A stretch of DNA of 64,000 nucleotides from positions 434,001 to 498,000 of the forward strand of contig CANMPK010000002.1 in the NCBI GenBank assembly GCA_947499725.1. The letters are read 5' to 3'. The notes beneath the pieces were generated by a model, which saw only the letters and a list, made by a program, of their open reading frames with translations, did not search any database and was not told the DNA's origin. The position numbers and the translations under genes were made by a program. Below are positions 1 to 64,000 of this stretch, one piece after another (position 1 is the first letter of the stretch; every line of letters starts with the position of its first letter). This DNA is from an uncultured Paracoccaceae bacterium (GTDB taxonomy: Bacteria; Pseudomonadota; Alphaproteobacteria; Rhodobacterales; Rhodobacteraceae).

Positions 1-676
1 CGAGCGCGCCGTCTCCTAAAAGACCCGATAGGAATTCGCCGGTCAGGCGGTAATGGGTCAACAGGCGCTCGCTGGCTTCTTGGGTGTTGCCCGCGATGGC
101 CGCTTCCAAAATTCCAGAATGTTCTTCGCCCACGTCGCGCTTTTGATAGTTCAGCGCGCTGCCCGCCAAATAGCGGTAGCGGATGTTCAGATCATAAAGC
201 TGCGAGCAGAATTTCATTAGGATCGGCGATTGCGCATTGGCCAGCAGGGCCATGTGGAAGGCTTTGTGTACCTCTTCGAAGGCTTCAGAGCCTTCGGTTT
301 TCGCGCGACGCAAACGGTGATGGGCCAGAACAACATCTTCTTCCCAGTCTTGCGTGCGATTGGCGATGCTTTCGCGCAGGGCCAGATCTTCGAGCGTACA
401 GCGCAGGGTCAGAATTTCGTTGAAGTTCTCGGCGCTGATTTCGGCGGTGCGAAAGCCGCGTTGATCCAGACGTTCCACAAGGTTGTCTGAGGTCAAAAGG
501 CTGAGCGCTTCGCGGATTGGGGAGGCGCCGGTATCAAGGCGTTGGCGTAGCCCGTCGATCTTGAGCTTTTCACCTGGCTTCAGAACACCGGTGACAATCA
601 TTTTGCGCAACGTGTTATAGGCGCGTTGGGTCGCAGACCCGTCACCTGTTGGCATGGCTTGTCCGGAAATGTTCAT
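1..676 (-). CDS. GntR-family transcriptional regulator with FCD domain (3' end off the window)
   Basis: This is a DNA-binding repressor or activator of the FadR-like GntR class, which usually senses a carboxylate. The visible 225 residues have an N-terminal winged helix-turn-helix (about residues 15-80, with the motif SPIREAL) followed by an all-helical FCD ligand domain containing the HKAFH and EEHSGI histidine motifs that often bind a metal. The ATG at 676 is preceded by a strong AGGGGGG ribosome site. No stop is reached by base 1, so a few C-terminal residues lie outside. It is divergent from a TRAP transporter, and TCGATA-type sites lie between them, so it probably controls itself and the transporter (inference). 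Confidence 0.93.
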   Translation of the reverse strand, partial: MNISGQAMPTGDGSATQRAYNTLRKMIVTGVLKPGEKLKIDGLRQRLDTGASPIREALSLLTSDNLVERLDQRGFRTAEISAENFNEILTLRCTLEDLALRESIANRTQDWEEDVVLAHHRLRRAKTEGSEAFEEVHKAFHMALLANAQSPILMKFCSQLYDLNIRYRYLAGSALNYQKRDVGEEHSGILEAAIAGNTQEASERLLTHYRLTGEFLSGLLGDGAL

Positions 677-696
677 CGGCCCCCCCTGGCTATTTG

Positions 697-714
697 TCGA
701 TAGCGAATTATCGA
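697..714. promoter_or_regulatory. Inverted repeat TCGATA-N6-TATCGA, probable GntR operator
   Basis: A perfect 6-bp inverted repeat with a 6-bp spacer lies 21 bp upstream of the gntR start. A related TCGATA copy overlaps the -10 of the divergent dctP promoter. On each strand the string AATCGATAAT falls where a -10 would be. This fits autoregulation by the adjacent GntR protein; the protein-site link is inferred from position only. Confidence 0.5.
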
Positions 715-827
715 TTTTCACGACCCGTATTTCGGCGCGCTTTTTCGCACAGTTATATGGCGTTTCCAATGGGTGCGCGCGCGGTTTCGGTGAAAACCCT
801 CTCCTTGCTAATAATTTTGCCGATATG

Positions 828-856
828 TTGACAGAAATCAATGAAAAATCGATAAT
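828..856 (+). promoter_or_regulatory. Sigma-70-type promoter for dctP, overlapped by a TCGATA motif
   Basis: TTGACA (828-833), a 17-bp spacer and GATAAT (851-856) form a near-consensus promoter about 48 bp before the dctP start. The -10 lies inside the string AAAATCGATAAT, so a protein bound to the TCGATA motif would block RNA polymerase. Confidence 0.6.
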
Positions 857-903
857 ATTGAAAGGTGGGCAGATTCTGCGCACCAACCTTGGGAGGAAAT
901 ACG

Positions 904-1953
904 TTGAAAAAAGTGAAAAACTTGATCAGCGGTGCATTGGCTTGTGCGGTACTTGGTACGGCTGGTGTACCTGCGTTTGCAGACACCGTAGACGGTCCGT
1001 CCGTCTTCTGGAAAATCTCGATGTGGGGTAACCCACGGGCTTTGTCCGCTGGGATGGAAGCCATGGCCGAAAAAGTGCGCGAGGACACTGGCGGCAAATT
1101 TAACATTAAAATTTTCTACGGCGCGCAGTTGTCCAGCTCGCGCGAGAACCTTGATGGTCTGAAGCTGAATGCCTTTGAAGGCGCTGCGATTTGTAACTTC
1201 TATCATCCAGGTAAGAACCCAGCATGGATGGTGTTCTCTTTGCCGTTCCTGCCTTTGGGTGATCCACAAGTCGACAAATACGTACGCACCAAAATGTTCG
1301 AGCATCCGGCGATTGTGGCCGATATGGAGAAGTGGAACGCGGTTCCATACGCCTCCGGACTGTTGCCGCAGTATGAGGTGCTGGGCAAAGGCACGCCGCC
1401 ACAGAACCTGTCTGATTGGGCAGGTTTGCGTGTCCGCGCGGGCGGTGGCCTTGGCAGCGCGATGGAGAAATTGGGCGCTGTAAAGCAGACCCTTCCAGCG
1501 GGCGAAACATCGACAGCCTTCCAACGCGGTGCGTTGGATGCGGCGGCCTTCCCGTACACCTATGCGCATGTGTCGTTCAAAATCAGCGAAGAGGCGGATT
1601 GGTTCACATCCAACCTTGCGCCGGGCACATCTGAATGTGGCTGGGTCTTTAACAAGACAGCCCATGACGCCCTACCAGATCAGTACAAAGAGCTGCTGGT
1701 GAAATACCGCGATTTGGTTCTGGATACAGAGCTAGAAGCCTATGCGGCAGCGGATGCGAAGAACTTGCCAGAGTTTGAAGCCAGCATGACCAAGATCACC
1801 TATTCTGACGAGCAACTCGCAGAGTTCCAGAAGGTGGCCGGTCAGCCGGTTTGGGATGATTGGATCGCTGCGAACAAAGATACATTTGACGCGCAGGGCG
1901 TGTTTGATGCGGTCTTTGAATATGCCGAGGAAGCCAAGGCGAAAATGAACTAA
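904..1953 (+). CDS. dctP: TRAP transporter solute-binding protein, DctP family
   Basis: This is the periplasmic receptor of a tripartite ATP-independent transporter, which captures a carboxylate-type ligand and passes it to the DctQM membrane pair. I use the TTG at 904 because GGGAGGA lies just before it and it opens a signal peptide (KKVKN, hydrophobic core, cleavage near AFA/D at about residue 26). The 349-residue length is typical. The GLRVRAGG segment near residue 175 matches the family's ligand-carboxylate-binding arginine region. It is first in a dctPQM operon and is followed by an attenuating hairpin, which would give more receptor than permease. The substrate cannot be read from the sequence. 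Confidence 0.93.
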   Translation: MKKVKNLISGALACAVLGTAGVPAFADTVDGPSVFWKISMWGNPRALSAGMEAMAEKVREDTGGKFNIKIFYGAQLSSSRENLDGLKLNAFEGAAICNFYHPGKNPAWMVFSLPFLPLGDPQVDKYVRTKMFEHPAIVADMEKWNAVPYASGLLPQYEVLGKGTPPQNLSDWAGLRVRAGGGLGSAMEKLGAVKQTLPAGETSTAFQRGALDAAAFPYTYAHVSFKISEEADWFTSNLAPGTSECGWVFNKTAHDALPDQYKELLVKYRDLVLDTELEAYAAADAKNLPEFEASMTKITYSDEQLAEFQKVAGQPVWDDWIAANKDTFDAQGVFDAVFEYAEEAKAKMN

Positions 1954-1970
1954 GGGATTACTCCCGACTG

Positions 1971-1994
1971 GAGGCGCCTTCGGGCGCCTCTATT
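1971..1994 (+). terminator. Intercistronic hairpin between dctP and dctQ
   Basis: An 8-bp perfect stem GAGGCGCC/GGCGCCTC with a TTCG tetraloop is followed by TATTTT. It sits 18 bp after the dctP stop and before dctQ, so it probably attenuates transcription or protects the dctP mRNA end rather than ending the operon. Confidence 0.75.
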
Positions 1995-2018
1995 TTCCTA
2001 TGACATTCGGAGGACGTG

Positions 2019-2627
2019 ATGTCCCAAGGCTCTAGCCTCTTGTCGGCGGCAGACCGTCTGGCGATTCCGGTCGAGAATCTGGCCAACCTGCTCGCGGCGT
2101 TTGCGATCTTTGCGTTGATGTGTTTGGGCGTGGCCCAGATCGTCTTGCGCACTGTCTTTAACTCGCCTTTGGCGGGCTACATTGATCTGGTTGAGCTTTC
2201 CATGGCCTCGATGGCCTTTCTCGGCGCGGCCTATTGCCAGCGCATGGGCGCGCATATTCGCATGGACCTGCTGATTGGTCGCCTGAAGGGGCGCAGCCTG
2301 TGGATTGTGGAGAGCCTTGGTTTGATCGTGGCGCTGATCATCATCGGTGTGTTGATCCAGAACGGTTGGGGACATTTTTTGCGCAGTTATACGCTGGGCG
2401 ACACGACAATTGATGCGGAATATCCGGTGTGGCCGTCAAAGCTGCTGGTGCCAATTGCCTTTGGTCTGTGGTGGATCCGTTTGGCGATCCAGCTGTTGGG
2501 CTCGCTGAGAATGGCGGTTGATCCGAGCAAGGCGCCGGTTGGCGTGGTCTTGATGAAAGACGTGGCCCATCAGGCCCAAGACGAAATCACTGAAATTATG
2601 GGCGAAGAAGGCGCGGGTAACACATGA
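2019..2627 (+). CDS. dctQ: TRAP transporter small permease, DctQ family
   Basis: This is the small membrane subunit (202 residues, four predicted helices) that partners DctM and docks the binding protein. Hydrophobic segments run near residues 25-50, 60-80, 100-120 and 150-170. The start is taken at ATG 2019, four bases after GGAGGA; a GTG three bases earlier is too close to that site. Its stop overlaps the dctM start (ATGA at 2624-2627), which indicates translational coupling. Confidence 0.9.
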   Translation: MSQGSSLLSAADRLAIPVENLANLLAAFAIFALMCLGVAQIVLRTVFNSPLAGYIDLVELSMASMAFLGAAYCQRMGAHIRMDLLIGRLKGRSLWIVESLGLIVALIIIGVLIQNGWGHFLRSYTLGDTTIDAEYPVWPSKLLVPIAFGLWWIRLAIQLLGSLRMAVDPSKAPVGVVLMKDVAHQAQDEITEIMGEEGAGNT

Positions 2628-3943
2628 TCCTTGGTATCGGATTTGACAGCCCCTTTACGGTTGGGCTGATTGCACTTGGTTTTTTGCTGTTTTTGATTTT
2701 CATCGGCGTGCGCGTTGTCTTCGCTGCCGCCATTGTAGGCCTGTTAGGGTTGGTAGAGCTGTTGGGCTGGGGCCCTGCGGCGGGGATTGTGGGCACGATC
2801 CCGCATTCCAAATCCTCGACCTATGCGCTGAGCGTCTTGCCCATGTTCATCTTCATCGGCTTTCTGGCCTATCACGCGGGGATGACCAAACAGCTGTTTG
2901 ATGCGGCCCGCAAATGGATCGGCTGGGTGCCAGGGGGCTTGGCGGTGGCGACGGTCTTTGCGACAGCGGGTTTTGCGGCCGTGTCTGGCGCATCGACGGC
3001 GACCTCTGCTGTGTTCAGCCGCGTCGCCATCCCAGAGATGCTGAAATACGGTTATGACCGAAAGCTGGCGGCAGGCGTTGTGGCCGCGGGCGGTACTTTG
3101 GCCACTTTGATCCCGCCTTCGGCGATCATCGTGATCTATGCGATCATCGTGGAAGAATCCGTCGGTAAGCTGCTGTTGGCGGGCTTTTTGCCCGGTATCG
3201 TCTCAGCGCTGATTTATGCGGGGATCATCATGGTCTGGGCCAAGGCGCGCCCGGCGGATGCGCCCTCGGTGGGCGGGTTCACATGGGGCGAGCGTTTGCG
3301 CAGTCTGCCTGGTGTTCTGCCGATCTTCATCGTGGTCTTCATCATCATCTCGGCCATCTATGCTGGTTGGGCCACCCCAACCGAGGCAGGGGCTTTGGGC
3401 GCGGCGGTGGTCTTTGCTTTGGCCGTGGTGCGGGGCACCAAGTGGAAGGACATCCAAGGCAGCCTGATGGAAAGCGCCAAGCTGACCGTGATGATCTTCT
3501 CGCTGATCTGGGGCGTTTTGATCTTTGTGCGTTTCTTGGGCTTCTCGGGCCTGCCTGAGGCCTTCACAAGCTGGATTGTCAGCCTTGATGTGCCACCTAT
3601 GGTGATCATGATTTGCATCCTGTTGGCTTACGCCATTTTAGGCATGTTCATGGACGCCATTGGGATGCTGCTGCTGACCCTGCCGGTTGTTTACCCTGCG
3701 GTGATTGCCTTGGGCTTTGACAGTATCTGGTTTGGCATCATCGTGGTGAAGATGGCAGAGGTCTGCCTGATCACCCCGCCGATTGGACTGAACTGTTTTG
3801 TGGTCAATGGCGTGCGGCCGGATATTCCGCTGACGGATGTGTTCCGCGGAATTGCGCTGTTCTTTATTGCAGATGTGCTGACGATTATTGCCTTGCTGGC
3901 TTTCCCAGAAATCGTCACCCTGTTGCCAAACCTGATGGGATAG
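2624..3943 (+). CDS. dctM: TRAP transporter large permease, DctM family
   Basis: This is the main sodium-coupled translocation subunit, 439 residues with about twelve hydrophobic segments. Family-typical stretches are visible: SGASTATSAVFSRVAIPEM in the first half, PPSAIIVIYAI near residue 168, and LITPPIGLNCFVVNG near the C-terminus. It overlaps dctQ by four bases. It is likely encoded with the DUF336 gene that begins five bases after its stop. Confidence 0.95.
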   Translation: MILGIGFDSPFTVGLIALGFLLFLIFIGVRVVFAAAIVGLLGLVELLGWGPAAGIVGTIPHSKSSTYALSVLPMFIFIGFLAYHAGMTKQLFDAARKWIGWVPGGLAVATVFATAGFAAVSGASTATSAVFSRVAIPEMLKYGYDRKLAAGVVAAGGTLATLIPPSAIIVIYAIIVEESVGKLLLAGFLPGIVSALIYAGIIMVWAKARPADAPSVGGFTWGERLRSLPGVLPIFIVVFIIISAIYAGWATPTEAGALGAAVVFALAVVRGTKWKDIQGSLMESAKLTVMIFSLIWGVLIFVRFLGFSGLPEAFTSWIVSLDVPPMVIMICILLAYAILGMFMDAIGMLLLTLPVVYPAVIALGFDSIWFGIIVVKMAEVCLITPPIGLNCFVVNGVRPDIPLTDVFRGIALFFIADVLTIIALLAFPEIVTLLPNLMG

Positions 3944-3947
3944 TCTG

Positions 3948-4445
3948 ATGCGCTTGCAAACCTCTTTGCCTTTGGAAAAGGCTAATCTGATCATCACCGA
4001 GGCGCTACGTTTGGGGCGCGCGGCTAACTTGCTGCCGCTGACAGTGGTGGTGCTGGATGCGGGCGGCAAGATGGTCGCCATGCAATGCGAGGATGGATCA
4101 GGGGTGATCCGCTTCGAGGTCGCCTTTGGCAAAGCCTATGGCGCCTTGGGCATGGGCATTTCCAGCCGATTGATCCGTGATCGCTTGTCGAGCCGCCCGA
4201 CGTTTCAGGCGGCTTTGGCCACGGCGTCTGGCGGTCAGTTGATCCCTGTGCCGGGGGGCGTGTTGGTAGAGGATGCCGAGGGCATCACCATCGGCGCGGT
4301 GGGCATCAGTGGGGATACCTCTGACAAGGATGAATACTGCGCCATCGAAGGGATCAAAGCCGCGGGCTATGCCAGCGAACCGGCAGAGCCGGACCCAGAG
4401 TGGCGCACCTCATCCCTATCTGATCACTACCCCGCTTCGCCTTAG
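3948..4445 (+). CDS. GlcG/HbpS-like protein (haem-degrading/DUF336 family)
   Basis: A 165-residue cytosolic protein of the family represented by GlcG and HbpS. Seen in the sequence: the LTVVVLDAGGKMVAMQCEDG strand region near residues 28-47, the KAYGALGMG helix, and the PVPGGVLVED/GAVGISGDTSDKDEYCA loop region that typifies the family. The fold is known to bind small ligands or haem, but its role beside catabolic transporters is unsettled. It starts five bases after dctM, so it is probably the last gene of the TRAP operon. Its stop overlaps the stop of the convergent cupin gene. Confidence 0.88.
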   Translation: MRLQTSLPLEKANLIITEALRLGRAANLLPLTVVVLDAGGKMVAMQCEDGSGVIRFEVAFGKAYGALGMGISSRLIRDRLSSRPTFQAALATASGGQLIPVPGGVLVEDAEGITIGAVGISGDTSDKDEYCAIEGIKAAGYASEPAEPDPEWRTSSLSDHYPASP

Positions 4446-5041
4446 GGCAGGTGGGTCAGCAGGTGGTCGATATGGCGGTGGGTGCTTTGGCGTTTGGGTT
4501 GCTGGGCGTCCTTTGCATCCAAAATCTTGATCGTCGGTTTGCCTTCATATTCCGGCGGCAAGACCATACAGCGCACGAAACGGGTTTCGGGGTGATCGGC
4601 GCTGGCGGTGGCGCGGACGGGCGAATTCGCCGCTTCGAACCAATGATCGCCCGCTTGGGCCGTAAAGTCATGATCATCCGCCTGCAAATGCAATTGCCCA
4701 TGGCGCAAATATCGAAAGCCTGCACCCGCATGGACGTGGCGATAGGCGATGGCTTCCGGCGGGAACGAAACCTCATCAAGCCGCAGCAAGGCGGGGCCTT
4801 TGGGAAGCGTCAGCGTTTCCTGCGCGATGGCTGGGGCCGCGACTTGCCCCAAGGCGAAAATCAAAAGCGTCGCGCCCTGCGCGCCCGCTTGAACGGGCAG
4901 GCGTTCATTGATCAGAAAGCCACCACCGGTGATACCTTGATTGCAGCTGCCCGCCAGAACAAAACCCGCGCCCATGGCGTAGGGCAAGATCTGCCGTTCC
5001 TGCGCAGACAGTGTGATATGCAGCATCGAGAGGGTGGTCAT
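4442..5041 (-). CDS. Cupin-domain protein, uncharacterised
   Basis: A 199-residue protein with one recognisable cupin barrel: RHVHAGAGFRYLRHGQLHLQ (about residues 102-121) and AGDHWFEA are the two conserved cupin motifs, with histidines placed to bind a metal. No second barrel or known enzyme signature is evident. I start at ATG 5041 (MTTLSML); the reading frame stays open upstream but has no better ribosome site. It is convergent with the DUF336 gene (stops overlap) and divergent from the permease at 5121, which leaves only 79 bp for both promoters. Confidence 0.75.
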   Translation of the reverse strand: MTTLSMLHITLSAQERQILPYAMGAGFVLAGSCNQGITGGGFLINERLPVQAGAQGATLLIFALGQVAAPAIAQETLTLPKGPALLRLDEVSFPPEAIAYRHVHAGAGFRYLRHGQLHLQADDHDFTAQAGDHWFEAANSPVRATASADHPETRFVRCMVLPPEYEGKPTIKILDAKDAQQPKRQSTHRHIDHLLTHLP

Positions 5042-5120
5042 ATGGATACTCTTTTCGCAATTTGGCCCTGTGCCTATCTGCAGCCTAGTGCAGTCCACCA
5101 GCACAGCAAGAGGGGGTGAC

Positions 5121-6476
5121 GTGACGCTTTCGTTTCTTTTGGCCCTGTTGCTTTGTGAAGTGTTAAGCCTCGCCACGGGTTGGGTCGGTTTTGGCTATGG
5201 CGCGCGGGCGGCTTTCTTGGTTCTGTGCGTTGTGGCCTTTGGGGCCACCAGCCTGCGCGAGCGGGCCTTGATGGGCATCGCTGTGATCTTGGCAGGGGTT
5301 TTGATCTGGCAAGGCAAGGGGATGGCGGCCTTGGGATCAGCCCTGTCGCTTGGTGCGTTCTTCGGGGCCTTTATCGCGACCCTCACCGCGATGCGCGATA
5401 TCGCGGCGCGATCAGCCTCGGTTCTAGAGGTCGGGCGATACCTGACCAGCCAACCTGCAGGGCGGCGGTTTTATGCGACGGCTTTTGGTGGGCATTTCCT
5501 CGCGGTGTTTTTGAATTTCGGCGCGGTCAGCCTGATGGCGCCCTTGGTGCAAAAGAGCGCGGTGCATCCAGATGGCAGCCCCTTTGCGGCCCTGGAAAGA
5601 CGCCAGATATCGGCTCTGATAAGGGGGTTTGCGTGGCTTTTGCTGTGGGCGCCCACGACATTATCGCAAGCCGTGTTGCTGACGATTTTCACCGAGGTCA
5701 CCCTGTGGGACATCGTGCCCATCGGTTTGGCCACGGCGGTTGGCTTTACTGTTCTGGGGCGGCTTTATGATCGGTATGAGTGGCGCGGGCAGGCTTTGCC
5801 GGGGCCGGGTGTCGCGCCAGAGTTTCCGCGCCGCGCGGCTTATGTGGTGTCAGCGATCTGCGCGCTTTTGATAGGGGCGACCTTTGCGGGCAGCGTGGTG
5901 TTTAAAGCCAGCATCGCGCAGACCTTGCTGTTTGTGGTGCCGGTTGTGACTTTCGGATGGTTTCTGGGGCAAGAGTGGGGGCAGGACCATCGCGCGGCGC
6001 AGCACCTGCGTGTGTTCACTAAGGTGATGCAAACCTCTGCTGGTCCTCTGGCGCGCTCTGCCATTGCTTTGGGGCTGTCGGGTTTTATCGGACGTGCCGC
6101 AGGTCAGGCCTTGCCGGTTGAAGCAATTGCCGATGTATTGAACGTGGCGGCCATGCCCGGCTGGCTGTTCTTGGCGACCTTACCGGTGTTGATCACCTTA
6201 GGAGGGCAGGTGGCCCTGAGCCCGATTTTGATTGTGGTCTTCCTTGGAGAGTTGCTCGGCGCGATGAATAGCCTGCCCACGGGACAGGCGCAGATTTTGT
6301 ATGCGTTGAGTCTGGGCTGGGCGTTAAGCATGACCGCCTCGCCCAATGCCACGGCTACGTTGCTGATTTCCGGCACGACCAACATTGCCCCCACCACGCT
6401 GACATGGCGTTGGAACCTGCGCTATGGGTTGCTTTGCTATCTTGCCGCTCTCCCTATATTTGCATTTATTGCATAA
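5121..6476 (+). CDS. Multi-pass membrane protein, probable permease of unknown substrate
   Basis: A 451-residue, strongly hydrophobic protein with about 11-12 predicted helices arranged as two similar-sized halves, loosely resembling the ion-transporter superfamily (DctM, arsenite/citrate permeases). Polar in-membrane stretches such as SMTASPNATATLLISGTT near the C-terminus resemble discontinuous helices in such carriers. I do not recognise a named family. The start is GTG 5121, behind AAGAGGGGG. It lies between two TRAP systems and is divergent from a cupin gene, so carboxylate transport is a reasonable but unproven guess. Confidence 0.7.
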   Translation: MTLSFLLALLLCEVLSLATGWVGFGYGARAAFLVLCVVAFGATSLRERALMGIAVILAGVLIWQGKGMAALGSALSLGAFFGAFIATLTAMRDIAARSASVLEVGRYLTSQPAGRRFYATAFGGHFLAVFLNFGAVSLMAPLVQKSAVHPDGSPFAALERRQISALIRGFAWLLLWAPTTLSQAVLLTIFTEVTLWDIVPIGLATAVGFTVLGRLYDRYEWRGQALPGPGVAPEFPRRAAYVVSAICALLIGATFAGSVVFKASIAQTLLFVVPVVTFGWFLGQEWGQDHRAAQHLRVFTKVMQTSAGPLARSAIALGLSGFIGRAAGQALPVEAIADVLNVAAMPGWLFLATLPVLITLGGQVALSPILIVVFLGELLGAMNSLPTGQAQILYALSLGWALSMTASPNATATLLISGTTNIAPTTLTWRWNLRYGLLCYLAALPIFAFIA

Positions 6477-6523
6477 ATATCGATTTTATTTGACTCAATT
6501 AATAAATATGGATTTATTTTACC
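6475..6523. promoter_or_regulatory. Tandem near-palindromes before the TAXI transporter, one containing TATCGAT
   Basis: Two direct copies of an ATAAATAT-(C/G)-GAT-TTTAT type near-palindrome lie at 6475-6491 and 6504-6520, about 29 bp apart. The first contains AAAATCGATA on the minus strand, the same 10-mer seen in the gntR/dctP divergon. This suggests that the same regulator acts on the TAXI operon. Confidence 0.4.
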
Positions 6524-6569
6524 CATGTTGACGTTTGGGAAGCGTCACGATTCTTGGGAGGAATAAGCT

Positions 6570-7484
6570 ATGCGACATTTACTAATGGCTGCAGCCGTTG
6601 CCGTTTTGGGCACGGGTGCACAGGCTGAAGAGCTTCGTATCGGGACCGCCAGCTTGGGCGGCGCGTTTTATCCGATGGGGCAAAGCATCTCGAACCTTGT
6701 GAACAAATATGCCGGTGGTGACATTTCGATGGTGCCGGTTGTGACAGGGGGCTCTGTTCAGAACCCGCGCCTGATTGGGTCCGGCGAGGTCGAGATTGCG
6801 ATCACCAATAACAATCTGGCGAAACTGGCTGTGGCGGGCAAAGGCCCATACAGCTCTGGCGCGCTGGACATCAAAGCGGTTGCGGCGCTGCATCCTTCTG
6901 TTTTGCACATGATCACGTTGGAAGGCTCTGACATTGAGACCTTCGAAGACCTAAAGGGCAAACGCGTTGCGGTTGGTCCGGCAGGCGGCGGCACTTTGGG
7001 GTTCTTGAACTTCCTGCTGCCAATGCATGACATGACCGTCGAAGACATCACACCAAGCTTCCTGTCGTATTCCGACGGGTTCAGCCAGCTGACAGACGGC
7101 AACGTCGATGCGGCTTTGGCGCTGTCAGGCTATCCGGCGGGCGCGGTGATGCAGGCCTCTGCTGGGGCAGACCTGAAGTTCATCAGCTTCTCAGACGGCA
7201 AGCTGGACGAAGCGATTTCTAAAAACGCGGCCTATGCCTCGGTGACCATTCCGTCTGATGTGTATGACACAGGTAGCGATGGCCAAGTGCTGGGCGTGAA
7301 CAACATGCTGATCGTGCCATCTGACACGGATGCGGATGTGGTCGAGGCGATTGTCTCTTCCGTGTTTGATCACTTGGATGAGTTTAAGGCCGAAAATGCG
7401 AATGCAAAGCAGATCGACCCTGAACTGTCCAAATCCCTAGCGATTGACTTGCACGAAGGTGCGGCGCGGTACTTTGGGAAGTAA
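6570..7484 (+). CDS. TAXI-type TRAP transporter solute-binding protein
   Basis: A periplasmic receptor of the TAXI branch of TRAP systems, 304 residues. A signal peptide (cleavage near AQA/EE, residue 19-20) precedes the hallmark RIGTASLGGAFYPMGQ start of the mature protein. A GGSVQNPRLIGSGEVEIAI segment and KRVAVGPAGGGTL near residue 130 match the family. GGGAGGAAT lies 10 bp before the ATG. It is followed after 6 bp by its fused permease. TAXI receptors generally bind dicarboxylates or glutamate-like ligands, but the ligand here is unknown. Confidence 0.93.
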   Translation: MRHLLMAAAVAVLGTGAQAEELRIGTASLGGAFYPMGQSISNLVNKYAGGDISMVPVVTGGSVQNPRLIGSGEVEIAITNNNLAKLAVAGKGPYSSGALDIKAVAALHPSVLHMITLEGSDIETFEDLKGKRVAVGPAGGGTLGFLNFLLPMHDMTVEDITPSFLSYSDGFSQLTDGNVDAALALSGYPAGAVMQASAGADLKFISFSDGKLDEAISKNAAYASVTIPSDVYDTGSDGQVLGVNNMLIVPSDTDADVVEAIVSSVFDHLDEFKAENANAKQIDPELSKSLAIDLHEGAARYFGK

Positions 7485-7490
7485 AAGACA

Positions 7491-9398
7491 ATGACGACGG
7501 CCAATACCACTGGGTCTGATGTCAAAAAGCTGGCCACGGTTGAAAACCTTTTGATCGTGGCGGCCTTTGGCCTTGGGCTGTTTCACCTGGCCGTTGTGTC
7601 CGGTGTGATTGCAATCTCAACCCTGCCAATGCGCGTGATCCACGTGGCCTTGGCGTTCTCTCTGCTGTTTTCGATCAAGCCGGTGTCTAAATCGCTTGAG
7701 GGGACAGTGTTTAACAAAGCTTTCACGCTGGCATTGATCGGGGCCACCCTAGCGGCCTCGTGGTGGATGCTCAGCCGTTGGAAGGCGATTGCCTTCAGCG
7801 GCGGGCTCACCGAACCGGGCGACTTTTGGGCGGGGTTGGTCCTGCTGATCGTTGTCTTCGAAGCGGCGCGGCGTGGGATCGGGATGATCTTGGCGTGCAT
7901 TGCGCTGGTCTTCTTTTCCTATGCCTTTCTCAGCCCGTACTTGCCGGGCGTATTGAACGGTCGCGGCTATAGCCTAGAGCGGATGGTGATCTTTCTGACC
8001 ACGGACACCGCTGGGATTTACGGCATCCCTGTGGGCGTCGCGGCGACCTATATCATCGTCTTTACGATCTTTGGCGCGATGCTGTCGCGCTTTGGGGCGG
8101 GGGAGTTCTTTTTCGAAATTTCCATGCGCATCACACGCGGTTTGCGCGCGGCGAGCGCGAAATCTGCGGTGTTGTTCTCCACGTTGATTGGCATGGTGTC
8201 CGGCTCTGCAGCGGGCAACGTGGCGGTGACAGGGGTGGTGACCATCCCAATCATGAAGCGCGAAGGCTACAAGCCGCACCAAGCGGGCGCCGTGGAAGCG
8301 GTGGCTTCGACCGGTGGGCAGTTGATGCCGCCTGTGATGGGCGCGGCGGCCTTTATCATGGCTGAGATCGTGGGCGTGCCCTACACCGAAGTCATGGCGA
8401 CGGCGATCCTGCCTGCGCTTCTGTTTTTCACATCGGCCTTTTTCATCGTGCATTTGCAGGCGGTGAAATCCGGTATTCAGCCTTCGACAGAAGGCTCTAG
8501 CGACACGCGCCCCTTGGGGCAGGTGCTGTGGCAGGGTATGCCATTCATTGCCGCCTTTGGCGTGCTGATTGCGCTGATGCTGTGGGGCTATTCGCCCTTC
8601 AAAGCCTCGCTTTGGGCGATGGCAGCTTTGCTGAGCGTCGATCTGATCGTGCGCCGCAAATTGGATATGGACTATATCAGCCGTATCACCGGCGGGATCA
8701 CCGAAGGCGCAAAAGGCGTTATCACGATTTCAGCGGCCTGCGCGGCGGCGGGGATCATTGCGGGCACTTTGGGCATCACAGGGCTTGGGTCAAAGATCGC
8801 TTTGCTGATCGAGACCGCTTCAGGTGGATGGCTGCTGCTGGCGCTGTTCTTTACCATGATCACCTCGATCATTCTGGGCATGGGCCTGCCAACAACCGCT
8901 GCCTATCTGATTTTGGCAACGGTTGTGGCGCCTGCGCTGGTGAAGCTGGGCGTGCCCGTTCTGACCGCGCATTTCTTTGTGTTCTACTATGGCTGTATCT
9001 CGACCATCACGCCGCCTGTGGCTTTGGCCGCCTATGTGGCGGGGGGGATTGCGGGGGCTGACATCAACAAGGTCGGCTGGACAGCCGCCGCCTATGCGAT
9101 CACCAGCTTTGTGCTGCCCTTTGCCTTTGTCTTTGCGCCATCGCTGACGATGCATGGCGGTTTGGTCGAAAACGCGATGGCTGTGGTCACCAGCTTTGCT
9201 GGTATCGGTGCGGTGGCTGTGGGCGTGATTGGCTGCCTCAGCAAACCGCTGCCTTTGCCACTGCGCGTGATGGCTGGCGTGGCGGGCGGATGCCTGTTGT
9301 TCCAAGGCTATGTGTCGGCACTGATCGGTATTGGTCTTATGGCGGTGGTGTTCCTGATGGATCGCCGCGCTGTCTCTACTCAAATCAAGGAAGCCTAA
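7491..9398 (+). CDS. TRAP transporter fused permease (4TM/12TM)
   Basis: A 635-residue inner-membrane protein in which a DctQ-like N-terminal part (about residues 20-160) is fused to a DctM-like part (about 165-600). This is the usual arrangement for TAXI systems. Recognisable motifs include SGSAAGNVAVTGVVTIPIMK near residue 240, GQLMPPVMGAAAFIMAE near 275, and the second-half MGLPTTAAYLI and ITPPVALAAYVAGG. It begins six bases after the receptor gene and is followed after three bases by a cupin gene, so the three form one transcript. Confidence 0.95.
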   Translation: MTTANTTGSDVKKLATVENLLIVAAFGLGLFHLAVVSGVIAISTLPMRVIHVALAFSLLFSIKPVSKSLEGTVFNKAFTLALIGATLAASWWMLSRWKAIAFSGGLTEPGDFWAGLVLLIVVFEAARRGIGMILACIALVFFSYAFLSPYLPGVLNGRGYSLERMVIFLTTDTAGIYGIPVGVAATYIIVFTIFGAMLSRFGAGEFFFEISMRITRGLRAASAKSAVLFSTLIGMVSGSAAGNVAVTGVVTIPIMKREGYKPHQAGAVEAVASTGGQLMPPVMGAAAFIMAEIVGVPYTEVMATAILPALLFFTSAFFIVHLQAVKSGIQPSTEGSSDTRPLGQVLWQGMPFIAAFGVLIALMLWGYSPFKASLWAMAALLSVDLIVRRKLDMDYISRITGGITEGAKGVITISAACAAAGIIAGTLGITGLGSKIALLIETASGGWLLLALFFTMITSIILGMGLPTTAAYLILATVVAPALVKLGVPVLTAHFFVFYYGCISTITPPVALAAYVAGGIAGADINKVGWTAAAYAITSFVLPFAFVFAPSLTMHGGLVENAMAVVTSFAGIGAVAVGVIGCLSKPLPLPLRVMAGVAGGCLLFQGYVSALIGIGLMAVVFLMDRRAVSTQIKEA

Positions 9399-9401
9399 TC
9401 T

Positions 9402-9986
9402 ATGGCACGTGAATTTCGCCGGGTCGTGACCGGCCATGATGAAAACGGCAAAGCGGTGGTGGTCAGCGATCAAACCGCCACGCAGTACCTCGAGCGCCCA
9501 AACCGTCCGGGCGTGCGCCTGACCAACTTCTGGATCGAGCGCGGTAGCCCTGCGGAATACGACGGCCCAACGGAGACCTGTAACGGTGATTTCGTTCTGC
9601 ACCCGCCGCATTTGGGCAGCACGTTCCGCTGCGTGGAATTTCTGCCGGAAGACCCAGAGGTGATGAAAACGCTGGATGGCAAGTCTGCATTTGGCGAGAT
9701 GGGCGCGGCGAACAATATCGTCGAGAACGATCGTCACCCGTTTATGCACCGCACCGATTCCATCGACTATGCCATCGTCCTGACGGGCGAGATTTGGATG
9801 ATGATGGAAGAGGAAGAAGACGATCTGCTTCTGAAAGCTGGAGACGTCCTGATCCAGCGCGGCAATATCCATGCCTGGTCAAACCGCGGCACAGAGCCCT
9901 GCGTGATTGCCTTTGTTTTGGTGGATGGTGTGACGCAACGCGATGCGCCCGAAGCGGATCAGAAAGGTGTGCCCAAACGCGGGTAA
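9402..9986 (+). CDS. Cupin-domain protein, cotranscribed with TAXI TRAP
   Basis: A 194-residue protein with a C-terminal cupin barrel: HRTDSIDYAIVLTGEIWMM (about residues 116-134) and AGDVLIQRGNIHAWSNRG (about 146-163) are the two cupin motifs, with His and Glu candidates for metal binding. The N-terminal half (RRVVTGHDENGKAVVVSD) is typical of cupins found near aromatic or carboxylate catabolic genes. It is the third gene of the TAXI operon, 3 bp after the permease. A lyase, dioxygenase or ligand-sensing role is possible; none is demonstrated. Confidence 0.85.
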   Translation: MAREFRRVVTGHDENGKAVVVSDQTATQYLERPNRPGVRLTNFWIERGSPAEYDGPTETCNGDFVLHPPHLGSTFRCVEFLPEDPEVMKTLDGKSAFGEMGAANNIVENDRHPFMHRTDSIDYAIVLTGEIWMMMEEEEDDLLLKAGDVLIQRGNIHAWSNRGTEPCVIAFVLVDGVTQRDAPEADQKGVPKRG

Positions 9987-10070
9987 ACTTCCCCCTGCTT
10001 GGTCCGTGCTTTTTGCAGGGATGCGGATCAAGCTTCCTTTGAAAAACCAATGATTGGGGTTTTTCAGCAG

Positions 10071-10094
10071 CGGCGGGCTTCGGCCCGCCGTTTT
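10071..10094 (+). terminator. Rho-independent terminator after the TAXI operon
   Basis: A perfect 8-bp stem CGGCGGGC/GCCCGCCG with a TTCG loop is followed by TTTT. It stands 84 bp after the cupin stop and just before the 3' end of the convergent gene at 10104. Confidence 0.85.
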
Positions 10095-10103
10095 GCATGT
10101 GGC

Positions 10104-10478
10104 TTAGCTGGTTTCCAGACAATGACGGCGGAAGGCGCGTTTCAGCATGTCCAGCTCGGCGCGCAACAGATCCATTTCGGCGCGCAGATCTTCGGACAAA
10201 GGTTCCCCTGCAACGATCGAGAACTTTTCCAGCGTTTCATTGGTGCTGGTGTCGCGGATCAAAACGGTTTGCACGCCGTCAGATAGAATATTTGCTGGCA
10301 CGGGAATGCGTAGGGTCCATTTGCCATCGCCCGTTGCGTCGATGTGCACGCTGGGCAAAGATTGCTCGAGGTGGAACGCCTCGATTGTGGGTTGGCCATG
10401 CACTTGGTCGCTGGCACGTACCAGACCTTCCCAGATACCTTCTGCAAAACGGGTTTTGCTGACAGAGAAAATGCTCAT
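10104..10478 (-). CDS. Uncharacterised 124-residue protein
   Basis: I do not recognise a family. The sequence predicts a small soluble protein: a beta-rich middle (WTLRIPVPANILSDGVQTVLIRD, residues about 53-75) and a charged helical C-terminus (SEDLRAEMDLLRAELDMLKRAF) likely to form a short coiled coil. GGAG sits five bases before the ATG. It is ten bases downstream of the gene ending at 10488, so the two are probably cotranscribed and may act together. Confidence 0.75.
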   Translation of the reverse strand: MSIFSVSKTRFAEGIWEGLVRASDQVHGQPTIEAFHLEQSLPSVHIDATGDGKWTLRIPVPANILSDGVQTVLIRDTSTNETLEKFSIVAGEPLSEDLRAEMDLLRAELDMLKRAFRRHCLETS

Positions 10479-10487
10479 ACGTGCTCC

Positions 10488-11261
10488 TTACAGTTCCGCG
10501 CGCGGTCGGCGGCTAAAGGTCAGATCCCGCAAGATCACCTGATTCATTTCGGGCCCTTCAAAGATCAGATCAATCCAGGCCTTTTCGATGCGTTTTTCAT
10601 TGAGGCGCGAATAGGCCAGATCGAACTCGACCATGATGTCTTCGGCCTGCAGGGGCAGCTCGCGGACGATCTGTTCGGTGTTCGGCCCGTGTTTCACGTT
10701 CAAGCGCGCGAAGATTTCCAGCGGCTTTTCCATTTCCACGATGGTGTTCATGCGAATGATGAAATTGCGGTCCAGCCCTTGGATCGCGTCATCTGGCAGA
10801 TCCACCACCAAAGAGAGGAATGACCCGTCGAACCGGAAAACATCCAAGCGCAAGCCGAAGGGCGCGAGATCTTTTTCCCGTTGGTTGCGCAGTTGGCGCA
10901 GGGTCAGCTCGGAGATTTTACAATCGTGGAACAGGGTGACTTCGTCGCCAAGTTGTTCCTTGGATCGTACCGCGACCTTGCCTTTTGTGGGGAGGCTAAA
11001 GCGCCAAAGCGTCGGACGCCAAGACCAATCCGTGCCATGCGGCGTTGGAAAGCTGCTGCCCCCGACGATGGGCAATGCGAGGCGGCCATCCGCGACAGAG
11101 ATGAGGGAATCCAGATGCGCGCGCAGGGAACGCGCCGCGTTACGGCGTCGGCGTAATACTTTTACGCTAGAGTTTTCTGCATCGCGCGCTGCCTGTGCCC
11201 AAAAGCGCACAACGCTGCGTTGCACCATCCGTTGCCAAAATCTGGTTCTTTTACGTGCCAT
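10488..11261 (-). CDS. Conserved hypothetical protein (possibly DUF6478)
   Basis: A 257-residue soluble protein with a very basic N-terminus (many Arg/Lys in the first 45 residues) followed by a mixed alpha/beta body. Its TDWSWRPTLWRF segment and the repeated hydrophobic strand pattern are reminiscent of a family I associate with roseobacters and believe is called DUF6478; I cannot confirm that here. No signal peptide or membrane helix is visible. It lies upstream of, and in line with, the 124-residue gene at 10104, and 60 bp downstream of a lipoprotein gene, so the three may form one unit. Confidence 0.75.
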   Translation of the reverse strand: MARKRTRFWQRMVQRSVVRFWAQAARDAENSSVKVLRRRRNAARSLRAHLDSLISVADGRLALPIVGGSSFPTPHGTDWSWRPTLWRFSLPTKGKVAVRSKEQLGDEVTLFHDCKISELTLRQLRNQREKDLAPFGLRLDVFRFDGSFLSLVVDLPDDAIQGLDRNFIIRMNTIVEMEKPLEIFARLNVKHGPNTEQIVRELPLQAEDIMVEFDLAYSRLNEKRIEKAWIDLIFEGPEMNQVILRDLTFSRRPRAEL

Positions 11262-11321
11262 AAAGCCCCATGCCGTCTGCTTGACTGATCGCGAAATGGA
11301 AACAATTCGCGATAGGTTGCC

Positions 11322-12023
11322 TTATTGTGTATCCGATTGGTTTCTTTGAAACAAACGTCCAATGATGCCAATTTGCGTCTCTTCTGCATTTTCTTTCGTT
11401 GCAGTTGTCCGATTGCGAGCAAATAAAGGGGTTTTGCCCGCCCCTGTGGCTTCTTTTGTTTTTGCCGCAAACCGCTCGATCAGGGTCTGACCCGCGTTGC
11501 CAGAGAGGCTTCCGCCCTCTGGCGCATAGGCTGAAAAGACCAAAATACGATTGTTCACCGGTAGAACGCCGCGCCAATAGGTCGAATCTGCGCCTGCAAA
11601 CGGGGCGTCATCTGCGCTGATTTGTTTTAGGCGTAGACCGTCCACAGCGGCACTTTGGGTTGCGCCCGCCACTTCGCCCTCCAGCGTGACAGGAATAGCC
11701 GCTTCAGGCGCGGCTGTGCTGATGCTGAGGCTCAGCAGACCGCGATTGCTTGGGTCTGCGTCAGGTGAATCCGTTAAGGCGCCGCAATCGGCCAAAAGTG
11801 CAAAGCGGTCGGAGCTGGTGACAGATGGATCAAAGCAATAAGACGCTGGAGCGCTGGCGATGATATCGCCCTGCGCCATTTTACGCATGGTTTGCACAGG
11901 AACAGTGTCTTCAGGTGAAGCGCCAAAGCCCTTCCCGTCGCTGCCCGCCAAACATCCAGATAACATCAAACTGGTGCCGAAAAAGGCGAAAGCCTTGGCA
12001 AAAATCGTAAATCGCATAGACAC
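11322..12023 (-). CDS. Putative lipoprotein, unknown function
   Basis: A 233-residue exported protein. The N-terminus has a hydrophobic signal ending in the lipobox LSGC, so it is probably lipid-anchored at about Cys24. The mature part contains two further cysteines (ASYCFDPS and LADCGAL) that could pair, and a serine/glycine-rich C-terminus. I choose the GTG at 12023, 4-5 bases after AGGGGAGA; an ATG two codons later is the alternative. It is divergent from the CPBP protease, and a CtrA-like box lies between them. No enzyme motif was found. Confidence 0.8.
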   Translation of the reverse strand: MSMRFTIFAKAFAFFGTSLMLSGCLAGSDGKGFGASPEDTVPVQTMRKMAQGDIIASAPASYCFDPSVTSSDRFALLADCGALTDSPDADPSNRGLLSLSISTAAPEAAIPVTLEGEVAGATQSAAVDGLRLKQISADDAPFAGADSTYWRGVLPVNNRILVFSAYAPEGGSLSGNAGQTLIERFAAKTKEATGAGKTPLFARNRTTATKENAEETQIGIIGRLFQRNQSDTQ

Positions 12024-12085
12024 GTCGTCTCCCCTGAACAGATCGCATAAAGCAGAGCTGATTCTTGGGCAAGTCTGACGAAGTA

Positions 12086-12100
12086 TTAACAGACCGTTAA
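12086..12100. promoter_or_regulatory. CtrA-like box TTAA-N7-TTAA
   Basis: A full TTAA-N7-TTAA site sits in the 124-bp gap between the divergent lipoprotein and CPBP protease genes. CtrA, the alphaproteobacterial response regulator, binds this pattern. The assignment is by motif only. Confidence 0.45.
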
Positions 12101-12147
12101 GGTGAAAAATCTATACCTTTTGCCCAAAACTAAGTAGGGCAGAGGGC

Positions 12148-13029
12148 ATGAAAGCCTATTCTGCCCATTCCGCTTTGATCGATCCCGCCCGTCCGTCTGC
12201 CAGCCTGTTGCGCCTGTTCGGTGGGATGGCTCTGATCGTGGTTGGTGTTCTGGCGCTGAACTTTGGTCTGTTCCAAATGCTGGCGCAGCGCGAAGATTGG
12301 TCGAGCCTGTATTATGAGGTGACCGAAGGCACAACGGCCCGTGGCATGTTGTTGATGTTGGGCACCTTTGTGATCCCGGTTGCGGTGCTTTGGGTGACCT
12401 TAGAGATGATCCATCGCCGCACGTTGCGCAGCCTGATTGGGCCCGCGCCAGATACGGTGCGTGATTTCTTTCGCACGTTTGCCAATGCGATCCTGTTGTT
12501 TCTTGCCGTGATGCTGATCCCGATGCCAGAGGCCTTTGGGGGTGGCATCAACCAACCGTTCCTAGATTGGCTGTTGATCTTGCCGATTGGGCTTGGGGTG
12601 CTTTTCATCCAGATTGCCGCCGAAGAACTGCTGTTTCGCGGCTATTTGCAAAGCCAGCTTGCGGCGCGGTTCAACCATCCCATTGTCTGGATGGTTCTGC
12701 CCAGCGTGATCTTTGGTTTGCTGCACCTTTCCACAGAGACCTACGGCAGCAATGCCTGGCCGATTGCGATTTGGGCGATGGTGTTTGGGATGATGGCCGC
12801 AGACCTGACCGCCCGCGCGGGCAACCTCGGACCAGCCCTCGCGCTGCATTTTGCCAACAATATAACTTCCATTTTGATCTTTGGCATGAAAGATCATTGG
12901 AATGGATTGGCGCTGATGGAAGCCGGCTTTGGCCCGCAAGACACTGATATATTGGCAAATGCGCTGCTTTTAGAAGCGCCGGTTTTACTGTGTTTGTGGC
13001 TTGTCGGCAGAATTGCCATCAAGCGATAA
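12148..13029 (+). CDS. CPBP-family intramembrane glutamic endopeptidase
   Basis: A 293-residue polytopic membrane protein of the CPBP (Abi/CAAX-like) family. The four catalytic motifs are visible: EELLFRGYLQ at about residues 157-166, FGLLHLS at about 189-195, and HFANN at about 234-238, with the glutamates and histidines expected for catalysis. Hydrophobic segments before and between these match the usual eight helices. In bacteria these proteases are linked to bacteriocin self-immunity or protein maturation; no peptide gene is adjacent here, so the role is open. Confidence 0.9.
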   Translation: MKAYSAHSALIDPARPSASLLRLFGGMALIVVGVLALNFGLFQMLAQREDWSSLYYEVTEGTTARGMLLMLGTFVIPVAVLWVTLEMIHRRTLRSLIGPAPDTVRDFFRTFANAILLFLAVMLIPMPEAFGGGINQPFLDWLLILPIGLGVLFIQIAAEELLFRGYLQSQLAARFNHPIVWMVLPSVIFGLLHLSTETYGSNAWPIAIWAMVFGMMAADLTARAGNLGPALALHFANNITSILIFGMKDHWNGLALMEAGFGPQDTDILANALLLEAPVLLCLWLVGRIAIKR

Positions 13030-13091
13030 TTGCAATTCCCGTAAAGTCAGCTTATTTCACCCCTGTTTCGCGAACGTAGGGATTTACGCGT

Positions 13092-14054
13092 ATGAACTGG
13101 ATTTCAAACTATGTCCGTCCTCGGATCAACTCGATTTTCTCGCGCCGTGAGGTGCCAGAGAACCTGTGGTCCAAGTGCAGTGAATGCGGCACCATGCTGT
13201 TTCACCGTGAGCTGAAGGACAATCAGTACGTTTGTACCCATTGTGATCACCACATGAAGATCTCTCCGCGGGATCGTTTCACGGCGCTGTTTGATGGCGG
13301 CATCTTCTCTGAGATTGCTGTGCCAAAGCCGATTGACGATCCGCTGCAGTTCAAAGACCAAAAGCGTTACCCTGACCGTATGAAAGCGGCGCAGAAGAAA
13401 ACCGGCGAAGACGAAGCGATGCTAGTGGCCGAAGGCGAAATTGGCCGCACGCCAATCGTCGCATGTGCGCAGGATTTCTCTTTCATGGGCGGTTCCATGT
13501 CCATGTACGTGGGCAACGCCATTGTGGCTGCCGCGGAACGCGCTGTTGAAATGAAACGCCCGTTGGTTCTGTTCTCCGCCGCCGGTGGCGCGCGGATGCA
13601 AGAAGGCATTCTGGGCCTGATGCAGATGCCACGCACAACCATCGCGGTGCAGATGCTGAAAGAAGCAGGCCTGCCGTATATCGTTGTGCTGACACACCCA
13701 ACAACCGGTGGTGTGACCGCGTCTTATGCGATGCTGGGCGATGTTCAGATTGCGGAACCAAACGCGCTGATCGGTTTTGCCGGCGCCCGCGTGATTGAAC
13801 AAACCATCCGTGAGAAACTGCCAGAAGGCTTCCAGCGCGCAGAATACCTGCTGGACCACGGTATGTTGGACCGCGTGACCAAGCGCACAGACCTGCGTGA
13901 CGAGTTGATCACCATCGTGCGCATGTTGCTGGATATGCCACCTGCGGTGAAAGGCGATCTGCCTGCTCCTGAAAAAGTGGCAGAGCCAGAGGCGGCCCCA
14001 GCCGAAGAGGCCACCGAGACCTCAGAGGCCCCTGCGGAAGACGCAGACAAATAA
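13092..14054 (+). CDS. accD: Acetyl-CoA carboxylase carboxyltransferase subunit beta
   Basis: AccD pairs with AccA to move the carboxyl group from biotin to acetyl-CoA, making malonyl-CoA for fatty-acid synthesis. The N-terminal zinc finger is present (Cys29, Cys32, Cys48, Cys51), followed by the crotonase-like carboxyltransferase core with FSAAGGARMQEG and the GGVTASYAMLGD region. After about residue 285 there is an Ala/Glu-rich tail of some 35 residues, longer than in E. coli. It is followed by a terminator-like hairpin and folC, the usual proteobacterial order. Confidence 0.97.
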   Translation: MNWISNYVRPRINSIFSRREVPENLWSKCSECGTMLFHRELKDNQYVCTHCDHHMKISPRDRFTALFDGGIFSEIAVPKPIDDPLQFKDQKRYPDRMKAAQKKTGEDEAMLVAEGEIGRTPIVACAQDFSFMGGSMSMYVGNAIVAAAERAVEMKRPLVLFSAAGGARMQEGILGLMQMPRTTIAVQMLKEAGLPYIVVLTHPTTGGVTASYAMLGDVQIAEPNALIGFAGARVIEQTIREKLPEGFQRAEYLLDHGMLDRVTKRTDLRDELITIVRMLLDMPPAVKGDLPAPEKVAEPEAAPAEEATETSEAPAEDADK

Positions 14055-14064
14055 GACCAAGCAC

Positions 14065-14090
14065 AAGCCCGGCCTCGACCGGGCTTTTTG
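14065..14090 (+). terminator. Terminator-like hairpin between accD and folC
   Basis: The 8-bp stem AAGCCCGG/CCGGGCTT with a six-base loop runs into a T-run, 11 bp after the accD stop. folC begins 72 bp later and may depend on read-through or its own promoter. Confidence 0.8.
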
Positions 14091-14161
14091 CTGCGCTCTT
14101 GCCATTTGGGCAGGGCACAGCGTAAGGCAAAGACAGCCTATCGAAGAACGAGTCTCGCTTT

Positions 14162-15442
14162 ATGACCTCCCAGACCTCTCCTACATCTGACGCCATTCTA
14201 GATCGCATGATGGCCCTGCATCCCAAGGTGATCGATCTGACGCTGGATCGCATGTGGCGGCTGCTCAAGGCGCTGGGCAATCCACAAGAAGACCTGCCGC
14301 CGGTCATTCATATCGCGGGCACCAATGGCAAAGGCTCCACCCAAGCGATGATCCGCGCGGGGATCGAAGGGATGGGCAAAACCACCCACGCCTATACCTC
14401 GCCACATCTGGCGCGGTTTCACGAACGCATCCGTTTGGCGGGCGAGCTGATCAGCGAAGACCACCTGACCAAGGTGCTGGACGAATGCTATGCCAAGAAC
14501 GGCGGCATCGACATTACGTATTTTGAAATCACCACTTGCGCGGCCCTTCTGGCCTTTGCGCGCACACAGGCGGATTACACCCTGCTTGAGGTCGGTTTGG
14601 GCGGCCGTTTGGACGCCACCAACGTCATCACGCCGGAACTCTCGGTGATCACGCCTGTGTCGATTGATCACGAGCAATTCCTTGGCAACACGCTGGCTAA
14701 GATTGCTGCTGAAAAGGCGGGCATCATCAAACGCGGCGTGCCGGTCGTGGTTGGCCCGCAGCAAGACGAGGCGATGGAGGTGATCGAAACCACCGCCCTG
14801 CGTCTGGGCGCGCCTATCTTAGCCTATGGGCAGCATTGGCACGTCAGCACCGAACGCGGACGTCTGATCTATCAAGACGAAACGGGCCTGCTGGATCTGC
14901 CTTTGCCCGCTTTGCTGGGCGATCACCAAGTGCAGAACGCGGGTGCCGCCTTGGCCGCGTTGCGCCACCTTGGGGCCGACGAGGCCGCTTGCGAGGCGGC
15001 GATGACCAAGGCCTCATGGCCTGCGCGGATGCAGCGCTTGAAAACGGGCCCATTGGTCGACAGCGCGCCAGAGATCGAGCTGTGGCTGGACGGTGGCCAC
15101 AACGCCGCCGCAGGGCAGGCGATTGGCAAGCTGCTGGGCAGCCTGCCCAAGCGCGACACCTATCTGATTTGCGGGATGCTGAACACGAAAGACGTGGGCG
15201 GCTATCTGGAGCCACTCAAACCACACGTGCAAAGCCTGACGGCGGTGTCGATCCCGGGCGAGGCCAACACTTTGCCCGCCGAGGCCACCGCCTTGGCCGC
15301 AAAACAGGTTGGGATGACATCAGGGATTGCATCTGATGTTAACACTGCATTAACCTTCATTAAGGAAATCGAACCACAAGCGCGGGTGCTGATTTGCGGC
15401 TCTTTGTACTTGGCGGGGAATATCCTGCGCGAGAACGGCTGA
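14162..15442 (+). CDS. folC: Bifunctional dihydrofolate synthase / folylpolyglutamate synthase
   Basis: FolC adds L-glutamate to dihydropteroate and to folates, using ATP. The 426-residue protein shows the P-loop GTNGKGST at about residues 57-64, the YTSPHLARFHERI motif just after it, and the VGLGGRLDATNVI and ISIDHEQFLGNT-type metal/substrate motifs (here VSIDHEQFLGNT near residue 168). Length and motif order are normal for the Mur-ligase-like family. It follows accD. The last 30 codons contain a CtrA-like box. Confidence 0.95.
   Translation: MTSQTSPTSDAILDRMMALHPKVIDLTLDRMWRLLKALGNPQEDLPPVIHIAGTNGKGSTQAMIRAGIEGMGKTTHAYTSPHLARFHERIRLAGELISEDHLTKVLDECYAKNGGIDITYFEITTCAALLAFARTQADYTLLEVGLGGRLDATNVITPELSVITPVSIDHEQFLGNTLAKIAAEKAGIIKRGVPVVVGPQQDEAMEVIETTALRLGAPILAYGQHWHVSTERGRLIYQDETGLLDLPLPALLGDHQVQNAGAALAALRHLGADEAACEAAMTKASWPARMQRLKTGPLVDSAPEIELWLDGGHNAAAGQAIGKLLGSLPKRDTYLICGMLNTKDVGGYLEPLKPHVQSLTAVSIPGEANTLPAEATALAAKQVGMTSGIASDVNTALTFIKEIEPQARVLICGSLYLAGNILRENG
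15339..15353. promoter_or_regulatory. CtrA-like box TTAA-N7-TTAAC inside folC
   Basis: TTAA-CACTGCA-TTAAC matches the full CtrA consensus but lies inside the folC reading frame, about 190 bp before the candidate small-RNA promoter. It may be chance. Confidence 0.25.
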
Positions 15443-15445
15443 GCG

Positions 15446-15467
15446 AAAATCATCAGCGATTTTTTTT
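15446..15467 (+). terminator. Weak AT-rich terminator after folC
   Basis: A short stem AAAATC/GATTTT with a six-base loop merges into a run of T residues directly after the folC stop. The stem is weak, so termination would be partial. Confidence 0.4.
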
Positions 15468-15491
15468 CGTCGCTAAGTGTTTGAAACGACT

Positions 15492-15537
15492 CACTTCTGC
15501 CTCACAGAAGTGGTCCGATTCGCATAAAACGAATCGG
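15492..15537. repeat. Two adjacent perfect hairpins
   Basis: CACTTCTG/CAGAAGTG (15492-15512) is followed two bases later by CCGATTCG/CGAATCGG (15515-15537). Neither is followed by a T-run. The string CCGATTCGC recurs at about 15548 and 15709, so it occurs three times within 200 bp. Confidence 0.5.
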
Positions 15538-15543
15538 GGCCTC

Positions 15544-15704
15544 TTGACCGATTCGCTTGGGAATGCGTATAGTCATTTCAATAGAACTTTTTTCAATGAT
15601 GGCAGTGGGATAGAGGGCGACCGAGCAGCGCGTCTATTCCTAAATGCAGGCAGAATATCATCGAGTTTCAGGGGATGTTTCGGCATCCCCTGATTTCGTT
15701 TTAG
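15544..15704 (+). ncRNA. Candidate small RNA: promoter plus terminator, no ORF
   Basis: TTGACC (15544-15549), 18 bp, then TATAGT (15568-15573) make a good promoter. About 95 bp later a 9-bp stem CAGGGGATG/CATCCCCTG (15669-15692) with loop TTTCGG is followed by ATTTCGTTTT. The predicted transcript runs from about 15580 to 15704, some 125 nt, and contains no credible coding frame. It lies between folC and the oppositely oriented zapE. It could instead be the distal end of the folC transcript. Confidence 0.45.
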
Positions 15705-15729
15705 CCCCCGATTCGCATCGCAGACTGTA

Positions 15730-16797
15730 TTATGTGTCTTTCCCCCAGTCCGCGTCCTGCATTTCGCGCAGACGGCTGGCGGTGCGTTCAAATTCAAAGG
15801 TGCCTTCGCCTTCCAAATACAGCATCTCTGGCTCTGCCGCGGCAGAGCAGATCAGGCGCACCTTGGCCTCGTACAGCGCATCAATCAGGGTCACGAAACG
15901 CTTGGCTTCGTTAAAGTTGCTACGGCTCAGGTTTGGGATGTCTTCCAGCACCAAAACCTTATGCGCTTCGGCAATCGCCAGATAATCGGCTGGCCCCAGC
16001 ATCTTGCCGCACAGATCAAAGAAAGACGCGCGGCCCACGCCATTGCGGAAGGCCGGAATGATCACTTCGCGGCCCTTCACGGTCAGGGTCAACGCGCTTG
16101 CGCCGCCACCGGTCAGATCATCAAAGATGGCACGCATCTGATCTCGTGCTTCGCCTTGTGCCTGCACGAAATAGACCTGTTGCCCAGACAGGCGGTTCTG
16201 ACGGTAATCGGTTGGCGAGACCATTTCCCACACCACCATCTGCTCTTTCAGCACATCGATAAACGGCAGGAACAGCTGACGGTTCAAACCATCCTTATAC
16301 AGATCATCCGGCACGCGGTTCGACGTGGTCACAACCGTAACTCCGGCGGCAAACAGCAGCTCGAACAGGCGGCCCACGATCATCGCATCGGTGATGTCGG
16401 TGATTTGCATTTCATCAAAGGCCAGCAGGCGCAGCTCGTCAGCGACCTTGGCCGCCACCGGCGCCAAAGCATCATCCACACCCTTCTGGCGCGCTTCGTG
16501 CATGCCCGCGTGAATTTCTTGCATGAAGGCATGAAAGTGCACACGTCGCGCGGGCACCGAAACATGATCCACGAAAAGGTCCATCAACATAGACTTCCCG
16601 CGCCCCACGCCGCCCCAGAGATACAGACCCTGAACAGGCTCTAACTTGGGCTTTTTGAACCAGCCCGCCTTGGGCGCAGGGGCCGCAAGCCCGGCGCGCA
16701 CACGTTCGAATTCTGGCAAGACAGCCTCTTGCGCCGGGTCGCTGGTCAGATCGCCTGAGGCAACCAAATCTGCGTAGATCTGTTGGAGTGTTTTCAT
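15730..16797 (-). CDS. zapE: Cell-division ATPase ZapE (AFG1-like)
   Basis: A 355-residue AAA-type ATPase of the ZapE/AFG1 family, linked in E. coli to the Z-ring during constriction and to low-oxygen or high-temperature growth. The Walker A GGVGRGKS is at residues 62-69 after YLWG; the Walker B LLAFDEMQITD is near residue 140; a TTSNRVPDDLYKDGLNR segment follows, as in the family. I begin at ATG 16797 (MKTLQQIYADL), the family-typical N-terminus, although the frame is open well upstream and no strong ribosome site is seen. Confidence 0.92.
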   Translation of the reverse strand: MKTLQQIYADLVASGDLTSDPAQEAVLPEFERVRAGLAAPAPKAGWFKKPKLEPVQGLYLWGGVGRGKSMLMDLFVDHVSVPARRVHFHAFMQEIHAGMHEARQKGVDDALAPVAAKVADELRLLAFDEMQITDITDAMIVGRLFELLFAAGVTVVTTSNRVPDDLYKDGLNRQLFLPFIDVLKEQMVVWEMVSPTDYRQNRLSGQQVYFVQAQGEARDQMRAIFDDLTGGGASALTLTVKGREVIIPAFRNGVGRASFFDLCGKMLGPADYLAIAEAHKVLVLEDIPNLSRSNFNEAKRFVTLIDALYEAKVRLICSAAAEPEMLYLEGEGTFEFERTASRLREMQDADWGKDT

Positions 16798-16938
16798 ATC
16801 GATTGTGTACAATGGCATCCCGAGGGAGGGAAGCGATTCTAAGGTTTGATCAACTTTGCTTATGTGTCTTTCACAAAAGCTGAATTGACCGCAATCCCCT
16901 GTCTTTGCATGATCCATTAACTGGAAAAGGACGCCAAG

Positions 16939-18180
16939 ATGACAGCCCGCACTCCCCTCATGACCCCCGTTCTGATCGTGGGCTGCCTGATTATTCTGGT
17001 TTCCTTTTCCATCCGCGCCAGTTTCGGGGTGTTTCAAATCCCGATTGCCGACGAATTTGGCTGGCTGCGCAGCGAATTTTCCCTTGCGATTGCGATCCAG
17101 AACTTGGCCTGGGGCATCGGCCAGCCGATCTTTGGCGCGATTGCCGAAAAGATCGGGGATCGCAAAGCCATCATCATGGGGGCATTGGTGTATGCGGTGG
17201 GCTTGGTTCTGTCGTCCTTTGCCGTCACGCCCGAAGCGCATCAGATGTACGAAGTGCTGGTGGGCTTTGGTGTCGCGGGCACCGGCTTTGGGGTGATCTT
17301 GGCGGTTGTGGGCCGCGCCAGTTCAGATGAAAACCGCAGCATGTCCTTGGCGATTGCCACGGCTGCAGGCAGCGCAGGGCAGGTGTTCGGCGCGCCGGTG
17401 GCCGAATGGATGCTTGGGTTCATGACATGGCAAACCACTTTCCTGATCTTCGCGGTGGCGATCTTGTCTGTGCTTTTGGCACTGCCACTGATGCGCGCCC
17501 CTGCGGCCAGCAAACAGCAGATCGAAGAAAGCATGGGCGAGATCCTGAAAAAGGCCATGCGCGATCCGTCTTACACCTTCATCTTCCTCGGCTTCTTCAG
17601 CTGCGGCTATCAGCTGGCCTTTGTCACCGCCCACTTCCCTGCCTTCATCACAGAGGTCTGCGCCGCCATTGATCCAGCCGGCATGCTGGCCTCGGTAGGG
17701 ATCAGCACCACCTCGCAATTGGGCGCATGGTCGATTGCCTTGATCGGCGCGGCCAATATCGCTGGGACGCTTTTCGCGGGCTATCTGGGCAAACGCTATT
17801 CCAAGAAATACCTGTTGGCGGGCATCTACCTTGGCCGCACCATTGCCGCCGCCGCCTTTATCCTGACGCCTATGACTCCGACCACGGTGATCATCTTCTC
17901 GTTGGTCATGGGATCATTGTGGCTGGCCACCGTGCCGCTGACATCCGGTCTTGTCGCGCATTTGTATGGGCTGCGTTACATGGGCACGCTTTATGGGATC
18001 GTGTTCTTCAGCCACCAACTGGGCAGCTTCTTGGGCGTCTGGCTGGGTGGGCGCATGTATGATGCCTATGGCAGCTACGATGCGGTCTGGTGGATCGGCG
18101 TGGGCGTTGGCGCCTTCAGCGCGATCATCCACCTTCCTATTAAAGAGCGCCCTCTGACCCGCGCCGCCGCTGCCGCTTAA
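16939..18180 (+). CDS. MFS transporter
   Basis: A 413-residue major facilitator superfamily protein with twelve predicted helices. The loop motif AEKIGDRKAIIMGA between helices 2 and 3 is the usual MFS signature, and GKRYSKKYLLAG is its counterpart in the second half. The overall look (PVLIVGCLIILVSFSIRASFGVF at the N-terminus) resembles the oxalate/formate and monocarboxylate-type branch; the substrate is not determinable. AGGA precedes the ATG. Its stop overlaps the stop of the convergent HAD phosphatase gene by three bases. Confidence 0.9.
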   Translation: MTARTPLMTPVLIVGCLIILVSFSIRASFGVFQIPIADEFGWLRSEFSLAIAIQNLAWGIGQPIFGAIAEKIGDRKAIIMGALVYAVGLVLSSFAVTPEAHQMYEVLVGFGVAGTGFGVILAVVGRASSDENRSMSLAIATAAGSAGQVFGAPVAEWMLGFMTWQTTFLIFAVAILSVLLALPLMRAPAASKQQIEESMGEILKKAMRDPSYTFIFLGFFSCGYQLAFVTAHFPAFITEVCAAIDPAGMLASVGISTTSQLGAWSIALIGAANIAGTLFAGYLGKRYSKKYLLAGIYLGRTIAAAAFILTPMTPTTVIIFSLVMGSLWLATVPLTSGLVAHLYGLRYMGTLYGIVFFSHQLGSFLGVWLGGRMYDAYGSYDAVWWIGVGVGAFSAIIHLPIKERPLTRAAAAA

Positions 18181-18797
18181 GCGGACTCTTCGGCGGTCAG
18201 CAGGCCCTCGGCCACCAAACGATCGGCCCAGCCCTGCGGGCCGGTGAACAAATGCGTCTTCCATCCGCGCGCGCGGGCGGTGGCGATATTGTCTTCGCGA
18301 TCATCGGCAAAGATCAGGCGGTCTGGCTCAATGCCGCTGTCTTCTTCGACCATCTCGTAGATGCGATTGAACGGTTTCACATGCTGCATCCGTCCCGAGA
18401 TATACTCGCGGTCAAACTCCCCAAGGATCGGGTAGACCTCCACCGCAGGCGGCCAGTTTTCCACGCCGAAATTCGACAGCGCAAACACAGGAATGCCCTT
18501 GGCGCGCAAAGCCCGCAGCAACCGCCAAGAGTGGTCAATCGCAGGCGCAGCCATATCAAACCAATTGTCATGCCACATGCGGATTTCATCGCGCCACTTC
18601 GGGTGCGCCTCGGCAAAGGCGTAAATGGTTTCCTTGAACGGAGAGCCCTTGTCGATGTCGTTGTTCATGTCGTGCAGATCAAGCTCGGCGAACATCTCTT
18701 TGCGTTTCTCTTCACCGATTAACCGGTCATAGGCGCGCTCTGGCTGCCATTCGATCAATACGTTTCCAACGTCAAAAATAACCGCTTCGATTGCCAT
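18177..18797 (-). CDS. HAD-superfamily phosphatase, YihX-like
   Basis: A 206-residue cytosolic haloacid-dehalogenase hydrolase. Motif I is FDVGNVLI with the nucleophile Asp9; the second aspartate is replaced by glycine, which is normal for the YihX/glucose-1-phosphatase-like branch. ALSNFGVENW near residue 110 is motif II, and FADDREDNIATARARGW near residue 165 is motif III/IV. I start at ATG 18797, eight bases after AAGGGA; the frame extends upstream without a good ribosome site. A sugar-phosphate substrate is likely but unproven. Confidence 0.88.
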   Translation of the reverse strand: MAIEAVIFDVGNVLIEWQPERAYDRLIGEEKRKEMFAELDLHDMNNDIDKGSPFKETIYAFAEAHPKWRDEIRMWHDNWFDMAAPAIDHSWRLLRALRAKGIPVFALSNFGVENWPPAVEVYPILGEFDREYISGRMQHVKPFNRIYEMVEEDSGIEPDRLIFADDREDNIATARARGWKTHLFTGPQGWADRLVAEGLLTAEESA

Positions 18798-18864
18798 GAG
18801 ATGTCCCTTGTTGTGCTTGGGCCGACACAAGCAATCTGCAGGTGATTTGGCAAGCCCAAAGGCG

Positions 18865-19788
18865 CTATCGCGGCAAGGCGGGCAGAGTCTTTGCCATCTC
18901 CACCAGCAAAGCGCGGAACCAAACCATCTTGGGCTGCTCATGGGTCAGCGGCGCCCAAGTCATATGTACAGCCCAGGGTTCTGGCTTGGGTTCATCGATC
19001 AGGGTGATCTGTTTCAGCGGCAAATGCGCACTTAGGTTCAGCACGCGCCACGGCAGGGTCACCACCATATCCGAGGCTGCCACATGCACCAAAGCCGCAT
19101 TGAAATGCCGCGTCACCACGCGTTTGTGGCGGCTCAGGCCCGCCTCTTTCAGGCGGTTGTCCATCGGGCCACCCTGCACGCCGGTCTTGGTGATGAACAC
19201 ATGGGATTCTGCCGCAAAGTCTTGCAAGCTGACCGTATCGCCGCTGATGCGCGGGTGATCTTGGCTGACCACCGTCACCAGCTGGTCTTGCCACAGGGGC
19301 CGTTGGCGAAAATGCCCCGCCTTGGGGTTATCCGCGCCGATGATCAAGTCCACATCGCCCTGCGCCAAAGCATGATCATCCAGCCGATGGCCCGTGACCA
19401 AATCAAGCTCCAACCCAGGCGCACGCTCTGCCAAGGCGTGCAGCAGGGCGGGCAGCATGATGGTCTCGCCATAGTCGTGCGAGAGAATGCGGATCCTATC
19501 TTGGCTGCTGGACGGATCGAAATGCTGATGCGCCGCCAAAGCGGCCTCCAGTGGGCTAAGCGATTGCGCCAAAGCCTGCTGCAAATCCCGCGCACGGCTG
19601 GTCATTTTCATGCCCTGCGCGCTGTTCACCAGAATGGGATCATCAAAGGTTTCGCGCAGGCGGCGCAAACTGTGGCTCATGGCGGATTGGGTCACGCCAA
19701 CTGCCTGCGCGGCCTCGGTGACAGACTGATGTTCCAGCAAGGCGCGCAGCGCTTTCAGAAGGTTCCAATCAAGATGACTTAGCAGCAT
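18865..19788 (-). CDS. LysR-family transcriptional regulator
   Basis: A 307-residue LysR regulator. The N-terminal helix-turn-helix (about residues 9-66) reads SVTEAAQAVGVTQSAMSHSLRRLRETFDDP, the classic LysR pattern, and is followed by a linker helix and a two-lobed ligand-binding domain. It is divergent from the exported NTF2-like protein at 19884 with a 95-bp gap, the standard arrangement for LysR control of the neighbouring gene. No ligand can be assigned. Confidence 0.92.
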   Translation of the reverse strand: MLLSHLDWNLLKALRALLEHQSVTEAAQAVGVTQSAMSHSLRRLRETFDDPILVNSAQGMKMTSRARDLQQALAQSLSPLEAALAAHQHFDPSSSQDRIRILSHDYGETIMLPALLHALAERAPGLELDLVTGHRLDDHALAQGDVDLIIGADNPKAGHFRQRPLWQDQLVTVVSQDHPRISGDTVSLQDFAAESHVFITKTGVQGGPMDNRLKEAGLSRHKRVVTRHFNAALVHVAASDMVVTLPWRVLNLSAHLPLKQITLIDEPKPEPWAVHMTWAPLTHEQPKMVWFRALLVEMAKTLPALPR

Positions 19789-19883
19789 GAGCGTCTCGCA
19801 TGTGTCGGATGAAGAGGGATCATTGGTCGCGCACCCCTCTGCCAGATAGCCTTTGGTCAGACGTTATCTTCTGGAGAGAAATC

Positions 19884-20321
19884 ATGAAACGACAAATGAT
19901 GGGTTTGGCCACAGCAGCAGCCTTTGGCCTGACAGCAAGCTTTGCGCAGGCGGATGCGGCCAGCAACAAAGAACTGGTGGTGGATTTTTACACGCAGGCT
20001 TTGATCGAAAAAGATGTGAAAGCCGCGGCGATGGAATATCTGACCGAGGATTACATCCAACATAATCCAAACGTGCCAACAGGCCGCGACGGGTTCATCA
20101 ACGGCCTGTCCGGTTGGTTCTCGGCGGTGGATGTCGATTTCTCCATCGTGCGCGTGATGGCCGAGGATGATCTGGTGGCCCTGCATGTGAAGCAAGTGAT
20201 CGGCGACAAAACCAGCGCCATCGTGGATATCTTCCGCGTGGAAGATGGCAAAATCACTGAGCACTGGGATGTGGTGCAGCGCGTGCCCGCCGAAATGGCC
20301 CACGACAACGGCATGTTCTAA
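19884..20321 (+). CDS. Exported SnoaL/NTF2-like protein
   Basis: A 145-residue protein with a signal peptide (cleavage near AQA/DA, residue 23) and an NTF2-like fold of the SnoaL type: VDFYTQALIEKDVKAAAMEYLTEDYIQHNP is the family's opening helix and strand, and IVDIFRVEDGKITEHWDVVQ is its closing motif. Such proteins may be isomerases, hydrolases or binding proteins. The start at ATG 19884 follows GGAGAG; the frame is open upstream. It is divergent from a LysR gene, its probable regulator. Confidence 0.87.
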   Translation: MKRQMMGLATAAAFGLTASFAQADAASNKELVVDFYTQALIEKDVKAAAMEYLTEDYIQHNPNVPTGRDGFINGLSGWFSAVDVDFSIVRVMAEDDLVALHVKQVIGDKTSAIVDIFRVEDGKITEHWDVVQRVPAEMAHDNGMF

Positions 20322-20333
20322 ATTCTAGACGAT

Positions 20334-20366
20334 GCAATGCCCTGATCCAACCGGTTGGGGCATTGC
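20334..20366. terminator. Hairpin between convergent genes
   Basis: A 9-bp perfect stem GCAATGCCC/GGGCATTGC lies between the NTF2-like gene and the convergent yaiI. There is no clear T-run on either side, so it may only weakly terminate. Confidence 0.45.
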
Positions 20367-20368
20367 GC

Positions 20369-20821
20369 TTAGGCAGATTTTGCCGCCCGCAAATCGCGTT
20401 CGAGCGCATCTAAAAAACGGCTGCGATCCGCCTTAGAAAACGCTTTGCCGCCCCCTTGGCGAAACGGATCGGCAGAGCGTAAATCACTCATCAAATCACG
20501 CACCGCCAAAGCTTGGCCGATGTTACGTTCATTCAGGCTTTCGCCATTGTGCTTCAGAACCTTTGCGCCCGCCTCGACGCATTTGGCGGCCAAGGGAATA
20601 TCACCGGTGATCACCACATCGCCCGTGCCCGCACGATCGGCGATCCACATGTCGGCCACGTCCGGCCCTTCGGGCACAATCACGTTTTCAATCAGCGGAT
20701 TCATCGACGGACGCAGCCCGCCGTTGCTGACCACATAGACCTTCACCTTATGACGTGTCGCGACGCGTTCGACCTCTGCTTTCACGGGGCAGGCATCCGC
20801 GTCGATGTAGATCTCCGTCAC
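20369..20821 (-). CDS. YaiI/YqxD-family protein (DUF188)
   Basis: A 150-residue protein of the conserved YaiI/YqxD family, which is thought to have a PIN-like nuclease fold. The family motifs are evident: IYIDADACPVKAEVERVA at the N-terminus, PEGPDVADMWIADRA near residue 50 and GDVVITGDIPLAAKC near residue 67, providing several acidic residues for metal binding. It starts with GTG overlapping the sthA stop (GTGA), so it is translated from the sthA message. Confidence 0.9.
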   Translation of the reverse strand: MTEIYIDADACPVKAEVERVATRHKVKVYVVSNGGLRPSMNPLIENVIVPEGPDVADMWIADRAGTGDVVITGDIPLAAKCVEAGAKVLKHNGESLNERNIGQALAVRDLMSDLRSADPFRQGGGKAFSKADRSRFLDALERDLRAAKSA

Positions 20822-22290
20822 TTCTTCGCTTCTTCTTTCAAGCGTTTCTGCGTGGCTTTCTTCTCGGCCAAACGCTCTTCCTTCTTGGCTTTGAACTCTT
20901 CAGGAATAGGCATGCGGTTAAACGCATCCAAACCCGCAATCCGGTAAGCTTCGGCCAAAGTTGGATAGTTGAACGTATTCTCAACAAAGTAGTCCACGGT
21001 GCCCTTCAGGTTCAAAACCGCCTGCGCAATGTGAATCAGCTCTGTCGCGCCTTCGCCCACGATCTGCACGCCCAGCAAACGGCGCGTTTTCAGCGACAGC
21101 AGCATTTTCAGCATGCCGTGCTCCAGTCCCATAATGTGCCCACGCGACGTTTCGCGGAACCGCGCCACACCCACTTCATAGGCGATGCCACGCTCTTGCA
21201 GCTCTTCCTCGGACATGCCGCATGTGGAAATTTCTGGCACGGAGTAGATGCCATATGGGAACCAAGGACTTTCCGGCAGGGTCGGCGTTTCCAGCGCATG
21301 ACAAGCCGCAACGCGGCCCTGCTGCATAGAGGTCGACGCCAAGCTTGGATGCCCAATCACATCCCCCGCCGCATAGATATGCGGCACAGAGGTTTGGTAA
21401 TTCTTACGATCCACGCTCACGCGGCCACGGTGATCTGTTTCCAAACCTACCGCGTCCAAATTCAGCTTTTCGGTTGCGCCCATACGGCCCGCTGCAAACA
21501 ACAGCATTTCAGCGCGCACATGGCGGCCATTTTCCAGCGTGACCTCAACCATGTCGCCATGCTCTTCGATTTTCTCGATGGCAGAGCCCAAACGCAGATC
21601 AACACCATTCTCGCGGATCTGATGGGTGAAGTCGGAAATCAACGTGCTGTCGATGAAATCAAGGAAGCTGTCACGCGGCTCGATCAGCGTAACCTTCACA
21701 TCCAGCGCGGCAAACATGGTGGCATATTCCACACCAATCACACCTGCACCCACCACAACCAAAGACCGTGGAATGCGCGCCATATCAAGGAACTCATCAC
21801 TGTCCAGAATGTTGGTGCCATTGAAGGGCACCGTGTCTGGGCGATAGGTTTTCGTGCCGGTCGAGATCAGGAAGTTCTCAGCAGTCAACGAAACCGTTTC
21901 ACCCGCTTCTGTGGCCACCTCAATCTCGCGCGGGCCGGTGAACTTGGCCAAACCATGCAGGGTTTCCACGTGGTTGCGGTTGAACTGATGCTCTAGCACG
22001 TCGACTTCGTAATCCAGCGTCATATGCAGACGGGCTTTCAGGTCTTCCGCTTTGATCTCGTCCTTCACGCGATAGCTGCGGCCATAGAAACTGCGCTCAC
22101 GCCAGCCAGACAGGTTCAGCACCGTTTCGCGCAATGTCTTGGATGGGATGGTGCCAGTGTGGACGGAAACACCGCCCAACCGATCCTTACGATCCACAAC
22201 CAGAACCTTGCGTTTCAGCTTGCCGGCCTGAATGGCTGCGGCGCGGCCAGCTGGGCCAGAACCAATGATAATGAGATCGTAATGTGACAT
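20818..22290 (-). CDS. sthA: Soluble pyridine nucleotide transhydrogenase
   Basis: SthA moves hydride between NADPH and NAD+ in the cytosol. The 490-residue flavoprotein has the FAD motif GSGPAG at residues 10-15 and the segment GGVSVHTGTIPSK near residue 40. The latter lacks the two redox cysteines of dihydrolipoyl dehydrogenases, as expected for SthA. The NAD-binding GAGVIGVEYA motif is near residue 182, and a dimerisation domain is C-terminal. The tail is Lys/Glu-rich. It is the first gene of a two-gene unit with yaiI. Confidence 0.93.
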   Translation of the reverse strand: MSHYDLIIIGSGPAGRAAAIQAGKLKRKVLVVDRKDRLGGVSVHTGTIPSKTLRETVLNLSGWRERSFYGRSYRVKDEIKAEDLKARLHMTLDYEVDVLEHQFNRNHVETLHGLAKFTGPREIEVATEAGETVSLTAENFLISTGTKTYRPDTVPFNGTNILDSDEFLDMARIPRSLVVVGAGVIGVEYATMFAALDVKVTLIEPRDSFLDFIDSTLISDFTHQIRENGVDLRLGSAIEKIEEHGDMVEVTLENGRHVRAEMLLFAAGRMGATEKLNLDAVGLETDHRGRVSVDRKNYQTSVPHIYAAGDVIGHPSLASTSMQQGRVAACHALETPTLPESPWFPYGIYSVPEISTCGMSEEELQERGIAYEVGVARFRETSRGHIMGLEHGMLKMLLSLKTRRLLGVQIVGEGATELIHIAQAVLNLKGTVDYFVENTFNYPTLAEAYRIAGLDAFNRMPIPEEFKAKKEERLAEKKATQKRLKEEAKK

Positions 22291-22477
22291 GGGACCACCC
22301 GTCTTTGAAATGTCTTAAGCGCAGGGCCGCCCGCCCCTTGATGCGCTTTGGATTTTTCGCCGCCCGTCACAGCGGCGCTTGGGGATTGGCTAGCCTATGG
22401 GGGCCGTCCGAGCAAGCGTTGTGCGCCGCAATGCACATACAACTGCGACCAAGTGCCTTAAGATGGCGTTGATTTGC

Positions 22478-23413
22478 CTATTGGATCAGCGACATCACCC
22501 AGCCAATCACCGCCGAGACGGTGACAATCGACAAAGCCGTCGACACAAGGATCGAGGCAGAGGTGCGCGAAGGGGCCACGCCATAGTGTTGCGCTTGGAT
22601 AAAGATGTTCCCTGCCACCGGCAAAGCCGCCGCCGCGATGATGACCGCAGAGGCAAAGGGATCTGCTTCAAATACCACAATCGCAAAAAACGCCACCGCC
22701 GCTGGGTGTAGCACCAATTTGCAAAAGCTGATCCAGCCCGCCACCGAAAGACGCTCTGCGGATTTGCCAGCAAGGCTCGCCCCAATCGCAAACAAGGCGC
22801 AGGGGGTCGCGGCTGATCCAAGCACAGTCAAGAAAGAGTCCGCAGGGTCCGGCATAGGCAAGGCGAGGGCAGACCAGATCACCCCAAGGAAAATGCTCAT
22901 GATCATCGGATTGCGCACCAACCCCAAAAAGGCGGTCTGAAACACCCGCAGGCTCAGCTTCCCGTCTCGCCCCGCATTAATCAGGATCACCATCAGGGAT
23001 GCGAAAAAGATCGTATCCACCAGAAGCACAAGCATATTCGGCCCAAGCGAGGCCTCGCCAAACAGCAGGCTCAGCATGGGAATGCCCAGAAACCCCACAT
23101 TGCCCACCGTACAGCACTGCGCCTCAACGGCCATTTCCGGCACGCTTAGCCCGCGCAGCCGTGCGACAGTCACGCCCAAGATAAACACAGACATCGACCC
23201 AGCCATAAAGGCGCCGATCACCGTCCAGTCTAAGACTTCACCTAATGACAAACCTGCCGTAAACCGAAACAGCATGGCGGGCAGCGCAAAGAAAAACACA
23301 AACTTTGTCAGAAAAGCTGTGGCTTCTTGCGTGAAAAACCCTGTGGCGCCGGTCCAATATCCTAAGCCGACAATGGCGAAAAAGGGCAAGGTGTCTAAAA
23401 AAATAGCAAGCAT
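22478..23413 (-). CDS. AEC (auxin efflux carrier)-family transporter
   Basis: A 311-residue membrane protein with ten predicted helices in two repeats, typical of the bacterial AEC family (malonate and related carriers; substrates mostly unknown). The opening IFLDTLPFFAIVGLGYWTG and the VGFLGIPMLSLLFGE stretch near residue 105 are characteristic. I use ATG 23413 because it gives the family-typical N-terminus; a GTG 16 codons upstream keeps the frame open. The neighbouring TetR gene is divergent and may regulate it. Confidence 0.87.
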   Translation of the reverse strand: MLAIFLDTLPFFAIVGLGYWTGATGFFTQEATAFLTKFVFFFALPAMLFRFTAGLSLGEVLDWTVIGAFMAGSMSVFILGVTVARLRGLSVPEMAVEAQCCTVGNVGFLGIPMLSLLFGEASLGPNMLVLLVDTIFFASLMVILINAGRDGKLSLRVFQTAFLGLVRNPMIMSIFLGVIWSALALPMPDPADSFLTVLGSAATPCALFAIGASLAGKSAERLSVAGWISFCKLVLHPAAVAFFAIVVFEADPFASAVIIAAAALPVAGNIFIQAQHYGVAPSRTSASILVSTALSIVTVSAVIGWVMSLIQ

Positions 23414-23565
23414 GGCTAAGGGGGTAGCACAGTCGCGTGAAATAGCGATCAAAAAACGCACCTTGCGTTGGTGCGAAAGAGCGCAGCCGCCAAGCTGCCG
23501 GACCTAGGTCATATAAATGTGATCGGGCAAAGCCCTGTTGCCGTTAAGGCAATTTTGATCACCGC

Positions 23566-23616
23566 TTGTGAAAACTGAACTGAGTAGTTTATAATTTGTC
23601 TAAGTGGTTTGTATAA
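23566..23616 (+). promoter_or_regulatory. tetR promoter with direct repeats 20 bp apart
   Basis: TTGTGA (23566-23571), 18 bp and TATAAT (23590-23595) form a strong promoter. Two AGT(A/G)GTTT copies begin at 23583 and 23603, exactly 20 bp apart, and flank the -10. Repeats on the same helix face suggest tandem repressor sites, probably for TetR itself. Confidence 0.5.
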
Positions 23617-23625
23617 AAGGCTGGT

Positions 23626-24243
23626 ATGTCCGTTCCGATCTCGCTTTTGAAAAAGGGCCGTAAGGTTCAGCAAGTGCTGGAAGGCGCACGCGAAATTTTT
23701 CTGCGCGATGGGTTCGAAGGGGCCAGCGTGGATGATATCGCTAAGGCTGCCAACGTCTCAAAGGCGACGCTTTACAGCTATTTCTCGGACAAACGTCAGC
23801 TCTTTGCAGAGGTCGTGACGACAGAGTGTGATCGCATGTCCTCAAACATCGTGGCCCAGCTCGATGACAGCCTGCCAATTCGGGATCGCCTCTTGTTGGC
23901 AGCGAAGGGGGCAGCGCTTCTTTTGCTCTCAGATTTCTCTCAACGTATGTTCCGGATCTGCTTGGCAGAACGCGACCGTTTTCCTGAACTCTGCGAGGCC
24001 TATTACAAGTGTGGCCCGCTGAATGGACATCATCAGATCACGCTTCAGTTTCAAAAAGCGGTTGAGGCCGGAGAGCTGAAGATCGACGATATGGAAACCG
24101 CCGCGTGGCAGTTTGCGGAACTGTGCAAAGCGCGCGTGTTTGTTTTGGCGAATTTTGGGGTTCAAACGGAATTTTCCGACGCAGAGATCGACACAATCGC
24201 AACTGCAGCGGTTGATACCTTCTTGGCGCGATACGGGGCATAA
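23626..24243 (+). CDS. TetR-family transcriptional regulator
   Basis: A 205-residue repressor. The N-terminal helix-turn-helix (about residues 15-60) reads FEGASVDDIAKAANVSKATLYSYFSDK, a textbook TetR motif; the rest is an all-helical ligand domain resembling the AefR-like group. It is divergent from the AEC transporter and upstream of a convergent cytochrome c' gene. The repeats in its own promoter suggest autoregulation. Confidence 0.92.
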   Translation: MSVPISLLKKGRKVQQVLEGAREIFLRDGFEGASVDDIAKAANVSKATLYSYFSDKRQLFAEVVTTECDRMSSNIVAQLDDSLPIRDRLLLAAKGAALLLLSDFSQRMFRICLAERDRFPELCEAYYKCGPLNGHHQITLQFQKAVEAGELKIDDMETAAWQFAELCKARVFVLANFGVQTEFSDAEIDTIATAAVDTFLARYGA

Positions 24244-24270
24244 GCCGCACCGCGCCAAGGGTTTTATTTC

Positions 24271-24702
24271 TTACAGACGATAAGGCTTGTGGCAGCCGCC
24301 ACAGCTTCCGCCCACGGCGCGCATACCTGCGGACAAAGTCTCTAAGCTGGTTGTGTCCAGCGCTTCAGCAGCGGCGCCCATGGCTGCGGCTTTAGCTGTG
24401 AAATCCTCAAAGTTTTCCCAAATGTCTGGCTTGGCTTCACTTTTCGGATCTGTGGCGTTCAGTTCAAACAGGGCTGGCAGCTCTGCCGCGATGGCGATCA
24501 GGTTCGCCTTGGCCTCTGCCGCAGCATCTGCATCAAAATCGGCACGGCCGCGCGCCATATCGCCCAGAACTTTGGACGCCGCACCGGTGTCAGACATGGC
24601 GTCCATACGTGCGATGACGATTGGGTCTTTCACGCCTTCATGGGCAAGGGCAACGGTGCCCAGCGACAGGGTGACAATCAATGCGGTTGCAATAGGTTTC
24701 AT
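24271..24702 (-). CDS. Cytochrome c' / c-556 family protein
   Basis: A periplasmic monohaem cytochrome of 143 residues. A signal peptide (cleavage near ALA/HE, residue 20) precedes a four-helix-bundle sequence, and the single haem site CGGCH is at residues 134-138 near the C-terminus, the position typical of the c' and c-556 family. These proteins may bind NO or transfer electrons. The start at ATG 24702 has AAAGGAAAAG in front; the upstream open frame lacks a ribosome site. Confidence 0.9.
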   Translation of the reverse strand: MKPIATALIVTLSLGTVALAHEGVKDPIVIARMDAMSDTGAASKVLGDMARGRADFDADAAAEAKANLIAIAAELPALFELNATDPKSEAKPDIWENFEDFTAKAAAMGAAAEALDTTSLETLSAGMRAVGGSCGGCHKPYRL

Positions 24703-25075
24703 GGCTTTTCCTTTAACGAATGGGTCAGAATGGCTTTGGTAAAAACCAAGCCTGAAAGACCGATACGGATCAAGTGAATTCTTTTTGATCGGAAAGACAC
24801 CGCCAAGGCCAAAGGACCCTAAGCACGACGAAGGGCGGTGTTGCCAAGGCAACATCCGCCACTTGTTCGCAATTATCGGAGATAAGAGCCCCCGACGGCG
24901 CTAAGGGTGGGGGCAAGAAAAAAGCGCCGTCAGGGTAGCGTTTACTTTCGCTATGACACCGTTATGACGCCCACCTTGGGCGGATTCGGGGAAGGTACAG
25001 GGCCTTTTGCTGATAAATGTGGGGCAAAATCGGGGCAGGGTTGATTTTCTATGAATTCAGCGCGAAGCTAGGAAT
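24703..25075. other. Intergenic region with mutually exclusive hairpins
   Basis: No gene is evident. At 24888-24914 GCCCCC can pair with GGGGGC, and at 24894-24931 GACGGCGCT can pair perfectly with AGCGCCGTC. Each stem has one arm inside the loop of the other, so they compete or form a pseudoknot. The region separates the divergent cytochrome and DUF2794 genes and presumably also holds their promoters. Confidence 0.45.
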
Positions 25076-25423
25076 ATGAATATGTCTCCAACCACACCTT
25101 TTCCCGGAGATCGTGGCACCCCAATGCAGGTGGCCTTTCATCGCACCGAACTCAATGTGATCCTATCGCTCTATGGGCGCATGGTCGCTGCTGGCGAATG
25201 GCGCGACTATGGCATCTCAAGCTTGCGCGAGGTGGCTGTCTTCTCTGTGTTTCGCCGCACGGCTGAAATGCCGCTCTACCGCATCGAAAAGCGTCCTAAA
25301 TTGCGTAACAAACAGGGGCTTTATGCGGTCGTCGGTATGGATGGTCAGGTTTTGAAACGCGGGCACGATCTGAAATCTGTGCTGCGTGTTCTTGAACGTA
25401 AGCTGATCCGCTCGGTCGACTAG
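25076..25423 (+). CDS. DUF2794 domain protein
   Basis: A 115-residue soluble protein of the alphaproteobacterial DUF2794 family. The recognisable core is LNVILSLYGRMVAAGEWRDY followed by REVAVFSVFRRTAEMPLYRI and a basic YAVVGMDGQVLKRGHDL stretch. Function is unknown. AGGA lies just before the ATG at 25076; a second ATG two codons later is also possible. It has its own promoter region and no clear partner gene. Confidence 0.88.
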   Translation: MNMSPTTPFPGDRGTPMQVAFHRTELNVILSLYGRMVAAGEWRDYGISSLREVAVFSVFRRTAEMPLYRIEKRPKLRNKQGLYAVVGMDGQVLKRGHDLKSVLRVLERKLIRSVD

Positions 25424-25532
25424 CCGCGGTTTCAAAAGGGAACTTAAGAAATGTGCCTGCCGTTGCAGGATCACAGGCGATTTCTTGTATTTCCCCCTTT
25501 CCGTTGCGACTAATTTTGCCTAATCAACTTGT

Positions 25533-26897
25533 ATGACAAGTTCCTCGGTTGCGGTGTCTCCGCGTTCTACTCAAGACATTCTGAATGTGGCTTGGCCCCT
25601 CGGCATGAAAGCGATCATGACCCACGGTTTGATCGCCATCGATGCCTATATGGTTTCGCCACTGGGCGAAGAGGCTTTGGCCGCCATGGGTTTGGCCGAA
25701 GCTTTGGGTGGGTTGATCGTGGGCATCCTGTTTGCCTTTTCCGCCGCCACGCAAATTCGCACCGCACAGGCGCATGGGCAGGCCAATCCGGTCTCGCTGA
25801 AAACGGCGTTTGGCATTGGCTTGGGGCTGAACATGATCCTTGCGATCATCGGGGCGTTGTTCCTGCTGATCTTTGGCCAGCAAATTCTAAACGCCGCCGC
25901 ACAAACGCCCGAGGTGGCCGCGCAAGCTTATCGCTATCTCAGCATTTTTGCCTTGGTGGTGCTGCTGGAAGGCGGCAACCAAATCCTAACCTCCTATTTC
26001 AACGGGGTTGGCCGCACGAAGGTGCCGTTCCACAGCTATCTCGTGAACTGGCCGGTCAACATCGGGGTCAGCTATGTGTTGATCCACGGCCTGCTGGGCT
26101 TTCCGGCGCTTGGCATTGCCGGCGCGGCGATTGGCACGGCCACAGCGGCTTTGGTGCAGTTGGTGTTCTTGGGCACACGCATGATGCGTCTCACCGACGG
26201 GTTCAAAGGGATCGAGGGCTGGCGCAACGGCACACTGAAAGCGTCGATCAAACGGCATATGGTGTTTGCCCTGCCGATCGCCACCACCTTTATCAGCATG
26301 CGCGCCAGTGTGACGGTGACAACCCTGATCCAAGCGCAACTGCCCGTAACTGAATTTGCCGCTCTCACGCTGATGATGCCGTGGGTGCAGATCACCGGCA
26401 TGTTCGGCATGTGCTGGGCGCAGGCCACGGGGATCATGGTGGCGCAGCTTTTGGGGGAAAAGACCGAAGGCCCCGTGATGGACGCCTTCCTGCGTCACGC
26501 GTGGAAAGGGGCCGCGATTGCGGCTGTGATTGTCGCGTTTGTGGGCGCAGGCGTCGCGCTTGGCTCGCAATTTGTCTATGCGAACCTGCAGGCCGAGACT
26601 TTGGCCGCCCTGATCAGCTTCCTGCCTATTCTTCTGGTCCTGCCCTTCCCGAAAGGGTCCAACGCCATGTGCGGCCAAACCCTGCGGGCGGGCGGCGACA
26701 CGGTGTATATGATGAACATCTTCCTGTCGGCGCAGTGGCTGGTGAAAGTGCCGCTGACCTTTGTGTTTGTGGTTTGGCTGGATCTTTACGTCACATGGAT
26801 CTTTGCGCTGCTTCTCATTGACGAGCTGTTCAAATTCCCACTGTTCCACCGCCGTCTCTTAAAAGGCCGCTGGAAAGAAATGCCGCTGGACGACTAA
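25533..26897 (+). CDS. MATE-family efflux transporter
   Basis: A 454-residue inner-membrane multidrug/organic cation exporter with twelve predicted helices in two homologous halves, driven by sodium or protons in this family. The opening helix PLGMKAIMTHGLIAIDAYMVSPLGEEALAAMGLAEAL and the GIAGAAIGTATAALVQL stretch near residue 190 match the NorM/DinF-like branch. The substrate cannot be inferred. It precedes, by about 110 bp, the Hpt-like gene at 27009. Confidence 0.92.
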   Translation: MTSSSVAVSPRSTQDILNVAWPLGMKAIMTHGLIAIDAYMVSPLGEEALAAMGLAEALGGLIVGILFAFSAATQIRTAQAHGQANPVSLKTAFGIGLGLNMILAIIGALFLLIFGQQILNAAAQTPEVAAQAYRYLSIFALVVLLEGGNQILTSYFNGVGRTKVPFHSYLVNWPVNIGVSYVLIHGLLGFPALGIAGAAIGTATAALVQLVFLGTRMMRLTDGFKGIEGWRNGTLKASIKRHMVFALPIATTFISMRASVTVTTLIQAQLPVTEFAALTLMMPWVQITGMFGMCWAQATGIMVAQLLGEKTEGPVMDAFLRHAWKGAAIAAVIVAFVGAGVALGSQFVYANLQAETLAALISFLPILLVLPFPKGSNAMCGQTLRAGGDTVYMMNIFLSAQWLVKVPLTFVFVVWLDLYVTWIFALLLIDELFKFPLFHRRLLKGRWKEMPLDD

Positions 26898-27008
26898 GCG
26901 CCAGACCCGAAAGGTTTTCGCTTTATTCGAAGCAAAAACCTGTTGGCCGATAACCTTTTCACAAAACCTGCACGGCAGGATGACCCTAAGCCGTGGGGGC
27001 TGAGTGAA

Positions 27009-27401
27009 GTGGGGAATATTGTGGAACAAGTCAGTGTTTTATTTACCGATGAATCCGTGTGTCTGGATCAAGCGCGCATTATCGAACTGGAACGCCTTTT
27101 GGGCGCCAAAACCGCCGAAAGCGTCGCCATCCGCGCGATGGAGGAACTCTCCTCGCGGCTGGCCCATTGTGAGCGGCTGTTTCAACTCGAAAACTGGCAA
27201 GACCTGCGCAAATGTGTGCGGTCTTTGATCGCGATTGGCGATCAGATTGGCATGACCTCGCTCTCGCAAGTCAGCGCTCATGTGGTGGGCGCAATTGATG
27301 CTGGCGACATCACGGCCACCGCCGCCACCTTCTTTCGATTGATGCGCATCGGGGATCGCTCTCTGTCTGATTATTGGGATCAATATAACCTCTCGGGCTG
27401 A
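27009..27401 (+). CDS. Hpt-like helical protein lacking the phospho-histidine
   Basis: A soluble all-helical protein of about 130 residues. The segment LRKCVRSLIAIGDQIGMTSLSQVSAHV resembles the histidine phosphotransfer (Hpt) helix, where a conserved H-x-LKG-xx-xx-xG pattern is expected, but the histidine position holds Cys. This reading is mine and needs a profile search. The start is uncertain: GTG 27009 follows GGGGG, GTG 27021 is also possible, and the frame is open back to a TTG at 26943. It precedes the aminopeptidase gene. Confidence 0.6.
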   Translation: MGNIVEQVSVLFTDESVCLDQARIIELERLLGAKTAESVAIRAMEELSSRLAHCERLFQLENWQDLRKCVRSLIAIGDQIGMTSLSQVSAHVVGAIDAGDITATAATFFRLMRIGDRSLSDYWDQYNLSG

Positions 27402-27468
27402 GGGTAAGATAAAGGGCTTGCAGCGATTTGGTTTGGGGATAGGCTGGGTGACATAAAGCAACCAAAAG

Positions 27469-28860
27469 ATGAGCACTATGTCCCTGACTTTCGCCAAACC
27501 CTCTGCTGACGCCATTCCTTTGCATGTGGTCTGTGACGACGGATTTGAAAGCTGGAAACAGGGGCAACCTGCGGCTGTGACCGCATGGCTCGACAACACA
27601 GGCTTCAGTCCAGCGATTGGCAAAGTGGCTTTGGTGGCTGGCGCAGATGGCGCAGTGGGTTGCGCCATCGTCGGTTATGGATCTGCCGCCAAACGCAAAC
27701 GTGGGCGTTTCGCCTTGGCAGCCGCGGCAGCAAAACTGCCAGCGCAGGTGTTTGCCTTGGCCAGCACCCCCGAAAGATTTGACACCGACACAGAAACCCT
27801 CGGCTGGCTTTTGGCGGGCTATCACTTTGGCAAATACAACGGCGGCGGCAAAGACGCCGCGCAACTGGTGTGCCCAGATGGCGTGGATGGCGCAGCGATT
27901 GAGGTCATCGCCAATGGCGAGGCCCTGACACGCGATCTTATCAACACCCCCGCCAATGACATGGGGCCAGAGGCTTTGGAAGCCGCTGCGCGTGCATTGG
28001 CGCAAGACCATGGCGCAAGCATTGACGTCACAACAGGCGACGCGCTGCTGACAGAGAATTTCCCGATGATCCACACGGTAGGCCGCGCCTCAGACCAAGC
28101 GCCACGCTTGCTGGATATGCGCTGGGGCGATGTCGGCCCAACCCTGACACTGGTGGGCAAAGGCGTTTGCTTTGACACGGGTGGTTTGAACCTAAAGCCC
28201 GGCGCGTCGATGGGTTTGATGAAAAAGGATATGGGCGGTGCGGCCACGGTGCTGGGCCTTGCGCATATGATCATGGGCTTGGGGCTGAAGCTGCAATTGC
28301 GCGTTCTGATCCCAGCGGTGGAAAATGCGGTCAGCAGCAATGCCTTCCGCCCAGGTGATATCTTGAACTCCCGCAAAGGGCTGACGGTTGAAATCAACAA
28401 CACCGACGCCGAGGGTCGTTTGGTTTTGGCGGATGCTTTGGCTTTGGCGGCAGAGGAAGATCCAGATCAGATCATCTCGATGGCCACGCTCACCGGCGCA
28501 GCCCGCGTGGCCGTGGGGCCAGACCTGTCGCCTTATTATGCCGAGGAAGACAGCGTTGCCGCCGCCTTAGAAAGCGCAGGCGCGAAAGTGGCAGACCCGC
28601 TGTGGCGCATGCCGTTCTGGGATCCTTACGAAGGCATGATCGAACCGGGCATCGCTGATCTAGACAACGCGCCAGCAGGCGGCTTCGCCGGATCGATCAC
28701 CGCCGCGCTGTTCCTGCGCCGCTTTGTCGATACAGGTCGCTACACCCATTTCGATATCTACGGCTGGAACCCATCCGCCAAACCCGCCCGCCCGAAAGGC
28801 GGCGTTGGCATGGGCGCGCGCGCCGTCCTAGAGGCCTTGCCAGAAATGCTTGGCCTATGA
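27469..28860 (+). CDS. Leucyl aminopeptidase family (M17) protein
   Basis: A 463-residue cytosolic metallopeptidase that removes N-terminal amino acids. The M17 signature NTDAEGRLVLADAL lies at about residues 310-323. The metal-binding GKGVCFDTGGLNLKP region lies near residues 230-245, with MKKDMGGAATVLG supplying further ligands. The N-terminal 150 residues are shorter and more divergent than in PepA, which is common for the second M17 paralogue in alphaproteobacteria. Its stop overlaps the start of the NlpC gene (ATGA), indicating an operon for peptide and cell-wall peptide turnover. Confidence 0.93.
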   Translation: MSTMSLTFAKPSADAIPLHVVCDDGFESWKQGQPAAVTAWLDNTGFSPAIGKVALVAGADGAVGCAIVGYGSAAKRKRGRFALAAAAAKLPAQVFALASTPERFDTDTETLGWLLAGYHFGKYNGGGKDAAQLVCPDGVDGAAIEVIANGEALTRDLINTPANDMGPEALEAAARALAQDHGASIDVTTGDALLTENFPMIHTVGRASDQAPRLLDMRWGDVGPTLTLVGKGVCFDTGGLNLKPGASMGLMKKDMGGAATVLGLAHMIMGLGLKLQLRVLIPAVENAVSSNAFRPGDILNSRKGLTVEINNTDAEGRLVLADALALAAEEDPDQIISMATLTGAARVAVGPDLSPYYAEEDSVAAALESAGAKVADPLWRMPFWDPYEGMIEPGIADLDNAPAGGFAGSITAALFLRRFVDTGRYTHFDIYGWNPSAKPARPKGGVGMGARAVLEALPEMLGL

Positions 28861-29693
28861 GAGACCGCCGCCTGAGCCCAGCCAATAAACGCGTGGCAGA
28901 CCCGTCGCTGCGGGATGTCTGGCCCGGTGTGGACTATGTGGACCCAAAACCCTACGCGGTGCATTGGCCGCTGGTGGATTTGATGAACGCCCCCGAAGGG
29001 CATCGCGATCGGCAATTGCTGTTTGGTGAAACCGTTGGCGTGTATGAAATGCACGAAGGCTGGGCCTTTATAAAGGCCGACAAGGATGGCTATGTGGGCT
29101 ATGTGCCGCAAAGCAGCTTGATGCAGATGCCACCGGCCACGCACCAAGTGTTCGCCGCCGCGACCCATGTATATGATCAACCGGATTTCAAATCCCGCGA
29201 TCTGATGCGCCTGTCGCATGGCTGTTTGCTGCATGGTCTGGGCATCGAGAATACGTTTCTGAAAACCAAAGACGGCTATGTGCCCTTGGTGCATTGCCGC
29301 GAGTTGGGCGCGCAGGCGGATGATCCTGTGTCCGTCGCCAAAACCTTTCTGGACACGCCTTATCTTTGGGGCGGCAACAGCCGCTTTGGAATTGATTGCT
29401 CGGGGCTCGTGCAAGCGGCCTTTGTGGCCTGCGGAATCTCCTGCCCGGGCGACAGCGACATGCAGCAAGACCGGCTGGGTTTTCATCTGGCCGAGAGCGA
29501 TACTTTGCAACGCAACGATCTGTTGTTCTGGAAAGGGCACGTGGCGATGGTCGTCGATGAGAAACGCCTGATCCACGCAAACGCCTTCCACATGGCTGTG
29601 ACCTTCGAAAACATCGATGCAGCGATCCAGCGGATTGAAACGCAGGGCGACGGTCCAGTGACCGCGCGCAAACGTGTGTCAGAGCTGCGATAG
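28857..29693 (+). CDS. NlpC/P60-family cell-wall peptidase with SH3-like domains
   Basis: A 278-residue cysteine peptidase. The C-terminal NlpC/P60 domain shows YLWGGNSRFGIDCSGLVQAAF with the catalytic Cys near residue 181, a GHVAMVV histidine strand near residue 226, and a later His in LIHANAFH. The N-terminal 160 residues contain two SH3-like repeats (FGETVGVYEMHEGWAFIKAD-type). No signal peptide is visible, so it may act on recycled muropeptides in the cytosol, consistent with its overlap with the M17 peptidase gene. A gamma-D-glutamyl-diamino-acid specificity is likely by family. Confidence 0.92.
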   Translation: MRDRRLSPANKRVADPSLRDVWPGVDYVDPKPYAVHWPLVDLMNAPEGHRDRQLLFGETVGVYEMHEGWAFIKADKDGYVGYVPQSSLMQMPPATHQVFAAATHVYDQPDFKSRDLMRLSHGCLLHGLGIENTFLKTKDGYVPLVHCRELGAQADDPVSVAKTFLDTPYLWGGNSRFGIDCSGLVQAAFVACGISCPGDSDMQQDRLGFHLAESDTLQRNDLLFWKGHVAMVVDEKRLIHANAFHMAVTFENIDAAIQRIETQGDGPVTARKRVSELR

Positions 29694-29732
29694 GCACCCA
29701 GATACGGGCAATTTTCCCATGGGCGACGGGTT

Positions 29733-29832
29733 GTACATTTCGGCAGGTGAAATGTACCAATTGCCACCTTTAACAAATGGTATGGTATCCGTGCACGGTC
29801 TAAGATATCGCGCAACGGTTTCGCCGCGAAAC
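29733..29832 (+). repeat. 100-bp conserved intergenic element, copy 1
   Basis: This is one of two inverted copies; the other is 36779-36878. About 80 of 100 positions match by hand count, with no gaps. It contains GTACATTTC-N7-GAAATGTAC (29733-29757), ACCAATTG-N10-CAAATGGT (29756-29781, one mismatch) and GTTTCG-CCG-CGAAAC (29818-29832). All three inverted repeats recur in copy 2; the most variable part is 29799-29808. It sits between the NlpC gene and the terminator of asd. Confidence 0.7.
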
Positions 29833-29846
29833 ATTGCTAAGGCCCA

Positions 29847-29875
29847 AAAAGCCCCGCCAATGTGGCAGGGCTTTT
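29847..29875. terminator. Bidirectional terminator between the NlpC region and asd
   Basis: The stem AAAAGCCC...GGGCTTTT with an inner GCCA-ATG-TGGC hairpin has A- and T-runs on both sides. It could end transcription of asd on the minus strand and of anything starting in the 100-bp element on the plus strand. Confidence 0.8.
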
Positions 29876-29897
29876 CTTAATCATTTGAAACCGGCGA

Positions 29898-30920
29898 TTA
29901 GCCTTTTTTCAGAACCTCACGGCCCAGAGTTTCCGCAATCTGTACCGCGTTCAACGCCGCGCCTTTGCGCAGGTTGTCAGACACGCACCACAGGTTCAGA
30001 CCGTTCTCAACAGTCCCGTCCTGACGGATACGGCTGATGAATGTCGCGTAGTCGCCAACACATTCTTTTGGCGTCACGTATCCACCGTCTTCACGCTTGT
30101 CGATCACCATAACACCTGGCGCTTCACGCAGGATGTCACGCGCTTCGTCTTCGTCCAGGAACTCTTCAAATTCGATGTTCACAGATTCAGAGTGGCCCAC
30201 GAAAACAGGTACACGCACACAGGTTGCAGACACTTTGATGGATGGATCGATGATCTTTTTGGTCTCAACAATCATCTTCCACTCTTCTTTGGTGGAGCCA
30301 TCTTCCATGAACACATCAATATGCGGGATCACGTTAAATGCGATCTCTTTTGTGTAAACCTTCGCAGGCACGTCTTGCGTTGGGTTGTAAACCGCTTTGG
30401 TTTGCTCCCACAGCTCTTCCATCGCCTCTTTACCGGAACCGGATACAGACTGGTATGTGGACACAACAACGCGTTTGATCTTTGCGCGATCATGCAAAGG
30501 CTTCAGCGCCACAACCATCTGCGCGGTCGAACAGTTCGGGTTCGCGATGATGTTTTTCTTGGAGTAACCGTGAATATCCTGCGCGTTACACTCTGGAACG
30601 ATCAAAGGAACCTCTGGATCGTAACGGTACAGCGAGGAGTTATCGATCACGACACAGTTCGCTTTCGCCGCGATAGGTGCGTATTTCTTAGTGGCTTCAG
30701 AGCCAACCGCGAACAGCGCCATATCCCAACCGGCAAAGTCGAAGGTGTCCAGATCTTCGGTCGTCAGGGTTTTATCGCCAAACGTCACTTCTGTGCCCAG
30801 CGAACGACGGCTAGCCAGTACTGCGATTTCATCCACTGGGAACTGACGTTCCGCAAGGATATTCAGCATTTCGCGGCCCACGTTACCTGTGGCGCCTACG
30901 ACAACGATGCGATAACCCAT
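29898..30920 (-). CDS. asd: Aspartate-semialdehyde dehydrogenase
   Basis: Asd reduces aspartyl phosphate to aspartate semialdehyde, feeding lysine, diaminopimelate, methionine and threonine synthesis. The 340-residue protein has the NADP-binding motif VVVGATGNVGREML at residues 6-19 and the catalytic cysteine at 130 in IIANPNCST; the loop RVPVFVGHSESVN is also typical. The start at ATG 30920 follows GGAG; the frame is open 16 codons upstream without a better site. It ends at a bidirectional terminator. Confidence 0.97.
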   Translation of the reverse strand: MGYRIVVVGATGNVGREMLNILAERQFPVDEIAVLASRRSLGTEVTFGDKTLTTEDLDTFDFAGWDMALFAVGSEATKKYAPIAAKANCVVIDNSSLYRYDPEVPLIVPECNAQDIHGYSKKNIIANPNCSTAQMVVALKPLHDRAKIKRVVVSTYQSVSGSGKEAMEELWEQTKAVYNPTQDVPAKVYTKEIAFNVIPHIDVFMEDGSTKEEWKMIVETKKIIDPSIKVSATCVRVPVFVGHSESVNIEFEEFLDEDEARDILREAPGVMVIDKREDGGYVTPKECVGDYATFISRIRQDGTVENGLNLWCVSDNLRKGAALNAVQIAETLGREVLKKG

Positions 30921-31032
30921 GTTTATCTCCATTATTTCGGACGGGCTCTCATAGCTGCAAAATCCCAAAGAAAAAAGGGGGATGCAGACTAATTTTTGTG
31001 AAATGGTGCATTTGCAAATCGAATGAGTTGTC

Positions 31033-32049
31033 TCAGCTTGATGCTAGCAACCTGCGATACAACTCAACAAGCGCATCCGCTTCCTGCTCTAACGAGAAAT
31101 TTTGAACAACATGTGCGCGCGCTGCGCTGCGCATTTGGTCCGTTAATTCAGGCGAAGACATCAAGTTTCGCAGCGCGTCAGTAAGGGCATTGGCGTTTTC
31201 TTTGGGAAAAAGGAAACCGGTTTTGCCTTCGACGATTTGATCATTGAACGATCCAACATCGCGGCTGGCAACCGTGGGCACACCGCACGACATGGCCTCT
31301 AGTGGCGTCAATCCAAAGCCCTCAAGTAAAGAAGGAGCGACATAGATGTCTAAAGATTGATAGGCTTTCGGCATCTGCGCGATAGGTTGTTCGGCCTCAA
31401 ATGTGATCCTGCTTTCCAGCCCCGCGGCTTTGATTCTTGCAGCTAAGTCGGCCCCATAGGTGTCGGCATCCTGGATCCGCCCCATGATGACAGCAGAATA
31501 TTCTGGAAACTGCGGAAGAAGATCACACATCGCATCCACAAAGGTGTGCGTGCCCTTCTTTTGTCTGACCCGACCAAAACATCCGATGAGCTTGTGCTCC
31601 GTTGCTCCAAAGATCGCGCTATGGCCTGTTTGAAAGGCGTTCGTATCAACGCCATGCGGGATAATAGCGGTACAAGACGGCATGACAGAGGCGTTGACGG
31701 CATTGGTGGCAACAATGGCATCCATACGCGCAACCAACCAACGGGTCAGTCCCCCGCGTTTTCGGGGCGAAGAACTTGTGAAAACGAGTTTCAACCGAGA
31801 GCGAAACAGATGCTTCAGCAGCAAGCCAACAATCATCTCGTTGTTGCGTCTGGCATGCCAAACCCGCTGACGTCTTGCTAAAAAGGGAATTTTCCACAGG
31901 GGAATTTGCGCCAACCCATCTGGTAGCGCAACGCCAGTGGCGGCAATCGCGATTTGCTTTTCTTGTAGGGGGACAAGGGAAAACACGGTCGCGCTGACGC
32001 CCGATTGGCGGCGATTTAGATTTGGCGCGAAAACATCGGGATCATTCAT
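31033..32049 (-). CDS. Glycosyltransferase family 4 protein
   Basis: A 338-residue GT-B-fold glycosyltransferase. The C-terminal half carries the GT4 nucleotide-sugar site: LIGCFGRVRQKKGTHTF near residue 178 and ApSLLEGFGLTPLEAMSCG-type (PSLLEGFGLTPLEAM) near residue 262, with the E-x7-E motif. No signal or membrane segment is seen. There are no other polysaccharide genes nearby, so it probably acts on a lipid or cell-surface glycan whose other genes lie elsewhere. It is 44 bp downstream of mipZ on the same strand. Confidence 0.9.
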   Translation of the reverse strand: MNDPDVFAPNLNRRQSGVSATVFSLVPLQEKQIAIAATGVALPDGLAQIPLWKIPFLARRQRVWHARRNNEMIVGLLLKHLFRSRLKLVFTSSSPRKRGGLTRWLVARMDAIVATNAVNASVMPSCTAIIPHGVDTNAFQTGHSAIFGATEHKLIGCFGRVRQKKGTHTFVDAMCDLLPQFPEYSAVIMGRIQDADTYGADLAARIKAAGLESRITFEAEQPIAQMPKAYQSLDIYVAPSLLEGFGLTPLEAMSCGVPTVASRDVGSFNDQIVEGKTGFLFPKENANALTDALRNLMSSPELTDQMRSAARAHVVQNFSLEQEADALVELYRRLLASS

Positions 32050-32093
32050 AACCAGGTCGCCCTTTGCTGTTCTAACGCCTTACCGTTGCAGGT

Positions 32094-32903
32094 TTAGAAA
32101 TCGACTGTCACGCCGGGCAGATCGAGCGCTTTGATCAGATCGCGCAATTCCTGACGTGCGGCAACGTTGGAGATGTTCAGCTGCTTCACGCCAATGTCTT
32201 TTAGGTCCAGCAGAGTCAGGCCCCGTGGGAACAATTCGCGGAAGATCACGCGTTCGTTGAAACCCGGTGCTGTGCGGAAGCCGATGCGTTTGGCCAGACG
32301 ATCCAACGCCTTGCCCATCTTTTCCTTGTTCACCATGTTCTGCGCGCCCAAACGGTTACGTACAACAATCCAATCAATTGGCTGCAAGCCGGCCTGTGCA
32401 CGCAACTGGCGCGCGTTCCAGACCATTTCGGAATAGACAGATGGTCCAAGGATTTTCTCTGCATTGCCGTCAATATGCGCCAGCAGGTCGAAATCGACGA
32501 AACTGTCATTCAAGGGTGTTACCAACGTGTCTGCCAAAGAATGCGCCACTTGGCTGAGACGGGTGTGCGAACCCGGGCAGTCAATCAGGATGAAATCGTT
32601 TTTGTCTTCCAGTTCAGCCACCGCAGCAGATAGGCGCAGATCATAGATGTTTTCGCCGTCTTGCAAGGTCGCTGGATCGATCTCTGGAAGCTCATGATAG
32701 GTTGGGCTTGGCAATTCCAAGCCAGCCTTATCGCAGAATGTCTTACGGTTATCGACGTAGCGACCAAAAGTGCGTTGGCGCAAATCGAGGTCTAGCCCAC
32801 CAACGCGGAACCCCATACGCGCCAGAGCTGTTGCAACATGCATGGAAACCGTAGATTTCCCTGCGCCGCCTTTTTCATTCCCAACGACGATAATATGTGC
32901 CAC
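32094..32903 (-). CDS. mipZ: Division-plane positioning ATPase MipZ
   Basis: MipZ is a ParA/MinD-type ATPase of alphaproteobacteria that forms a gradient from the ParB-bound poles and inhibits FtsZ, placing division at midcell. The 269-residue protein opens with VVGNEKGGAGKSTVSMH, the deviant Walker A with Lys11 and Lys16, followed by LDLDLRQRTFGRYVDNR and FILIDCPGSHTRLS (Walker B), all as in the Caulobacter protein. Its C-terminal half, with IDWIVVRNRLG, also fits. It is monocistronic or leads into the glycosyltransferase gene. Confidence 0.94.
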   Translation of the reverse strand: MAHIIVVGNEKGGAGKSTVSMHVATALARMGFRVGGLDLDLRQRTFGRYVDNRKTFCDKAGLELPSPTYHELPEIDPATLQDGENIYDLRLSAAVAELEDKNDFILIDCPGSHTRLSQVAHSLADTLVTPLNDSFVDFDLLAHIDGNAEKILGPSVYSEMVWNARQLRAQAGLQPIDWIVVRNRLGAQNMVNKEKMGKALDRLAKRIGFRTAPGFNERVIFRELFPRGLTLLDLKDIGVKQLNISNVAARQELRDLIKALDLPGVTVDF

Positions 32904-33052
32904 GCGATTGTCCCCACTCGGCCTGATGTTTCGGTCGGTCCTTGGCTGAACCGGACCGCTTAGATCACACTATATGTTGCGTCGCGCAATAGGGGAAGCA
33001 CGGGAACAGCGGGGAATTTTATGTTTTGCAAACTGGTGCATAGTCGCCGCGT

Positions 33053-33607
33053 TTAGGTTTCGGCTGCAATCCATTTGCCATTTGGGATGCCGTCGATTGT
33101 CCAAGGCCCAACACGATACCGGATCAAACGCAAGGTTGGGTGGTTCACAGCGGCTGTCATGCGGCGCACTTGACGGTTACGCCCTTCGCTGATGGTCAGC
33201 TTGATCCAGCTATCTGGCACGTTTTTGCGAAACCGGATTGGAGGGTTGCGCTCCCACAGAAACGGCGGCTCCTCCATGCGCTCCACCTTGGCTGGGCGGG
33301 TCATGCCGTCTTTCAGCTTCACGCCATCTCGCAAGGATTGCAGGGCGTCATCAGACGGGACGCCTTCGACCTGCGCCCAATAGCATTTGGTCATTTTGTT
33401 CTTTGGGTTTGCTATGCGGTTCTGGGTTTTGCCGTCTGCTGTCAGCACCAGCAACCCTTCGCTGTCGCGATCCAAACGGCCAGCCGCATAGACACCCGGT
33501 ACCTCGATAAACTCCGAGAGTGTGCGGCGTGTGCTGCCTTCGGTGCCTTTGTCGGTGAACTGTGAGAGCACATCGAACGGCTTATTAAAGAGGATAACCT
33601 GAACCAT
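33053..33607 (-). CDS. rluE: 23S rRNA pseudouridine synthase, RluE-like
   Basis: A 184-residue pseudouridine synthase of the RsuA/RluB/E/F group. The catalytic motif [13 protein letters not shown] is at residues 43-55 with Asp46 as the nucleophile. The conserved C-terminal [25 protein letters not shown] segment is present. There is no N-terminal S4 domain, which together with the length points to RluE (U2457 of 23S rRNA in E. coli). It is divergent from the metC-like gene with an 84-bp gap. Confidence 0.9.
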
Positions 33608-33691
33608 ATCGGCGCTTTACCTGTTTTGCTGCGGCTTGGCTATTGCAAGCGCCTGAAATTCCCAGTCTACCTTAAGAAAACGGAGTGTGAG

Positions 33692-34828
33692 ATGCGCAAA
33701 ACAGTTCACCCAGCCACATGGGCTGCTCATGCGGGCGGCGCGAAAGATCAACAGTCTTCTGGCGTTGTGCCGCCCATCCAACCGGCGACCACGTTTCTGC
33801 GTGATACGGATTACGCGCTGGAAAATCAAAGCAACATGTATCAGCGCCCTCACAGCGAAACTGTGCGCCATGTGGAAAAGGTGATTGCTCACTTGGAAGG
33901 TGCCGAGGATAGTTTGCTGTTCCCATCCGGCATGGCCGCGGTTTCGGCAAGCCTGCGCTGGGTGCCCAATGGCGGGCGGATCGTTCTGCAGCAAGGGATC
34001 TATTGGGGGACCACAAAGTGGATCCGCGATTTCTGTGCGCGTCGCTCGATTGATTTGATTGAGGTCGATGCGACGGATTTGGCAGCCTTGGCCGAAGGGT
34101 GCGGCGGCAAGGCGGATGCGGTGTTCCTCGAAACGCCTTCGAATCCCTTGCTGAATGTGATCGATATCGCAGGTGCGGCTGAGGTAGCGCATGCGGCGGG
34201 CGCGATTTTGATCGTGGACAATACCGTGGGTACGCCACTCCTGTGCCAGCCTTTGGCGCTGGGCGCGGATGTTGTGATGCATTCCGCGACAAAGGCGATG
34301 AACGGTCATTCCGATGTGTTGGGGGGTGTTCTCTCTGCCCGAGACGGCGTTGCGGCTTGGGAGGCGATCACATTGGACCGTGCAGACGCCGGTGCGGTGA
34401 TGGGTCCGTTTGAAGCATGGCTTTTGCTGCGTGGGCTGCGCACCCTGCCGTTGCGCGTGGAGCGCATGTGCGAGAACGCGATGCGGGTGGCGACGTTTCT
34501 AGAAGATCATCCGGCGGTCGAGGCCGTGTTGTATCCGGGGCTGGCATCGCATCCGGCGCATGATTTGGCGTCGCGCCAAATGCAGGGCGGGTTTGGCGGG
34601 TTGCTGTCTGTTCTTGTGAAAGGTGGCAAGGAAGATGCGCTGCGCGTTGCAGGGCGTTTGGAATTGTTCCTGCGCGCCACTTCATTGGGTGGGGTCGAAA
34701 GCTTGGTTGAGCATCGCTATTCGATTGAATCCCACACCGGATTGCCAGAAAACTTGCTGCGTTTGTCGATTGGCATTGAAAGCGCCGATGATCTGATTGC
34801 GGATCTGGGGCAGGCTTTAGGGCAATAG
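33692..34828 (+). CDS. metC: Cystathionine beta-lyase (PLP-dependent)
   Basis: A 378-residue PLP enzyme of the Cys/Met metabolism family that would cleave cystathionine to homocysteine, pyruvate and ammonia. The cofactor lysine is in HSATKAMNGHSD near residue 200; PPIQPATTFL, LFPSGMAAV and the ILIVDNTVGTPL strand also match. The MetC assignment over other trans-sulfuration enzymes rests on overall similarity. I use ATG 33692, six bases after GGAG; the frame is open 22 codons upstream. A bidirectional terminator follows. Confidence 0.85.
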   Translation: MRKTVHPATWAAHAGGAKDQQSSGVVPPIQPATTFLRDTDYALENQSNMYQRPHSETVRHVEKVIAHLEGAEDSLLFPSGMAAVSASLRWVPNGGRIVLQQGIYWGTTKWIRDFCARRSIDLIEVDATDLAALAEGCGGKADAVFLETPSNPLLNVIDIAGAAEVAHAAGAILIVDNTVGTPLLCQPLALGADVVMHSATKAMNGHSDVLGGVLSARDGVAAWEAITLDRADAGAVMGPFEAWLLLRGLRTLPLRVERMCENAMRVATFLEDHPAVEAVLYPGLASHPAHDLASRQMQGGFGGLLSVLVKGGKEDALRVAGRLELFLRATSLGGVESLVEHRYSIESHTGLPENLLRLSIGIESADDLIADLGQALGQ

Positions 34829-34836
34829 GACAACGC

Positions 34837-34865
34837 AAAACGCAGCCTCGAAAGGGCTGCGTTTT
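34837..34865. terminator. Bidirectional terminator between metC and the SGNH gene
   Basis: A perfect 11-bp stem AAAACGCAGCC/GGCTGCGTTTT with a 7-base loop lies between the convergent genes and supplies T-runs on both strands. Confidence 0.9.
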
Positions 34866-34888
34866 CTAAAATCAGATGTTTGGCGGGA

Positions 34889-35608
34889 TTACCGCGTACG
34901 ATCGACCTTGCGGATATAATTCGCAGCGCGGCTCGCGATTTCTTTGCTGCCTTTCAACGATGGGTGGATCATATCCAGCCCGTGGAACGTTCGATCCCCA
35001 TGTGGCACGAGGTTTGCATTGGACAGGTAGTGCATACCGTGAACAGATTTCGCGAGGTTTGAGATCCGCGCTTCGAGTTCATTGCCTTCGTCTTGGCAAC
35101 TCTCAATTGGGCTGTCCAAGCCAGGGCTGCGCAAATAGCCAACCCAAAGCACCTGAGCGCCGGAGCTGCGTAGCTTGCTGACGAGGCTTGGGATTTTGCC
35201 GGTGGTGCCATCTTTTGAAATCAAAGAGTCCATCTTGCGATCGCATACGTTACAGCCGCAGCCAAACCAAAGATCGTTGCCGCCACCGTTTAGTACCACC
35301 CAGTCCCAAGTGCCATCGCGGTATTGTTGACCGATGTTCATGCCAAGCGCGCCGCTGACAGGTAGGGAGTAGGCCAAACGCGCACCGACGACGGATGTGT
35401 CTTTGATCGGTTCGTTCAATTGGTCGGACAGGTTGTGTGAGATCGCGCGACCAGACAGGCGATGCGCGGCCATCATGGAGTCGCCCATCGTCAAAATGCG
35501 CGGGCTTGAAAGGGTTTCGGTGCCTTGCACATTGCGGGTCGCCGTGTCCTGAACACAGCCGGCCAGAACAAAGGTCGTTACCAAAATTGAAACGGTTGAT
35601 AGTTTCAT
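34889..35608 (-). CDS. SGNH/GDSL-hydrolase-like lipoprotein
   Basis: A 239-residue exported esterase-like protein. A signal peptide ends in the lipobox LAGC (Cys18). The SGNH blocks are visible: MGDSMM with Ser44, a Gly/Asn block (VVLNGGGND near residue 112) and DMIHPS near residues 212-217 with the catalytic Asp-x-x-His. Just after the third block lies an unusual CGCNVC cluster, so a metal or disulfide is possible. The ATG at 35608 follows GGAG; the frame is open upstream. Substrate unknown. Confidence 0.85.
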   Translation of the reverse strand: MKLSTVSILVTTFVLAGCVQDTATRNVQGTETLSSPRILTMGDSMMAAHRLSGRAISHNLSDQLNEPIKDTSVVGARLAYSLPVSGALGMNIGQQYRDGTWDWVVLNGGGNDLWFGCGCNVCDRKMDSLISKDGTTGKIPSLVSKLRSSGAQVLWVGYLRSPGLDSPIESCQDEGNELEARISNLAKSVHGMHYLSNANLVPHGDRTFHGLDMIHPSLKGSKEIASRAANYIRKVDRTR

Positions 35609-35820
35609 ACCAACTCCATCGTTACGAATGAGCGCGTACTTGGCAAAGCGATGGCCCAGCCGCAGGAATAATTTCCGCACGTGTGCTTTTTACACGGGCG
35701 ACATTAAAAATGAGTTTTCTTGCGAGAGGGTATGCTTTGAATTCTGGGCCGGATTAGGGAGCATAGATGGCATTTTTACGAGATTTGCCCAATTTTTTGC
35801 GAAATTGCCTGCGCACAAAG

Positions 35821-35850
35821 AAAAACGCCGCCCTAAAGAGGACGGCGTTT
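35821..35850. terminator. Bidirectional terminator after rpmE
   Basis: The stem AAAACGCCG/CGGCGTTTT with an inner CCT-AAAG-AGG pairing follows the rpmE stop on the minus strand and is flanked by T-runs both ways. Confidence 0.88.
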
Positions 35851-35871
35851 TCGAAATCATAAGAGGTGGGT

Positions 35872-36093
35872 TTAGAAGCCCAGACCTTCGTATTTCTTTT
35901 TGAACTTGGAAACACGACCGCCAGTGTCCATCAGGCGAGAGTTGGAGCCTGTCCATGCTGGGTGCACGGATGGATCGATGTCCAGCGCCATTTGGTCGCC
36001 TTCTTTGCCCCATGTGGAGCGCATCTTGACGATAGTGCCATCTGTCATTTTGACGTCGATGAAGTGATAGTCTGGGTGCGTATCTTTTTTCAT
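35872..36093 (-). CDS. rpmE: 50S ribosomal protein L31
   Basis: A 73-residue ribosomal protein: [20 protein letters not shown] followed by the [15 protein letters not shown] region matches L31. There are no zinc-binding CxxC cysteines, so it is the non-zinc form. It lies 11 bp downstream of rplS and ends at a terminator, so the two are cotranscribed. Confidence 0.95.
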
Positions 36094-36104
36094 GAGATCG
36101 CTCC

Positions 36105-36476
36105 TTACGCTTTAGGCTTATAGTTTGTGACTTCTGCGATACGTGCGGATTTACCACGACGTGTGCGCAGGTAGTACAGCTTGGAGCGACGTACGCGACC
36201 GCGACGAACCACTGTGATGCTGTCGATGTTTGTGGAGTGCAGCGGGAATACGCGCTCTACACCTTCACCGAAGGAAATTTTACGAACTGTGAAAGAACCA
36301 GCAATGCCTTGGCCGTTTTTACGGGCAATGCAAACGCCTTCGTAGTTCTGTACACGAGAGCGGGAGCCCTCGGTCACTTTGTAACCAACGCGGATTGTGT
36401 CACCCGCTTTGAAATCTGGGATGTCGTGGCCCAGGGAGGCGATTTGTTCCGCCTCGAGTTGTGCGATCAGATCCAT
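36105..36476 (-). CDS. rplS: 50S ribosomal protein L19
   Basis: A 123-residue L19, which sits at the interface of the ribosomal subunits. Family motifs include [33 protein letters not shown] and the C-terminal [23 protein letters not shown]. In most relatives trmD lies directly upstream; here about 2.5 kb of other genes intervene, and rplS has its own promoter at 36724-36752 and a long leader. Confidence 0.97.
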
Positions 36477-36723
36477 TGATCTTCATCCTTGTATGCTCGT
36501 GGTTAATCCACGAAGATTTGCGCGTCCTCAGAACTCTTGGTCTTCGATCGGGTCCGCTTGGCCTTATTAAATAAGGGGCGCCCGCCAGAGGGTCAGGTCG
36601 TCATTGCTTAGTCTGCTATGCGTTTTCCAAAGTCTTGAGCGACAGGGGCGGAAGAGTGCCCGATAAACCCAAAATGCGAATACGCAAAGCGCCCGAGTCG
36701 GAATCACCGATCAGGATGCGCGG
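36477..36723 (-). other. Long 5' leader of rplS
   Basis: About 240 nt separate the predicted start of transcription (near 36717) from the rplS ATG. The leader contains the palindrome CCTTATTAAATAAGG near 36563-36577 and several GC-rich inverted segments. Long leaders on ribosomal protein mRNAs often mediate feedback by the protein product, but I see no known leader motif. Confidence 0.4.
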
Positions 36724-36752
36724 TATCTAGGGCAAAACAGAAGATATGGCAA
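36724..36752 (-). promoter_or_regulatory. Promoter of rplS-rpmE
   Basis: On the minus strand TTGCCA (36752-36747), 17 bp, then TAGATA (36729-36724) form a good sigma-70-type promoter. It lies 27 bp downstream of the conserved 100-bp element copy 2. Confidence 0.55.
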
Positions 36753-36778
36753 GCGGCAGCGCAATCGTTGTGCAAGGC

Positions 36779-36878
36779 GTTTCGCGGCGAAACCGTTGCG
36801 CGTGCGGCGATCCCGTGGACGGAGACTTTACCATTTGTTCAATGTGGCAATTGGTACATTTGAATCGCTGAAATGTAC
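36779..36878 (-). repeat. 100-bp conserved intergenic element, copy 2 (inverted)
   Basis: This is the reverse-complement copy of 29733-29832. It retains GTACATTT-N9-AAATGTAC (36854-36878), ACCATTTG-N10-CAATTGGT (36830-36855) and GTTTCG-CGG-CGAAAC (36779-36793). The 24 bases at its 3' end are identical to copy 1. It lies between the rplS promoter and the divergent MerR-controlled module. Confidence 0.7.
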
Positions 36879-36937
36879 ACTTGGGAATTTTTCCAATGAG
36901 GCACGCCAGCAGGAGGCAAGAAACTGCGTTTGCGCGC

Positions 36938-36968
36938 TTGACCTAGAGTGACTTCAGGGCGGTAGTTC
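36938..36968 (+). promoter_or_regulatory. MerR-type promoter with 19-bp spacer and dyad
   Basis: TTGACC (36938-36943) and TAGTTC (36963-36968) are separated by 19 bp, longer than RNA polymerase prefers. The spacer and the edge of the -35 hold the dyad CCT-N2-AGT-N-ACT-N2-AGG (36942-36958). This layout is the hallmark of promoters that MerR proteins activate by untwisting DNA, as at the E. coli soxS promoter. The merR gene at 37433 is the second gene downstream. Confidence 0.6.
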
Positions 36969-36997
36969 AAAGGCGTTCACAGAATAGGAGCGCTGAT

Positions 36998-37411
36998 ATG
37001 AGCAGCAAGATTGAAACCTTTTTCGCCAGCCTGTCTGATCTGGAGGTGGCGAAAACCCTGATCACAGAAGATTGCCAGTTTTTTCCGGTGCGAGACGGAC
37101 ATTATTCCGAGGTGCCAATTTATGGCGCGCGTCGTGGGCGGGATGGCCTTGAAGACTTTGTGCAGAGCTTGCGCAATGCTTTTGACACGCAAAGCTTCCA
37201 TGTGGATCATGTGTTGGAAACAGAAACCGAAGGCGCGGGGTTCGGGCGGTTTGAGCATCGTGTCAAAACGACGGGTAAGATGTTTCGCAGCCACTGGGCG
37301 TTGCAGTGCGCTTTTGAAGACGGGAAGATGTCTGTTTATCGGTTTTACGAGGACTCTGCCGCTTTGGAAGAAAGTCTGGGTGTGCAAACCCGCTGTATAG
37401 AGGCTGTATAG
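36998..37411 (+). CDS. SnoaL-like (NTF2 superfamily) protein
   Basis: A 137-residue cytosolic protein with an NTF2-like fold: an N-terminal helix LSDLEVAKTLITEDCQFFPV, then GRDGLEDFVQSLRNAF, and a last strand pair around WALQCAFEDGKMSVYRFYED. This is typical of SnoaL-like or ketosteroid-isomerase-related proteins, whose functions vary widely. It lies directly behind a MerR-type promoter and 21 bp before merR, so it is the likely effector gene of that regulator. Confidence 0.85.
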   Translation: MSSKIETFFASLSDLEVAKTLITEDCQFFPVRDGHYSEVPIYGARRGRDGLEDFVQSLRNAFDTQSFHVDHVLETETEGAGFGRFEHRVKTTGKMFRSHWALQCAFEDGKMSVYRFYEDSAALEESLGVQTRCIEAV

Positions 37412-37432
37412 AGACCGTATAAGGGCTGATTT

Positions 37433-37807
37433 ATGAAAATTGCAGAAGCGGCGGCGGCCTCGGACTTAAGCGTGGACACGATACGGTTTTACGAAGGCGA
37501 AGGCTTGCTTGACCCAGTGGCGCGCGGCTCGGATGGGCATCGCCGCTTTTCGCCGCGAGATTTGCGCTGGCTGAGTTTGTTTCAAAAGCTGCGGGCGACG
37601 GGTATGCCATTGGCAGAGATGAAACGCTATGCGGATTTGGCGCGGGCGGGTGAGGCGACCTATACAGAGCGGCGGGAGATGCTTGAGGCCCATCAAGGGC
37701 GTTTGGCGGCGCAGCAGGCGAAGATTGATGCCTGTCGCAGCTTGCTGGATGAGAAGGTGCGGATTTACCGAGGACTGGAAGAAGAGGTGGCCGGAAAGCC
37801 GGGCTGA
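37433..37807 (+). CDS. MerR-family transcriptional regulator
   Basis: A 124-residue MerR regulator. The DNA-binding region AEAAAASDLSVDTIRFYEGEGLLDPVARGSDGHRRFSPRDL (shown in part) is followed by the RWLSLFQKLRATGMPLAEMKRYADL helices and a dimerisation coiled coil, with a very short C-terminal part. Only one cysteine (IDACRSLL) is present, so metal or iron-sulphur sensing as in MerR or SoxR is unlikely. It is second in an operon whose promoter carries a MerR-type dyad; autoregulation is likely. Confidence 0.92.
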   Translation: MKIAEAAAASDLSVDTIRFYEGEGLLDPVARGSDGHRRFSPRDLRWLSLFQKLRATGMPLAEMKRYADLARAGEATYTERREMLEAHQGRLAAQQAKIDACRSLLDEKVRIYRGLEEEVAGKPG

Positions 37808-37822
37808 AGCCCGGCTTACGGT
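37797..37822. repeat. Hairpin repeat with TACGGT tail, at the merR 3' end
   Basis: The perfect stem AGCCGGGC/GCCCGGCT with a TGAA loop is followed by TACGGT. The stem overlaps the last codons and stop of merR. It shares layout and tail with elements at 38943, 53860 and 55339. Confidence 0.5.
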
Positions 37823-37834
37823 GGGTGATCAGGA

Positions 37835-38185
37835 TCAGTGTTTGCGGTGCTTGATCAAGATCGCTTTGAAGATGCCAATCAATGACATTGTGGCGCAAAG
37901 GCCCGCAAGCAGAAGGGTGTTCGTGCTGCCGAACTGTTCAGTCAAGGTGCTGTGCTGGGATTTGAGCAACATGCAAAGATAGACACCAAACATCGCAATG
38001 CCGATCCAAGGTAGCGTTTGCATGAAGGTATCGTTTTTTGGCTTCCGGGTGGATGATTGCAGTGGCTCGTATTGGCCTTCCCAGCTTGGCGTGTTGATAT
38101 GAGGGGCGTGCACAGCGTGCGCGTAAGATTTTGGTTGTGTGGGCGTGAGACGATCTAAGCGGTTTTGAAAATCTGTAAGAGACAT
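37835..38185 (-). CDS. Small membrane protein, unknown
   Basis: A 116-residue protein with a soluble N-terminal half (DFQNRLDRLTPTQPKSY...) and two hydrophobic segments in the C-terminal half (TLPWIGIAMFGVYLCMLL at about residues 55-72 and NTLLLAGLCATMSLIGIFKAIL at about 88-109). I do not recognise a family. I start at ATG 38185, six bases after AAGG, rather than at an upstream codon. It is convergent with merR. Confidence 0.7.
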   Translation of the reverse strand: MSLTDFQNRLDRLTPTQPKSYAHAVHAPHINTPSWEGQYEPLQSSTRKPKNDTFMQTLPWIGIAMFGVYLCMLLKSQHSTLTEQFGSTNTLLLAGLCATMSLIGIFKAILIKHRKH

Positions 38186-38397
38186 GGTTACCTTAAAGTG
38201 CAAAATTCTAATGTGGGTGGTTTCGCCCTGAAACATGGCCAAAATCGGCCATGGGTTCGGCAATTTCAGTCCATTTTTTGCACGGCAGCAGAATGATAGC
38301 GCTCTCGGTCGAGGATTCTCGGTTTTATGTAATAAACTATGGTTGCAATGCGCGCTGAGGGTACTAAATCTACGGGCGTTTAACTGGAGGACGCCTG

Positions 38398-38871
38398 ATG
38401 TCTATCACTGAAAAAGATCTCGAAGCCGCCCGCAAAGTCTGGGGTGATGCCTTGGTCGCAATTTCCAAAGCCTATGAAGATGAGGGCATCGATGCTGCCC
38501 GTGCCTTGGCCGAAGGCGCATTGGATGGTGCTTATGGGTACAACATGGGTCCGGTGCTGTTTAAGCCGACTTTGTCCAGCGGAGAGCAGACCTTCCGCCC
38601 AACACGCAAGGGTGCGCTGTCTTACTTTGTGGGCCATGACGCAGATTACCCAGCGGATGGCGGTTTTGGCCTGAAGGGCTGGCGCACTGTGACGTCTGAA
38701 ACCTCTGCGAGCTTCATCGAAGGTGATGTTGCCATGTGGATGGGTTGGGTGACCTTCACGGATAAAGACGGCCAGGTGACCAAGGTCGACAAAAGCTGGG
38801 GTTACAAGAAAGACGCGGATGGCGTGATGCGCATTGTGCAGCACCATTCTTCGCTGCCGTATCAGCCGTAA
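38398..38871 (+). CDS. NTF2-like-fold protein, uncharacterised
   Basis: A 157-residue cytosolic protein. The N-terminal helix LEAARKVWGDALVAISKAYEDEG, the middle aromatic strands and the closing GWVTFTDKDGQVTKVDKSWGYKKDADGVMRIVQHHSSLPY suggest an NTF2-like fold similar to the CaMKII-association-domain group, whose C-terminal HHSS motif is shared. No catalytic residues can be assigned. GGAGGA lies a few bases before the ATG. A terminator follows. Confidence 0.75.
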   Translation: MSITEKDLEAARKVWGDALVAISKAYEDEGIDAARALAEGALDGAYGYNMGPVLFKPTLSSGEQTFRPTRKGALSYFVGHDADYPADGGFGLKGWRTVTSETSASFIEGDVAMWMGWVTFTDKDGQVTKVDKSWGYKKDADGVMRIVQHHSSLPYQP

Positions 38872-38893
38872 GGGTTGTGTCGGATTTGATTGG

Positions 38894-38921
38894 AAAAGCC
38901 GCGGCGGGTGCTGCGGCTTTT
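38894..38921 (+). terminator. Rho-independent terminator
   Basis: The stem AAAAGCCGC/GCGGCTTTT is followed by more T residues, 22 bp after the stop of the gene ending at 38871. Confidence 0.88.
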
Positions 38922-38942
38922 TTCGTTTGTGTTGCTGGGAGC

Positions 38943-38968
38943 GGTGGGCTGGAAGCCCACCCTACGGT
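38943..38968. repeat. Hairpin repeat GGTGGGC-N5-GCCCACC with CTACGGT tail
   Basis: A 7-bp perfect stem with a 5-base loop and a CTACGGT tail, matching the copies in the ATP synthase region in size and arrangement. It lies between the terminator of the upstream gene and the 3' end of trmD. Confidence 0.6.
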
Positions 38969-38997
38969 GTCCCTTTGATAGGCCTGCGTTTGGGGGG

Positions 38998-39789
38998 CTA
39001 TTTCTTTTGCAGCTTTTCCCACATGTCGGGGCGGCGGGCTTTGGTGATTTCTTCCGCCTGTTCCTGACGCCATTTTTCGATCTTGCCGTGGTGGCCGGAC
39101 ATCAGGATTTCTGGGATCTCGCGGCCCATCCATTCGGCGGGGCGGGTGTATTGCGGGTGTTCGAGCAGCCCGTTTGAGTGGCTTTCGTCCTCGATGCTGT
39201 CCGCATTGCCCAAGACCGATGGCAAGAGACGCACAGTGGCGTCGATCATGGCTTGGGCGGCGATTTCTCCGCCGGTCATGACGAAATCGCCAAGGCTGAC
39301 TTCTTGGATGTTGTAGTGATCCAGCACGCGCTGATCTACGCCTTCGAAGCGACCGCAGAGCATGGTGACCCCGTCGCATTGCGCCCATTGGCGGGCCATG
39401 GCTTGGTCGAAACGTTTGCCACGCGGTGACAGGTACACAAGCGGCGTGGTGCCGCGCACGCCGCGCAGGGTGTGCTCGATCGCTTTGCCTAGAACGTCTG
39501 GACGTAGAACCATGCCTGCGCCGCCGCCGGCTGGTGTGTCGTCGACATTGCGGTGTTTGCCGTCGCCGAAGATGCGCAGGTCTGTGGTTTCGAGCTGCCA
39601 TTTGCCGTCTTTGAGGGCGCGGCCTGTGAGGCTTTCGCCGAGGACACCCGGGAAGGCGCCTGGGAAGAGCGTGATGATGCGCGCGGTCCATGCGTTGGCG
39701 AGCATGGGGTTGTGGGTCATCAGCTCGCGCGGTTTGAATGAGACAGAGATGGACTTGCGGCCGTGGGATTTGTTTTTGGGATCGCTCAT
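38998..39789 (-). CDS. trmD: tRNA (guanine-37-N1)-methyltransferase
   Basis: TrmD methylates G37 of tRNAs to prevent frameshifting. This 263-residue SPOUT enzyme shows the trefoil-knot motifs VYLSPRGKRFDQ (near residue 120) and VSLGDFVMTGGEIAA (near residue 165), plus the conserved GDGKHRNVDDTPAGGGAGMV and a C-terminal arginine-rich helical domain. The N-terminal extension SHGRKSISVSFKPREL is common in relatives, so I keep ATG 39789; an internal ATG 23 codons later is possible. The start overlaps the VOC stop by four bases. Confidence 0.96.
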   Translation of the reverse strand: MSDPKNKSHGRKSISVSFKPRELMTHNPMLANAWTARIITLFPGAFPGVLGESLTGRALKDGKWQLETTDLRIFGDGKHRNVDDTPAGGGAGMVLRPDVLGKAIEHTLRGVRGTTPLVYLSPRGKRFDQAMARQWAQCDGVTMLCGRFEGVDQRVLDHYNIQEVSLGDFVMTGGEIAAQAMIDATVRLLPSVLGNADSIEDESHSNGLLEHPQYTRPAEWMGREIPEILMSGHHGKIEKWRQEQAEEITKARRPDMWEKLQKK

Positions 39790-40235
39790 GCGGTTGCTCT
39801 TTGGATGATGGCGCCTTGCGGCGGTGTGCTTTGGGTGCCGAGGTCTTGGGCGAGGCGCAGAGGATAGCCGTCTGGATCGCTGATGACCACTTGGCGTTGG
39901 CCGGCGAAGCCTTGGTTGGTTTCATACCATGCGTCTTCCAATGGGTGGAAGATCTGCGCGGGGGATACATTGGTTAAGATCGGGGCAAGGTCTGGCACCA
40001 TGATTTGCAGATTCATGCCGCGTCCGAAGGGGCGGGTGAGCTCGCCATTCACGAAGCTGCGCGCACCGTCGGTGATTTGTTCAATCATCAACTGGGCTGC
40101 ACCAAGTGTGAGATAGCAGAACCCTTGCGCTGGGCGTTCGTAGGCGATTTGGAAGCCGAGGGTCTGGGTATAAAACGCGCGGCTGTGCTGGATGTCTTGG
40201 ACCAGAAGCTCTGGAACAAGCGCGGCCTGCTGCAT
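39786..40235 (-). CDS. VOC-superfamily protein (glyoxalase/bleomycin-resistance type)
   Basis: A 149-residue protein with two beta-alpha-beta-beta-beta units of the vicinal-oxygen-chelate fold. ELLVQDIQHSRAFYTQTLGFQ at the N-terminus and GQRQVVISDPDGYPLRLAQD at the C-terminus are typical. Possible metal ligands are few, so it may be a binding protein rather than an enzyme. It sits between rimM (start/stop overlap TGATG) and trmD (ATGA overlap), so it is cotranslated with them although unrelated in function. Confidence 0.88.
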   Translation of the reverse strand: MQQAALVPELLVQDIQHSRAFYTQTLGFQIAYERPAQGFCYLTLGAAQLMIEQITDGARSFVNGELTRPFGRGMNLQIMVPDLAPILTNVSPAQIFHPLEDAWYETNQGFAGQRQVVISDPDGYPLRLAQDLGTQSTPPQGAIIQRATA

Positions 40236-40750
40236 CAGTCAAACAGGCCTTCTGGCGGGTCGGCGATGATGCGGCCTGTGGCCAGATCGACGGTTGGCAC
40301 AACGGCTTTTGAGAATGTCAAAAGCACGGTGTTTTTCAGGCCCGGGCCGTGGATTTCCAGCATGTCTTCGGCGCCGTTGTTTTGGACGGATTTGACCTTG
40401 CCCAAAACGGTGCCACCGGTGTCGCGGACTTCGAGGCCGATGAGGTCCGTGTGGTAGAACTCATCTTCTGGAAGGTCTGGCAGGCGGTCGCGCGGGGCGA
40501 AGAGTTTGACACCTTTGAGCGCATCCGCGTCTTCTTTGGTGACGATGCCGGAGAGGCGCGCGGCGATGCCGTTTTTGATGCTGCGAGTGAGAACGATGTC
40601 AAAATCGCATGTGCCGTCTTCGGTGGTCAGAGGGGCATAGTCTGCGATGGCCTCGGCTTCGGCGGTGAAGCTTTTCAGGCGGACTTCGCCGCGTACGCCA
40701 AAAGCGCCGCCAATTGCGCCTACGCAAATCATTTCAGGTGAGTCAGCCAT
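40235..40750 (-). CDS. rimM: 16S rRNA processing protein RimM
   Basis: RimM helps 30S subunit maturation by binding S19 and the 3' domain of 16S rRNA. The 171-residue protein shows the N-terminal [22 protein letters not shown] and the PRC-barrel motif [25 protein letters not shown] use ATG 40750 (MADSPEM), eight bases after AAGG. rpsP is normally directly upstream; here bluB, an AhpD-like gene and a GNAT gene lie between. Confidence 0.95.
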
Positions 40751-40833
40751 TTGGATCGCCTTTGCTGGTGTGAGGGGCGTGATAGCGCGTTGCGGGGGCG
40801 ATGGCAATTGATGGGGTTAGGTGGGGTTGTAAA

Positions 40834-40873
40834 TTGGCGCGCCCGCCCCGTGGGGGCGGTTCGGGCGCGCCAA
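40834..40873. repeat. Perfect 12-bp inverted repeat in the rimM upstream region
   Basis: TTGGCGCGCCCG and its exact reverse complement CGGGCGCGCCAA enclose a 16-base GC-rich loop that can itself form CCCC-GT-GGGG. It lies between divergent rimM and the GNAT gene at 40987. It resembles neither a terminator (no T-run) nor the TACGGT-tail hairpins. Confidence 0.6.
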
Positions 40874-40986
40874 ATCGGAGATTTGGCTGGGGGTGCCTTT
40901 GCGCGGGGAGGATGCGAGATTGACTTGCTGGGCCCAGCGTGGGAACGAATTTTCATTCGTTGTGTTTATTTTGAACTGGACTCGCC

Positions 40987-41484
40987 ATGGCCGAATTGAA
41001 GATCGTACCCGCTTCTGAATTGGAAGATGGGCTTGAGGTGACATCGTCTTTGATGGTCGAGGTTGCACTTTGGTTGCAGGACGGGGGGCATCCGCTTTGG
41101 GATCCAAATGCTTTGAAGCCAGCGCCATTGCTTGCGCAATATGACTTGTCTGAATTGTATGTGGGATATCTAGGGGATGTGCCGGCGGTGGCCTTTGTGT
41201 TGCAACGCGAGGACAAGCTGTTTTGGCCCGATAGCCTGACCGGAGAAGCTGGGTATTTACATAAGCTGGTTGTTGGCCGTGGCTTCAAGGGGCTTGGTTT
41301 GGCGGATCAGGTGATCAGCTATTGCAAGGCGTTATGTCAGCAGGAGGGGCGCAGGTTTCTGCGTTTGGATTGCGATGCCAATCGCAATGCCTTGACCGGG
41401 CTTTATACGCGCAATGGTTTGCAGCAAGTGGACCGGCGCATGGTGGGTGACTTTGATGCGGCGCTGTTTGAGTGCCGCGTTTAG
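40987..41484 (+). CDS. GNAT-family N-acetyltransferase
   Basis: A 165-residue acyltransferase. The acetyl-CoA site is LHKLVVGRGFKGLGLADQVISYC (about residues 91-113), with the Q/RxxGxG/A loop as GRGFKGLG, and the preceding FVLQREDKLFW strand also fits. The substrate is unknown. It lies on the opposite strand to the rimM/rpsP genes and is convergent with the AhpD-like gene. Confidence 0.85.
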   Translation: MAELKIVPASELEDGLEVTSSLMVEVALWLQDGGHPLWDPNALKPAPLLAQYDLSELYVGYLGDVPAVAFVLQREDKLFWPDSLTGEAGYLHKLVVGRGFKGLGLADQVISYCKALCQQEGRRFLRLDCDANRNALTGLYTRNGLQQVDRRMVGDFDAALFECRV

Positions 41485-41496
41485 GGCGCAGAGCCC

Positions 41497-42021
41497 CTAT
41501 TCGCTTAGTTTTCGTAGCGTTTGCAGATCGCAGGTGGTGGCGTGCCCCATCGCGCGTTTGATGCCGGGCAATAGGGCGGCGCCGTTCATGGCGTAGCTGA
41601 GCTCGATCAGGCCCGCCTCGCCGTAGGCTGCGCGCAGGGTGTCTCGGGCTTCGGGGGCGTCTTGGCGTTCGCCCGTTACGGCGTCTGCAAGTTCGGCGAC
41701 GGCTTGGAATTCGCTGGGCAGGGATGTGTAATCTTGGCTGAGGGTCGCTTGCAGGATTTGCGCTGACAGGCCAGCCGCCTTGGCGAGGTTGATTTCAGCT
41801 TCGACGCAGGTGCCGCAATCGGCGCTTATTGCGCCGCGCAGCCGTGCAATGTGATAGGCTTCGGCGGGCACCTTTTTGTTGGGGTCAAGGAAGCCAAAGA
41901 TTTTGCCATAGCGCAGCATCAGGCCAAAGTCAGTTTGGGCGATTGTGTGGGCATAGTCGAGGGATACGCCGAGACGCTTTTCAGCGTTTGAGACCAGTTT
42001 GGAGGCGATCCACTTCAGCAT
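41497..42021 (-). CDS. AhpD/carboxymuconolactone-decarboxylase-like protein
   Basis: A 174-residue all-helical protein of the AhpD/CMD fold. The reactive-cysteine motif is SADCGTCVEAEINLAKAAGLS near residue 85, where AhpD proteins have the CxxC pair followed by a helix, suggesting peroxide or thiol chemistry. I start at ATG 42021 because it has AGG upstream at a good distance; an ATG 15 codons earlier keeps the frame open. It follows bluB on the same strand. Confidence 0.75.
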   Translation of the reverse strand: MLKWIASKLVSNAEKRLGVSLDYAHTIAQTDFGLMLRYGKIFGFLDPNKKVPAEAYHIARLRGAISADCGTCVEAEINLAKAAGLSAQILQATLSQDYTSLPSEFQAVAELADAVTGERQDAPEARDTLRAAYGEAGLIELSYAMNGAALLPGIKRAMGHATTCDLQTLRKLSE

Positions 42022-42094
42022 ACCTGTACCTATCACATGATTTAAAATCTGAGGTGAGTAGGCCATGTTTTAGTGCATGGGTAAATGCGGCGTT

Positions 42095-42724
42095 TTACCG
42101 AGTTTCGATGGGCAACGCTTTGCGGCGGTCTTCCCAGCCGAGTTTTTCAAGCTCTGGCGTTTTGGAGACCTCTTCGGGGAAGCCAACGCAGAGATAGGCC
42201 ACCAGAGACCAGCCTTCTGGGGCATTCAGATCGGCGTTTAGTTTTACCGGATCAAGGATCGAGACCCAGCCAACCCCTAAGCCCTTGGCGCGGGCTGTCA
42301 GCCAGAAGAGGTTGATTGCGCCGACCACGGAATAGCGGCGCATTTCGGGCATTGTGCCAGCGCCCAGACCAGCGCCTTTGTCGGTGCCGTCGTCGCAGTA
42401 GATCGCCAATTGCACAGGGCTTTCCTGCATGCCGGAGAGTTTCAGACCGGCATAAAGCTTGGCCTTGTCACCGGCATAGCCTTCTAAGGCTTCGGCATTG
42501 GCTGTTTTGAAATTCTGATAGGCCGCATCACGGGCGGCATCGCTTTCCACGCGCAGAACCCGCCAAGGTTCTGAGAGACCCACGGATGGGGCGAGGAGGA
42601 AAGCATCGAGACACTCTTGCAAGAGTGTCTCGTCCACGGGATCGGTGCGGAAGCGGCGCACGTCGCGCCGCCACCGCAAGAGCCGTGTGAGCTCTTCCTG
42701 AAATGATGGGGCAAAGGCCTCCAT
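42095..42724 (-). CDS. bluB: 5,6-dimethylbenzimidazole synthase
   Basis: BluB cuts up FMN to make dimethylbenzimidazole, the lower ligand of cobalamin. The 209-residue nitroreductase-fold protein shows LLRWRRDVRRFRTDPV, LLAPSVGLSEPWRVLRV and GWVSILDPVKL, motifs found in BluB rather than general nitroreductases. It lies just downstream of rpsP (15 bp) in the ribosomal gene block, far from other cobalamin genes except the cbiB fragment at 63668. This placement is odd. Confidence 0.93.
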   Translation of the reverse strand: MEAFAPSFQEELTRLLRWRRDVRRFRTDPVDETLLQECLDAFLLAPSVGLSEPWRVLRVESDAARDAAYQNFKTANAEALEGYAGDKAKLYAGLKLSGMQESPVQLAIYCDDGTDKGAGLGAGTMPEMRRYSVVGAINLFWLTARAKGLGVGWVSILDPVKLNADLNAPEGWSLVAYLCVGFPEEVSKTPELEKLGWEDRRKALPIETR

Positions 42725-42739
42725 TTCAGAAAGGGGCTC

Positions 42740-43129
42740 TTACTCTTCAGCCGCTGCTTCTTCAGCAGGTGCTGCTGCTGCTTCAGCCGCTTCCGCTGCT
42801 TTAGCTGCTTTTTCTTCTGCGCGGTCTTTGGCTTTCTGGCCTGGTTCCGCTTTCTTAGGGTTGTTGCGCTCTGTTTTCTCGTTCACGCCAGCTGCTTCCA
42901 GGAAGCGAGCCACACGGTCAGTGACCTGCGCGCCTTGGGACACCCAGTACTGAACGCGCTCCAGATCCATTTTCACGCGCTCTTCGCTGTCTTTTGGCAG
43001 CAGTGGGTTGTATGTGCCCAGCTTCTCGATGAAGCGGCCGTCACGTGGCATGCGGGAGTCCGCTGCAACGATGCGGTAGAAAGGACGCTTTTTAGAGCCG
43101 CCGCGGGCGAGACGAATTTTCATAGCCAT
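42740..43129 (-). CDS. rpsP: 30S ribosomal protein S16
   Basis: A 129-residue S16. The core [36 protein letters not shown] is unmistakable (shown in outline), and the C-terminus has a 50-residue Lys/Ala/Glu-rich extension common in alphaproteobacteria. The ATG at 43129 lies eight bases after GGAG; a second ATG two codons later is possible. It follows the chorismate mutase gene. Confidence 0.97.
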
Positions 43130-43171
43130 GATGTGTTTCTCCTATAATGGCGTGAGCAGGGCCGTGCCCTG

Positions 43172-43468
43172 TTATTCCTGGTGTTTCTTGTGATGACGTA
43201 TGACTTCCTGAATGATGAAGTTCAGGAAAGCCTTGGCAAAATCGGGGTCCAGGTTGGCCCGGTCTGCCAGATCTTCGAGACGTGCGATCTGTTTGGCCTC
43301 GCGGGCCGGATCAGATGGCGGGAGGTCGTGTTGCGCTTTGAGCTGCCCCACGGCCTGAGTGTGTTTGAACCGCTCGCCCAATGTGTAGACGAGGATCGCG
43401 TCGAGGCGGTCGATGCTTTCGCGGTGATCTTTCAGCACCTGTTCGGCGCGTTCGATTGCGTCTGTCAT
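43172..43468 (-). CDS. Chorismate mutase (AroQ class)
   Basis: A 98-residue all-helical chorismate mutase, converting chorismate to prephenate for Phe/Tyr synthesis. HRESIDRLDAILVYTLGERFKHTQAVGQLK and the later FAKAFLNFIIQEVIRHH helix match the CM_2 domain. I start at ATG 43468, seven bases after AAGAGG; this overlaps the stop of the GNAT gene. Position upstream of rpsP is conserved in rhodobacteria. Confidence 0.92.
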   Translation of the reverse strand: MTDAIERAEQVLKDHRESIDRLDAILVYTLGERFKHTQAVGQLKAQHDLPPSDPAREAKQIARLEDLADRANLDPDFAKAFLNFIIQEVIRHHKKHQE

Positions 43469-43986
43469 GACTGGGCCTCTTGTGGTGTTGGGTGGCGATA
43501 GACAAGGCAAGGTTTGCCTGGCATCGGTTGCGGGGCGCTTGGGTCGTGCTGGGCGCCAAGGCGCTGGGCCAGCGCGATGGAGCGCGTGTTGTCTTCGGCG
43601 ATGTAGCTGACGACGGTGTCCCAGCCGAGGGTTTCATAGGCGTGTGCCACGGCGGCTTGCGCGGCTTCGAAGGCGTAGCCTTTGCCTTCAGAGCCTTCAA
43701 ACATCATCCAACCGATTTCGGTTTCTGGCCAATCTTCTGGGAACCATGGGCCGATCAGGCCGATGATGTCGTCGTTGTCTTTGGTGGTGACTGCGAACAT
43801 GCCATAGCCGCGGATATCCCAGTGGCCAATTTCGGCCGCGCATTGGCGCCACGCTTTGGCCAAGGAATAGGGGCCACCCACGCTTGCGCCGCGTTCGGAC
43901 ATGAAGAAGCTGACGATTGCATCAACGTCGCGCGCGTCCGGTTTGCGCAGGATCAGGCGATCTGTGGTCAATTGAGGCTGGGTCAT
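43465..43986 (-). CDS. GNAT-family N-acetyltransferase (RimJ/L-like)
   Basis: A 173-residue acetyltransferase of the RimJ/RimL-like type: LTTDRLILRKPDARDVDAIVSFF at the N-terminus and EIGWMMFEGSEGKGYAFEAAQAAVAHAYE for the CoA-binding loop. The next gene upstream, ending at 43983, encodes a close relative, suggesting a tandem duplication. It is between ffh and the chorismate mutase gene, with overlapping stop/starts on both sides. Confidence 0.9.
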   Translation of the reverse strand: MTQPQLTTDRLILRKPDARDVDAIVSFFMSERGASVGGPYSLAKAWRQCAAEIGHWDIRGYGMFAVTTKDNDDIIGLIGPWFPEDWPETEIGWMMFEGSEGKGYAFEAAQAAVAHAYETLGWDTVVSYIAEDNTRSIALAQRLGAQHDPSAPQPMPGKPCLVYRHPTPQEAQS

Positions 43987-44576
43987 GTGCGCCTCGCAGG
44001 GGAATGGCGCAGGATCAACGTATCTTCGGGTGTGTCTTCTTGTGGCAAGATGCCATCAGGATCGACCGTTGCGCCAAGGCGTTCGGCCAATGCGCGTGAG
44101 GATGCGTTTTTCGGATCGATATAGCTGACCATGCTGGTTACGCCTTGCGTGTCCCATGCATAGTCACGCGCGACGCGAGTTGCCTCGGTGGCGTAGCCTT
44201 GGCCGTGATGATCGGCGAGGAACAAATAGCCAAGCTCTGTTTCCTGATCGCCATAGCCGCACATGGCGCAGACGAAGCCGACAACGGTTTGGTCATGCAG
44301 GGTCACTGTCCACATGCCTTGGCCGCGGAGCGCCCAACCGGCGATGCCTTGGTTGAAATCAAGCCATGCGTCTTCGGTGTTGAAGGGGCCACCCATATAG
44401 CTGTGGATGTCCGCTGCCATGATGATTTCATAGGCCGCAAAATCCGCCAGATCCGGCGCGCGCAGGATCAGGCGGTCTGTCTTAAGCTGCGGCACGAGGG
44501 CACGCAGAGACGCCGCCAGCGCTGCAGGCTGACTGGGGACCGGAAGGGTCCAAGGATATGCGGAGGTTTGGCTCAC
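43983..44576 (-). CDS. GNAT-family N-acetyltransferase (RimJ/L-like), paralogue
   Basis: A 197-residue acetyltransferase closely resembling the gene at 43465: LKTDRLILRAPDLADFAAYEIIMA and ELGYLFLADHHGQGYATEATRVARDYAWD are the matching motifs. It carries about 25 extra N-terminal residues. The stop/start overlap with its paralogue and the 5-bp gap to ffh place it in the ffh operon. Confidence 0.9.
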   Translation of the reverse strand: MSQTSAYPWTLPVPSQPAALAASLRALVPQLKTDRLILRAPDLADFAAYEIIMAADIHSYMGGPFNTEDAWLDFNQGIAGWALRGQGMWTVTLHDQTVVGFVCAMCGYGDQETELGYLFLADHHGQGYATEATRVARDYAWDTQGVTSMVSYIDPKNASSRALAERLGATVDPDGILPQEDTPEDTLILRHSPARRT

Positions 44577-44581
44577 TTAAC

Positions 44582-46102
44582 TTATTTCTTTTTCCCAAAG
44601 CCGGACAGGCCCGGAGGCAGTCCGCCGCCGCCGCCCAGACCAGGCATGCCGCCCATGCCGCCTGCGCCCAATTGTTTGGCCGCTGCTTCAAGCGCTTTTG
44701 GGTCCATAGAGGATGGGTCCATGCCCGCTGGCATATCTGGCATGCCGCCTTTGCCGAACATGCCTTTCATGGCTTGTTTCAGCATGCCGCCTTTGCCCAT
44801 TTTGCCCATCTTCTTCATCATGTCCGCCATTTGGCGCTGCATCTTCAGAAGTTTGTTCAGATCGGCCACTTCCATGCCCGCGCCTTTGGCGATGCGTTTC
44901 TTGCGAGACGCTTGCAGGATCTGCGGGTTGGCGCGTTCCAGTTTGGTCATGGATTGGATCAGGGCGATTTGGCGTTTCAGCACATTGTCGTCCATGCCAG
45001 CGTCTTTGACCTGGTTTTTCATTTTGGCCATGCCAGGCATCATGCCCATCATACCTTCCATGCCGCCCATTTTGATCATCTGTTCGAGCTGCATTTTCAT
45101 GTCGTTCATGTTGAAGCGGCCCTTTTGGAAGCGCTTCATCATGCGTTCGGCTTGTTCAGCCTCTAGTGTTTCTTGTGCCTTTTCGACCAGCGCAACGATG
45201 TCGCCCATGCCGAGGATACGGCCTGCGATACGCTCTGGTTCGAAGGTTTCCAGCGCGTCCATCTTTTCGCCGGAACCGACGAATTTGATCGGCTTGCCTG
45301 TAACTGCGCGCATGGACAGGGCTGCACCGCCACGGCCGTCGCCGTCCATACGGGTGAGGACCACGCCGGAGATGCCGATTTTATTGTCGAACTCTTCTGC
45401 GACTTCGACGGCGACCTGACCTGTCAGGCCATCGACCACCAAAAGTGTCTCGCGTGGTTTGACGATGTCACGAACGTCTTCGACCTCTTGCATGAGGGTC
45501 TCGTCGATTTGCAGGCGGCCCGCAGTATCGAGGATGTAGACGTCATAGCCGGCCAGAGTAGCCTGTTGCTTGGCGCGTTTTGCAATTTGCTGGGCGGTTT
45601 CACCGGCCACGATTGGCAGGGTGTCTACGCCGATCTGAGAGCCGAGCACCTGAAGCTGCTGCATCGCCGCTGGGCGGTAGATGTCGAGCGATGCCATCAG
45701 GACGCGTTTACCATCGCGTTCGGTCAGACGTTTGGCGAGCTTACCGGTTGTGGTGGTTTTACCAGAGCCTTGCAGACCAACCATCAAGATCGGCGCTGGG
45801 GCGTTGTCGATTTTCAGCGCGCCTGCGTTTTCTTCGTCACCGGCCAGAACATGTTGCAGCTCGTCGTGGACGATTTTGACAACCTGTTGGCCCGGGGTGA
45901 TGGATTTCGTCACCGCTTGGCCAGTGGCTTTCTTTTCGACCGCTTTTATAAAGTTGCGGGCGACGGGCAGGGAAACGTCAGCCTCGAGCAGGGCAACGCG
46001 GACTTCGCGCAGGGCTGTTTTGACGTCGTCTTCGGACAGCGCACCTTGTTTGGTGAGACGGTCAAAGACTCCGGAAAGGCGTTCGCTTAGATTTTCAAAC
46101 AT
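44582..46102 (-). CDS. ffh: Signal recognition particle GTPase
   Basis: Ffh binds signal sequences at the ribosome and delivers them to FtsY. The 506-residue protein has the N and G domains (P-loop GLQGSGKT at residues 109-116, DTAGR near residue 190, TRMDGDGRGGAALS near 248) and a methionine-rich M domain whose end is a long Gly/Met-rich tail (GMGGMPGLGGGGGLPPGL). The tail is longer than in E. coli but usual here. A hairpin-rich leader precedes it. Confidence 0.97.
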   Translation of the reverse strand: MFENLSERLSGVFDRLTKQGALSEDDVKTALREVRVALLEADVSLPVARNFIKAVEKKATGQAVTKSITPGQQVVKIVHDELQHVLAGDEENAGALKIDNAPAPILMVGLQGSGKTTTTGKLAKRLTERDGKRVLMASLDIYRPAAMQQLQVLGSQIGVDTLPIVAGETAQQIAKRAKQQATLAGYDVYILDTAGRLQIDETLMQEVEDVRDIVKPRETLLVVDGLTGQVAVEVAEEFDNKIGISGVVLTRMDGDGRGGAALSMRAVTGKPIKFVGSGEKMDALETFEPERIAGRILGMGDIVALVEKAQETLEAEQAERMMKRFQKGRFNMNDMKMQLEQMIKMGGMEGMMGMMPGMAKMKNQVKDAGMDDNVLKRQIALIQSMTKLERANPQILQASRKKRIAKGAGMEVADLNKLLKMQRQMADMMKKMGKMGKGGMLKQAMKGMFGKGGMPDMPAGMDPSSMDPKALEAAAKQLGAGGMGGMPGLGGGGGLPPGLSGFGKKK

Positions 46103-46183
46103 CGCTTTCGGCTCCTGTGTTGCCTGTTTCTATGGACCGTAGATAAGCACGATCCGGCGGGACGCTAGCCCAAACGCAGAACA

Positions 46184-46215
46184 GCCCCCGTGGGCGAAAC
46201 TCGCTGACGGGGGGC
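46184..46215 (-). promoter_or_regulatory. Structured hairpin in the ffh 5' leader
   Basis: GCCCCCGT pairs with ACGGGGGGC (one bulged G), enclosing a second stem GCGA/TCGC. It lies about 80 bp upstream of ffh on its coding strand. It does not match the consensus of SRP RNA or a riboswitch that I know. Confidence 0.4.
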
Positions 46216-46384
46216 GATCCCGGCCTGTGGCCAAGGGACCGGAAGTTTAACGGACTCCCGGAATTGAGGGCGGTTTATCTATGTGGGGCGAGAGAGTCAA
46301 GCAGGGTGGATGGGGGCGCGACGCCTGTATTGTAGGCTTTTTGTAACCGTGATGTGTCGGATTTGTATCAAAATGAGACATTTC

Positions 46385-46399
46385 TTAAAATAAGGTTAA
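46385..46399. promoter_or_regulatory. CtrA-like box TTAA-N7-TTAA
   Basis: TTAA-AATAAGG-TTAA lies 117 bp upstream of the sensor-kinase start, in AT-rich sequence. It fits the CtrA consensus; the link is inferred from motif and position. Confidence 0.45.
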
Positions 46400-46515
46400 T
46401 AATTTGGTAGAGTTTTGATTGAATCGCTCTCCCGCAGGTTGTCAATCACGCTGCGGTGCCCTTTACTTCACATAAGCCTTGGGGGGCTTAACGGTGGGAA
46501 CATTGGAGCAACGCT

Positions 46516-48591
46516 GTGAGAAGGCGTACGAATAAGGTGGCATGGGGGCCAATTTACGCTGGTCTCGGTTTATTGATCGTTCTTTTGGTCGTGGGCGTTT
46601 GGGCCTTGTTTGAGACCAAAAGCGTTTCTGCGGAAAAAGAACAACGTCGCGCTGCGGCGCAGGCAGAGGCGGTTCATATTGGTGAGCGCATACAAGAGGC
46701 GCTGTTGCATAACGCGGAAGCGCTTGAGGCCTTTGCGGTCTATTTAGGGCTGCATACAGAAATGCAGCGTCCCGAATTTGAGGCCTATGCGCGCCGCACT
46801 TTCCTAAAGCGTCCTGAGTTTAAACTGGTTGCGATTGCGCCGGACCTGGTGATCCGTGATGTTTTCCCGCTGGAGGGCAATCAAGCTGCGATCGGTTTGG
46901 ACTATAGTTTGCAACCCGATCAGCTAAAAGCCGTGCTGCGCGCAACGCAGTCTTCGGAGACGGTGATCGCGGGGCCTGTTGATTTGGTTCAGGGTGGCAC
47001 CGCTTTGATTGCACGGCGGGCGGTTCACACGACACAGCGCGGCGGTTTTGGCAGCAATCTGTGGGGTATCGTCAATCTGGTTATGGACATGGACTATATC
47101 CTTGAAATGTCCGGTGCCTTTAACCCGGACTATGACATCGCCATTCGCGGCAAAGATGCGATGGGTGCGACGGGCGGAACGATCTTGGGGTCTCCTTCGG
47201 TTTTCGCAAAGGATGCGATCCGCGTGGATATAAACCTGCCTGAGGGCAGTTGGCGTTTGGCCTTAATCCCGACGGAAGGTTGGGAGCTGCCGTTGTCTTA
47301 TGTCATGCCGATGCGATTGACGTTCTTGGCGATTTGGGCGGCTTTGCTGGCGATTGGCATGGGCGGCGTGCGTTTGATCCAGTTGAATACGCGTGCCATG
47401 TCGATGCTGGGGGCTGCGATTGACAGTATTGATGACGGCTTTGCCTATTATGATGCGGATGACCGTTTGGTGATCTGCAATGATACCTATCGTCACTTCT
47501 ATCATAAGATGGCGCCGATCATTCGGCCGGGGCGCAAGTTTGAGACCATGATGCGCGAAGGTTTGGCTTTGGGGCAGTTCGCTGTCGAGGAAGGCCAAGA
47601 AGAAGCGTTTTTGAAAGAGCGTTTGGCGGCGCGCCGAAAGGGGGGCGGTGTGGTCGAGCAGCGCCTTGAAGATGGGCGTTGGTTGAAGATTGCAGAATCG
47701 CGCACGCCGGATGGCGGCTATGTGGGCTTCCGCGTGGACATTACCGAGTTGAAAAACGCGCAAGAGGCCGCTGAGCGGGCCAATGTGGCGAAGTCTGAGT
47801 TCCTTGATGTGATGAGCCATGAGCTGCGCACGCCGTTGACCGTGGTTTTGGGCGGCACGCCGTTCTTGTGTAAGCCAGAGCTTTTGCCTGCTTCGCAAAA
47901 GATGTTCCGCACTTTGGATGACGAAGCGGCTTCGCGTGAGGATGTGAAGCGTGAGGTTGAGGCCTTGCTGGGGTCATTGAAGAATTTGGCGGGCAAGGTT
48001 GAACGGTCGGCCAAGCATTTGCTGACCTTGATCAATGATGTTCTGGATTATTCCAAGATCGATGCGGGCCGCATGAATATGAGGCTTGAGCCGTTGGATG
48101 CGGCAGAGGTGGTGGATGAGCTTGTAGAAGAATATCTGCCAAAGGCTGCCGCGCGTGGGTTGACGTTGAACGCCAATGTGGTCGCGCAGCCGGTCATGGC
48201 GGATAAGTATCGTCTGCGTCAGGTGCTGATCAATATGATCGGGAATGCGATCAAGTTTACAGAGCAAGGGGGCATCACGATTACCAGTGATGTGATCAAT
48301 GCAGAATTGCGCATTAAGGTGACGGATACGGGCTGCGGCATTCCCGAGGACCGCTTGGCGACCGTGTTTGATATGTTCACCCAAGTGGATTCCAGCTCTA
48401 CCCGTAAGGCAGGCGGGACTGGTTTGGGCATGGCGATCTCTAAGAAGATTGTGGACATGCACGGTGGCCAGATCTCGGTGGAGAGCCACATTGGGGAAGG
48501 TACCAGCTTTATCTTTACCGTCCCAAAAGCCACCGCCGCAGACTTGGCCGCGGCGGAGGATGGGGAAATAATGGAGGCAGCGGCTGGTTAA
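46516..48591 (+). CDS. Sensor histidine kinase with CHASE and PAS domains
   Basis: A 691-residue membrane kinase. A helix at about residues 12-34, an extracytoplasmic CHASE-type domain (about 60-255) and a second helix (about 262-284) are followed by a PAS-like domain (about 295-415), the phosphoacceptor box SHELRTPL near residue 435, and an HATPase domain (NMIGNAIKFTEQGG, DTGCGIPEDRLATVF, GGTGLGMAISKKI). The helical hairpin after the phospho-histidine carries about 25 extra residues. No response regulator gene is adjacent. It starts with GTG. Confidence 0.93.
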   Translation: MRRRTNKVAWGPIYAGLGLLIVLLVVGVWALFETKSVSAEKEQRRAAAQAEAVHIGERIQEALLHNAEALEAFAVYLGLHTEMQRPEFEAYARRTFLKRPEFKLVAIAPDLVIRDVFPLEGNQAAIGLDYSLQPDQLKAVLRATQSSETVIAGPVDLVQGGTALIARRAVHTTQRGGFGSNLWGIVNLVMDMDYILEMSGAFNPDYDIAIRGKDAMGATGGTILGSPSVFAKDAIRVDINLPEGSWRLALIPTEGWELPLSYVMPMRLTFLAIWAALLAIGMGGVRLIQLNTRAMSMLGAAIDSIDDGFAYYDADDRLVICNDTYRHFYHKMAPIIRPGRKFETMMREGLALGQFAVEEGQEEAFLKERLAARRKGGGVVEQRLEDGRWLKIAESRTPDGGYVGFRVDITELKNAQEAAERANVAKSEFLDVMSHELRTPLTVVLGGTPFLCKPELLPASQKMFRTLDDEAASREDVKREVEALLGSLKNLAGKVERSAKHLLTLINDVLDYSKIDAGRMNMRLEPLDAAEVVDELVEEYLPKAAARGLTLNANVVAQPVMADKYRLRQVLINMIGNAIKFTEQGGITITSDVINAELRIKVTDTGCGIPEDRLATVFDMFTQVDSSSTRKAGGTGLGMAISKKIVDMHGGQISVESHIGEGTSFIFTVPKATAADLAAAEDGEIMEAAAG

Positions 48592-49130
48592 GCGGCCTCT
48601 GCGAAGCTTTCGGCTTCTTCGGAGTTGAGGATGGTCACATCTGTCAGGCCAACAAAGGCGAGAACCGCCTTAAGGTAAGGGGAGGCAAAGTCCATCTCGC
48701 TGCCGATGGGAACGCCGCCGCTGGCCAGCGTTATGATGACTTTCTTACCATCCAACAGGCCTTGTGGGCCGTTCTCTGTGTATTTGAAAGTCACACCGGC
48801 ACGCGCGATTTGGTCGATCCAAGCTTTCAATACGGCGGGGACGTGGAAGTTATAGATCGGTGCGCCGATGACGATGGTGTCGGCTTCTTGTAGTTCTGCG
48901 ACCAGCACATCGGAGGGGGACAAGCTTTGGGATTGCGTGTCGTTGCGATCGGCAGGTGGCATGAAGGTGGCTGTGACCCAGTCTTCGTTCAAGAAGGGTA
49001 CGCCGTCTGACAGATCGCGCGTGATCACCTTGTTTGGGTTCAAAGACGCCACCAGTTTGGCGGAGTTTTGGCGAGACACAGATTGCGCGGATCGCGCTGA
49101 CGCGTCGATGTGTAGAACGGTGTTAGACAT
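48588..49130 (-). CDS. azoR: FMN-dependent NADH-azoreductase
   Basis: A 180-residue flavodoxin-fold quinone/azo-dye reductase. VLHIDASARSAQSVSRQNSAKLV is the FMN phosphate-binding start, and VIGAPIYNFHVPAVLKAWIDQIARAG is the AzoR signature around residue 88. It probably detoxifies quinones in the cytosol. I start at ATG 49130, with CGGAG at a good distance; the frame is open far upstream. It overlaps the sensor-kinase stop and is divergent from a LysR gene that likely controls it. Confidence 0.92.
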   Translation of the reverse strand: MSNTVLHIDASARSAQSVSRQNSAKLVASLNPNKVITRDLSDGVPFLNEDWVTATFMPPADRNDTQSQSLSPSDVLVAELQEADTIVIGAPIYNFHVPAVLKAWIDQIARAGVTFKYTENGPQGLLDGKKVIITLASGGVPIGSEMDFASPYLKAVLAFVGLTDVTILNSEEAESFAEAA

Positions 49131-49250
49131 TGGACTATGCTCCGGTTGGTCTTGATCTGACCTGAGAATTAACCATTGCAAAAATGAACTCAATATTCGT
49201 AAATGCAGGATAACTGTTCTAAATCGCACACATGAAAAGCGAGACGCACA

Positions 49251-50129
49251 ATGGACAACTGGGATGAAATTCGCACGGCCTATCAGGTGGCCAAACAGGG
49301 CACGGTGAGCGGGGCGGCTGATGTGTTGGGGGTGCACCATGCGACGGTGATCCGGCATATCGATGCTTTGGAGGCGCGGCTTGGGGTGAAATTGTTCCAG
49401 CGTCACGCGCGGGGCTATACGCCCACCGAAGCGGGTGAAGATATGATGCGCGTAGGTAAGGCGACAGACGAACAGTTCGGTCAGCTGGAAGGGCGCATCA
49501 AAGGGCGCGGCGCGGATGTGACGGGGGAGTTGGTTGTGACCTCGCTGGCCAGCATGTCAGCTTTGTTGACGCCTGTCTTGGCAGAGTTTCAGGCCCAGCA
49601 TCCGGGGTTGATCATTCGCTATCTGACCGATGATCGTGTGTTTCGTTTGCAATATGGTGAGGCGCATGTGGCGATCCGCGCGGGGGCGGCCCCAGAAGAG
49701 CCGGACAATGTGGTTCAGCATCTGACGACCTTGGAAATGGGCATGTATGCCGACGCGGAATATATCGCGAAACACGGCGTGCCTGAGACTTTGGGCGATT
49801 TGAAGGATCATATGTTTGTCGGCCCTGATGTCGAAGCGCCGCGTGCGCCGTTTTATAAGTGGCTGGTGAATACAGTGCCGCGCGAAAGAATTGCGTTTCG
49901 CGGCAGCGATCCACGCGCGTTGGAACATGCGGTGCGGGCTGGGGCTGGGATTGGGTTTTTGCCACGATGGGCGGCCAGCAATGTAGAGGGCCTTCAAGAG
50001 GTTTGGCCTGCGCAGGATGAATGGCATGGGCGCGTTTGGCTTGTGTCTCATGTCGACCTGCATCGCACGGTGAAAGTGCAGAGCTTCCTGTCGTTCCTGA
50101 AAGAACGCGCGCCGGAGTGGACGCAGTAG
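49251..50129 (+). CDS. LysR-family transcriptional regulator
   Basis: A 292-residue LysR protein. The helix-turn-helix reads AYQVAKQGTVSGAADVLGVHHATVIRHIDALEARLG (residues about 10-45), and a typical two-lobe substrate-binding domain follows. It is divergent from azoR with a 120-bp intergenic gap, the classic arrangement, and so probably responds to quinones or electrophiles (inference). Confidence 0.92.
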   Translation: MDNWDEIRTAYQVAKQGTVSGAADVLGVHHATVIRHIDALEARLGVKLFQRHARGYTPTEAGEDMMRVGKATDEQFGQLEGRIKGRGADVTGELVVTSLASMSALLTPVLAEFQAQHPGLIIRYLTDDRVFRLQYGEAHVAIRAGAAPEEPDNVVQHLTTLEMGMYADAEYIAKHGVPETLGDLKDHMFVGPDVEAPRAPFYKWLVNTVPRERIAFRGSDPRALEHAVRAGAGIGFLPRWAASNVEGLQEVWPAQDEWHGRVWLVSHVDLHRTVKVQSFLSFLKERAPEWTQ

Positions 50130-50132
50130 GGA

Positions 50133-51053
50133 TTAGCCCGCGGCCATTAGCACTTTGGCTGTCATCAAATCCAGATGGGCGCCGCCGCCGTTTTTGAAGA
50201 CAGTGATGTCTTCAGGTGTTTGGCGTCCTTTTTGGGATGGTATGAGATCGTAGAAATCACCAAGGATGTCTTGTTCTCGGATCGCGCCGGATTTCAGCGG
50301 GATCATCAACTCTCCGATATGGTGGATGGTGGTGTCTCGGCTATCCACAAAGAGCTTGGCTTTTTGCAGCAAGGTATCATCGGCTTCGCGCATGTCGGCG
50401 CGGAAGGCTCCGATCAGATCAACATGAGTGCCGGAGGTGATCCAGTCGCCGTGTAGGATTGGGCTGCGCGCGAGAGTGGCTGTGGAAATGACATCGGCTT
50501 TGGCGCAGGCGCTGGGCAGGTCTGTGGCGGTTTTCACAGGGTAGCCTTGCGCGGCCATTTTGGCGGCGAGATCTTCGGCTTTACTGGTGGTGCGGTTCCA
50601 GATTTCGATGGTTTTTAGATTGGGCAAGACGCTGGACATGGCGCGCACGAGGCTTTCGGCGACTTTGCCAGCACCGATGATCAGGTAGGTTTCTGCGTCT
50701 GGGCGGGCCAGAAGTTTGGCGCCAAGGGCGGAATCTGCGGCTGTTTTCCATTCGGTGACCAGATCGCTGTTCATCACGGCTTGGATTTGACCGTGCTTTT
50801 CTTCAAAGACCAGCATCGCGCCTGCCACCGAGGGCAACCCGTGGGCGGCATTGTTGGGCATGACTGAAAAGGTTTTGACGCCAAAGCCGAGCCCTTCGAT
50901 CCAAGCGGCGCGGGTGACGAGAGAGTCATCGCCCTTGGTGATGAACTGATCGGAGATTTCAGCCTTTGGTAAAAGGTGCCCATCGTGCAGCGCTTGAATG
51001 ACGGTGGGCCAATTCAGGTTTGGGCCAACGGTGTCGTGGTTGATCAAGCGCAT
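50133..51053 (-). CDS. Ornithine cyclodeaminase / mu-crystallin family protein
   Basis: A 306-residue NAD-binding protein of the OCD/mu-crystallin family. The Rossmann motif YLIIGAGKVAESLVRAM is near residue 122, and AAWIEGLGFGVKTFSVMPNNA near residues 49-69 is the substrate region. Members include ornithine cyclodeaminase, alanine dehydrogenase-like and delta-1-pyrroline-2-carboxylate reductase enzymes; the exact reaction cannot be chosen from sequence alone. Convergent with the LysR gene; 10 bp downstream of arsR. Confidence 0.85.
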   Translation of the reverse strand: MRLINHDTVGPNLNWPTVIQALHDGHLLPKAEISDQFITKGDDSLVTRAAWIEGLGFGVKTFSVMPNNAAHGLPSVAGAMLVFEEKHGQIQAVMNSDLVTEWKTAADSALGAKLLARPDAETYLIIGAGKVAESLVRAMSSVLPNLKTIEIWNRTTSKAEDLAAKMAAQGYPVKTATDLPSACAKADVISTATLARSPILHGDWITSGTHVDLIGAFRADMREADDTLLQKAKLFVDSRDTTIHHIGELMIPLKSGAIREQDILGDFYDLIPSQKGRQTPEDITVFKNGGGAHLDLMTAKVLMAAG

Positions 51054-51063
51054 GGGGGCTCCT

Positions 51064-51405
51064 TTAGGTTGGGTCTTCGCTGTCGAGTTCTTGTTCTAGG
51101 AACTTTTCGAAGGCATCCAGATTGACGGGCTCGAATTGGCCAAAGCCCTGCATCCAGACGGTGGCTTCGCGCATGGCGTCGGGTTCGAGTTTGCACCATT
51201 TCACGCGGCCGCGTTTGTCTTGGCTGATCAGGCCTGCCTTGGTGAGGATCACCAGATGTTTGGAAATCGCGGCCAGAGACATGTCAAACGGTTCGGCCAC
51301 ATCGGTCACGGCCATATCATCCTCGAGCAACATCGCGAGGATGGTGCGGCGGGTGGGGTCGGCCAGAGCGGCGAAGACCGTATCAAGGTCTGACGTTTTA
51401 GACAT
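51064..51405 (-). CDS. ArsR-family transcriptional regulator
   Basis: A 113-residue winged-helix repressor: VFAALADPTRRTILAMLLEDDMAVTDVAEPFDMSLAAISKHLVIL is the ArsR motif (residues about 9-53). No metal-binding cysteine box is seen in helix 3, so it is probably not an arsenic sensor. I start at ATG 51405 (MSKTSD). It is upstream of, and likely cotranscribed with, the ornithine-cyclodeaminase-like gene, and is divergent from an EamA transporter. Confidence 0.9.
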   Translation of the reverse strand: MSKTSDLDTVFAALADPTRRTILAMLLEDDMAVTDVAEPFDMSLAAISKHLVILTKAGLISQDKRGRVKWCKLEPDAMREATVWMQGFGQFEPVNLDAFEKFLEQELDSEDPT

Positions 51406-51608
51406 ACTATTGGCCGTAGCGGGCGTGTGGCGGTGGGTCAAGTTTGGATATTTGACCAAATGCGCAAAAAGCGGATCGACCTTTCGAGAAAACAGGAGCA
51501 GGGTGCCACGCAAGCCCACAGATCGTGATGGGGTTGATCACGAAATGTAAATGGACGTTCCGTTGCCTTTGAGGGCAGGGTGCGCGCATTCAGAAGGAGA
51601 GCGTTATT

Positions 51609-52502
51609 ATGACATTGCGGTATTGGGCATTGATCTGTCTGCTGGCGTTCGGCTGGGGCTCTTCTTTCTTTTTCAACGAGATCTTGCTGCGCGAGCTTGG
51701 GCCTTTGTGGTCGGCTTTGGGGCGGATTGGCATTGGCGCGCTGGGCTGTTGGGCTTGGATCGTGGGGCGCGGCAAGTCATGGGCTTTGCCGAAAGGGGTT
51801 TGGCCCTTCATGCTGCTGTTTGGCGCCGTGCAATATGCGATCCCGCTGTCGGTGTATCCATTGGCGCAGCAGTATATCACCTCGTCTGCGGCGGGGATTG
51901 TGAATGCGATGACGCCGATCATGGCGGTGATCGTGACGCATTTCTGGCCCGGCGGCGAGAAGGTTACGACTGGTAAGGTGATTGGCGTGGTTCTGGGTTT
52001 TGCTGGGATTGTGCTGTTGGCGTGGCCAGCGTTGCAGGGGCAGGGAGAGTCTGATCCGTTGGCCTTGTTCCTGACCATGCTCGCGCCGTTATGCTATGGC
52101 ATGGCGTTGAACCTGATGCGGTATTTCGAAGGGATTGATCGTGTGTTGCTGACGGCTTGGTCGGCCACGATTGGTGCGGTGTATCTGGCGCCATTGACCT
52201 TGTCGCGTGAAGGATTTCCGGTGATTACACAGGCAGAAACCTGGGCGGCCTTGTTGACCATTGGTTTGGTGCTGACCTCGGCGGCGTTCATTCTGCTGTA
52301 TTGGCTCATCCCGCGCATTGGGGGCATGACGGCATCGACGATTACCTATCTTGCGCCGATCTCGGCTTGTTTGCTGGGCGTCTATGTTTTGAATGAGTCG
52401 ATGTTTGCCATTCAGTTTGTTGGCATGGCGGTGATCTTCTCTGGGCTGCTGTTTATTGATGGGCGCTTGGCGGGTGTCTTGCGAAAGCGACGGGCGGCTT
52501 AG
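51609..52502 (+). CDS. EamA/DMT-family transporter
   Basis: A 297-residue drug/metabolite-type permease with ten predicted helices in two EamA repeats. LLAFGWGSSFFFNEILLRELGPLWSALGRIGIGAL opens the first repeat, and the second contains SASTITYLAPISACLLGVYVLNE. AGGAG lies upstream of the ATG. It is divergent from arsR, which may control it. Substrate unknown. Confidence 0.9.
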   Translation: MTLRYWALICLLAFGWGSSFFFNEILLRELGPLWSALGRIGIGALGCWAWIVGRGKSWALPKGVWPFMLLFGAVQYAIPLSVYPLAQQYITSSAAGIVNAMTPIMAVIVTHFWPGGEKVTTGKVIGVVLGFAGIVLLAWPALQGQGESDPLALFLTMLAPLCYGMALNLMRYFEGIDRVLLTAWSATIGAVYLAPLTLSREGFPVITQAETWAALLTIGLVLTSAAFILLYWLIPRIGGMTASTITYLAPISACLLGVYVLNESMFAIQFVGMAVIFSGLLFIDGRLAGVLRKRRAA

Positions 52503-52527
52503 GGCCCTTTGGGCGGTGCCGATGTAA

Positions 52528-52547
52528 ATTCAACCAAATCGTTGAAT
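52528..52547. repeat. Perfect 7-bp inverted repeat upstream of the atp operon
   Basis: ATTCAAC-CAAATC-GTTGAAT (52528-52547) lies between the EamA gene and atpI. It may be an operator or a weak terminator; there is no T-run. Confidence 0.35.
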
Positions 52548-52705
52548 ATCGTGGATTCCGCTTGGATTGGCTTTGGGGCGGGATTTTCAGCCAGAATGTC
52601 GCACCGGCCTGCTGTAAATAGTGTTTATTTTCAGTGGTTTATTTTTGTTCAGGCATTTCTTGACTCTATGGGCGCACAGCCTTAGCAAGGCGCCAAGTTC
52701 AACCG

Positions 52706-53059
52706 ATGGAATTGTGCGTGACCGATCCAGACCAGAAAGCGCGGCTAAAGCAGCTTGAAGAGCGGATCGAGGCGGTCAAAGAGACCCAGGCACCCAAGCC
52801 CAAAACGGTAGAGCACCACACACAGGCACAGCTGGCCTGGCGCATGGTGATTGAGCTTGTGACCGGTTTGGTTATCGGTTTTGGCATCGGATATGGGCTG
52901 GATAGCCTGTTTGGCACTACGCCAATCTTCATGGTGCTGTTCATATTGCTGGGTTTCGCAGCTGGGGTGAATGTTATGATCCGCAGCGCCAAAGAAATCC
53001 AAGAAGAGAAATTGGCTGAGCTGCAAGACGCAGACAGCGAGAGAGATGAGAGGGACTAG
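52706..53059 (+). CDS. atpI: ATP synthase assembly protein AtpI
   Basis: A 117-residue inner-membrane protein of the AtpI/AtpZ family, which assists c-ring assembly and often imports magnesium. Two hydrophobic helices (about residues 46-66 and 73-93: [20 protein letters not shown] and [19 protein letters not shown]) flank a short loop. It is first in the F0 operon. ATG 52706 is used; a GTG four codons later, six bases after GGAA, is an equally good start. Confidence 0.9.
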
Positions 53060-53061
53060 AC

Positions 53062-53853
53062 GTGGCAAGCGAAGCACACGGCGCAGACGAGGGTGGCCTA
53101 GTATTTCACCCGATGGACCAGTTCGAATTGAAGTCCGTCTTTGGTGATGGCCCAATTGGAATGTTCACAATCTCAAACGCAACAATCTGGATGGCGCTTG
53201 CGATCATCTGTGTTGTGATCATGATGGTGCTGGGTTCTTCCCGCCGTGCGATCGTTCCGGGCCGCGCCCAGTCTATCGCAGAGCTGGCTTACGGCTTTAT
53301 CTACAAAATGGTTGAGGATGTTGCGGGCAAAGATGCCGTGAAGTTCTTCCCATATATTATGACCCTGTTCATGTTCATCGTGTTCGCCAACTTCCTTGGC
53401 TTGATCCCGATGGCCTTCACAACAACAGCACATTTCGCCGTAACCGTCGTTCTGGCGCTGCTGGTGTTCCTAACTGTGACTGCGGTTGGCTTTATCAAGA
53501 ACGGCACAAAGTTCTTGGCGCTGTTCTGGGTGTCTTCTGCCCCACTGGCGCTGCGTCCTGTTCTGGCGGTGATCGAGATCATCTCTTACTTCGTTCGCCC
53601 AGTGAGCCACTCTATTCGTCTGGCGGGTAACGTTATGGCGGGTCACGCGGTTATCAAAGTTTTCGCAGCCTTTGCGGCGGCGCTGGTTGTCAAAGAGATC
53701 CCAACAGCAGTTGGCGCGATCGTGACACCGCTGTCCATCCTAGGCATCACTGCACTTTATGCACTTGAGGTTCTGGTTGCCTTTATCCAGGCATACGTCT
53801 TCGCGATCCTCACATGCGTATACCTTCGGGACGCATTGCATCCATCACACTGA
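53062..53853 (+). CDS. atpB: ATP synthase F0 subunit a
   Basis: This subunit forms the proton half-channels beside the c-ring. The 263-residue polytopic protein contains the essential arginine in [14 protein letters not shown] (about residue 187), the MAHxxxGF-like end in helix 5 and a GTG start two bases after the atpI stop. A hairpin repeat follows its stop. Confidence 0.97.
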
Positions 53854-53859
53854 GTAGCT

Positions 53860-53888
53860 GGTGGGGAAGATCCCCACCCTACAGTTCA
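53860..53888. repeat. Hairpin repeat between atpB and atpE
   Basis: GGTGGGG-N5-CCCCACC followed by CTACAGTTCA. It is nearly identical to the copy at 55339-55367 and similar to those at 38943 and 37797. In the operon it could adjust mRNA stability ahead of atpE, the most heavily translated gene. Confidence 0.65.
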
Positions 53889-53935
53889 CTAGTTTCACAC
53901 TGAATTCCAAACTTCCAACGTAAGGAGAACTCATC

Positions 53936-54160
53936 ATGGAAGGTCAACTCGCACACATCGGCGCAGGTCTCGCAGGTCTAGGTACAGGTCTGGCAGCACT
54001 GGGCGTAGGCAACGTTGCAGCTAACTATCTTTCCGGCGCTCTGCGTAACCCATCCGCAGCAGCATCCCAAACAGCGACACTGTTCATCGGTATCGCGTTT
54101 GCAGAAGCACTGGGCATCTTCTCGTTCCTGGTTGCTCTGCTGCTGATGTTCGCCGTCTAA
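53936..54160 (+). CDS. atpE: ATP synthase F0 subunit c
   Basis: A 74-residue proteolipid that forms the rotor ring. Two glycine-rich helices enclose the RNPSAA loop, and the proton-carrying carboxylate is Glu57 in [22 protein letters not shown] lies before the ATG. It follows the hairpin repeat after atpB. Confidence 0.98.
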
Positions 54161-54242
54161 TCCAGCGGAACAATCCTTACGTGCGGGATGGCGTGCTTTG
54201 ACACGCCACCCGTAATTTAACGGAAGTTCCCAGGAGGACGTT

Positions 54243-54770
54243 ATGGCGACTGATACACACGCAGCTGAAGCTGTTTCAGCTCCAGGTATGCCGCAGCTGG
54301 ATTTTACAAACTGGGGCAACCAGATTTTCTGGCTTCTGGTCACACTTGTTGTGATCTACTTCGTCCTGTCGCGCATCGCGCTGCCGCGCATTGCTGCGGT
54401 TCTGGCCGAGCGTCAGGGGACCATTACAAATGACATCGCCGCGGCTGAAGAGCTGAAGGCGAAAGCGGTTGAAGCGGAAGAGGCTTATAACAAGGCTCTG
54501 ACAGATGCACGTGCGGAAGCACAGCGTATCGTTGCAGAAACCAAAGCTGAAATTCAGGCTGATCTGGATGCGGCGACTGCGAAAGCGGATGCCGAGATCT
54601 CTGCGAAAGCTGCTGAATCCCAAAAGGTTATCTCTGATATCCGTGCGGGTGCCGTGGACAGCATCAAAGAGGTTGCAGCCGATACAGCGAAAGACATCGT
54701 TGCGGCGCTTGGTGGTAAGGCTGATGCCAAATCCGTCAAAGCAGCTGTTGAAGCTCGGATGAAAGGGTAA
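54243..54770 (+). CDS. ATP synthase F0 subunit b'
   Basis: A 175-residue peripheral-stalk subunit. One membrane helix (about residues 27-48, [20 protein letters not shown]) leads into a long Ala/Glu/Lys-rich coiled coil. Its place before atpF and its negatively charged N-terminus mark it as b', which forms a heterodimer with b in alphaproteobacteria. Confidence 0.94.
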
Positions 54771-54775
54771 GAGAC

Positions 54776-55333
54776 ATGCGTAAACTGGCTACTCTTCTTG
54801 CCCTGACAGCGGCGACACCAGCCTTCGCGGCAAGCGGTCCTTTCTTCTCGCTGAAAAACACAGACTTCGTGGTTCTGATCGCGTTTGTTCTGTTCATTCT
54901 TGTTCTGCTGAAGTTCAAAGTGCCTTCCACATTGGGTGGCCTGCTGGACAAACGTGCAGAAGGTATCAAGTCTGAATTGGAAGAAGCACGTGCGCTGCGT
55001 GAAGAGGCTCAGACTATTCTGGCGTCTTACGAGCGTAAGCAGAAAGAAGTTCAGGAGCAGGCTGATCGTATCGTTGCGCAAGCAAAAGACGATGCGATGG
55101 CGGCGGCTGAGCAAGCGAAAGCAGATCTGAAATCCTCTATCGCACGTCGTCTGACGGCTGCGGAAGATCAGATTGCATCTGCGGAAGCATCTGCTGTGAA
55201 AGAAGTACGCGACCAAGCGGTTGTTGTTGCGGTAAGCGCTGCAAACGACGTGATCGCAAAAGGCATGACAGCGGCGGACGGCAACAAGCTGATCGACGCG
55301 GCGATTGCTGAAGTGGACGCGAAGCTGCACTAA
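54776..55333 (+). CDS. atpF: ATP synthase F0 subunit b
   Basis: A 185-residue peripheral-stalk subunit. An N-terminal hydrophobic start (possible signal, ATPAFA) and the membrane helix [22 protein letters not shown] (about residues 31-52) precede a long coiled coil. It starts five bases after b'. A hairpin repeat and a terminator follow, so the operon ends here and the F1 genes must lie elsewhere. Confidence 0.95.
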
Positions 55334-55338
55334 GTTTT

Positions 55339-55367
55339 GGTGGGGTCAAACCCCACCCTACGGTTCA
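55339..55367. repeat. Hairpin repeat after atpF
   Basis: GGTGGGG-N5-CCCCACC followed by CTACGGTTCA, the best copy of the family, with only the loop bases and one tail base different from 53860-53888. It stands directly between the atpF stop and the operon terminator. Confidence 0.65.
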
Positions 55368-55370
55368 ACG

Positions 55371-55400
55371 AAAAACCCGGCTGATGAAGCCGGGTTTTTT
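55371..55400 (+). terminator. Terminator of the atp operon
   Basis: A perfect 12-bp stem AAAAACCCGGCT/AGCCGGGTTTTT with a five-base loop and T-run lies 38 bp after the atpF stop and serves the convergent GntR gene as well. Confidence 0.92.
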
Positions 55401-55418
55401 GTGTTTGGGGAGGGCGGT

Positions 55419-56189
55419 TTAGTCGCGCCCGATTTCGTGTTCATACCGCTGCTTTGCCACAACTTCGTTGCGCAGGGATTTGCTGTGGTCGTGCAGCGAT
55501 TGTTCCACGTATTTCAAGTGGTCTTGCACGGCTGCGCGTGCCGCTTTTGGGTCGCGGGCTTGCAAGGCGTCGTTGATGCGGCGGTGTTGGTCCAACAAGT
55601 CGCTGCGGGTGGTGCGCTGTTTGAACATGGCGATGCGGTTGTAGAACACGCCTTCGCGCAGCAGGTCGTACATAGAGCGCATCATATGCAGCATGATGAC
55701 GTTGTGGCTGGCCTCGATGATGGCGAGGTGGAAATCCGCGTCGAGCCGTGCTTCGTCAGTCGGGTTGCGTTTGGGGTTGGCGGCTTCCATCTTTTTGAAC
55801 ACCGCGTCGATGACTTGCAGGTCTGTATCTGACGCGAATTTGGCGGCCCGTTCAGCGGCGAGGCCTTCCATGTCTTGGCGGAAGGAGATGTAATCAAACA
55901 CCGCCTCTTCATGTTCGGCGAAAAGCTTGATGATGGCGGGGCTGAACGCATTGCCCAGCACCTCGGCCACAAAGACGCCCGCGCCAGCCTTAGAGGCCAG
56001 CAGGCCGCGCTCTTGCATTTCGGAGATCGCTTCGCGCAGCGATGGGCGGGAGACGCCGAGACGCTCGGCGAGTTCGCGTTCTGCCGGCAGCCGTTCGCCC
56101 GGCCTTAGGATGCCGCGCAGGATCAGTTGTTCGATCTGGCGGATCACGGAGGTCGAGAGTTTCTCGGGGGTGACTTTTTGAAAGGGCAT
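55419..56189 (-). CDS. GntR/FadR-family transcriptional regulator
   Basis: A 256-residue regulator of the FadR/PdhR-like class. The N-terminal helix-turn-helix reads RLPAERELAERLGVSRPSLREAISEMQERGLL, and an FCD domain follows (DADFHLAIIEASHN and the DQHRRINDAL histidine region). Such proteins sense 2-keto- or hydroxy-acids. It is divergent from an aminotransferase gene, and the operator TGGTCA-N7-TGACCA lies in the gap. Confidence 0.92.
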   Translation of the reverse strand: MPFQKVTPEKLSTSVIRQIEQLILRGILRPGERLPAERELAERLGVSRPSLREAISEMQERGLLASKAGAGVFVAEVLGNAFSPAIIKLFAEHEEAVFDYISFRQDMEGLAAERAAKFASDTDLQVIDAVFKKMEAANPKRNPTDEARLDADFHLAIIEASHNVIMLHMMRSMYDLLREGVFYNRIAMFKQRTTRSDLLDQHRRINDALQARDPKAARAAVQDHLKYVEQSLHDHSKSLRNEVVAKQRYEHEIGRD

Positions 56190-56217
56190 TGGGCCTCGGG
56201 TGCGCTGGTCTTTAAAT

Positions 56218-56236
56218 TGGTCATGCTATTTGACCA
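56218..56236. promoter_or_regulatory. Probable FadR/GntR operator TGGTCA-N7-TGACCA
   Basis: A perfect 6-bp inverted repeat with 7-bp spacer lies 29 bp upstream of the gntR start, matching the TGGT...ACCA pattern bound by FadR/PdhR-type regulators. It probably controls gntR, the adjacent aminotransferase, or both. Confidence 0.55.
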
Positions 56237-56352
56237 CGGGCTGGGGCGGGCCGCAAGGCTGGGCTGCGATGGCGTGTTTTTAAGACATTAATGTTGACCT
56301 ATTAAAGGTAAGGGGTACTGTCTCATTCACCACGTAGGAGGAGAATGATTCG

Positions 56353-57567
56353 ATGAATTTTGAACAGCTGTTTGCCTCGCGCGCATCGCGCATGAAAGCC
56401 TCGGAAATTCGAGAGCTTTTGAAGTTGCTGGATCAGCCGGGGATTGTCTCTTTTGCGGGTGGTATTCCTGATCCAGCTTTGTTCCCGTCGGGTGCGTTTT
56501 CGGAAGCCTACCAAGAGGTTTTGGCAGGCGATCAAGCGGGTGCTGCTTTGCAATATTCGATCAGCGAAGGGCATGTTGGGCTGCGCCAGTGGCTCGCGGA
56601 TCATATGACGTCGATTGGTGTACCCTGCGGGATTGAGAATATCGTGATTACGTCAGGCTCGCAGCAGGCGCTTGATTATCTGGGCAAGGTGTTTCTATCG
56701 CCCAATGACACGGCGATGGTGACGTGGCCGACTTATATGGGGGCTTTGGGGGCGTTTAGCGCCTATGAGCCGCGGTATGAGCGGTTGAATGTGCATGAGA
56801 ACCGCCCAGCGGCGGATATTGCGGCAGAGGCTGAAGCGGCCGGTGGCCGGGTGAAGTTTGCCTATCTGTCAGCAGATTTTTCGAACCCAACCGGTGAGAC
56901 CGTGGATCGTTCAGTGCGTGAAGCTTTGTTGGCCATGGCCGAGGATTTGGACTGCGCGATCTTAGAGGATTCCGCGTATCAAGCGTTGCGCTATGATGGC
57001 GAAGCTGTTCCGCCGATCTTGGCGTTGGAGCTTGCGGAGAAGGGTGACATTGACGCGTGTCGCACGGTGTATCTCGGCAGCTTTTCCAAGACATTGTCGC
57101 CCGGACTGCGGATTGGCTGGGTGTGCGCGGCTGCGCCATTGATCTCGCAATTGGTTTTGCTGAAACAAGCGGGCGATTTGCACACGGGGACGTTGAACCA
57201 GATGGCGATCGCCAAGGTGGCAGAGACTCAGTTCGAGGATCATGTGACAAAGCTGCGCAGCGTTTATGGCGCGCGGCGGGATGCGATGCTGGACGCCTTG
57301 GAGGCGCATATGCCGGAGGGCGTGGACTGGACGCGGCCTGAAGGTGGGATGTTTGTTTGGCTGACTTTGCCGAAGGGTATGGATGGTGCTGAGGTCTTGG
57401 CAGAGGCGTTGAAGACCGAAAAAGTGGCCTTTGTTCCCGGGCGCGCGTTCTTTGCGGATGGGTCTGGCGGCAATACAATCCGGTTGAGCTTTTCCATGAA
57501 CGCGGAAGATGAAATGCGCGAAGGCGTGCGGCGTTTGGCTGTGGTTTTGCGTCGAATGTTGGTTTGA
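56353..57567 (+). CDS. PLP-dependent aminotransferase (class I/II, 2-aminoadipate-like)
   Basis: A 404-residue fold-type I aminotransferase. The cofactor lysine is in LGSFSKTLSPGLRIGW (about residue 246); FAGGIPDPALFPSG near residue 34, TSGSQQALDYLGKVF and SNPTGETVD also match the 2-aminoadipate / multifunctional transaminase group. It is divergent from a FadR-type regulator, and TTGACC with TACTGT 16 bp later may be its promoter. The amino donor is unknown. Confidence 0.88.
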   Translation: MNFEQLFASRASRMKASEIRELLKLLDQPGIVSFAGGIPDPALFPSGAFSEAYQEVLAGDQAGAALQYSISEGHVGLRQWLADHMTSIGVPCGIENIVITSGSQQALDYLGKVFLSPNDTAMVTWPTYMGALGAFSAYEPRYERLNVHENRPAADIAAEAEAAGGRVKFAYLSADFSNPTGETVDRSVREALLAMAEDLDCAILEDSAYQALRYDGEAVPPILALELAEKGDIDACRTVYLGSFSKTLSPGLRIGWVCAAAPLISQLVLLKQAGDLHTGTLNQMAIAKVAETQFEDHVTKLRSVYGARRDAMLDALEAHMPEGVDWTRPEGGMFVWLTLPKGMDGAEVLAEALKTEKVAFVPGRAFFADGSGGNTIRLSFSMNAEDEMREGVRRLAVVLRRMLV

Positions 57568-57616
57568 CTAGGCTCTAATAAAGAGAAAATTAGGGTTTGG
57601 CCGTCAGGCTGAGCTT

Positions 57617-58015
57617 ATGATGCGATTCCTTTTGGTCTTTTTCCTGCTTGTCTCTTGTGACTCGCCTAGCCCCGCCTTTCGGGGGGCGGACGCGACGCGG
57701 ATTGAAATCGACGGAAGCCGATTTGTGGTGCGTTGGTTTGGCGCGCGGGCTGAGGTGTTGCGCCTGAATACGGATTGGTCGCCAAGGATTGGTGACATCG
57801 CAACGCGGGCCGAACGGGCGGTGGAACTTGTGTCTGGCTGTCAGGCAGAGCGGATTTACGGCGATGTGGCCAAGCTAACAGCGCTGTTGGATTGCGCGCA
57901 GGTGCCAAGGCCAGATCATACGGCGGAGTGGCGGCGCATGCCGCGCCGGTTTGTGGATTGTGAGACCACCGGCGCAAATGACATGGTGCTACGATTGGAA
58001 TGCTGGCGCATGTAG
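57617..58015 (+). CDS. Putative lipoprotein, 132 residues
   Basis: An exported protein: a short basic start and hydrophobic core end in the lipobox LVSC, followed by a folded part with two tryptophans near WSPRIGD and three to four cysteines. I recognise no family. It follows the aminotransferase gene by 50 bp and could be cotranscribed. Confidence 0.65.
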   Translation: MMRFLLVFFLLVSCDSPSPAFRGADATRIEIDGSRFVVRWFGARAEVLRLNTDWSPRIGDIATRAERAVELVSGCQAERIYGDVAKLTALLDCAQVPRPDHTAEWRRMPRRFVDCETTGANDMVLRLECWRM

Positions 58016-58091
58016 GAATGAAGCTGTCTGGGTGCTGATAGACGCGGTGAAACGTCGGGGCGGGTAAAAGGATTCTGGCTATGCCTGCCGC

Positions 58092-58550
58092 TTAGTCCAA
58101 CGGCATTTCCATAAAGACCGAGGCATCACTTTCCTCGTAATCGCCAAATGGGCCGCAGTCTTTGAAGCCGTGGCGATAGTAAAGCCGATTGGCCGCGTGC
58201 AAGACGTCTCCAGTTTCCAACTTGAGGGATCCCATCTTTTCGGAGCGGCCTGCGTCAATCAGCTGCGCCATAAGTTTGTCACCGATGCCAAGGCCGCGGG
58301 TGTCTGGATCGACGAACATGGATTTCACTTCGGCATAGTCTTCTCTTAGAGCGAGAGCTGCACACCCCAGATAGGTGTCTTCTTTTCTAGCAATGAAAAA
58401 CCGAATTTCGGGTTTGCAGAGTTCTGAGATTTCTAGGTAATGGTTGTCTTCCTCAGAGAACAGGCTTTGCATGAGTGCATGGCTTTGATGCAGCAGGGCT
58501 GTGGCGCGTGGGTCTTCTGGGTTGCCAAGCTCGATGATGATTTCTGTCAT
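58092..58550 (-). CDS. GNAT-family N-acetyltransferase
   Basis: A 152-residue acetyltransferase. The CoA-binding segment is VKSMFVDPDTRGLGIGDKLMAQLID (about residues 73-97). The closing LYYRHGFKDCGPFGDYEESD is also typical of GNAT members. Substrate unknown. I start at ATG 58550; the frame is open upstream. Confidence 0.88.
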   Translation of the reverse strand: MTEIIIELGNPEDPRATALLHQSHALMQSLFSEEDNHYLEISELCKPEIRFFIARKEDTYLGCAALALREDYAEVKSMFVDPDTRGLGIGDKLMAQLIDAGRSEKMGSLKLETGDVLHAANRLYYRHGFKDCGPFGDYEESDASVFMEMPLD

Positions 58551-58939
58551 GGTTCGCCTATGTCCTTGGTGGTTTGTGCGCATTCCATAGGGGATGGCGC
58601 ATGATGTCCAGAGCGGCGGGGCCACGGTTTGGGATTTTGCGTGGGCGCGTGCCCGCCGCGCTGAAATCTTGTGCTGCTTTGCAGATGGTTTGCAGCCCTG
58701 ATCGGCGCGTGTAGAGGTGATTTTTGCGAAAAACCCTTCTGATTTTCAGAATGGAAATGCTGCGATTGCACGGATTGAGGCGGTGATCCGTGAAGAGGCG
58801 GATGTGCCGAAATCGGCCAAAATAGGCCGATATCTTGTGGATAACTCGCCCAAAGCCCCCATATTCGGTGGAAAAACGTTGACGGGCGCCCTTGGGATTA
58901 CGCTAGTCTAGGTGAACTAGGAATCATGGGATTTGCCAT
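58551..58939. other. Region between the GNAT gene and smc
   Basis: No confident gene lies in these 389 bp, although one 64-codon frame is open at 58717-58911. The smc-proximal part holds a perfect 7-bp inverted repeat (ATCGGCC/GGCCGAT, 58812-58831) and, five bases on, a consensus DnaA box. The smc promoter is presumably here. Confidence 0.6.
58812..58844. promoter_or_regulatory. Palindrome and DnaA box upstream of smc
   Basis: ATCGGCC-AAAATA-GGCCGAT (58812-58831) is followed by TGTGGATAA (58836-58844), the exact reverse complement of the DnaA box TTATCCACA. A single box does not make an origin, but could link smc expression to DnaA. Confidence 0.4.
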
Positions 58940-61900
58940 TTGCGGTTTTCCAAAATCAGATTGACGGGCTTTAAAAGTTTTGTTGACCCGACCGACCTGA
59001 TCATTGCGGACGGTTTGACCGGTGTTGTCGGTCCGAATGGCTGTGGGAAATCCAATCTTCTGGAAGCTTTGCGCTGGGTAATGGGCGAGAATCGCCCGAC
59101 AGCGATGCGCGGCGGTGGCATGGAGGATGTGATCTTTGCCGGTGCGGCGACTCGTCCGGCGCGGCATTTTGCCGAGGTTGCTTTGCAGATCGACAACTCG
59201 GATCGCTTGGCGCCAGCGGGTTTTAACGAAGACGACAATCTAGAGATCACACGCCGTATCACACGCGATGTGGGTAGTGCCTATAAGGTGAACACCAAAG
59301 ACGTGCGGGCGCGAGATGTGCAGATGCTGTTCGCAGATGCCTCGACCGGTGCGCATTCGCCGGCGCTGGTGCGTCAGGGACAGATTGCGGAGTTGATCAA
59401 TTCCAAGCCCAAAGCGCGTCGCCGGATTTTGGAAGAGGCCGCAGGTATCTCGGGCCTGTATCAGCGCCGTCACGAGGCCGAGCTGAAGCTGAAGAACGCC
59501 GAGGCGAACCTGACCCGTGTGGATGATGTGGTGGAGCAATTGGCGAGCCAATTGGCCTCGCTTGCGCGGCAGGCACGTCAGGCTGCGAGGTATAAGGCCA
59601 TCGGCGCGGAGCTGCGCCAGTCTGAGGGCATGTTGCTGTATCGCCGCTGGAAAGAGGCGGAAGAGGCGCGGGCCAAGGCTGAGGATGCGCTCAAAGACAC
59701 CACGATGAGCGCGGGTCAAGCGGAGAGCGCGGCGCGTGACGCGGCGAAGACGCGTCAGGAATTGGATGCGCAATTGCCGCCGATGCGGGAAGAAGAGGCC
59801 GTGGCAGCGGCGATCCTGCAGCGCTTGCAGGTGCAGCGCGACAGTTTGAAAGATCAGGAAGATCACGCGCGTCAGATCATTTTGACGCTGACCAATCGTA
59901 TTGAACAGCTTGCCCGCGATATTGAACGCGAAGGCGGGCTGAACCGTGATGCGGGCGAGACGATTGAGCAGCTGGAATGGGAGCAGCGCGAGCTTGCGAA
60001 AGCCTCTGAGGGGCAGGATGAGCGTTTGGAAGAGGCTGAGGATTCAGCGCGAGAAGCGGCGAGCCTGTTGCAGGAACGTGAAAGCGATCTGTCTGAGTTG
60101 ACCGAAGATGTGGCGCGTTTGGCGGCGCGGCATCAGTCAGCGCAGCGTTTGCTGACTGACACCCAGCGCCAGTTTGAGAAAAGCGAAGAAGCGGCTGAGA
60201 CCGCACGGGCGGCGGTGGAAGAGAGCCAGACGGCGCTCGAGCGCTCTGAGAGCGAATTTGAATTGGCCCAAGAGGCTGAGGAAGAAGCGATTGAGCGAGC
60301 CTCGATGGCGGAAGAGGCTTTGGCTGAGGCTGAAGAAGAGCGCAGCGAGACGCAGGCGCGGGAAGCGGATGCACGGGCGGAACGGTCTGAAGCTGAGGGC
60401 GAGCTGAATGCCCTGCGTGCTGAGGTCACAGCTTTGGCTAAGCTGCTGGAACGTGACACGGCTGAAGGTGGCCAGATTTTGGATCGCTTGCAGGTGCAAC
60501 AGGGCTTTGAAAAGGCTTTGGGCGCGGCGATGGCGGATGATCTGCGTGCGCCAGAGGTGGACGAAGATGGTCCGTCTGGCTGGCATGTTCTGCCGCCATA
60601 TGATGAGACGCAGGCTTTGCCTGAGGGCGTGACCTCGTTGGTGCAGCACGTGTCTGTGCCTGAGGTTCTGGAACGCCGCATGAGCCAGATTGGCTTGGTG
60701 GCGACCGAAGATGCCTTGGAAATTCAGCCGCTGCTGAAGCCGGGGCAACGTTTGGTGTCGCTTGAGGGCGATTTGTGGCGTTGGGATGGGTATCGCGCTT
60801 GGGCTGAGGATGCGCCAAGCGCGGCGGCCTTGCGTTTGCAGCAGCTCAACCGTTTAGAAGAGTTAAAGCAGGAAATGGCGCGGGCGACGGCGCGGGCGGA
60901 TGGCGCGGTTGGCGCGCATGAGACTTTGCAGTCGCGTTTGGTGGCTTTGGCTGAGGCCGATAAGCAAGCGCGCGAGGCCCGCAAGGATGCGGATCGTGCG
61001 GTGGCTGATGCGGCGCGTGCCCTGAGCCGCGCTGAGGCGGATCGCAACTTGGCGGCAGGCAAGCTGGAATCCATGGGCATCGCTGTGCGCCGCCACGAAG
61101 AAGAGGCGATGGAAGCACGCTCGCGTCAGCAAGAGGCTGAGCGTGCGATGAGCGATCTGGGTGATCTGGATGCGGCGCGGGCCAAAGTTGAAGACATTAA
61201 GATGACCGTCGAGGCGGCGCGGATCACCATGATGGCGAAACGCTCTGCCTTTGATGAGGTGCGTCGCGAGGGCGAAGCGCGGCTTGGGCGCTCGCAGCAG
61301 GTGAAGAAAGAGATTTCCGGCTGGCGTCACCGTTTGGAGACCGCTGAAAAGCGCAGTGGCGAATTGGTGGAGCGTAAGGCGCGCACCGAAGAAGAGCTGG
61401 TTGAAGCGCAGTTGGGGCCAGAAGAGATCGCGGAGAAGCGCGAAGATCTGACCGTTGCGATTGAGGATGCAGAGGAGCGTCGTCGCAAGGCGGCGGATGT
61501 TCTGGCGGAAGCGGAAACCGCGATGCGTGCAGCCGAGCAAGCAGAGCGGGATGCGGAGCGTCAGGCCTCGGAAGCGCGGGAAGGTCGTGCACGGGCAGAG
61601 GCTTTGGCGGATGCGGCGCGCGAAACCGCGACGACGGCGGCTGAACGCATTCAGGATGAGATGGAGCAGACGCCAGAGACCTTGCTGGAAAGTCTGGATG
61701 TACTGCCGGAAGATATGCCGAACAGTCAGACGATCGAAGCGGATGTGAACCGTTTGAAACGTCAGCGGGATTCTTTGGGTGCGGTGAACCTGCGCGCCGA
61801 GGAAGATGCGCGTGAGGTGCAGGAAGAGCATGGCACCTTGGTGACTGAAAAGCAGGATCTGGAAGAAGCGATCCGCACGTTGCGCTCTGGCATTGCGAGT

Positions 61901-62395
61901 TTGAACAGCGAGGGGCGCGAGCGTCTGTTGACCGCGTTTGAGCAGGTGAACAGCAACTTTACCATGCTGTTTAAGCACCTGTTTGGGGGCGGTGAGGCGA
62001 ATTTGGTTCTGGTCGAAAGCGATGACCCGCTTGAGGCTGGTTTGGAGATCATGTGCCAGCCGCCTGGTAAGAAGCTGTCGACGCTTTCTCTGTTGTCTGG
62101 TGGGGAGCAAACCCTAACCGCAATGGCGCTGATCTTTGCGGTGTTCTTGGCGAACCCTGCACCGATCTGTGTTCTGGACGAGGTGGACGCGCCGCTGGAT
62201 GATGCGAACGTGACGCGTTTCTGTGATCTGCTGGATGAGATGTGCCGCCAGACGGAAACCCGTTTCTTGATCATCACGCACCACGCGGTGACCATGGCGC
62301 GGATGGATCGCTTGTTTGGGGTGACCATGCAGGAGCAGGGCGTGAGCCAGCTTGTGTCCGTTGATCTGAAAGCTGCTGAGACGCTAGTGGCGTAA
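58940..62395 (+). CDS. smc: Chromosome segregation protein SMC
   Basis: A 1151-residue condensin-type ATPase that extrudes and organises the chromosome. The Walker A GPNGCGKSN is at residues 31-39; the coiled-coil arms run about 165-500 and 670-990 around a hinge (about 510-650); the signature SLLSGGEQTLTAMALIFA (near 1050) and the Walker B ICVLDEVDAPLDD (near 1077) complete the head. Length is normal. It begins with TTG, eight bases after GGGA. Confidence 0.96.
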   Translation: MRFSKIRLTGFKSFVDPTDLIIADGLTGVVGPNGCGKSNLLEALRWVMGENRPTAMRGGGMEDVIFAGAATRPARHFAEVALQIDNSDRLAPAGFNEDDNLEITRRITRDVGSAYKVNTKDVRARDVQMLFADASTGAHSPALVRQGQIAELINSKPKARRRILEEAAGISGLYQRRHEAELKLKNAEANLTRVDDVVEQLASQLASLARQARQAARYKAIGAELRQSEGMLLYRRWKEAEEARAKAEDALKDTTMSAGQAESAARDAAKTRQELDAQLPPMREEEAVAAAILQRLQVQRDSLKDQEDHARQIILTLTNRIEQLARDIEREGGLNRDAGETIEQLEWEQRELAKASEGQDERLEEAEDSAREAASLLQERESDLSELTEDVARLAARHQSAQRLLTDTQRQFEKSEEAAETARAAVEESQTALERSESEFELAQEAEEEAIERASMAEEALAEAEEERSETQAREADARAERSEAEGELNALRAEVTALAKLLERDTAEGGQILDRLQVQQGFEKALGAAMADDLRAPEVDEDGPSGWHVLPPYDETQALPEGVTSLVQHVSVPEVLERRMSQIGLVATEDALEIQPLLKPGQRLVSLEGDLWRWDGYRAWAEDAPSAAALRLQQLNRLEELKQEMARATARADGAVGAHETLQSRLVALAEADKQAREARKDADRAVADAARALSRAEADRNLAAGKLESMGIAVRRHEEEAMEARSRQQEAERAMSDLGDLDAARAKVEDIKMTVEAARITMMAKRSAFDEVRREGEARLGRSQQVKKEISGWRHRLETAEKRSGELVERKARTEEELVEAQLGPEEIAEKREDLTVAIEDAEERRRKAADVLAEAETAMRAAEQAERDAERQASEAREGRARAEALADAARETATTAAERIQDEMEQTPETLLESLDVLPEDMPNSQTIEADVNRLKRQRDSLGAVNLRAEEDAREVQEEHGTLVTEKQDLEEAIRTLRSGIASLNSEGRERLLTAFEQVNSNFTMLFKHLFGGGEANLVLVESDDPLEAGLEIMCQPPGKKLSTLSLLSGGEQTLTAMALIFAVFLANPAPICVLDEVDAPLDDANVTRFCDLLDEMCRQTETRFLIITHHAVTMARMDRLFGVTMQEQGVSQLVSVDLKAAETLVA

Positions 62396-62440
62396 GGCAC
62401 GTGTTGTCACAGGCCAGACGGCCTGCGACAGTCCTTTTAA

Positions 62441-63610
62441 TCAGAGCTTTGAAAGCAGCGATGGTGTCGGCCATGCATCCGCTGGCAGACCGAGACGTTT
62501 TTGTTCTGCTTGCACTGCGTTGCGTGTTTTTGCGCCGAGGATGCCATCGACCTTGCCCACGTCATAGCCGCGCGCTTGCAGCCTTTGTTGCAGTTGCTTC
62601 ATTTGGTTGCCGCTGAGGCCCTGATCTGGGTTGCCTTGGTTATAGGGCGCGGCGCCTTCTAAGCGGGTGGCGAAATAGGCGGCGGTGGTCACGTAGATGA
62701 AGCTTTGGTTCCATTCAAAGTAGACTTTGAAATTCGGGTAGGCCAAGAAGGCTGGCCCTTTGCGGCCTTGCGGCAGGATCAAGGAGGCTGGCAGGTTGGT
62801 CAGGTTGCCTTGGCGCGGTTGCACGCCCAATTTGGCCCAATCACTTGCGCTTTTGGTGGTTTCAAGGCCGGTTTGCGACCAATCTAGATTGGAGGGAACG
62901 TTGACTTCTTGCAGCCAAGGTTGGCCCTTTTGCCAGCCCAGATGCTGCAGCATTTTGCCGCCGGACATCAGCGCATCTACGGCAGAGGTTTTCAGGCTGA
63001 CTTTGCCGTCGCCATCGCCGTCTACGCCGTTTTCGATGATGTCTGCAGGCAGCATTTGCACCATGCCGATTTCCCCTGCCCACGCGCCTGTTGTGCGTGT
63101 TGGAGAGAAGTCGCCGGTTTCATAAAGCTTGAGTGCCGCAAAAACTTGCGGGCGGAACAGCTCTGGGCGGCGGCAGTCATGCGCCAGTGTGACCAAGGAA
63201 TTCAGCGTGTTGAAATCGCCTTGGAAGCCGCCGAAGTCTGTTTCGAAGGCCCAGAAGGCCAGTAGCACGCCGCGCGATACGCCGTAGTTGCGCTCGATTG
63301 CATCAAAGACGCTGTCATATTGCTGGCCTTTGGTTTTGCCGCCGTTCAGGCGGTGGCTGCTGATCAGGCGTTGCGAGAATTCGAGGAAGGGTTTTTGGAA
63401 CACGCCCTGCGCGCGATCGGCTTTTAGGGTGGCTGGATCTTGCGCGACGCTGGCAAAGAATTTGTTCACCGTGTTTTGGCTGTGCCCCATCGAAACCGCT
63501 TCGGATTTTAGACCGTTTATAAAGCCGGAAAACGAGCCGCCGCAGGGGGTGTTGGCCAAAGCGGTGGACGCCGACAAGCAAAGGCCAGCAAGTGTTAGGG
63601 CAAAGCGCAT
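62441..63610 (-). CDS. Lytic murein transglycosylase with peptidoglycan-binding domain
   Basis: A 389-residue MltB-type enzyme that cleaves peptidoglycan between MurNAc and GlcNAc. A signal peptide (ALA/NTP, residue 19) leads to the SLT_2 domain with the catalytic Glu123 in LLAFWAFETDFGGFQG and the GEIGMVQMLP segment, then a C-terminal peptidoglycan-binding domain (QLQQRLQARGYDVGKVDGILGAKT). I use ATG 63610, six bases after AGAGG; the frame is open upstream. Confidence 0.93.
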   Translation of the reverse strand: MRFALTLAGLCLSASTALANTPCGGSFSGFINGLKSEAVSMGHSQNTVNKFFASVAQDPATLKADRAQGVFQKPFLEFSQRLISSHRLNGGKTKGQQYDSVFDAIERNYGVSRGVLLAFWAFETDFGGFQGDFNTLNSLVTLAHDCRRPELFRPQVFAALKLYETGDFSPTRTTGAWAGEIGMVQMLPADIIENGVDGDGDGKVSLKTSAVDALMSGGKMLQHLGWQKGQPWLQEVNVPSNLDWSQTGLETTKSASDWAKLGVQPRQGNLTNLPASLILPQGRKGPAFLAYPNFKVYFEWNQSFIYVTTAAYFATRLEGAAPYNQGNPDQGLSGNQMKQLQQRLQARGYDVGKVDGILGAKTRNAVQAEQKRLGLPADAWPTPSLLSKL

Positions 63611-63667
63611 AGTGAACCTCTTTAGAACAGTTGCGCGCACCCTATCAAAGCTGTGGAAGATCGCACA

Positions 63668-64000
63668 TCAGAAAATTGCGAGCAGGCCCGTTATGGCAAG
63701 GGTCAGCGCCCATGCTTTCCAAAGGGCTTGGGTGCTGGCGTCGATGTCATTGGGGCCGATGGATTTGCGGCCGTCTTCATTCACAAAGGGGAAGTCTTCC
63801 ATTTGGCCGTCGTAAGAGCGTGGCCCGCTAAGGGCGACGTCGATGGCTTGGGCCATGGCGGCTTCGGGCCAGCCTGCGTTTGGAGAGCGGTGCAATTGCG
63901 CGTCTTCGTGGATCATGTGCCAGCGGTCTAGGATCAGGTGGGTGGCCGCGATCAGGGCGGCTGTGAGGCGGGCTGGTATCCAGTTGAGCAGGTCGTCCAA
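63668..64000 (-). CDS. cbiB: Adenosylcobinamide-phosphate synthase CbiB/CobD, 3' end
   Basis: The last 111 codons of a membrane protein that links aminopropanol to adenosylcobyric acid in cobalamin synthesis. LDDLLNWIPARLTAAL is a conserved CbiB segment, and HRSPNAGWPEAAMAQAIDVALSGPRSYDG is its hallmark near the C-terminus. The 5' part lies beyond base 64000, so the start is not in this window. Together with bluB it indicates de novo B12 synthesis. Confidence 0.93.
   Translation of the reverse strand: MDDLLNWIPARLTAALIAATHLILDRWHMIHEDAQLHRSPNAGWPEAAMAQAIDVALSGPRSYDGQMEDFPFVNEDGRKSIGPNDIDASTQALWKAWALTLAITGLLAIF

Follow-up and report, generated by a model that had tools for sequence, protein, structure and literature searches.

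Evenly spaced intergenic elements in three Cognatishimia genomes, a subset of which carries a parS-like palindrome

The window analysed here is a stretch of 64,000 nucleotides from an uncultured marine Paracoccaceae bacterium (assembly GCA_947499725.1, contig CANMPK010000002.1, positions 434,001 to 498,000). It contains two related elements in inverted orientation, copy A (29733-29832, + strand) and copy B (36779-36878, - strand). A preliminary description had them as a gapless pair with about 80 matches in 100, and 80 of the 100 positions indeed agree in the ungapped alignment (E = 7e-22 by blastn inside the window); both copies also have the inverted repeats it listed and the 24 identical bases at the end. 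It also placed both outside genes, in agreement with the list of open reading frames, which has no likely gene over either copy, the long frames that cross both in other frames being chance ones. Copy A lies between a gene on the + strand and a terminator-like hairpin (the terminator noticed earlier) with the 3' end of asd. Copy B is in the interval that separates rplS from a divergent gene, and the rplS start lies about 300 bp downstream of it; the earlier wording "just upstream of the rplS promoter" holds only loosely. The conserved core begins 4 bp beyond the ends first given (at 29729 and 36882) and consists of three related boxes of 13-14 bp each. The features are as follows:

28857-29693, + strand: peptidase-like gene, neighbour of copy A (by eye)
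29729..29741, + strand: copy A box 1, core columns 1-13 (alignments of 29 copies and of 78 copies from three species)
29742..29748, + strand: copy A spacer, 7 nt, fixed in length, centre free to vary (column identity against base composition)
29749..29762, + strand: copy A box 2, reverse orientation, columns 21-34 (29- and 78-copy alignments)
29759..29772, + strand: copy A box 3, forward orientation, columns 31-44, AATT in common with box 2 (29- and 78-copy alignments)
29773..29794, + strand: copy A tail, weakly conserved, columns 45-66 (column composition, 133 copies)
29818..29832, + strand: copy A parS-like palindrome GTTTCGCCGCGAAAC (exact-copy comparison)
29898..30968, - strand: asd, aspartate-semialdehyde dehydrogenase, neighbour of copy A (named by eye from the sequence)
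36105..36476, - strand: rplS, neighbour of copy B (name from the preliminary description, fits the sequence by eye)
36779..36793, - strand: copy B parS-like palindrome (exact-copy comparison)
36817..36838, - strand: copy B tail (column composition, 133 copies)
36839..36852, - strand: copy B box 3 (29- and 78-copy alignments)
36849..36862, - strand: copy B box 2 (29- and 78-copy alignments)
36863..36869, - strand: copy B spacer, 7 nt (column identity against base composition)
36870..36882, - strand: copy B box 1 (29- and 78-copy alignments)
36998-37411, + strand: gene divergent from rplS, with copy B between both (list of open reading frames)

Both copies are long-form (palindrome-bearing) members of a family whose tail has the consensus AAAnnTTAA ... 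CGnnCG (column composition of 133 copies). The identical 24-base end contains the parS-like palindrome, which was not visible to the earlier reader. The geometry of a recombinase site (13-bp arms around a 7-bp spacer) was considered as well; the spacers vary from copy to copy.

The many copies that the preliminary description had proposed to look for do exist: the genome under study has 58 non-overlapping family matches (E <= 4.2e-5), or about one every 50 kb, located in non-coding DNA. Among nine Cognatishimia genomes the family is present in three (this one, G002 and G005), and it was found in none of 294 genomes from other genera of Rhodobacteraceae. In a four-protein tree, support was 50 at the position of the non-carrier G004. 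No contig of IMG/VR matched one degenerate pattern of the element, and no PLSDB plasmid matched one copy from this genome and one from G005. Loci were fetched for 56 of the copies in this genome (C1:940570 and C2:570924 were left out, as were five listed G005 copies) and for 29 in G002, one of which, L211, yielded no copy under the selection rule. None of the 56 copies lies within a predicted gene, although in eight the end of the model overlaps a gene end by 3-16 bases. The elements are intergenic, often with a stop codon just before. In 40 of 56 copies the box 3 side points towards the 3' end of a gene; in tandem gene contexts this orientation is above chance (21 against 8, P 0.024; in G005, 12 against 4, P 0.077). 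Such a bias is not something that a pure DNA scaffold requires. Eight of the 56, copy B included, lie between divergent genes, and the neighbouring genes look like unrelated housekeeping genes (by eye). The spacing is more even than random, with coefficients of variation of the gaps of 0.66, 0.67 and 0.63 in the three genomes against 0.94-0.96 in simulations (P 0.0004-0.0022). An uptake sequence, that is, a short word dispersed genome-wide outside the composite, was rejected, almost all occurrences of the word being in or near copies: GTACATTTC appears three times in the window, always inside the two copies, and within the fetched loci, which were picked around copies, 58 of 59 occurrences of GTACATTTC (this genome) and 81 of 81 of GTACGTTTC (G005) are in or near copies.

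Many of these sites are old. A counterpart beside an orthologue, with side and strand unchanged, was identified for 34 of 56 copies in this genome and for 24 of 28 in G002, with well correlated distances to the stop codon (rho 0.93, 20 cases). The window pair itself is retained in G002, which also has element copies adjoining asd and rplS, with one palindrome exact and the other with one mismatch. The box sequences are species-specific in the three carriers. Identity among copies within a genome is 0.758, 0.814 and 0.884, whereas between species it is 0.694, 0.653 and 0.721 at orthologous sites and 0.680, 0.645 and 0.733 over all cross pairs (copy L017, with a damaged box 1, was excluded; the comparison with G005 used 27 of 29 pairs, omitting those with L017 and with L008, in opposite orientation). 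Identity over the 30 nt of left flank is 0.275. Boxes 1 and 2 at orthologous sites resemble each other no more than those at unrelated sites do; box 3 (P 0.0095) and the tail (0 of 2000 permutations) retain some memory of site descent. At spacer columns 16-19 identity is near the level that base composition alone predicts, against 0.73-0.97 in the boxes. Copying would have carried the spacer along, and the near-random spacer together with the retained sites shows that most of the compared copies are old and have not been copied recently. Repeats within a genome are usually alike through copying; here many are old, fixed and have changed together, base by base. Such change in step is how sites read by a co-evolving protein would behave, and concerted change over dozens of sites would naturally document how a DNA-binding protein shifted its specificity.

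About one site in six carries the palindrome, which there lies 71-89 bp away from box 1. Across the three carriers it has 33 exact copies: 26 in elements, six at parAB loci and one in a predicted gene; 23 of the 26 are on contigs other than the one bearing parAB. In the non-carriers G004, G006 and G008 it is confined to parAB. The parAB locus of the genome under study encodes a ParA-like ATPase, a protein with a ParB_N domain and a Rep3 initiator; its parB is at L240:5412-6374 on contig C5 and has an orthologue in strain B3R09. Here and in G002, G004 and G005 the locus has one palindrome before parA, another where parA meets parB and a third beyond parB, each of them exact or with a single difference at the central base; G006 and G008 have one exact palindrome. 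The repetition of the same palindrome at the parAB locus is what marks a parS site. The palindrome thus looks like a parS-like centromere of the ParA-ParB pair of this replicon, to which ParB would bind, and we infer that the parAB contig is a separate extrachromosomal replicon. Clusters of 2.6 kb in G000, G004 and G005, taken as candidates for an autonomous parent element with inverted palindromes, proved to be parAB loci. Presence of the palindrome is conserved by site: between this genome and G002, three orthologous sites are long in both, 18 short in both and none mixed (P = 0.00075). Agreement with G005 is weaker (one long pair, two mixed, 24 short pairs, P 0.15); a further long pair adjoins tandem tRNA-Asp genes.

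A mobile repeat of a non-autonomous kind (REP, RIME or MITE), homogenised by ongoing transposition or gene conversion through an enzyme not found or lost, would account for dozens of copies in non-coding DNA, for their restriction to three related genomes and, through target immunity, perhaps for the even spacing. A few long G005 copies are near-identical over the element (L160, L164, L171 and L176), two are identical across about 95 bp (L249 and L250, by eye), and in G005 a site counterpart is less frequent for long copies than for short ones (3 of 8 against 31 of 41, P 0.047; in the genome under study 5 of 9 against 29 of 47, P 0.73), all of which indicates some mobility. The mobile element of the preliminary description therefore fits these few copies of one relative but not most of those compared, given nearly identical boxes around a near-random spacer centre and the many orthologous placements. 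The Y1 transposase (PF01797, RAYT or IS200-like) was above the cut-off in none of the nine genus genomes; there were four sub-threshold matches (one in G005, three in G006) and none at E <= 0.1 in the genome under study. The unpaired GTAG/CGTC tag is absent from the core consensus of both alignments (GTAG judged by the consensus alone), as is any terminal tag of the published REP kinds. CGTC within 45 nt after the core occurs in 13 of 56, 13 of 49 and 4 of 28 copies, and at columns 61-64, the CGnn of the tail, in 4, 5 and 0 of them, as one word among many. With neither tag nor Y1 transposase above the cut-off, a RAYT/REP identity was rejected. By eye, the element ends have no long inverted repeat and L249 and L250 no obvious duplication. 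We regard a mobile repeat as an unlikely source of the family as a whole.

The orientation towards gene 3' ends would also suit a structured RNA element of 3' untranslated regions (stability element, small-RNA target or terminator) acting on transcripts. After nusB and mltG the element follows the stop codon, and a clear intrinsic terminator stands behind it in three of five cases (by eye). Across the three species, pairing in the nine-pair stem of boxes 1 and 2 reaches 90.3% of cells (88.3% in shuffles), a level attained by none of the 500 shuffles, and at one pair four cells have changed on both sides; relatedness alone can produce both without any structure. Against this, in the 29 copies from the genome under study 41 of 58 cells are unpaired at two pairs, pairing does not exceed shuffles and no pair has changed on both sides. 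The compensatory changes proposed as a check are therefore missing there and the small-RNA gene family is left unsupported. Neither copy matches Rfam at gathering level, RNAalifold gives no consensus structure, and the copies between divergent genes fit poorly; an RNA family was set aside on Rfam, RNAalifold and the stem analysis of this genome, with the three-species test slightly in its favour, and action on transcripts seems to us improbable. Much the same standing is given to operators of an ordinary transcription factor that controls a large regulon, in which case the palindrome would be present by chance or as an auxiliary module. Operators are known to change dialect in step with their regulator and some copies do lie upstream of genes (rplS), but the 3' bias, the even spacing, the seemingly unrelated neighbours, the narrow palindrome distances and the conservation of most palindromes at their sites make this a poor candidate.

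We favour, with a probability of roughly 0.58, the core as a chromosome-wide site that co-evolves with a candidate DNA-binding reader, a subset being parS-like, within a scaffold linking the replicon to the chromosome. A putative sequence-specific protein would read the core, probably binding the inverted boxes as dimers; the genome would maintain about one non-coding site per 50 kb, and site and reader would evolve together, so that each species would have its own dialect. Sites with the replicon's parS-like palindrome should also bind its ParB. The most likely role would be a spatial or segregation scaffold organising the chromosome and coupling the replicon to it. Among the options of the preliminary description, a shared regulatory module comes nearest, in view of the many copies at orthologous places and the boxes that evolve in concert. 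As for the reader, a ParB-domain scan of the nine genomes, which missed at least one known ParB (on contig C5) and from which three listed matches without loci were left out, gave no orthologue group restricted to all carriers; one group was restricted to G005 and G002 and another comprised the three carriers and G007. A carrier-restricted ParB-family reader was set aside on this incomplete scan. A shared repABC plasmid as its bearer was also considered; no clear candidate emerged by eye when contig C7 was set against parts of two further plasmid contigs.

These observations suggest a previously undescribed system of chromosome-wide docking sites for a protein. More tentatively, and with some doubt on our part, evenly spaced sites with a fast co-evolving reader, a conserved subset of them fused to a plasmid-type parS at narrow distances, could let the replicon's ParB load on the main chromosome, a new physical link between both. 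Centromere-like chromosomal copies are relevant to the coordination of chromosome and plasmid segregation in bacteria with several replicons.

Among known systems, the Rhizobium intergenic mosaic elements (RIME) are about 108 bp long with two palindromes. The Cognatishimia elements are likewise alphaproteobacterial intergenic mosaics of about 100 bp with two palindromic parts, a likeness of description. No transposase is known for RIME, and neither site conservation with dialects nor a parS identity is known to have been described for them. Noc (a ParB relative), SlmA and MatP each read tens of sites spread over the chromosome. The sites described here are also in the tens, chromosome-wide and with a putative single reader; those systems occur widely and rely on short palindromes, whereas ours have three boxes plus a plasmid-type palindrome and occur in three species only. 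REP/BIME repeats are short, palindromic, intergenic and in many cases downstream of genes, with species-dependent types co-evolving with RAYT (PMC2817692, PMC3733652). The present elements resemble them in being short, palindromic, intergenic, often 3' of genes and of species-specific types, and differ in the tag and the Y1 transposase above the cut-off that they do not have, in their approximately 60 evenly spaced copies, in the parS-like module and in an internal spacer that is not homogenised. No repABC-type parS (up to three mismatches) was found near any of the 133 element copies; contig C7 has GTTGACAGCTGTCAAC, consistent with the repABC consensus GTTNNNNGCNNNNAAC. The places described for repABC parS sites include upstream of parA and the parA-parB junction (PMC9040568, PMC5613091). 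The first two palindrome places at parAB agree and the third, after parB, goes beyond the match; our palindrome is instead the 15-base GTTTCGCSGCGAAAC with a central S, and unlike repABC parS it has 26 further exact copies in dispersed elements.

The two stretches from which the preliminary description started lie on opposite strands and, as it had stated, match at about 80 positions in an ungapped alignment; the count is 80 of 100 (blastn within the window, E = 7e-22). Neither copy is matched by any Rfam family at gathering level, and the sole Rfam gathering match in the window is an ffh sRNA (RF01793; 46177-46228, minus strand, 64.8 bits). The search for further copies that it proposed was productive. 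In the genome to which the window belongs (G000, hereafter the own genome; 3.15 Mb, 14 contigs, window at C2:434001-498000) a 131-base query taken around copy A had 41 matches at E <= 10, most of which were confined to roughly the first 40 bases of the element. Across 57 columns, 29 own copies align without gaps, and a sequence model built from 29 aligned own copies (R1) gave 85 matches at E <= 1, namely 58 non-overlapping sites at E <= 4.2e-5, one further weak site and 26 matches that read these palindromic sites on the opposite strand. The features of the element are as follows.

Window 29729-29832, plus strand: copy A, beside asd.
Window 36779-36882, minus strand: copy B, beside rplS.
Box 1: AATTGTACATTTC in the own-genome reading, first of three related core boxes.
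Spacer: 7 nt, between box 1 and box 2.
Box 2: GAAA..G..C.AATT, inverted relative to box 1.
Box 3: AATTG.CAC.TTTC, with AATT common to boxes 2 and 3.
Weak tail: columns 47-66, AAAnnTTAA and CGnnCG.

R1 (E <= 0.01), run on 40 genomes including the own one, detected the family in three, namely the own genome, G005 and G002; G011 and G020 had a single weak match each. When 9 genomes of the genus were searched with a model covering the species-specific box sequences of these three carriers (R2), 3 had the family (60, 112 and 94 matches on the two strands together); distinct sites counted by hand among the matches listed were at least 53 in G005 and at least 51 in G002. No carrier appeared among 294 other genomes of the family (R2, one per genus, stricter filters, E <= 1e-4). 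A degenerate pattern run on 84,980 named genomes, a set from which the own genome or a very close relative may be missing, matched 35 stretches, all in Cognatishimia sp. 1_MG-2023 strain B3R09. Since 8 of 9 G005 loci match stretches of this record at 100% identity, we take G005 as this strain and the genus as Cognatishimia. In a four-protein tree the non-carriers G001, G003, G006, G007 and G008 are set off by a 99% branch, and the non-carrier G004 is placed beside the carriers only tentatively. One degenerate pattern had no match in IMG/VR, and PLSDB had none to a single own copy or to a single G005 copy. Among the literature matches listed we recognised no title describing this element family, which does not prove its absence.

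By the calls of a crude, purpose-made gene finder, none of the 56 own copies fetched lies within a gene, and 2 of 49 in G005 overlap short, weak ORFs. A gene 3' end faces box 3 in 40 of the 56 own copies, 8 of which have a model end that reaches 3-16 bases into that gene end. Of the 56, 19 sit between convergent and 8 between divergent genes. Judged by eye, the element follows the stop codon of both nusB and mltG in the own genome and G005, and of mltG only in G002, with a clear intrinsic terminator behind it at own mltG and both G005 genes; six non-carriers have no element at these genes (the nusB locus of G007 is cut at a contig end, its offset shifted). Copies are spaced too evenly, with gap CVs of 0.66 in the own genome (52 gaps, P 0.0004), 0.67 in G005 (49 gaps, P 0.0022) and 0.63 in G002 (listed sites only, 41 gaps, P 0.0008), against 0.94-0.96 under uniform placement, a null that treats all DNA as available though only non-coding DNA is. 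These tests are not independent because the genomes share sites. An earlier, shorter G005 list gave 0.71 (null 0.93, 43 gaps, P 0.018).

Between the own genome and G005, 29 pairs (28 own copies) have a common orthologous neighbour gene (>= 50% identity), and side and orientation agree in all of them except that of L008; not every pair is one site, since a few copies (L055, L138) pair with two counterparts. Once G002 is included, 34 of 56 own copies, 34 of 49 in G005 and 24 of 28 in G002 have a counterpart within the fetched, incomplete sets. Box 3 keeps its distance from the stop codon across orthologous copies (Spearman 0.93, n = 20). L008 of the own genome and L209 of G002 lie within the same convergent gene pair, apparently in opposite orientation, the box 1-box 2 part being nearly symmetric.

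Many copies keep their position, but their letters change. Orthologous cores (44 columns) are 0.694, 0.653 and 0.721 identical (n = 27, 21 and 19 pairs), hardly more alike than any two copies across the same genome pairs (0.680, 0.645, 0.733), and identity is higher inside each genome (0.758, 0.814, 0.884). The 30-nt left flank is 0.275 identical. Where own copies have AATTGTACATTTC, the typical G005 reading is AATCGTACGTTTC. Compared with permuted pairs, own-G005 orthologues have no excess identity at boxes 1 and 2 (P 0.48 and 0.64) and a slight excess at box 3 (0.698 vs 0.662, P 0.0095). The tail keeps a memory of site descent (own-G005 orthologues 0.481 vs 0.385 in permuted pairs, 0 of 2000 permutations as high), to which coding conservation may contribute since part of the tail overlaps gene ends.

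Transposition or gene conversion of the core could make boxes alike within a genome, but would carry the spacer too. Identity at the central spacer columns 16-19 is 0.366, 0.473 and 0.481 within genomes, near the composition-expected 0.345, 0.411 and 0.432, and that of the flanking boxes is 0.73-0.97. Toward its ends the spacer shows partial conservation (identity over all of columns 14-20, 0.49-0.60), and distinct 7-nt spacers number 41 of 55 (own), 39 of 49 (G005) and 20 of 28 (G002). Copying of the core is therefore an unlikely cause of the box likeness. Selection by a putative protein contacting the boxes fits best, and a conserved RNA stem fits less well. Over the 77 distinct rows of the three species, a single pair has four both-sided cells and pairing is slightly above that in shuffles (90.3 vs 88.3%). 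Both would favour a stem, but relatedness alone can produce them. Among 29 own copies the compensatory changes that the preliminary description proposed to look for did not appear, as no pair changed on both sides. The core would then be a chromosome-wide site for a putative co-evolving DNA-binding protein. A ParB-domain scan of nine genomes, which missed the ParB of own C5, found no group confined to all carriers. Two adjacent ParB-like genes (G000:C3:68037-69154; L273, L278) are 31% identical to each other, and none of the ParB-domain proteins compared from the genus is closely related to them. They lie within C3 18.6-189 kb, the longest gap separating two own copies of the same contig.

Some copies, the long ones, join the core to a palindrome, GTTTCGCSGCGAAAC. 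The own genome contains this word 10 times and the reversed control not once. Across 60 genomes it was found in the own genome (10), G005 (14), G002 (9), G004 (2), G006 (1), G008 (1), G013 (3), G037 (1) and no others, and the reversed control once in each of four genomes. Around a parA-parB operon next to a replication initiator, the own genome, G002, G004 and G005 each have three palindromes that are exact or deviate by one central base (own locus: ParA-like ATPase, ParB_N protein, Rep3 initiator); G013 has three in a homologous locus, two of them within genes. The 33 exact palindromes of the carriers fall into 26 in elements (own 7, G005 11, G002 8), 6 at parAB loci (2, 3, 1) and 1 within a predicted gene, seven of those in G005 and G002 being assigned by matching coordinates alone. 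In the elements the palindrome sits 71-89 bp from box 1. With up to 2 mismatches, a palindrome lies within -150 to +200 of 10/56 own, 8/49 G005 and 8/28 G002 copies (among the 26, 3 are not at 71-89 bp), whereas 3/1692 control windows have one; at up to one mismatch, long copies among those fetched are 9/56, 8/49 and 6/28. A terminator-like stretch, gggggcaaagccccac, common to the G005 long copies L171, L176 and L180 upstream near box 1, is possibly a further module.

Long status is largely conserved at orthologous sites (own-G002: 3 long-long, 0 mixed, 18 short-short, P 0.00075; G005-G002: 1, 0 and 18, P 0.053; own-G005: 1, 2 and 24, P 0.15). Of the three long-long pairs between the own genome and G002, two are formed by copies A and B. 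Their counterparts adjoin asd and rplS in unchanged orientation, separated by about 9 kb on C2 of G002, and the palindrome of the counterpart at asd has one mismatch. Long copies L013 (own) and L250 (G005; C1:90689), absent from the pair table, adjoin the same two tRNA-Asp genes, followed by tRNA-Val, in the same orientation. Some mobility of long copies likely remains, because several in G005 are near-identical and fewer have site counterparts than short ones (3/8 vs 31/41, P 0.047). L249 (G005:C1:48686) and L250, at different places, share about 95 bp identical by eye; since L250, like L013, adjoins the tandem tRNA-Asp genes, L249 may have arisen by recent duplication of an old copy.

The 24-base end of the element holds this palindrome, which resembles a plasmid-type centromere, a putative parS. 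The long form would be a fusion of the core site with the parS-like palindrome that a resident replicon uses. Among the literature matches listed we recognised no title on dispersed chromosomal plasmid parS, which does not prove absence. Own C7 is a repABC-type plasmid contig with a palindrome, GTTGACAGCTGTCAAC, at G000:C7:1508 and 4110; its replication region is common to G005:C2 and G002:C9, and each of the three carries a core copy. For repABC replicons parS is described in front of parA and where parA meets parB (PMC9040568); two of the palindrome places at our parA-parB loci resemble these, although the repABC parS sequence differs from GTTTCGCSGCGAAAC.
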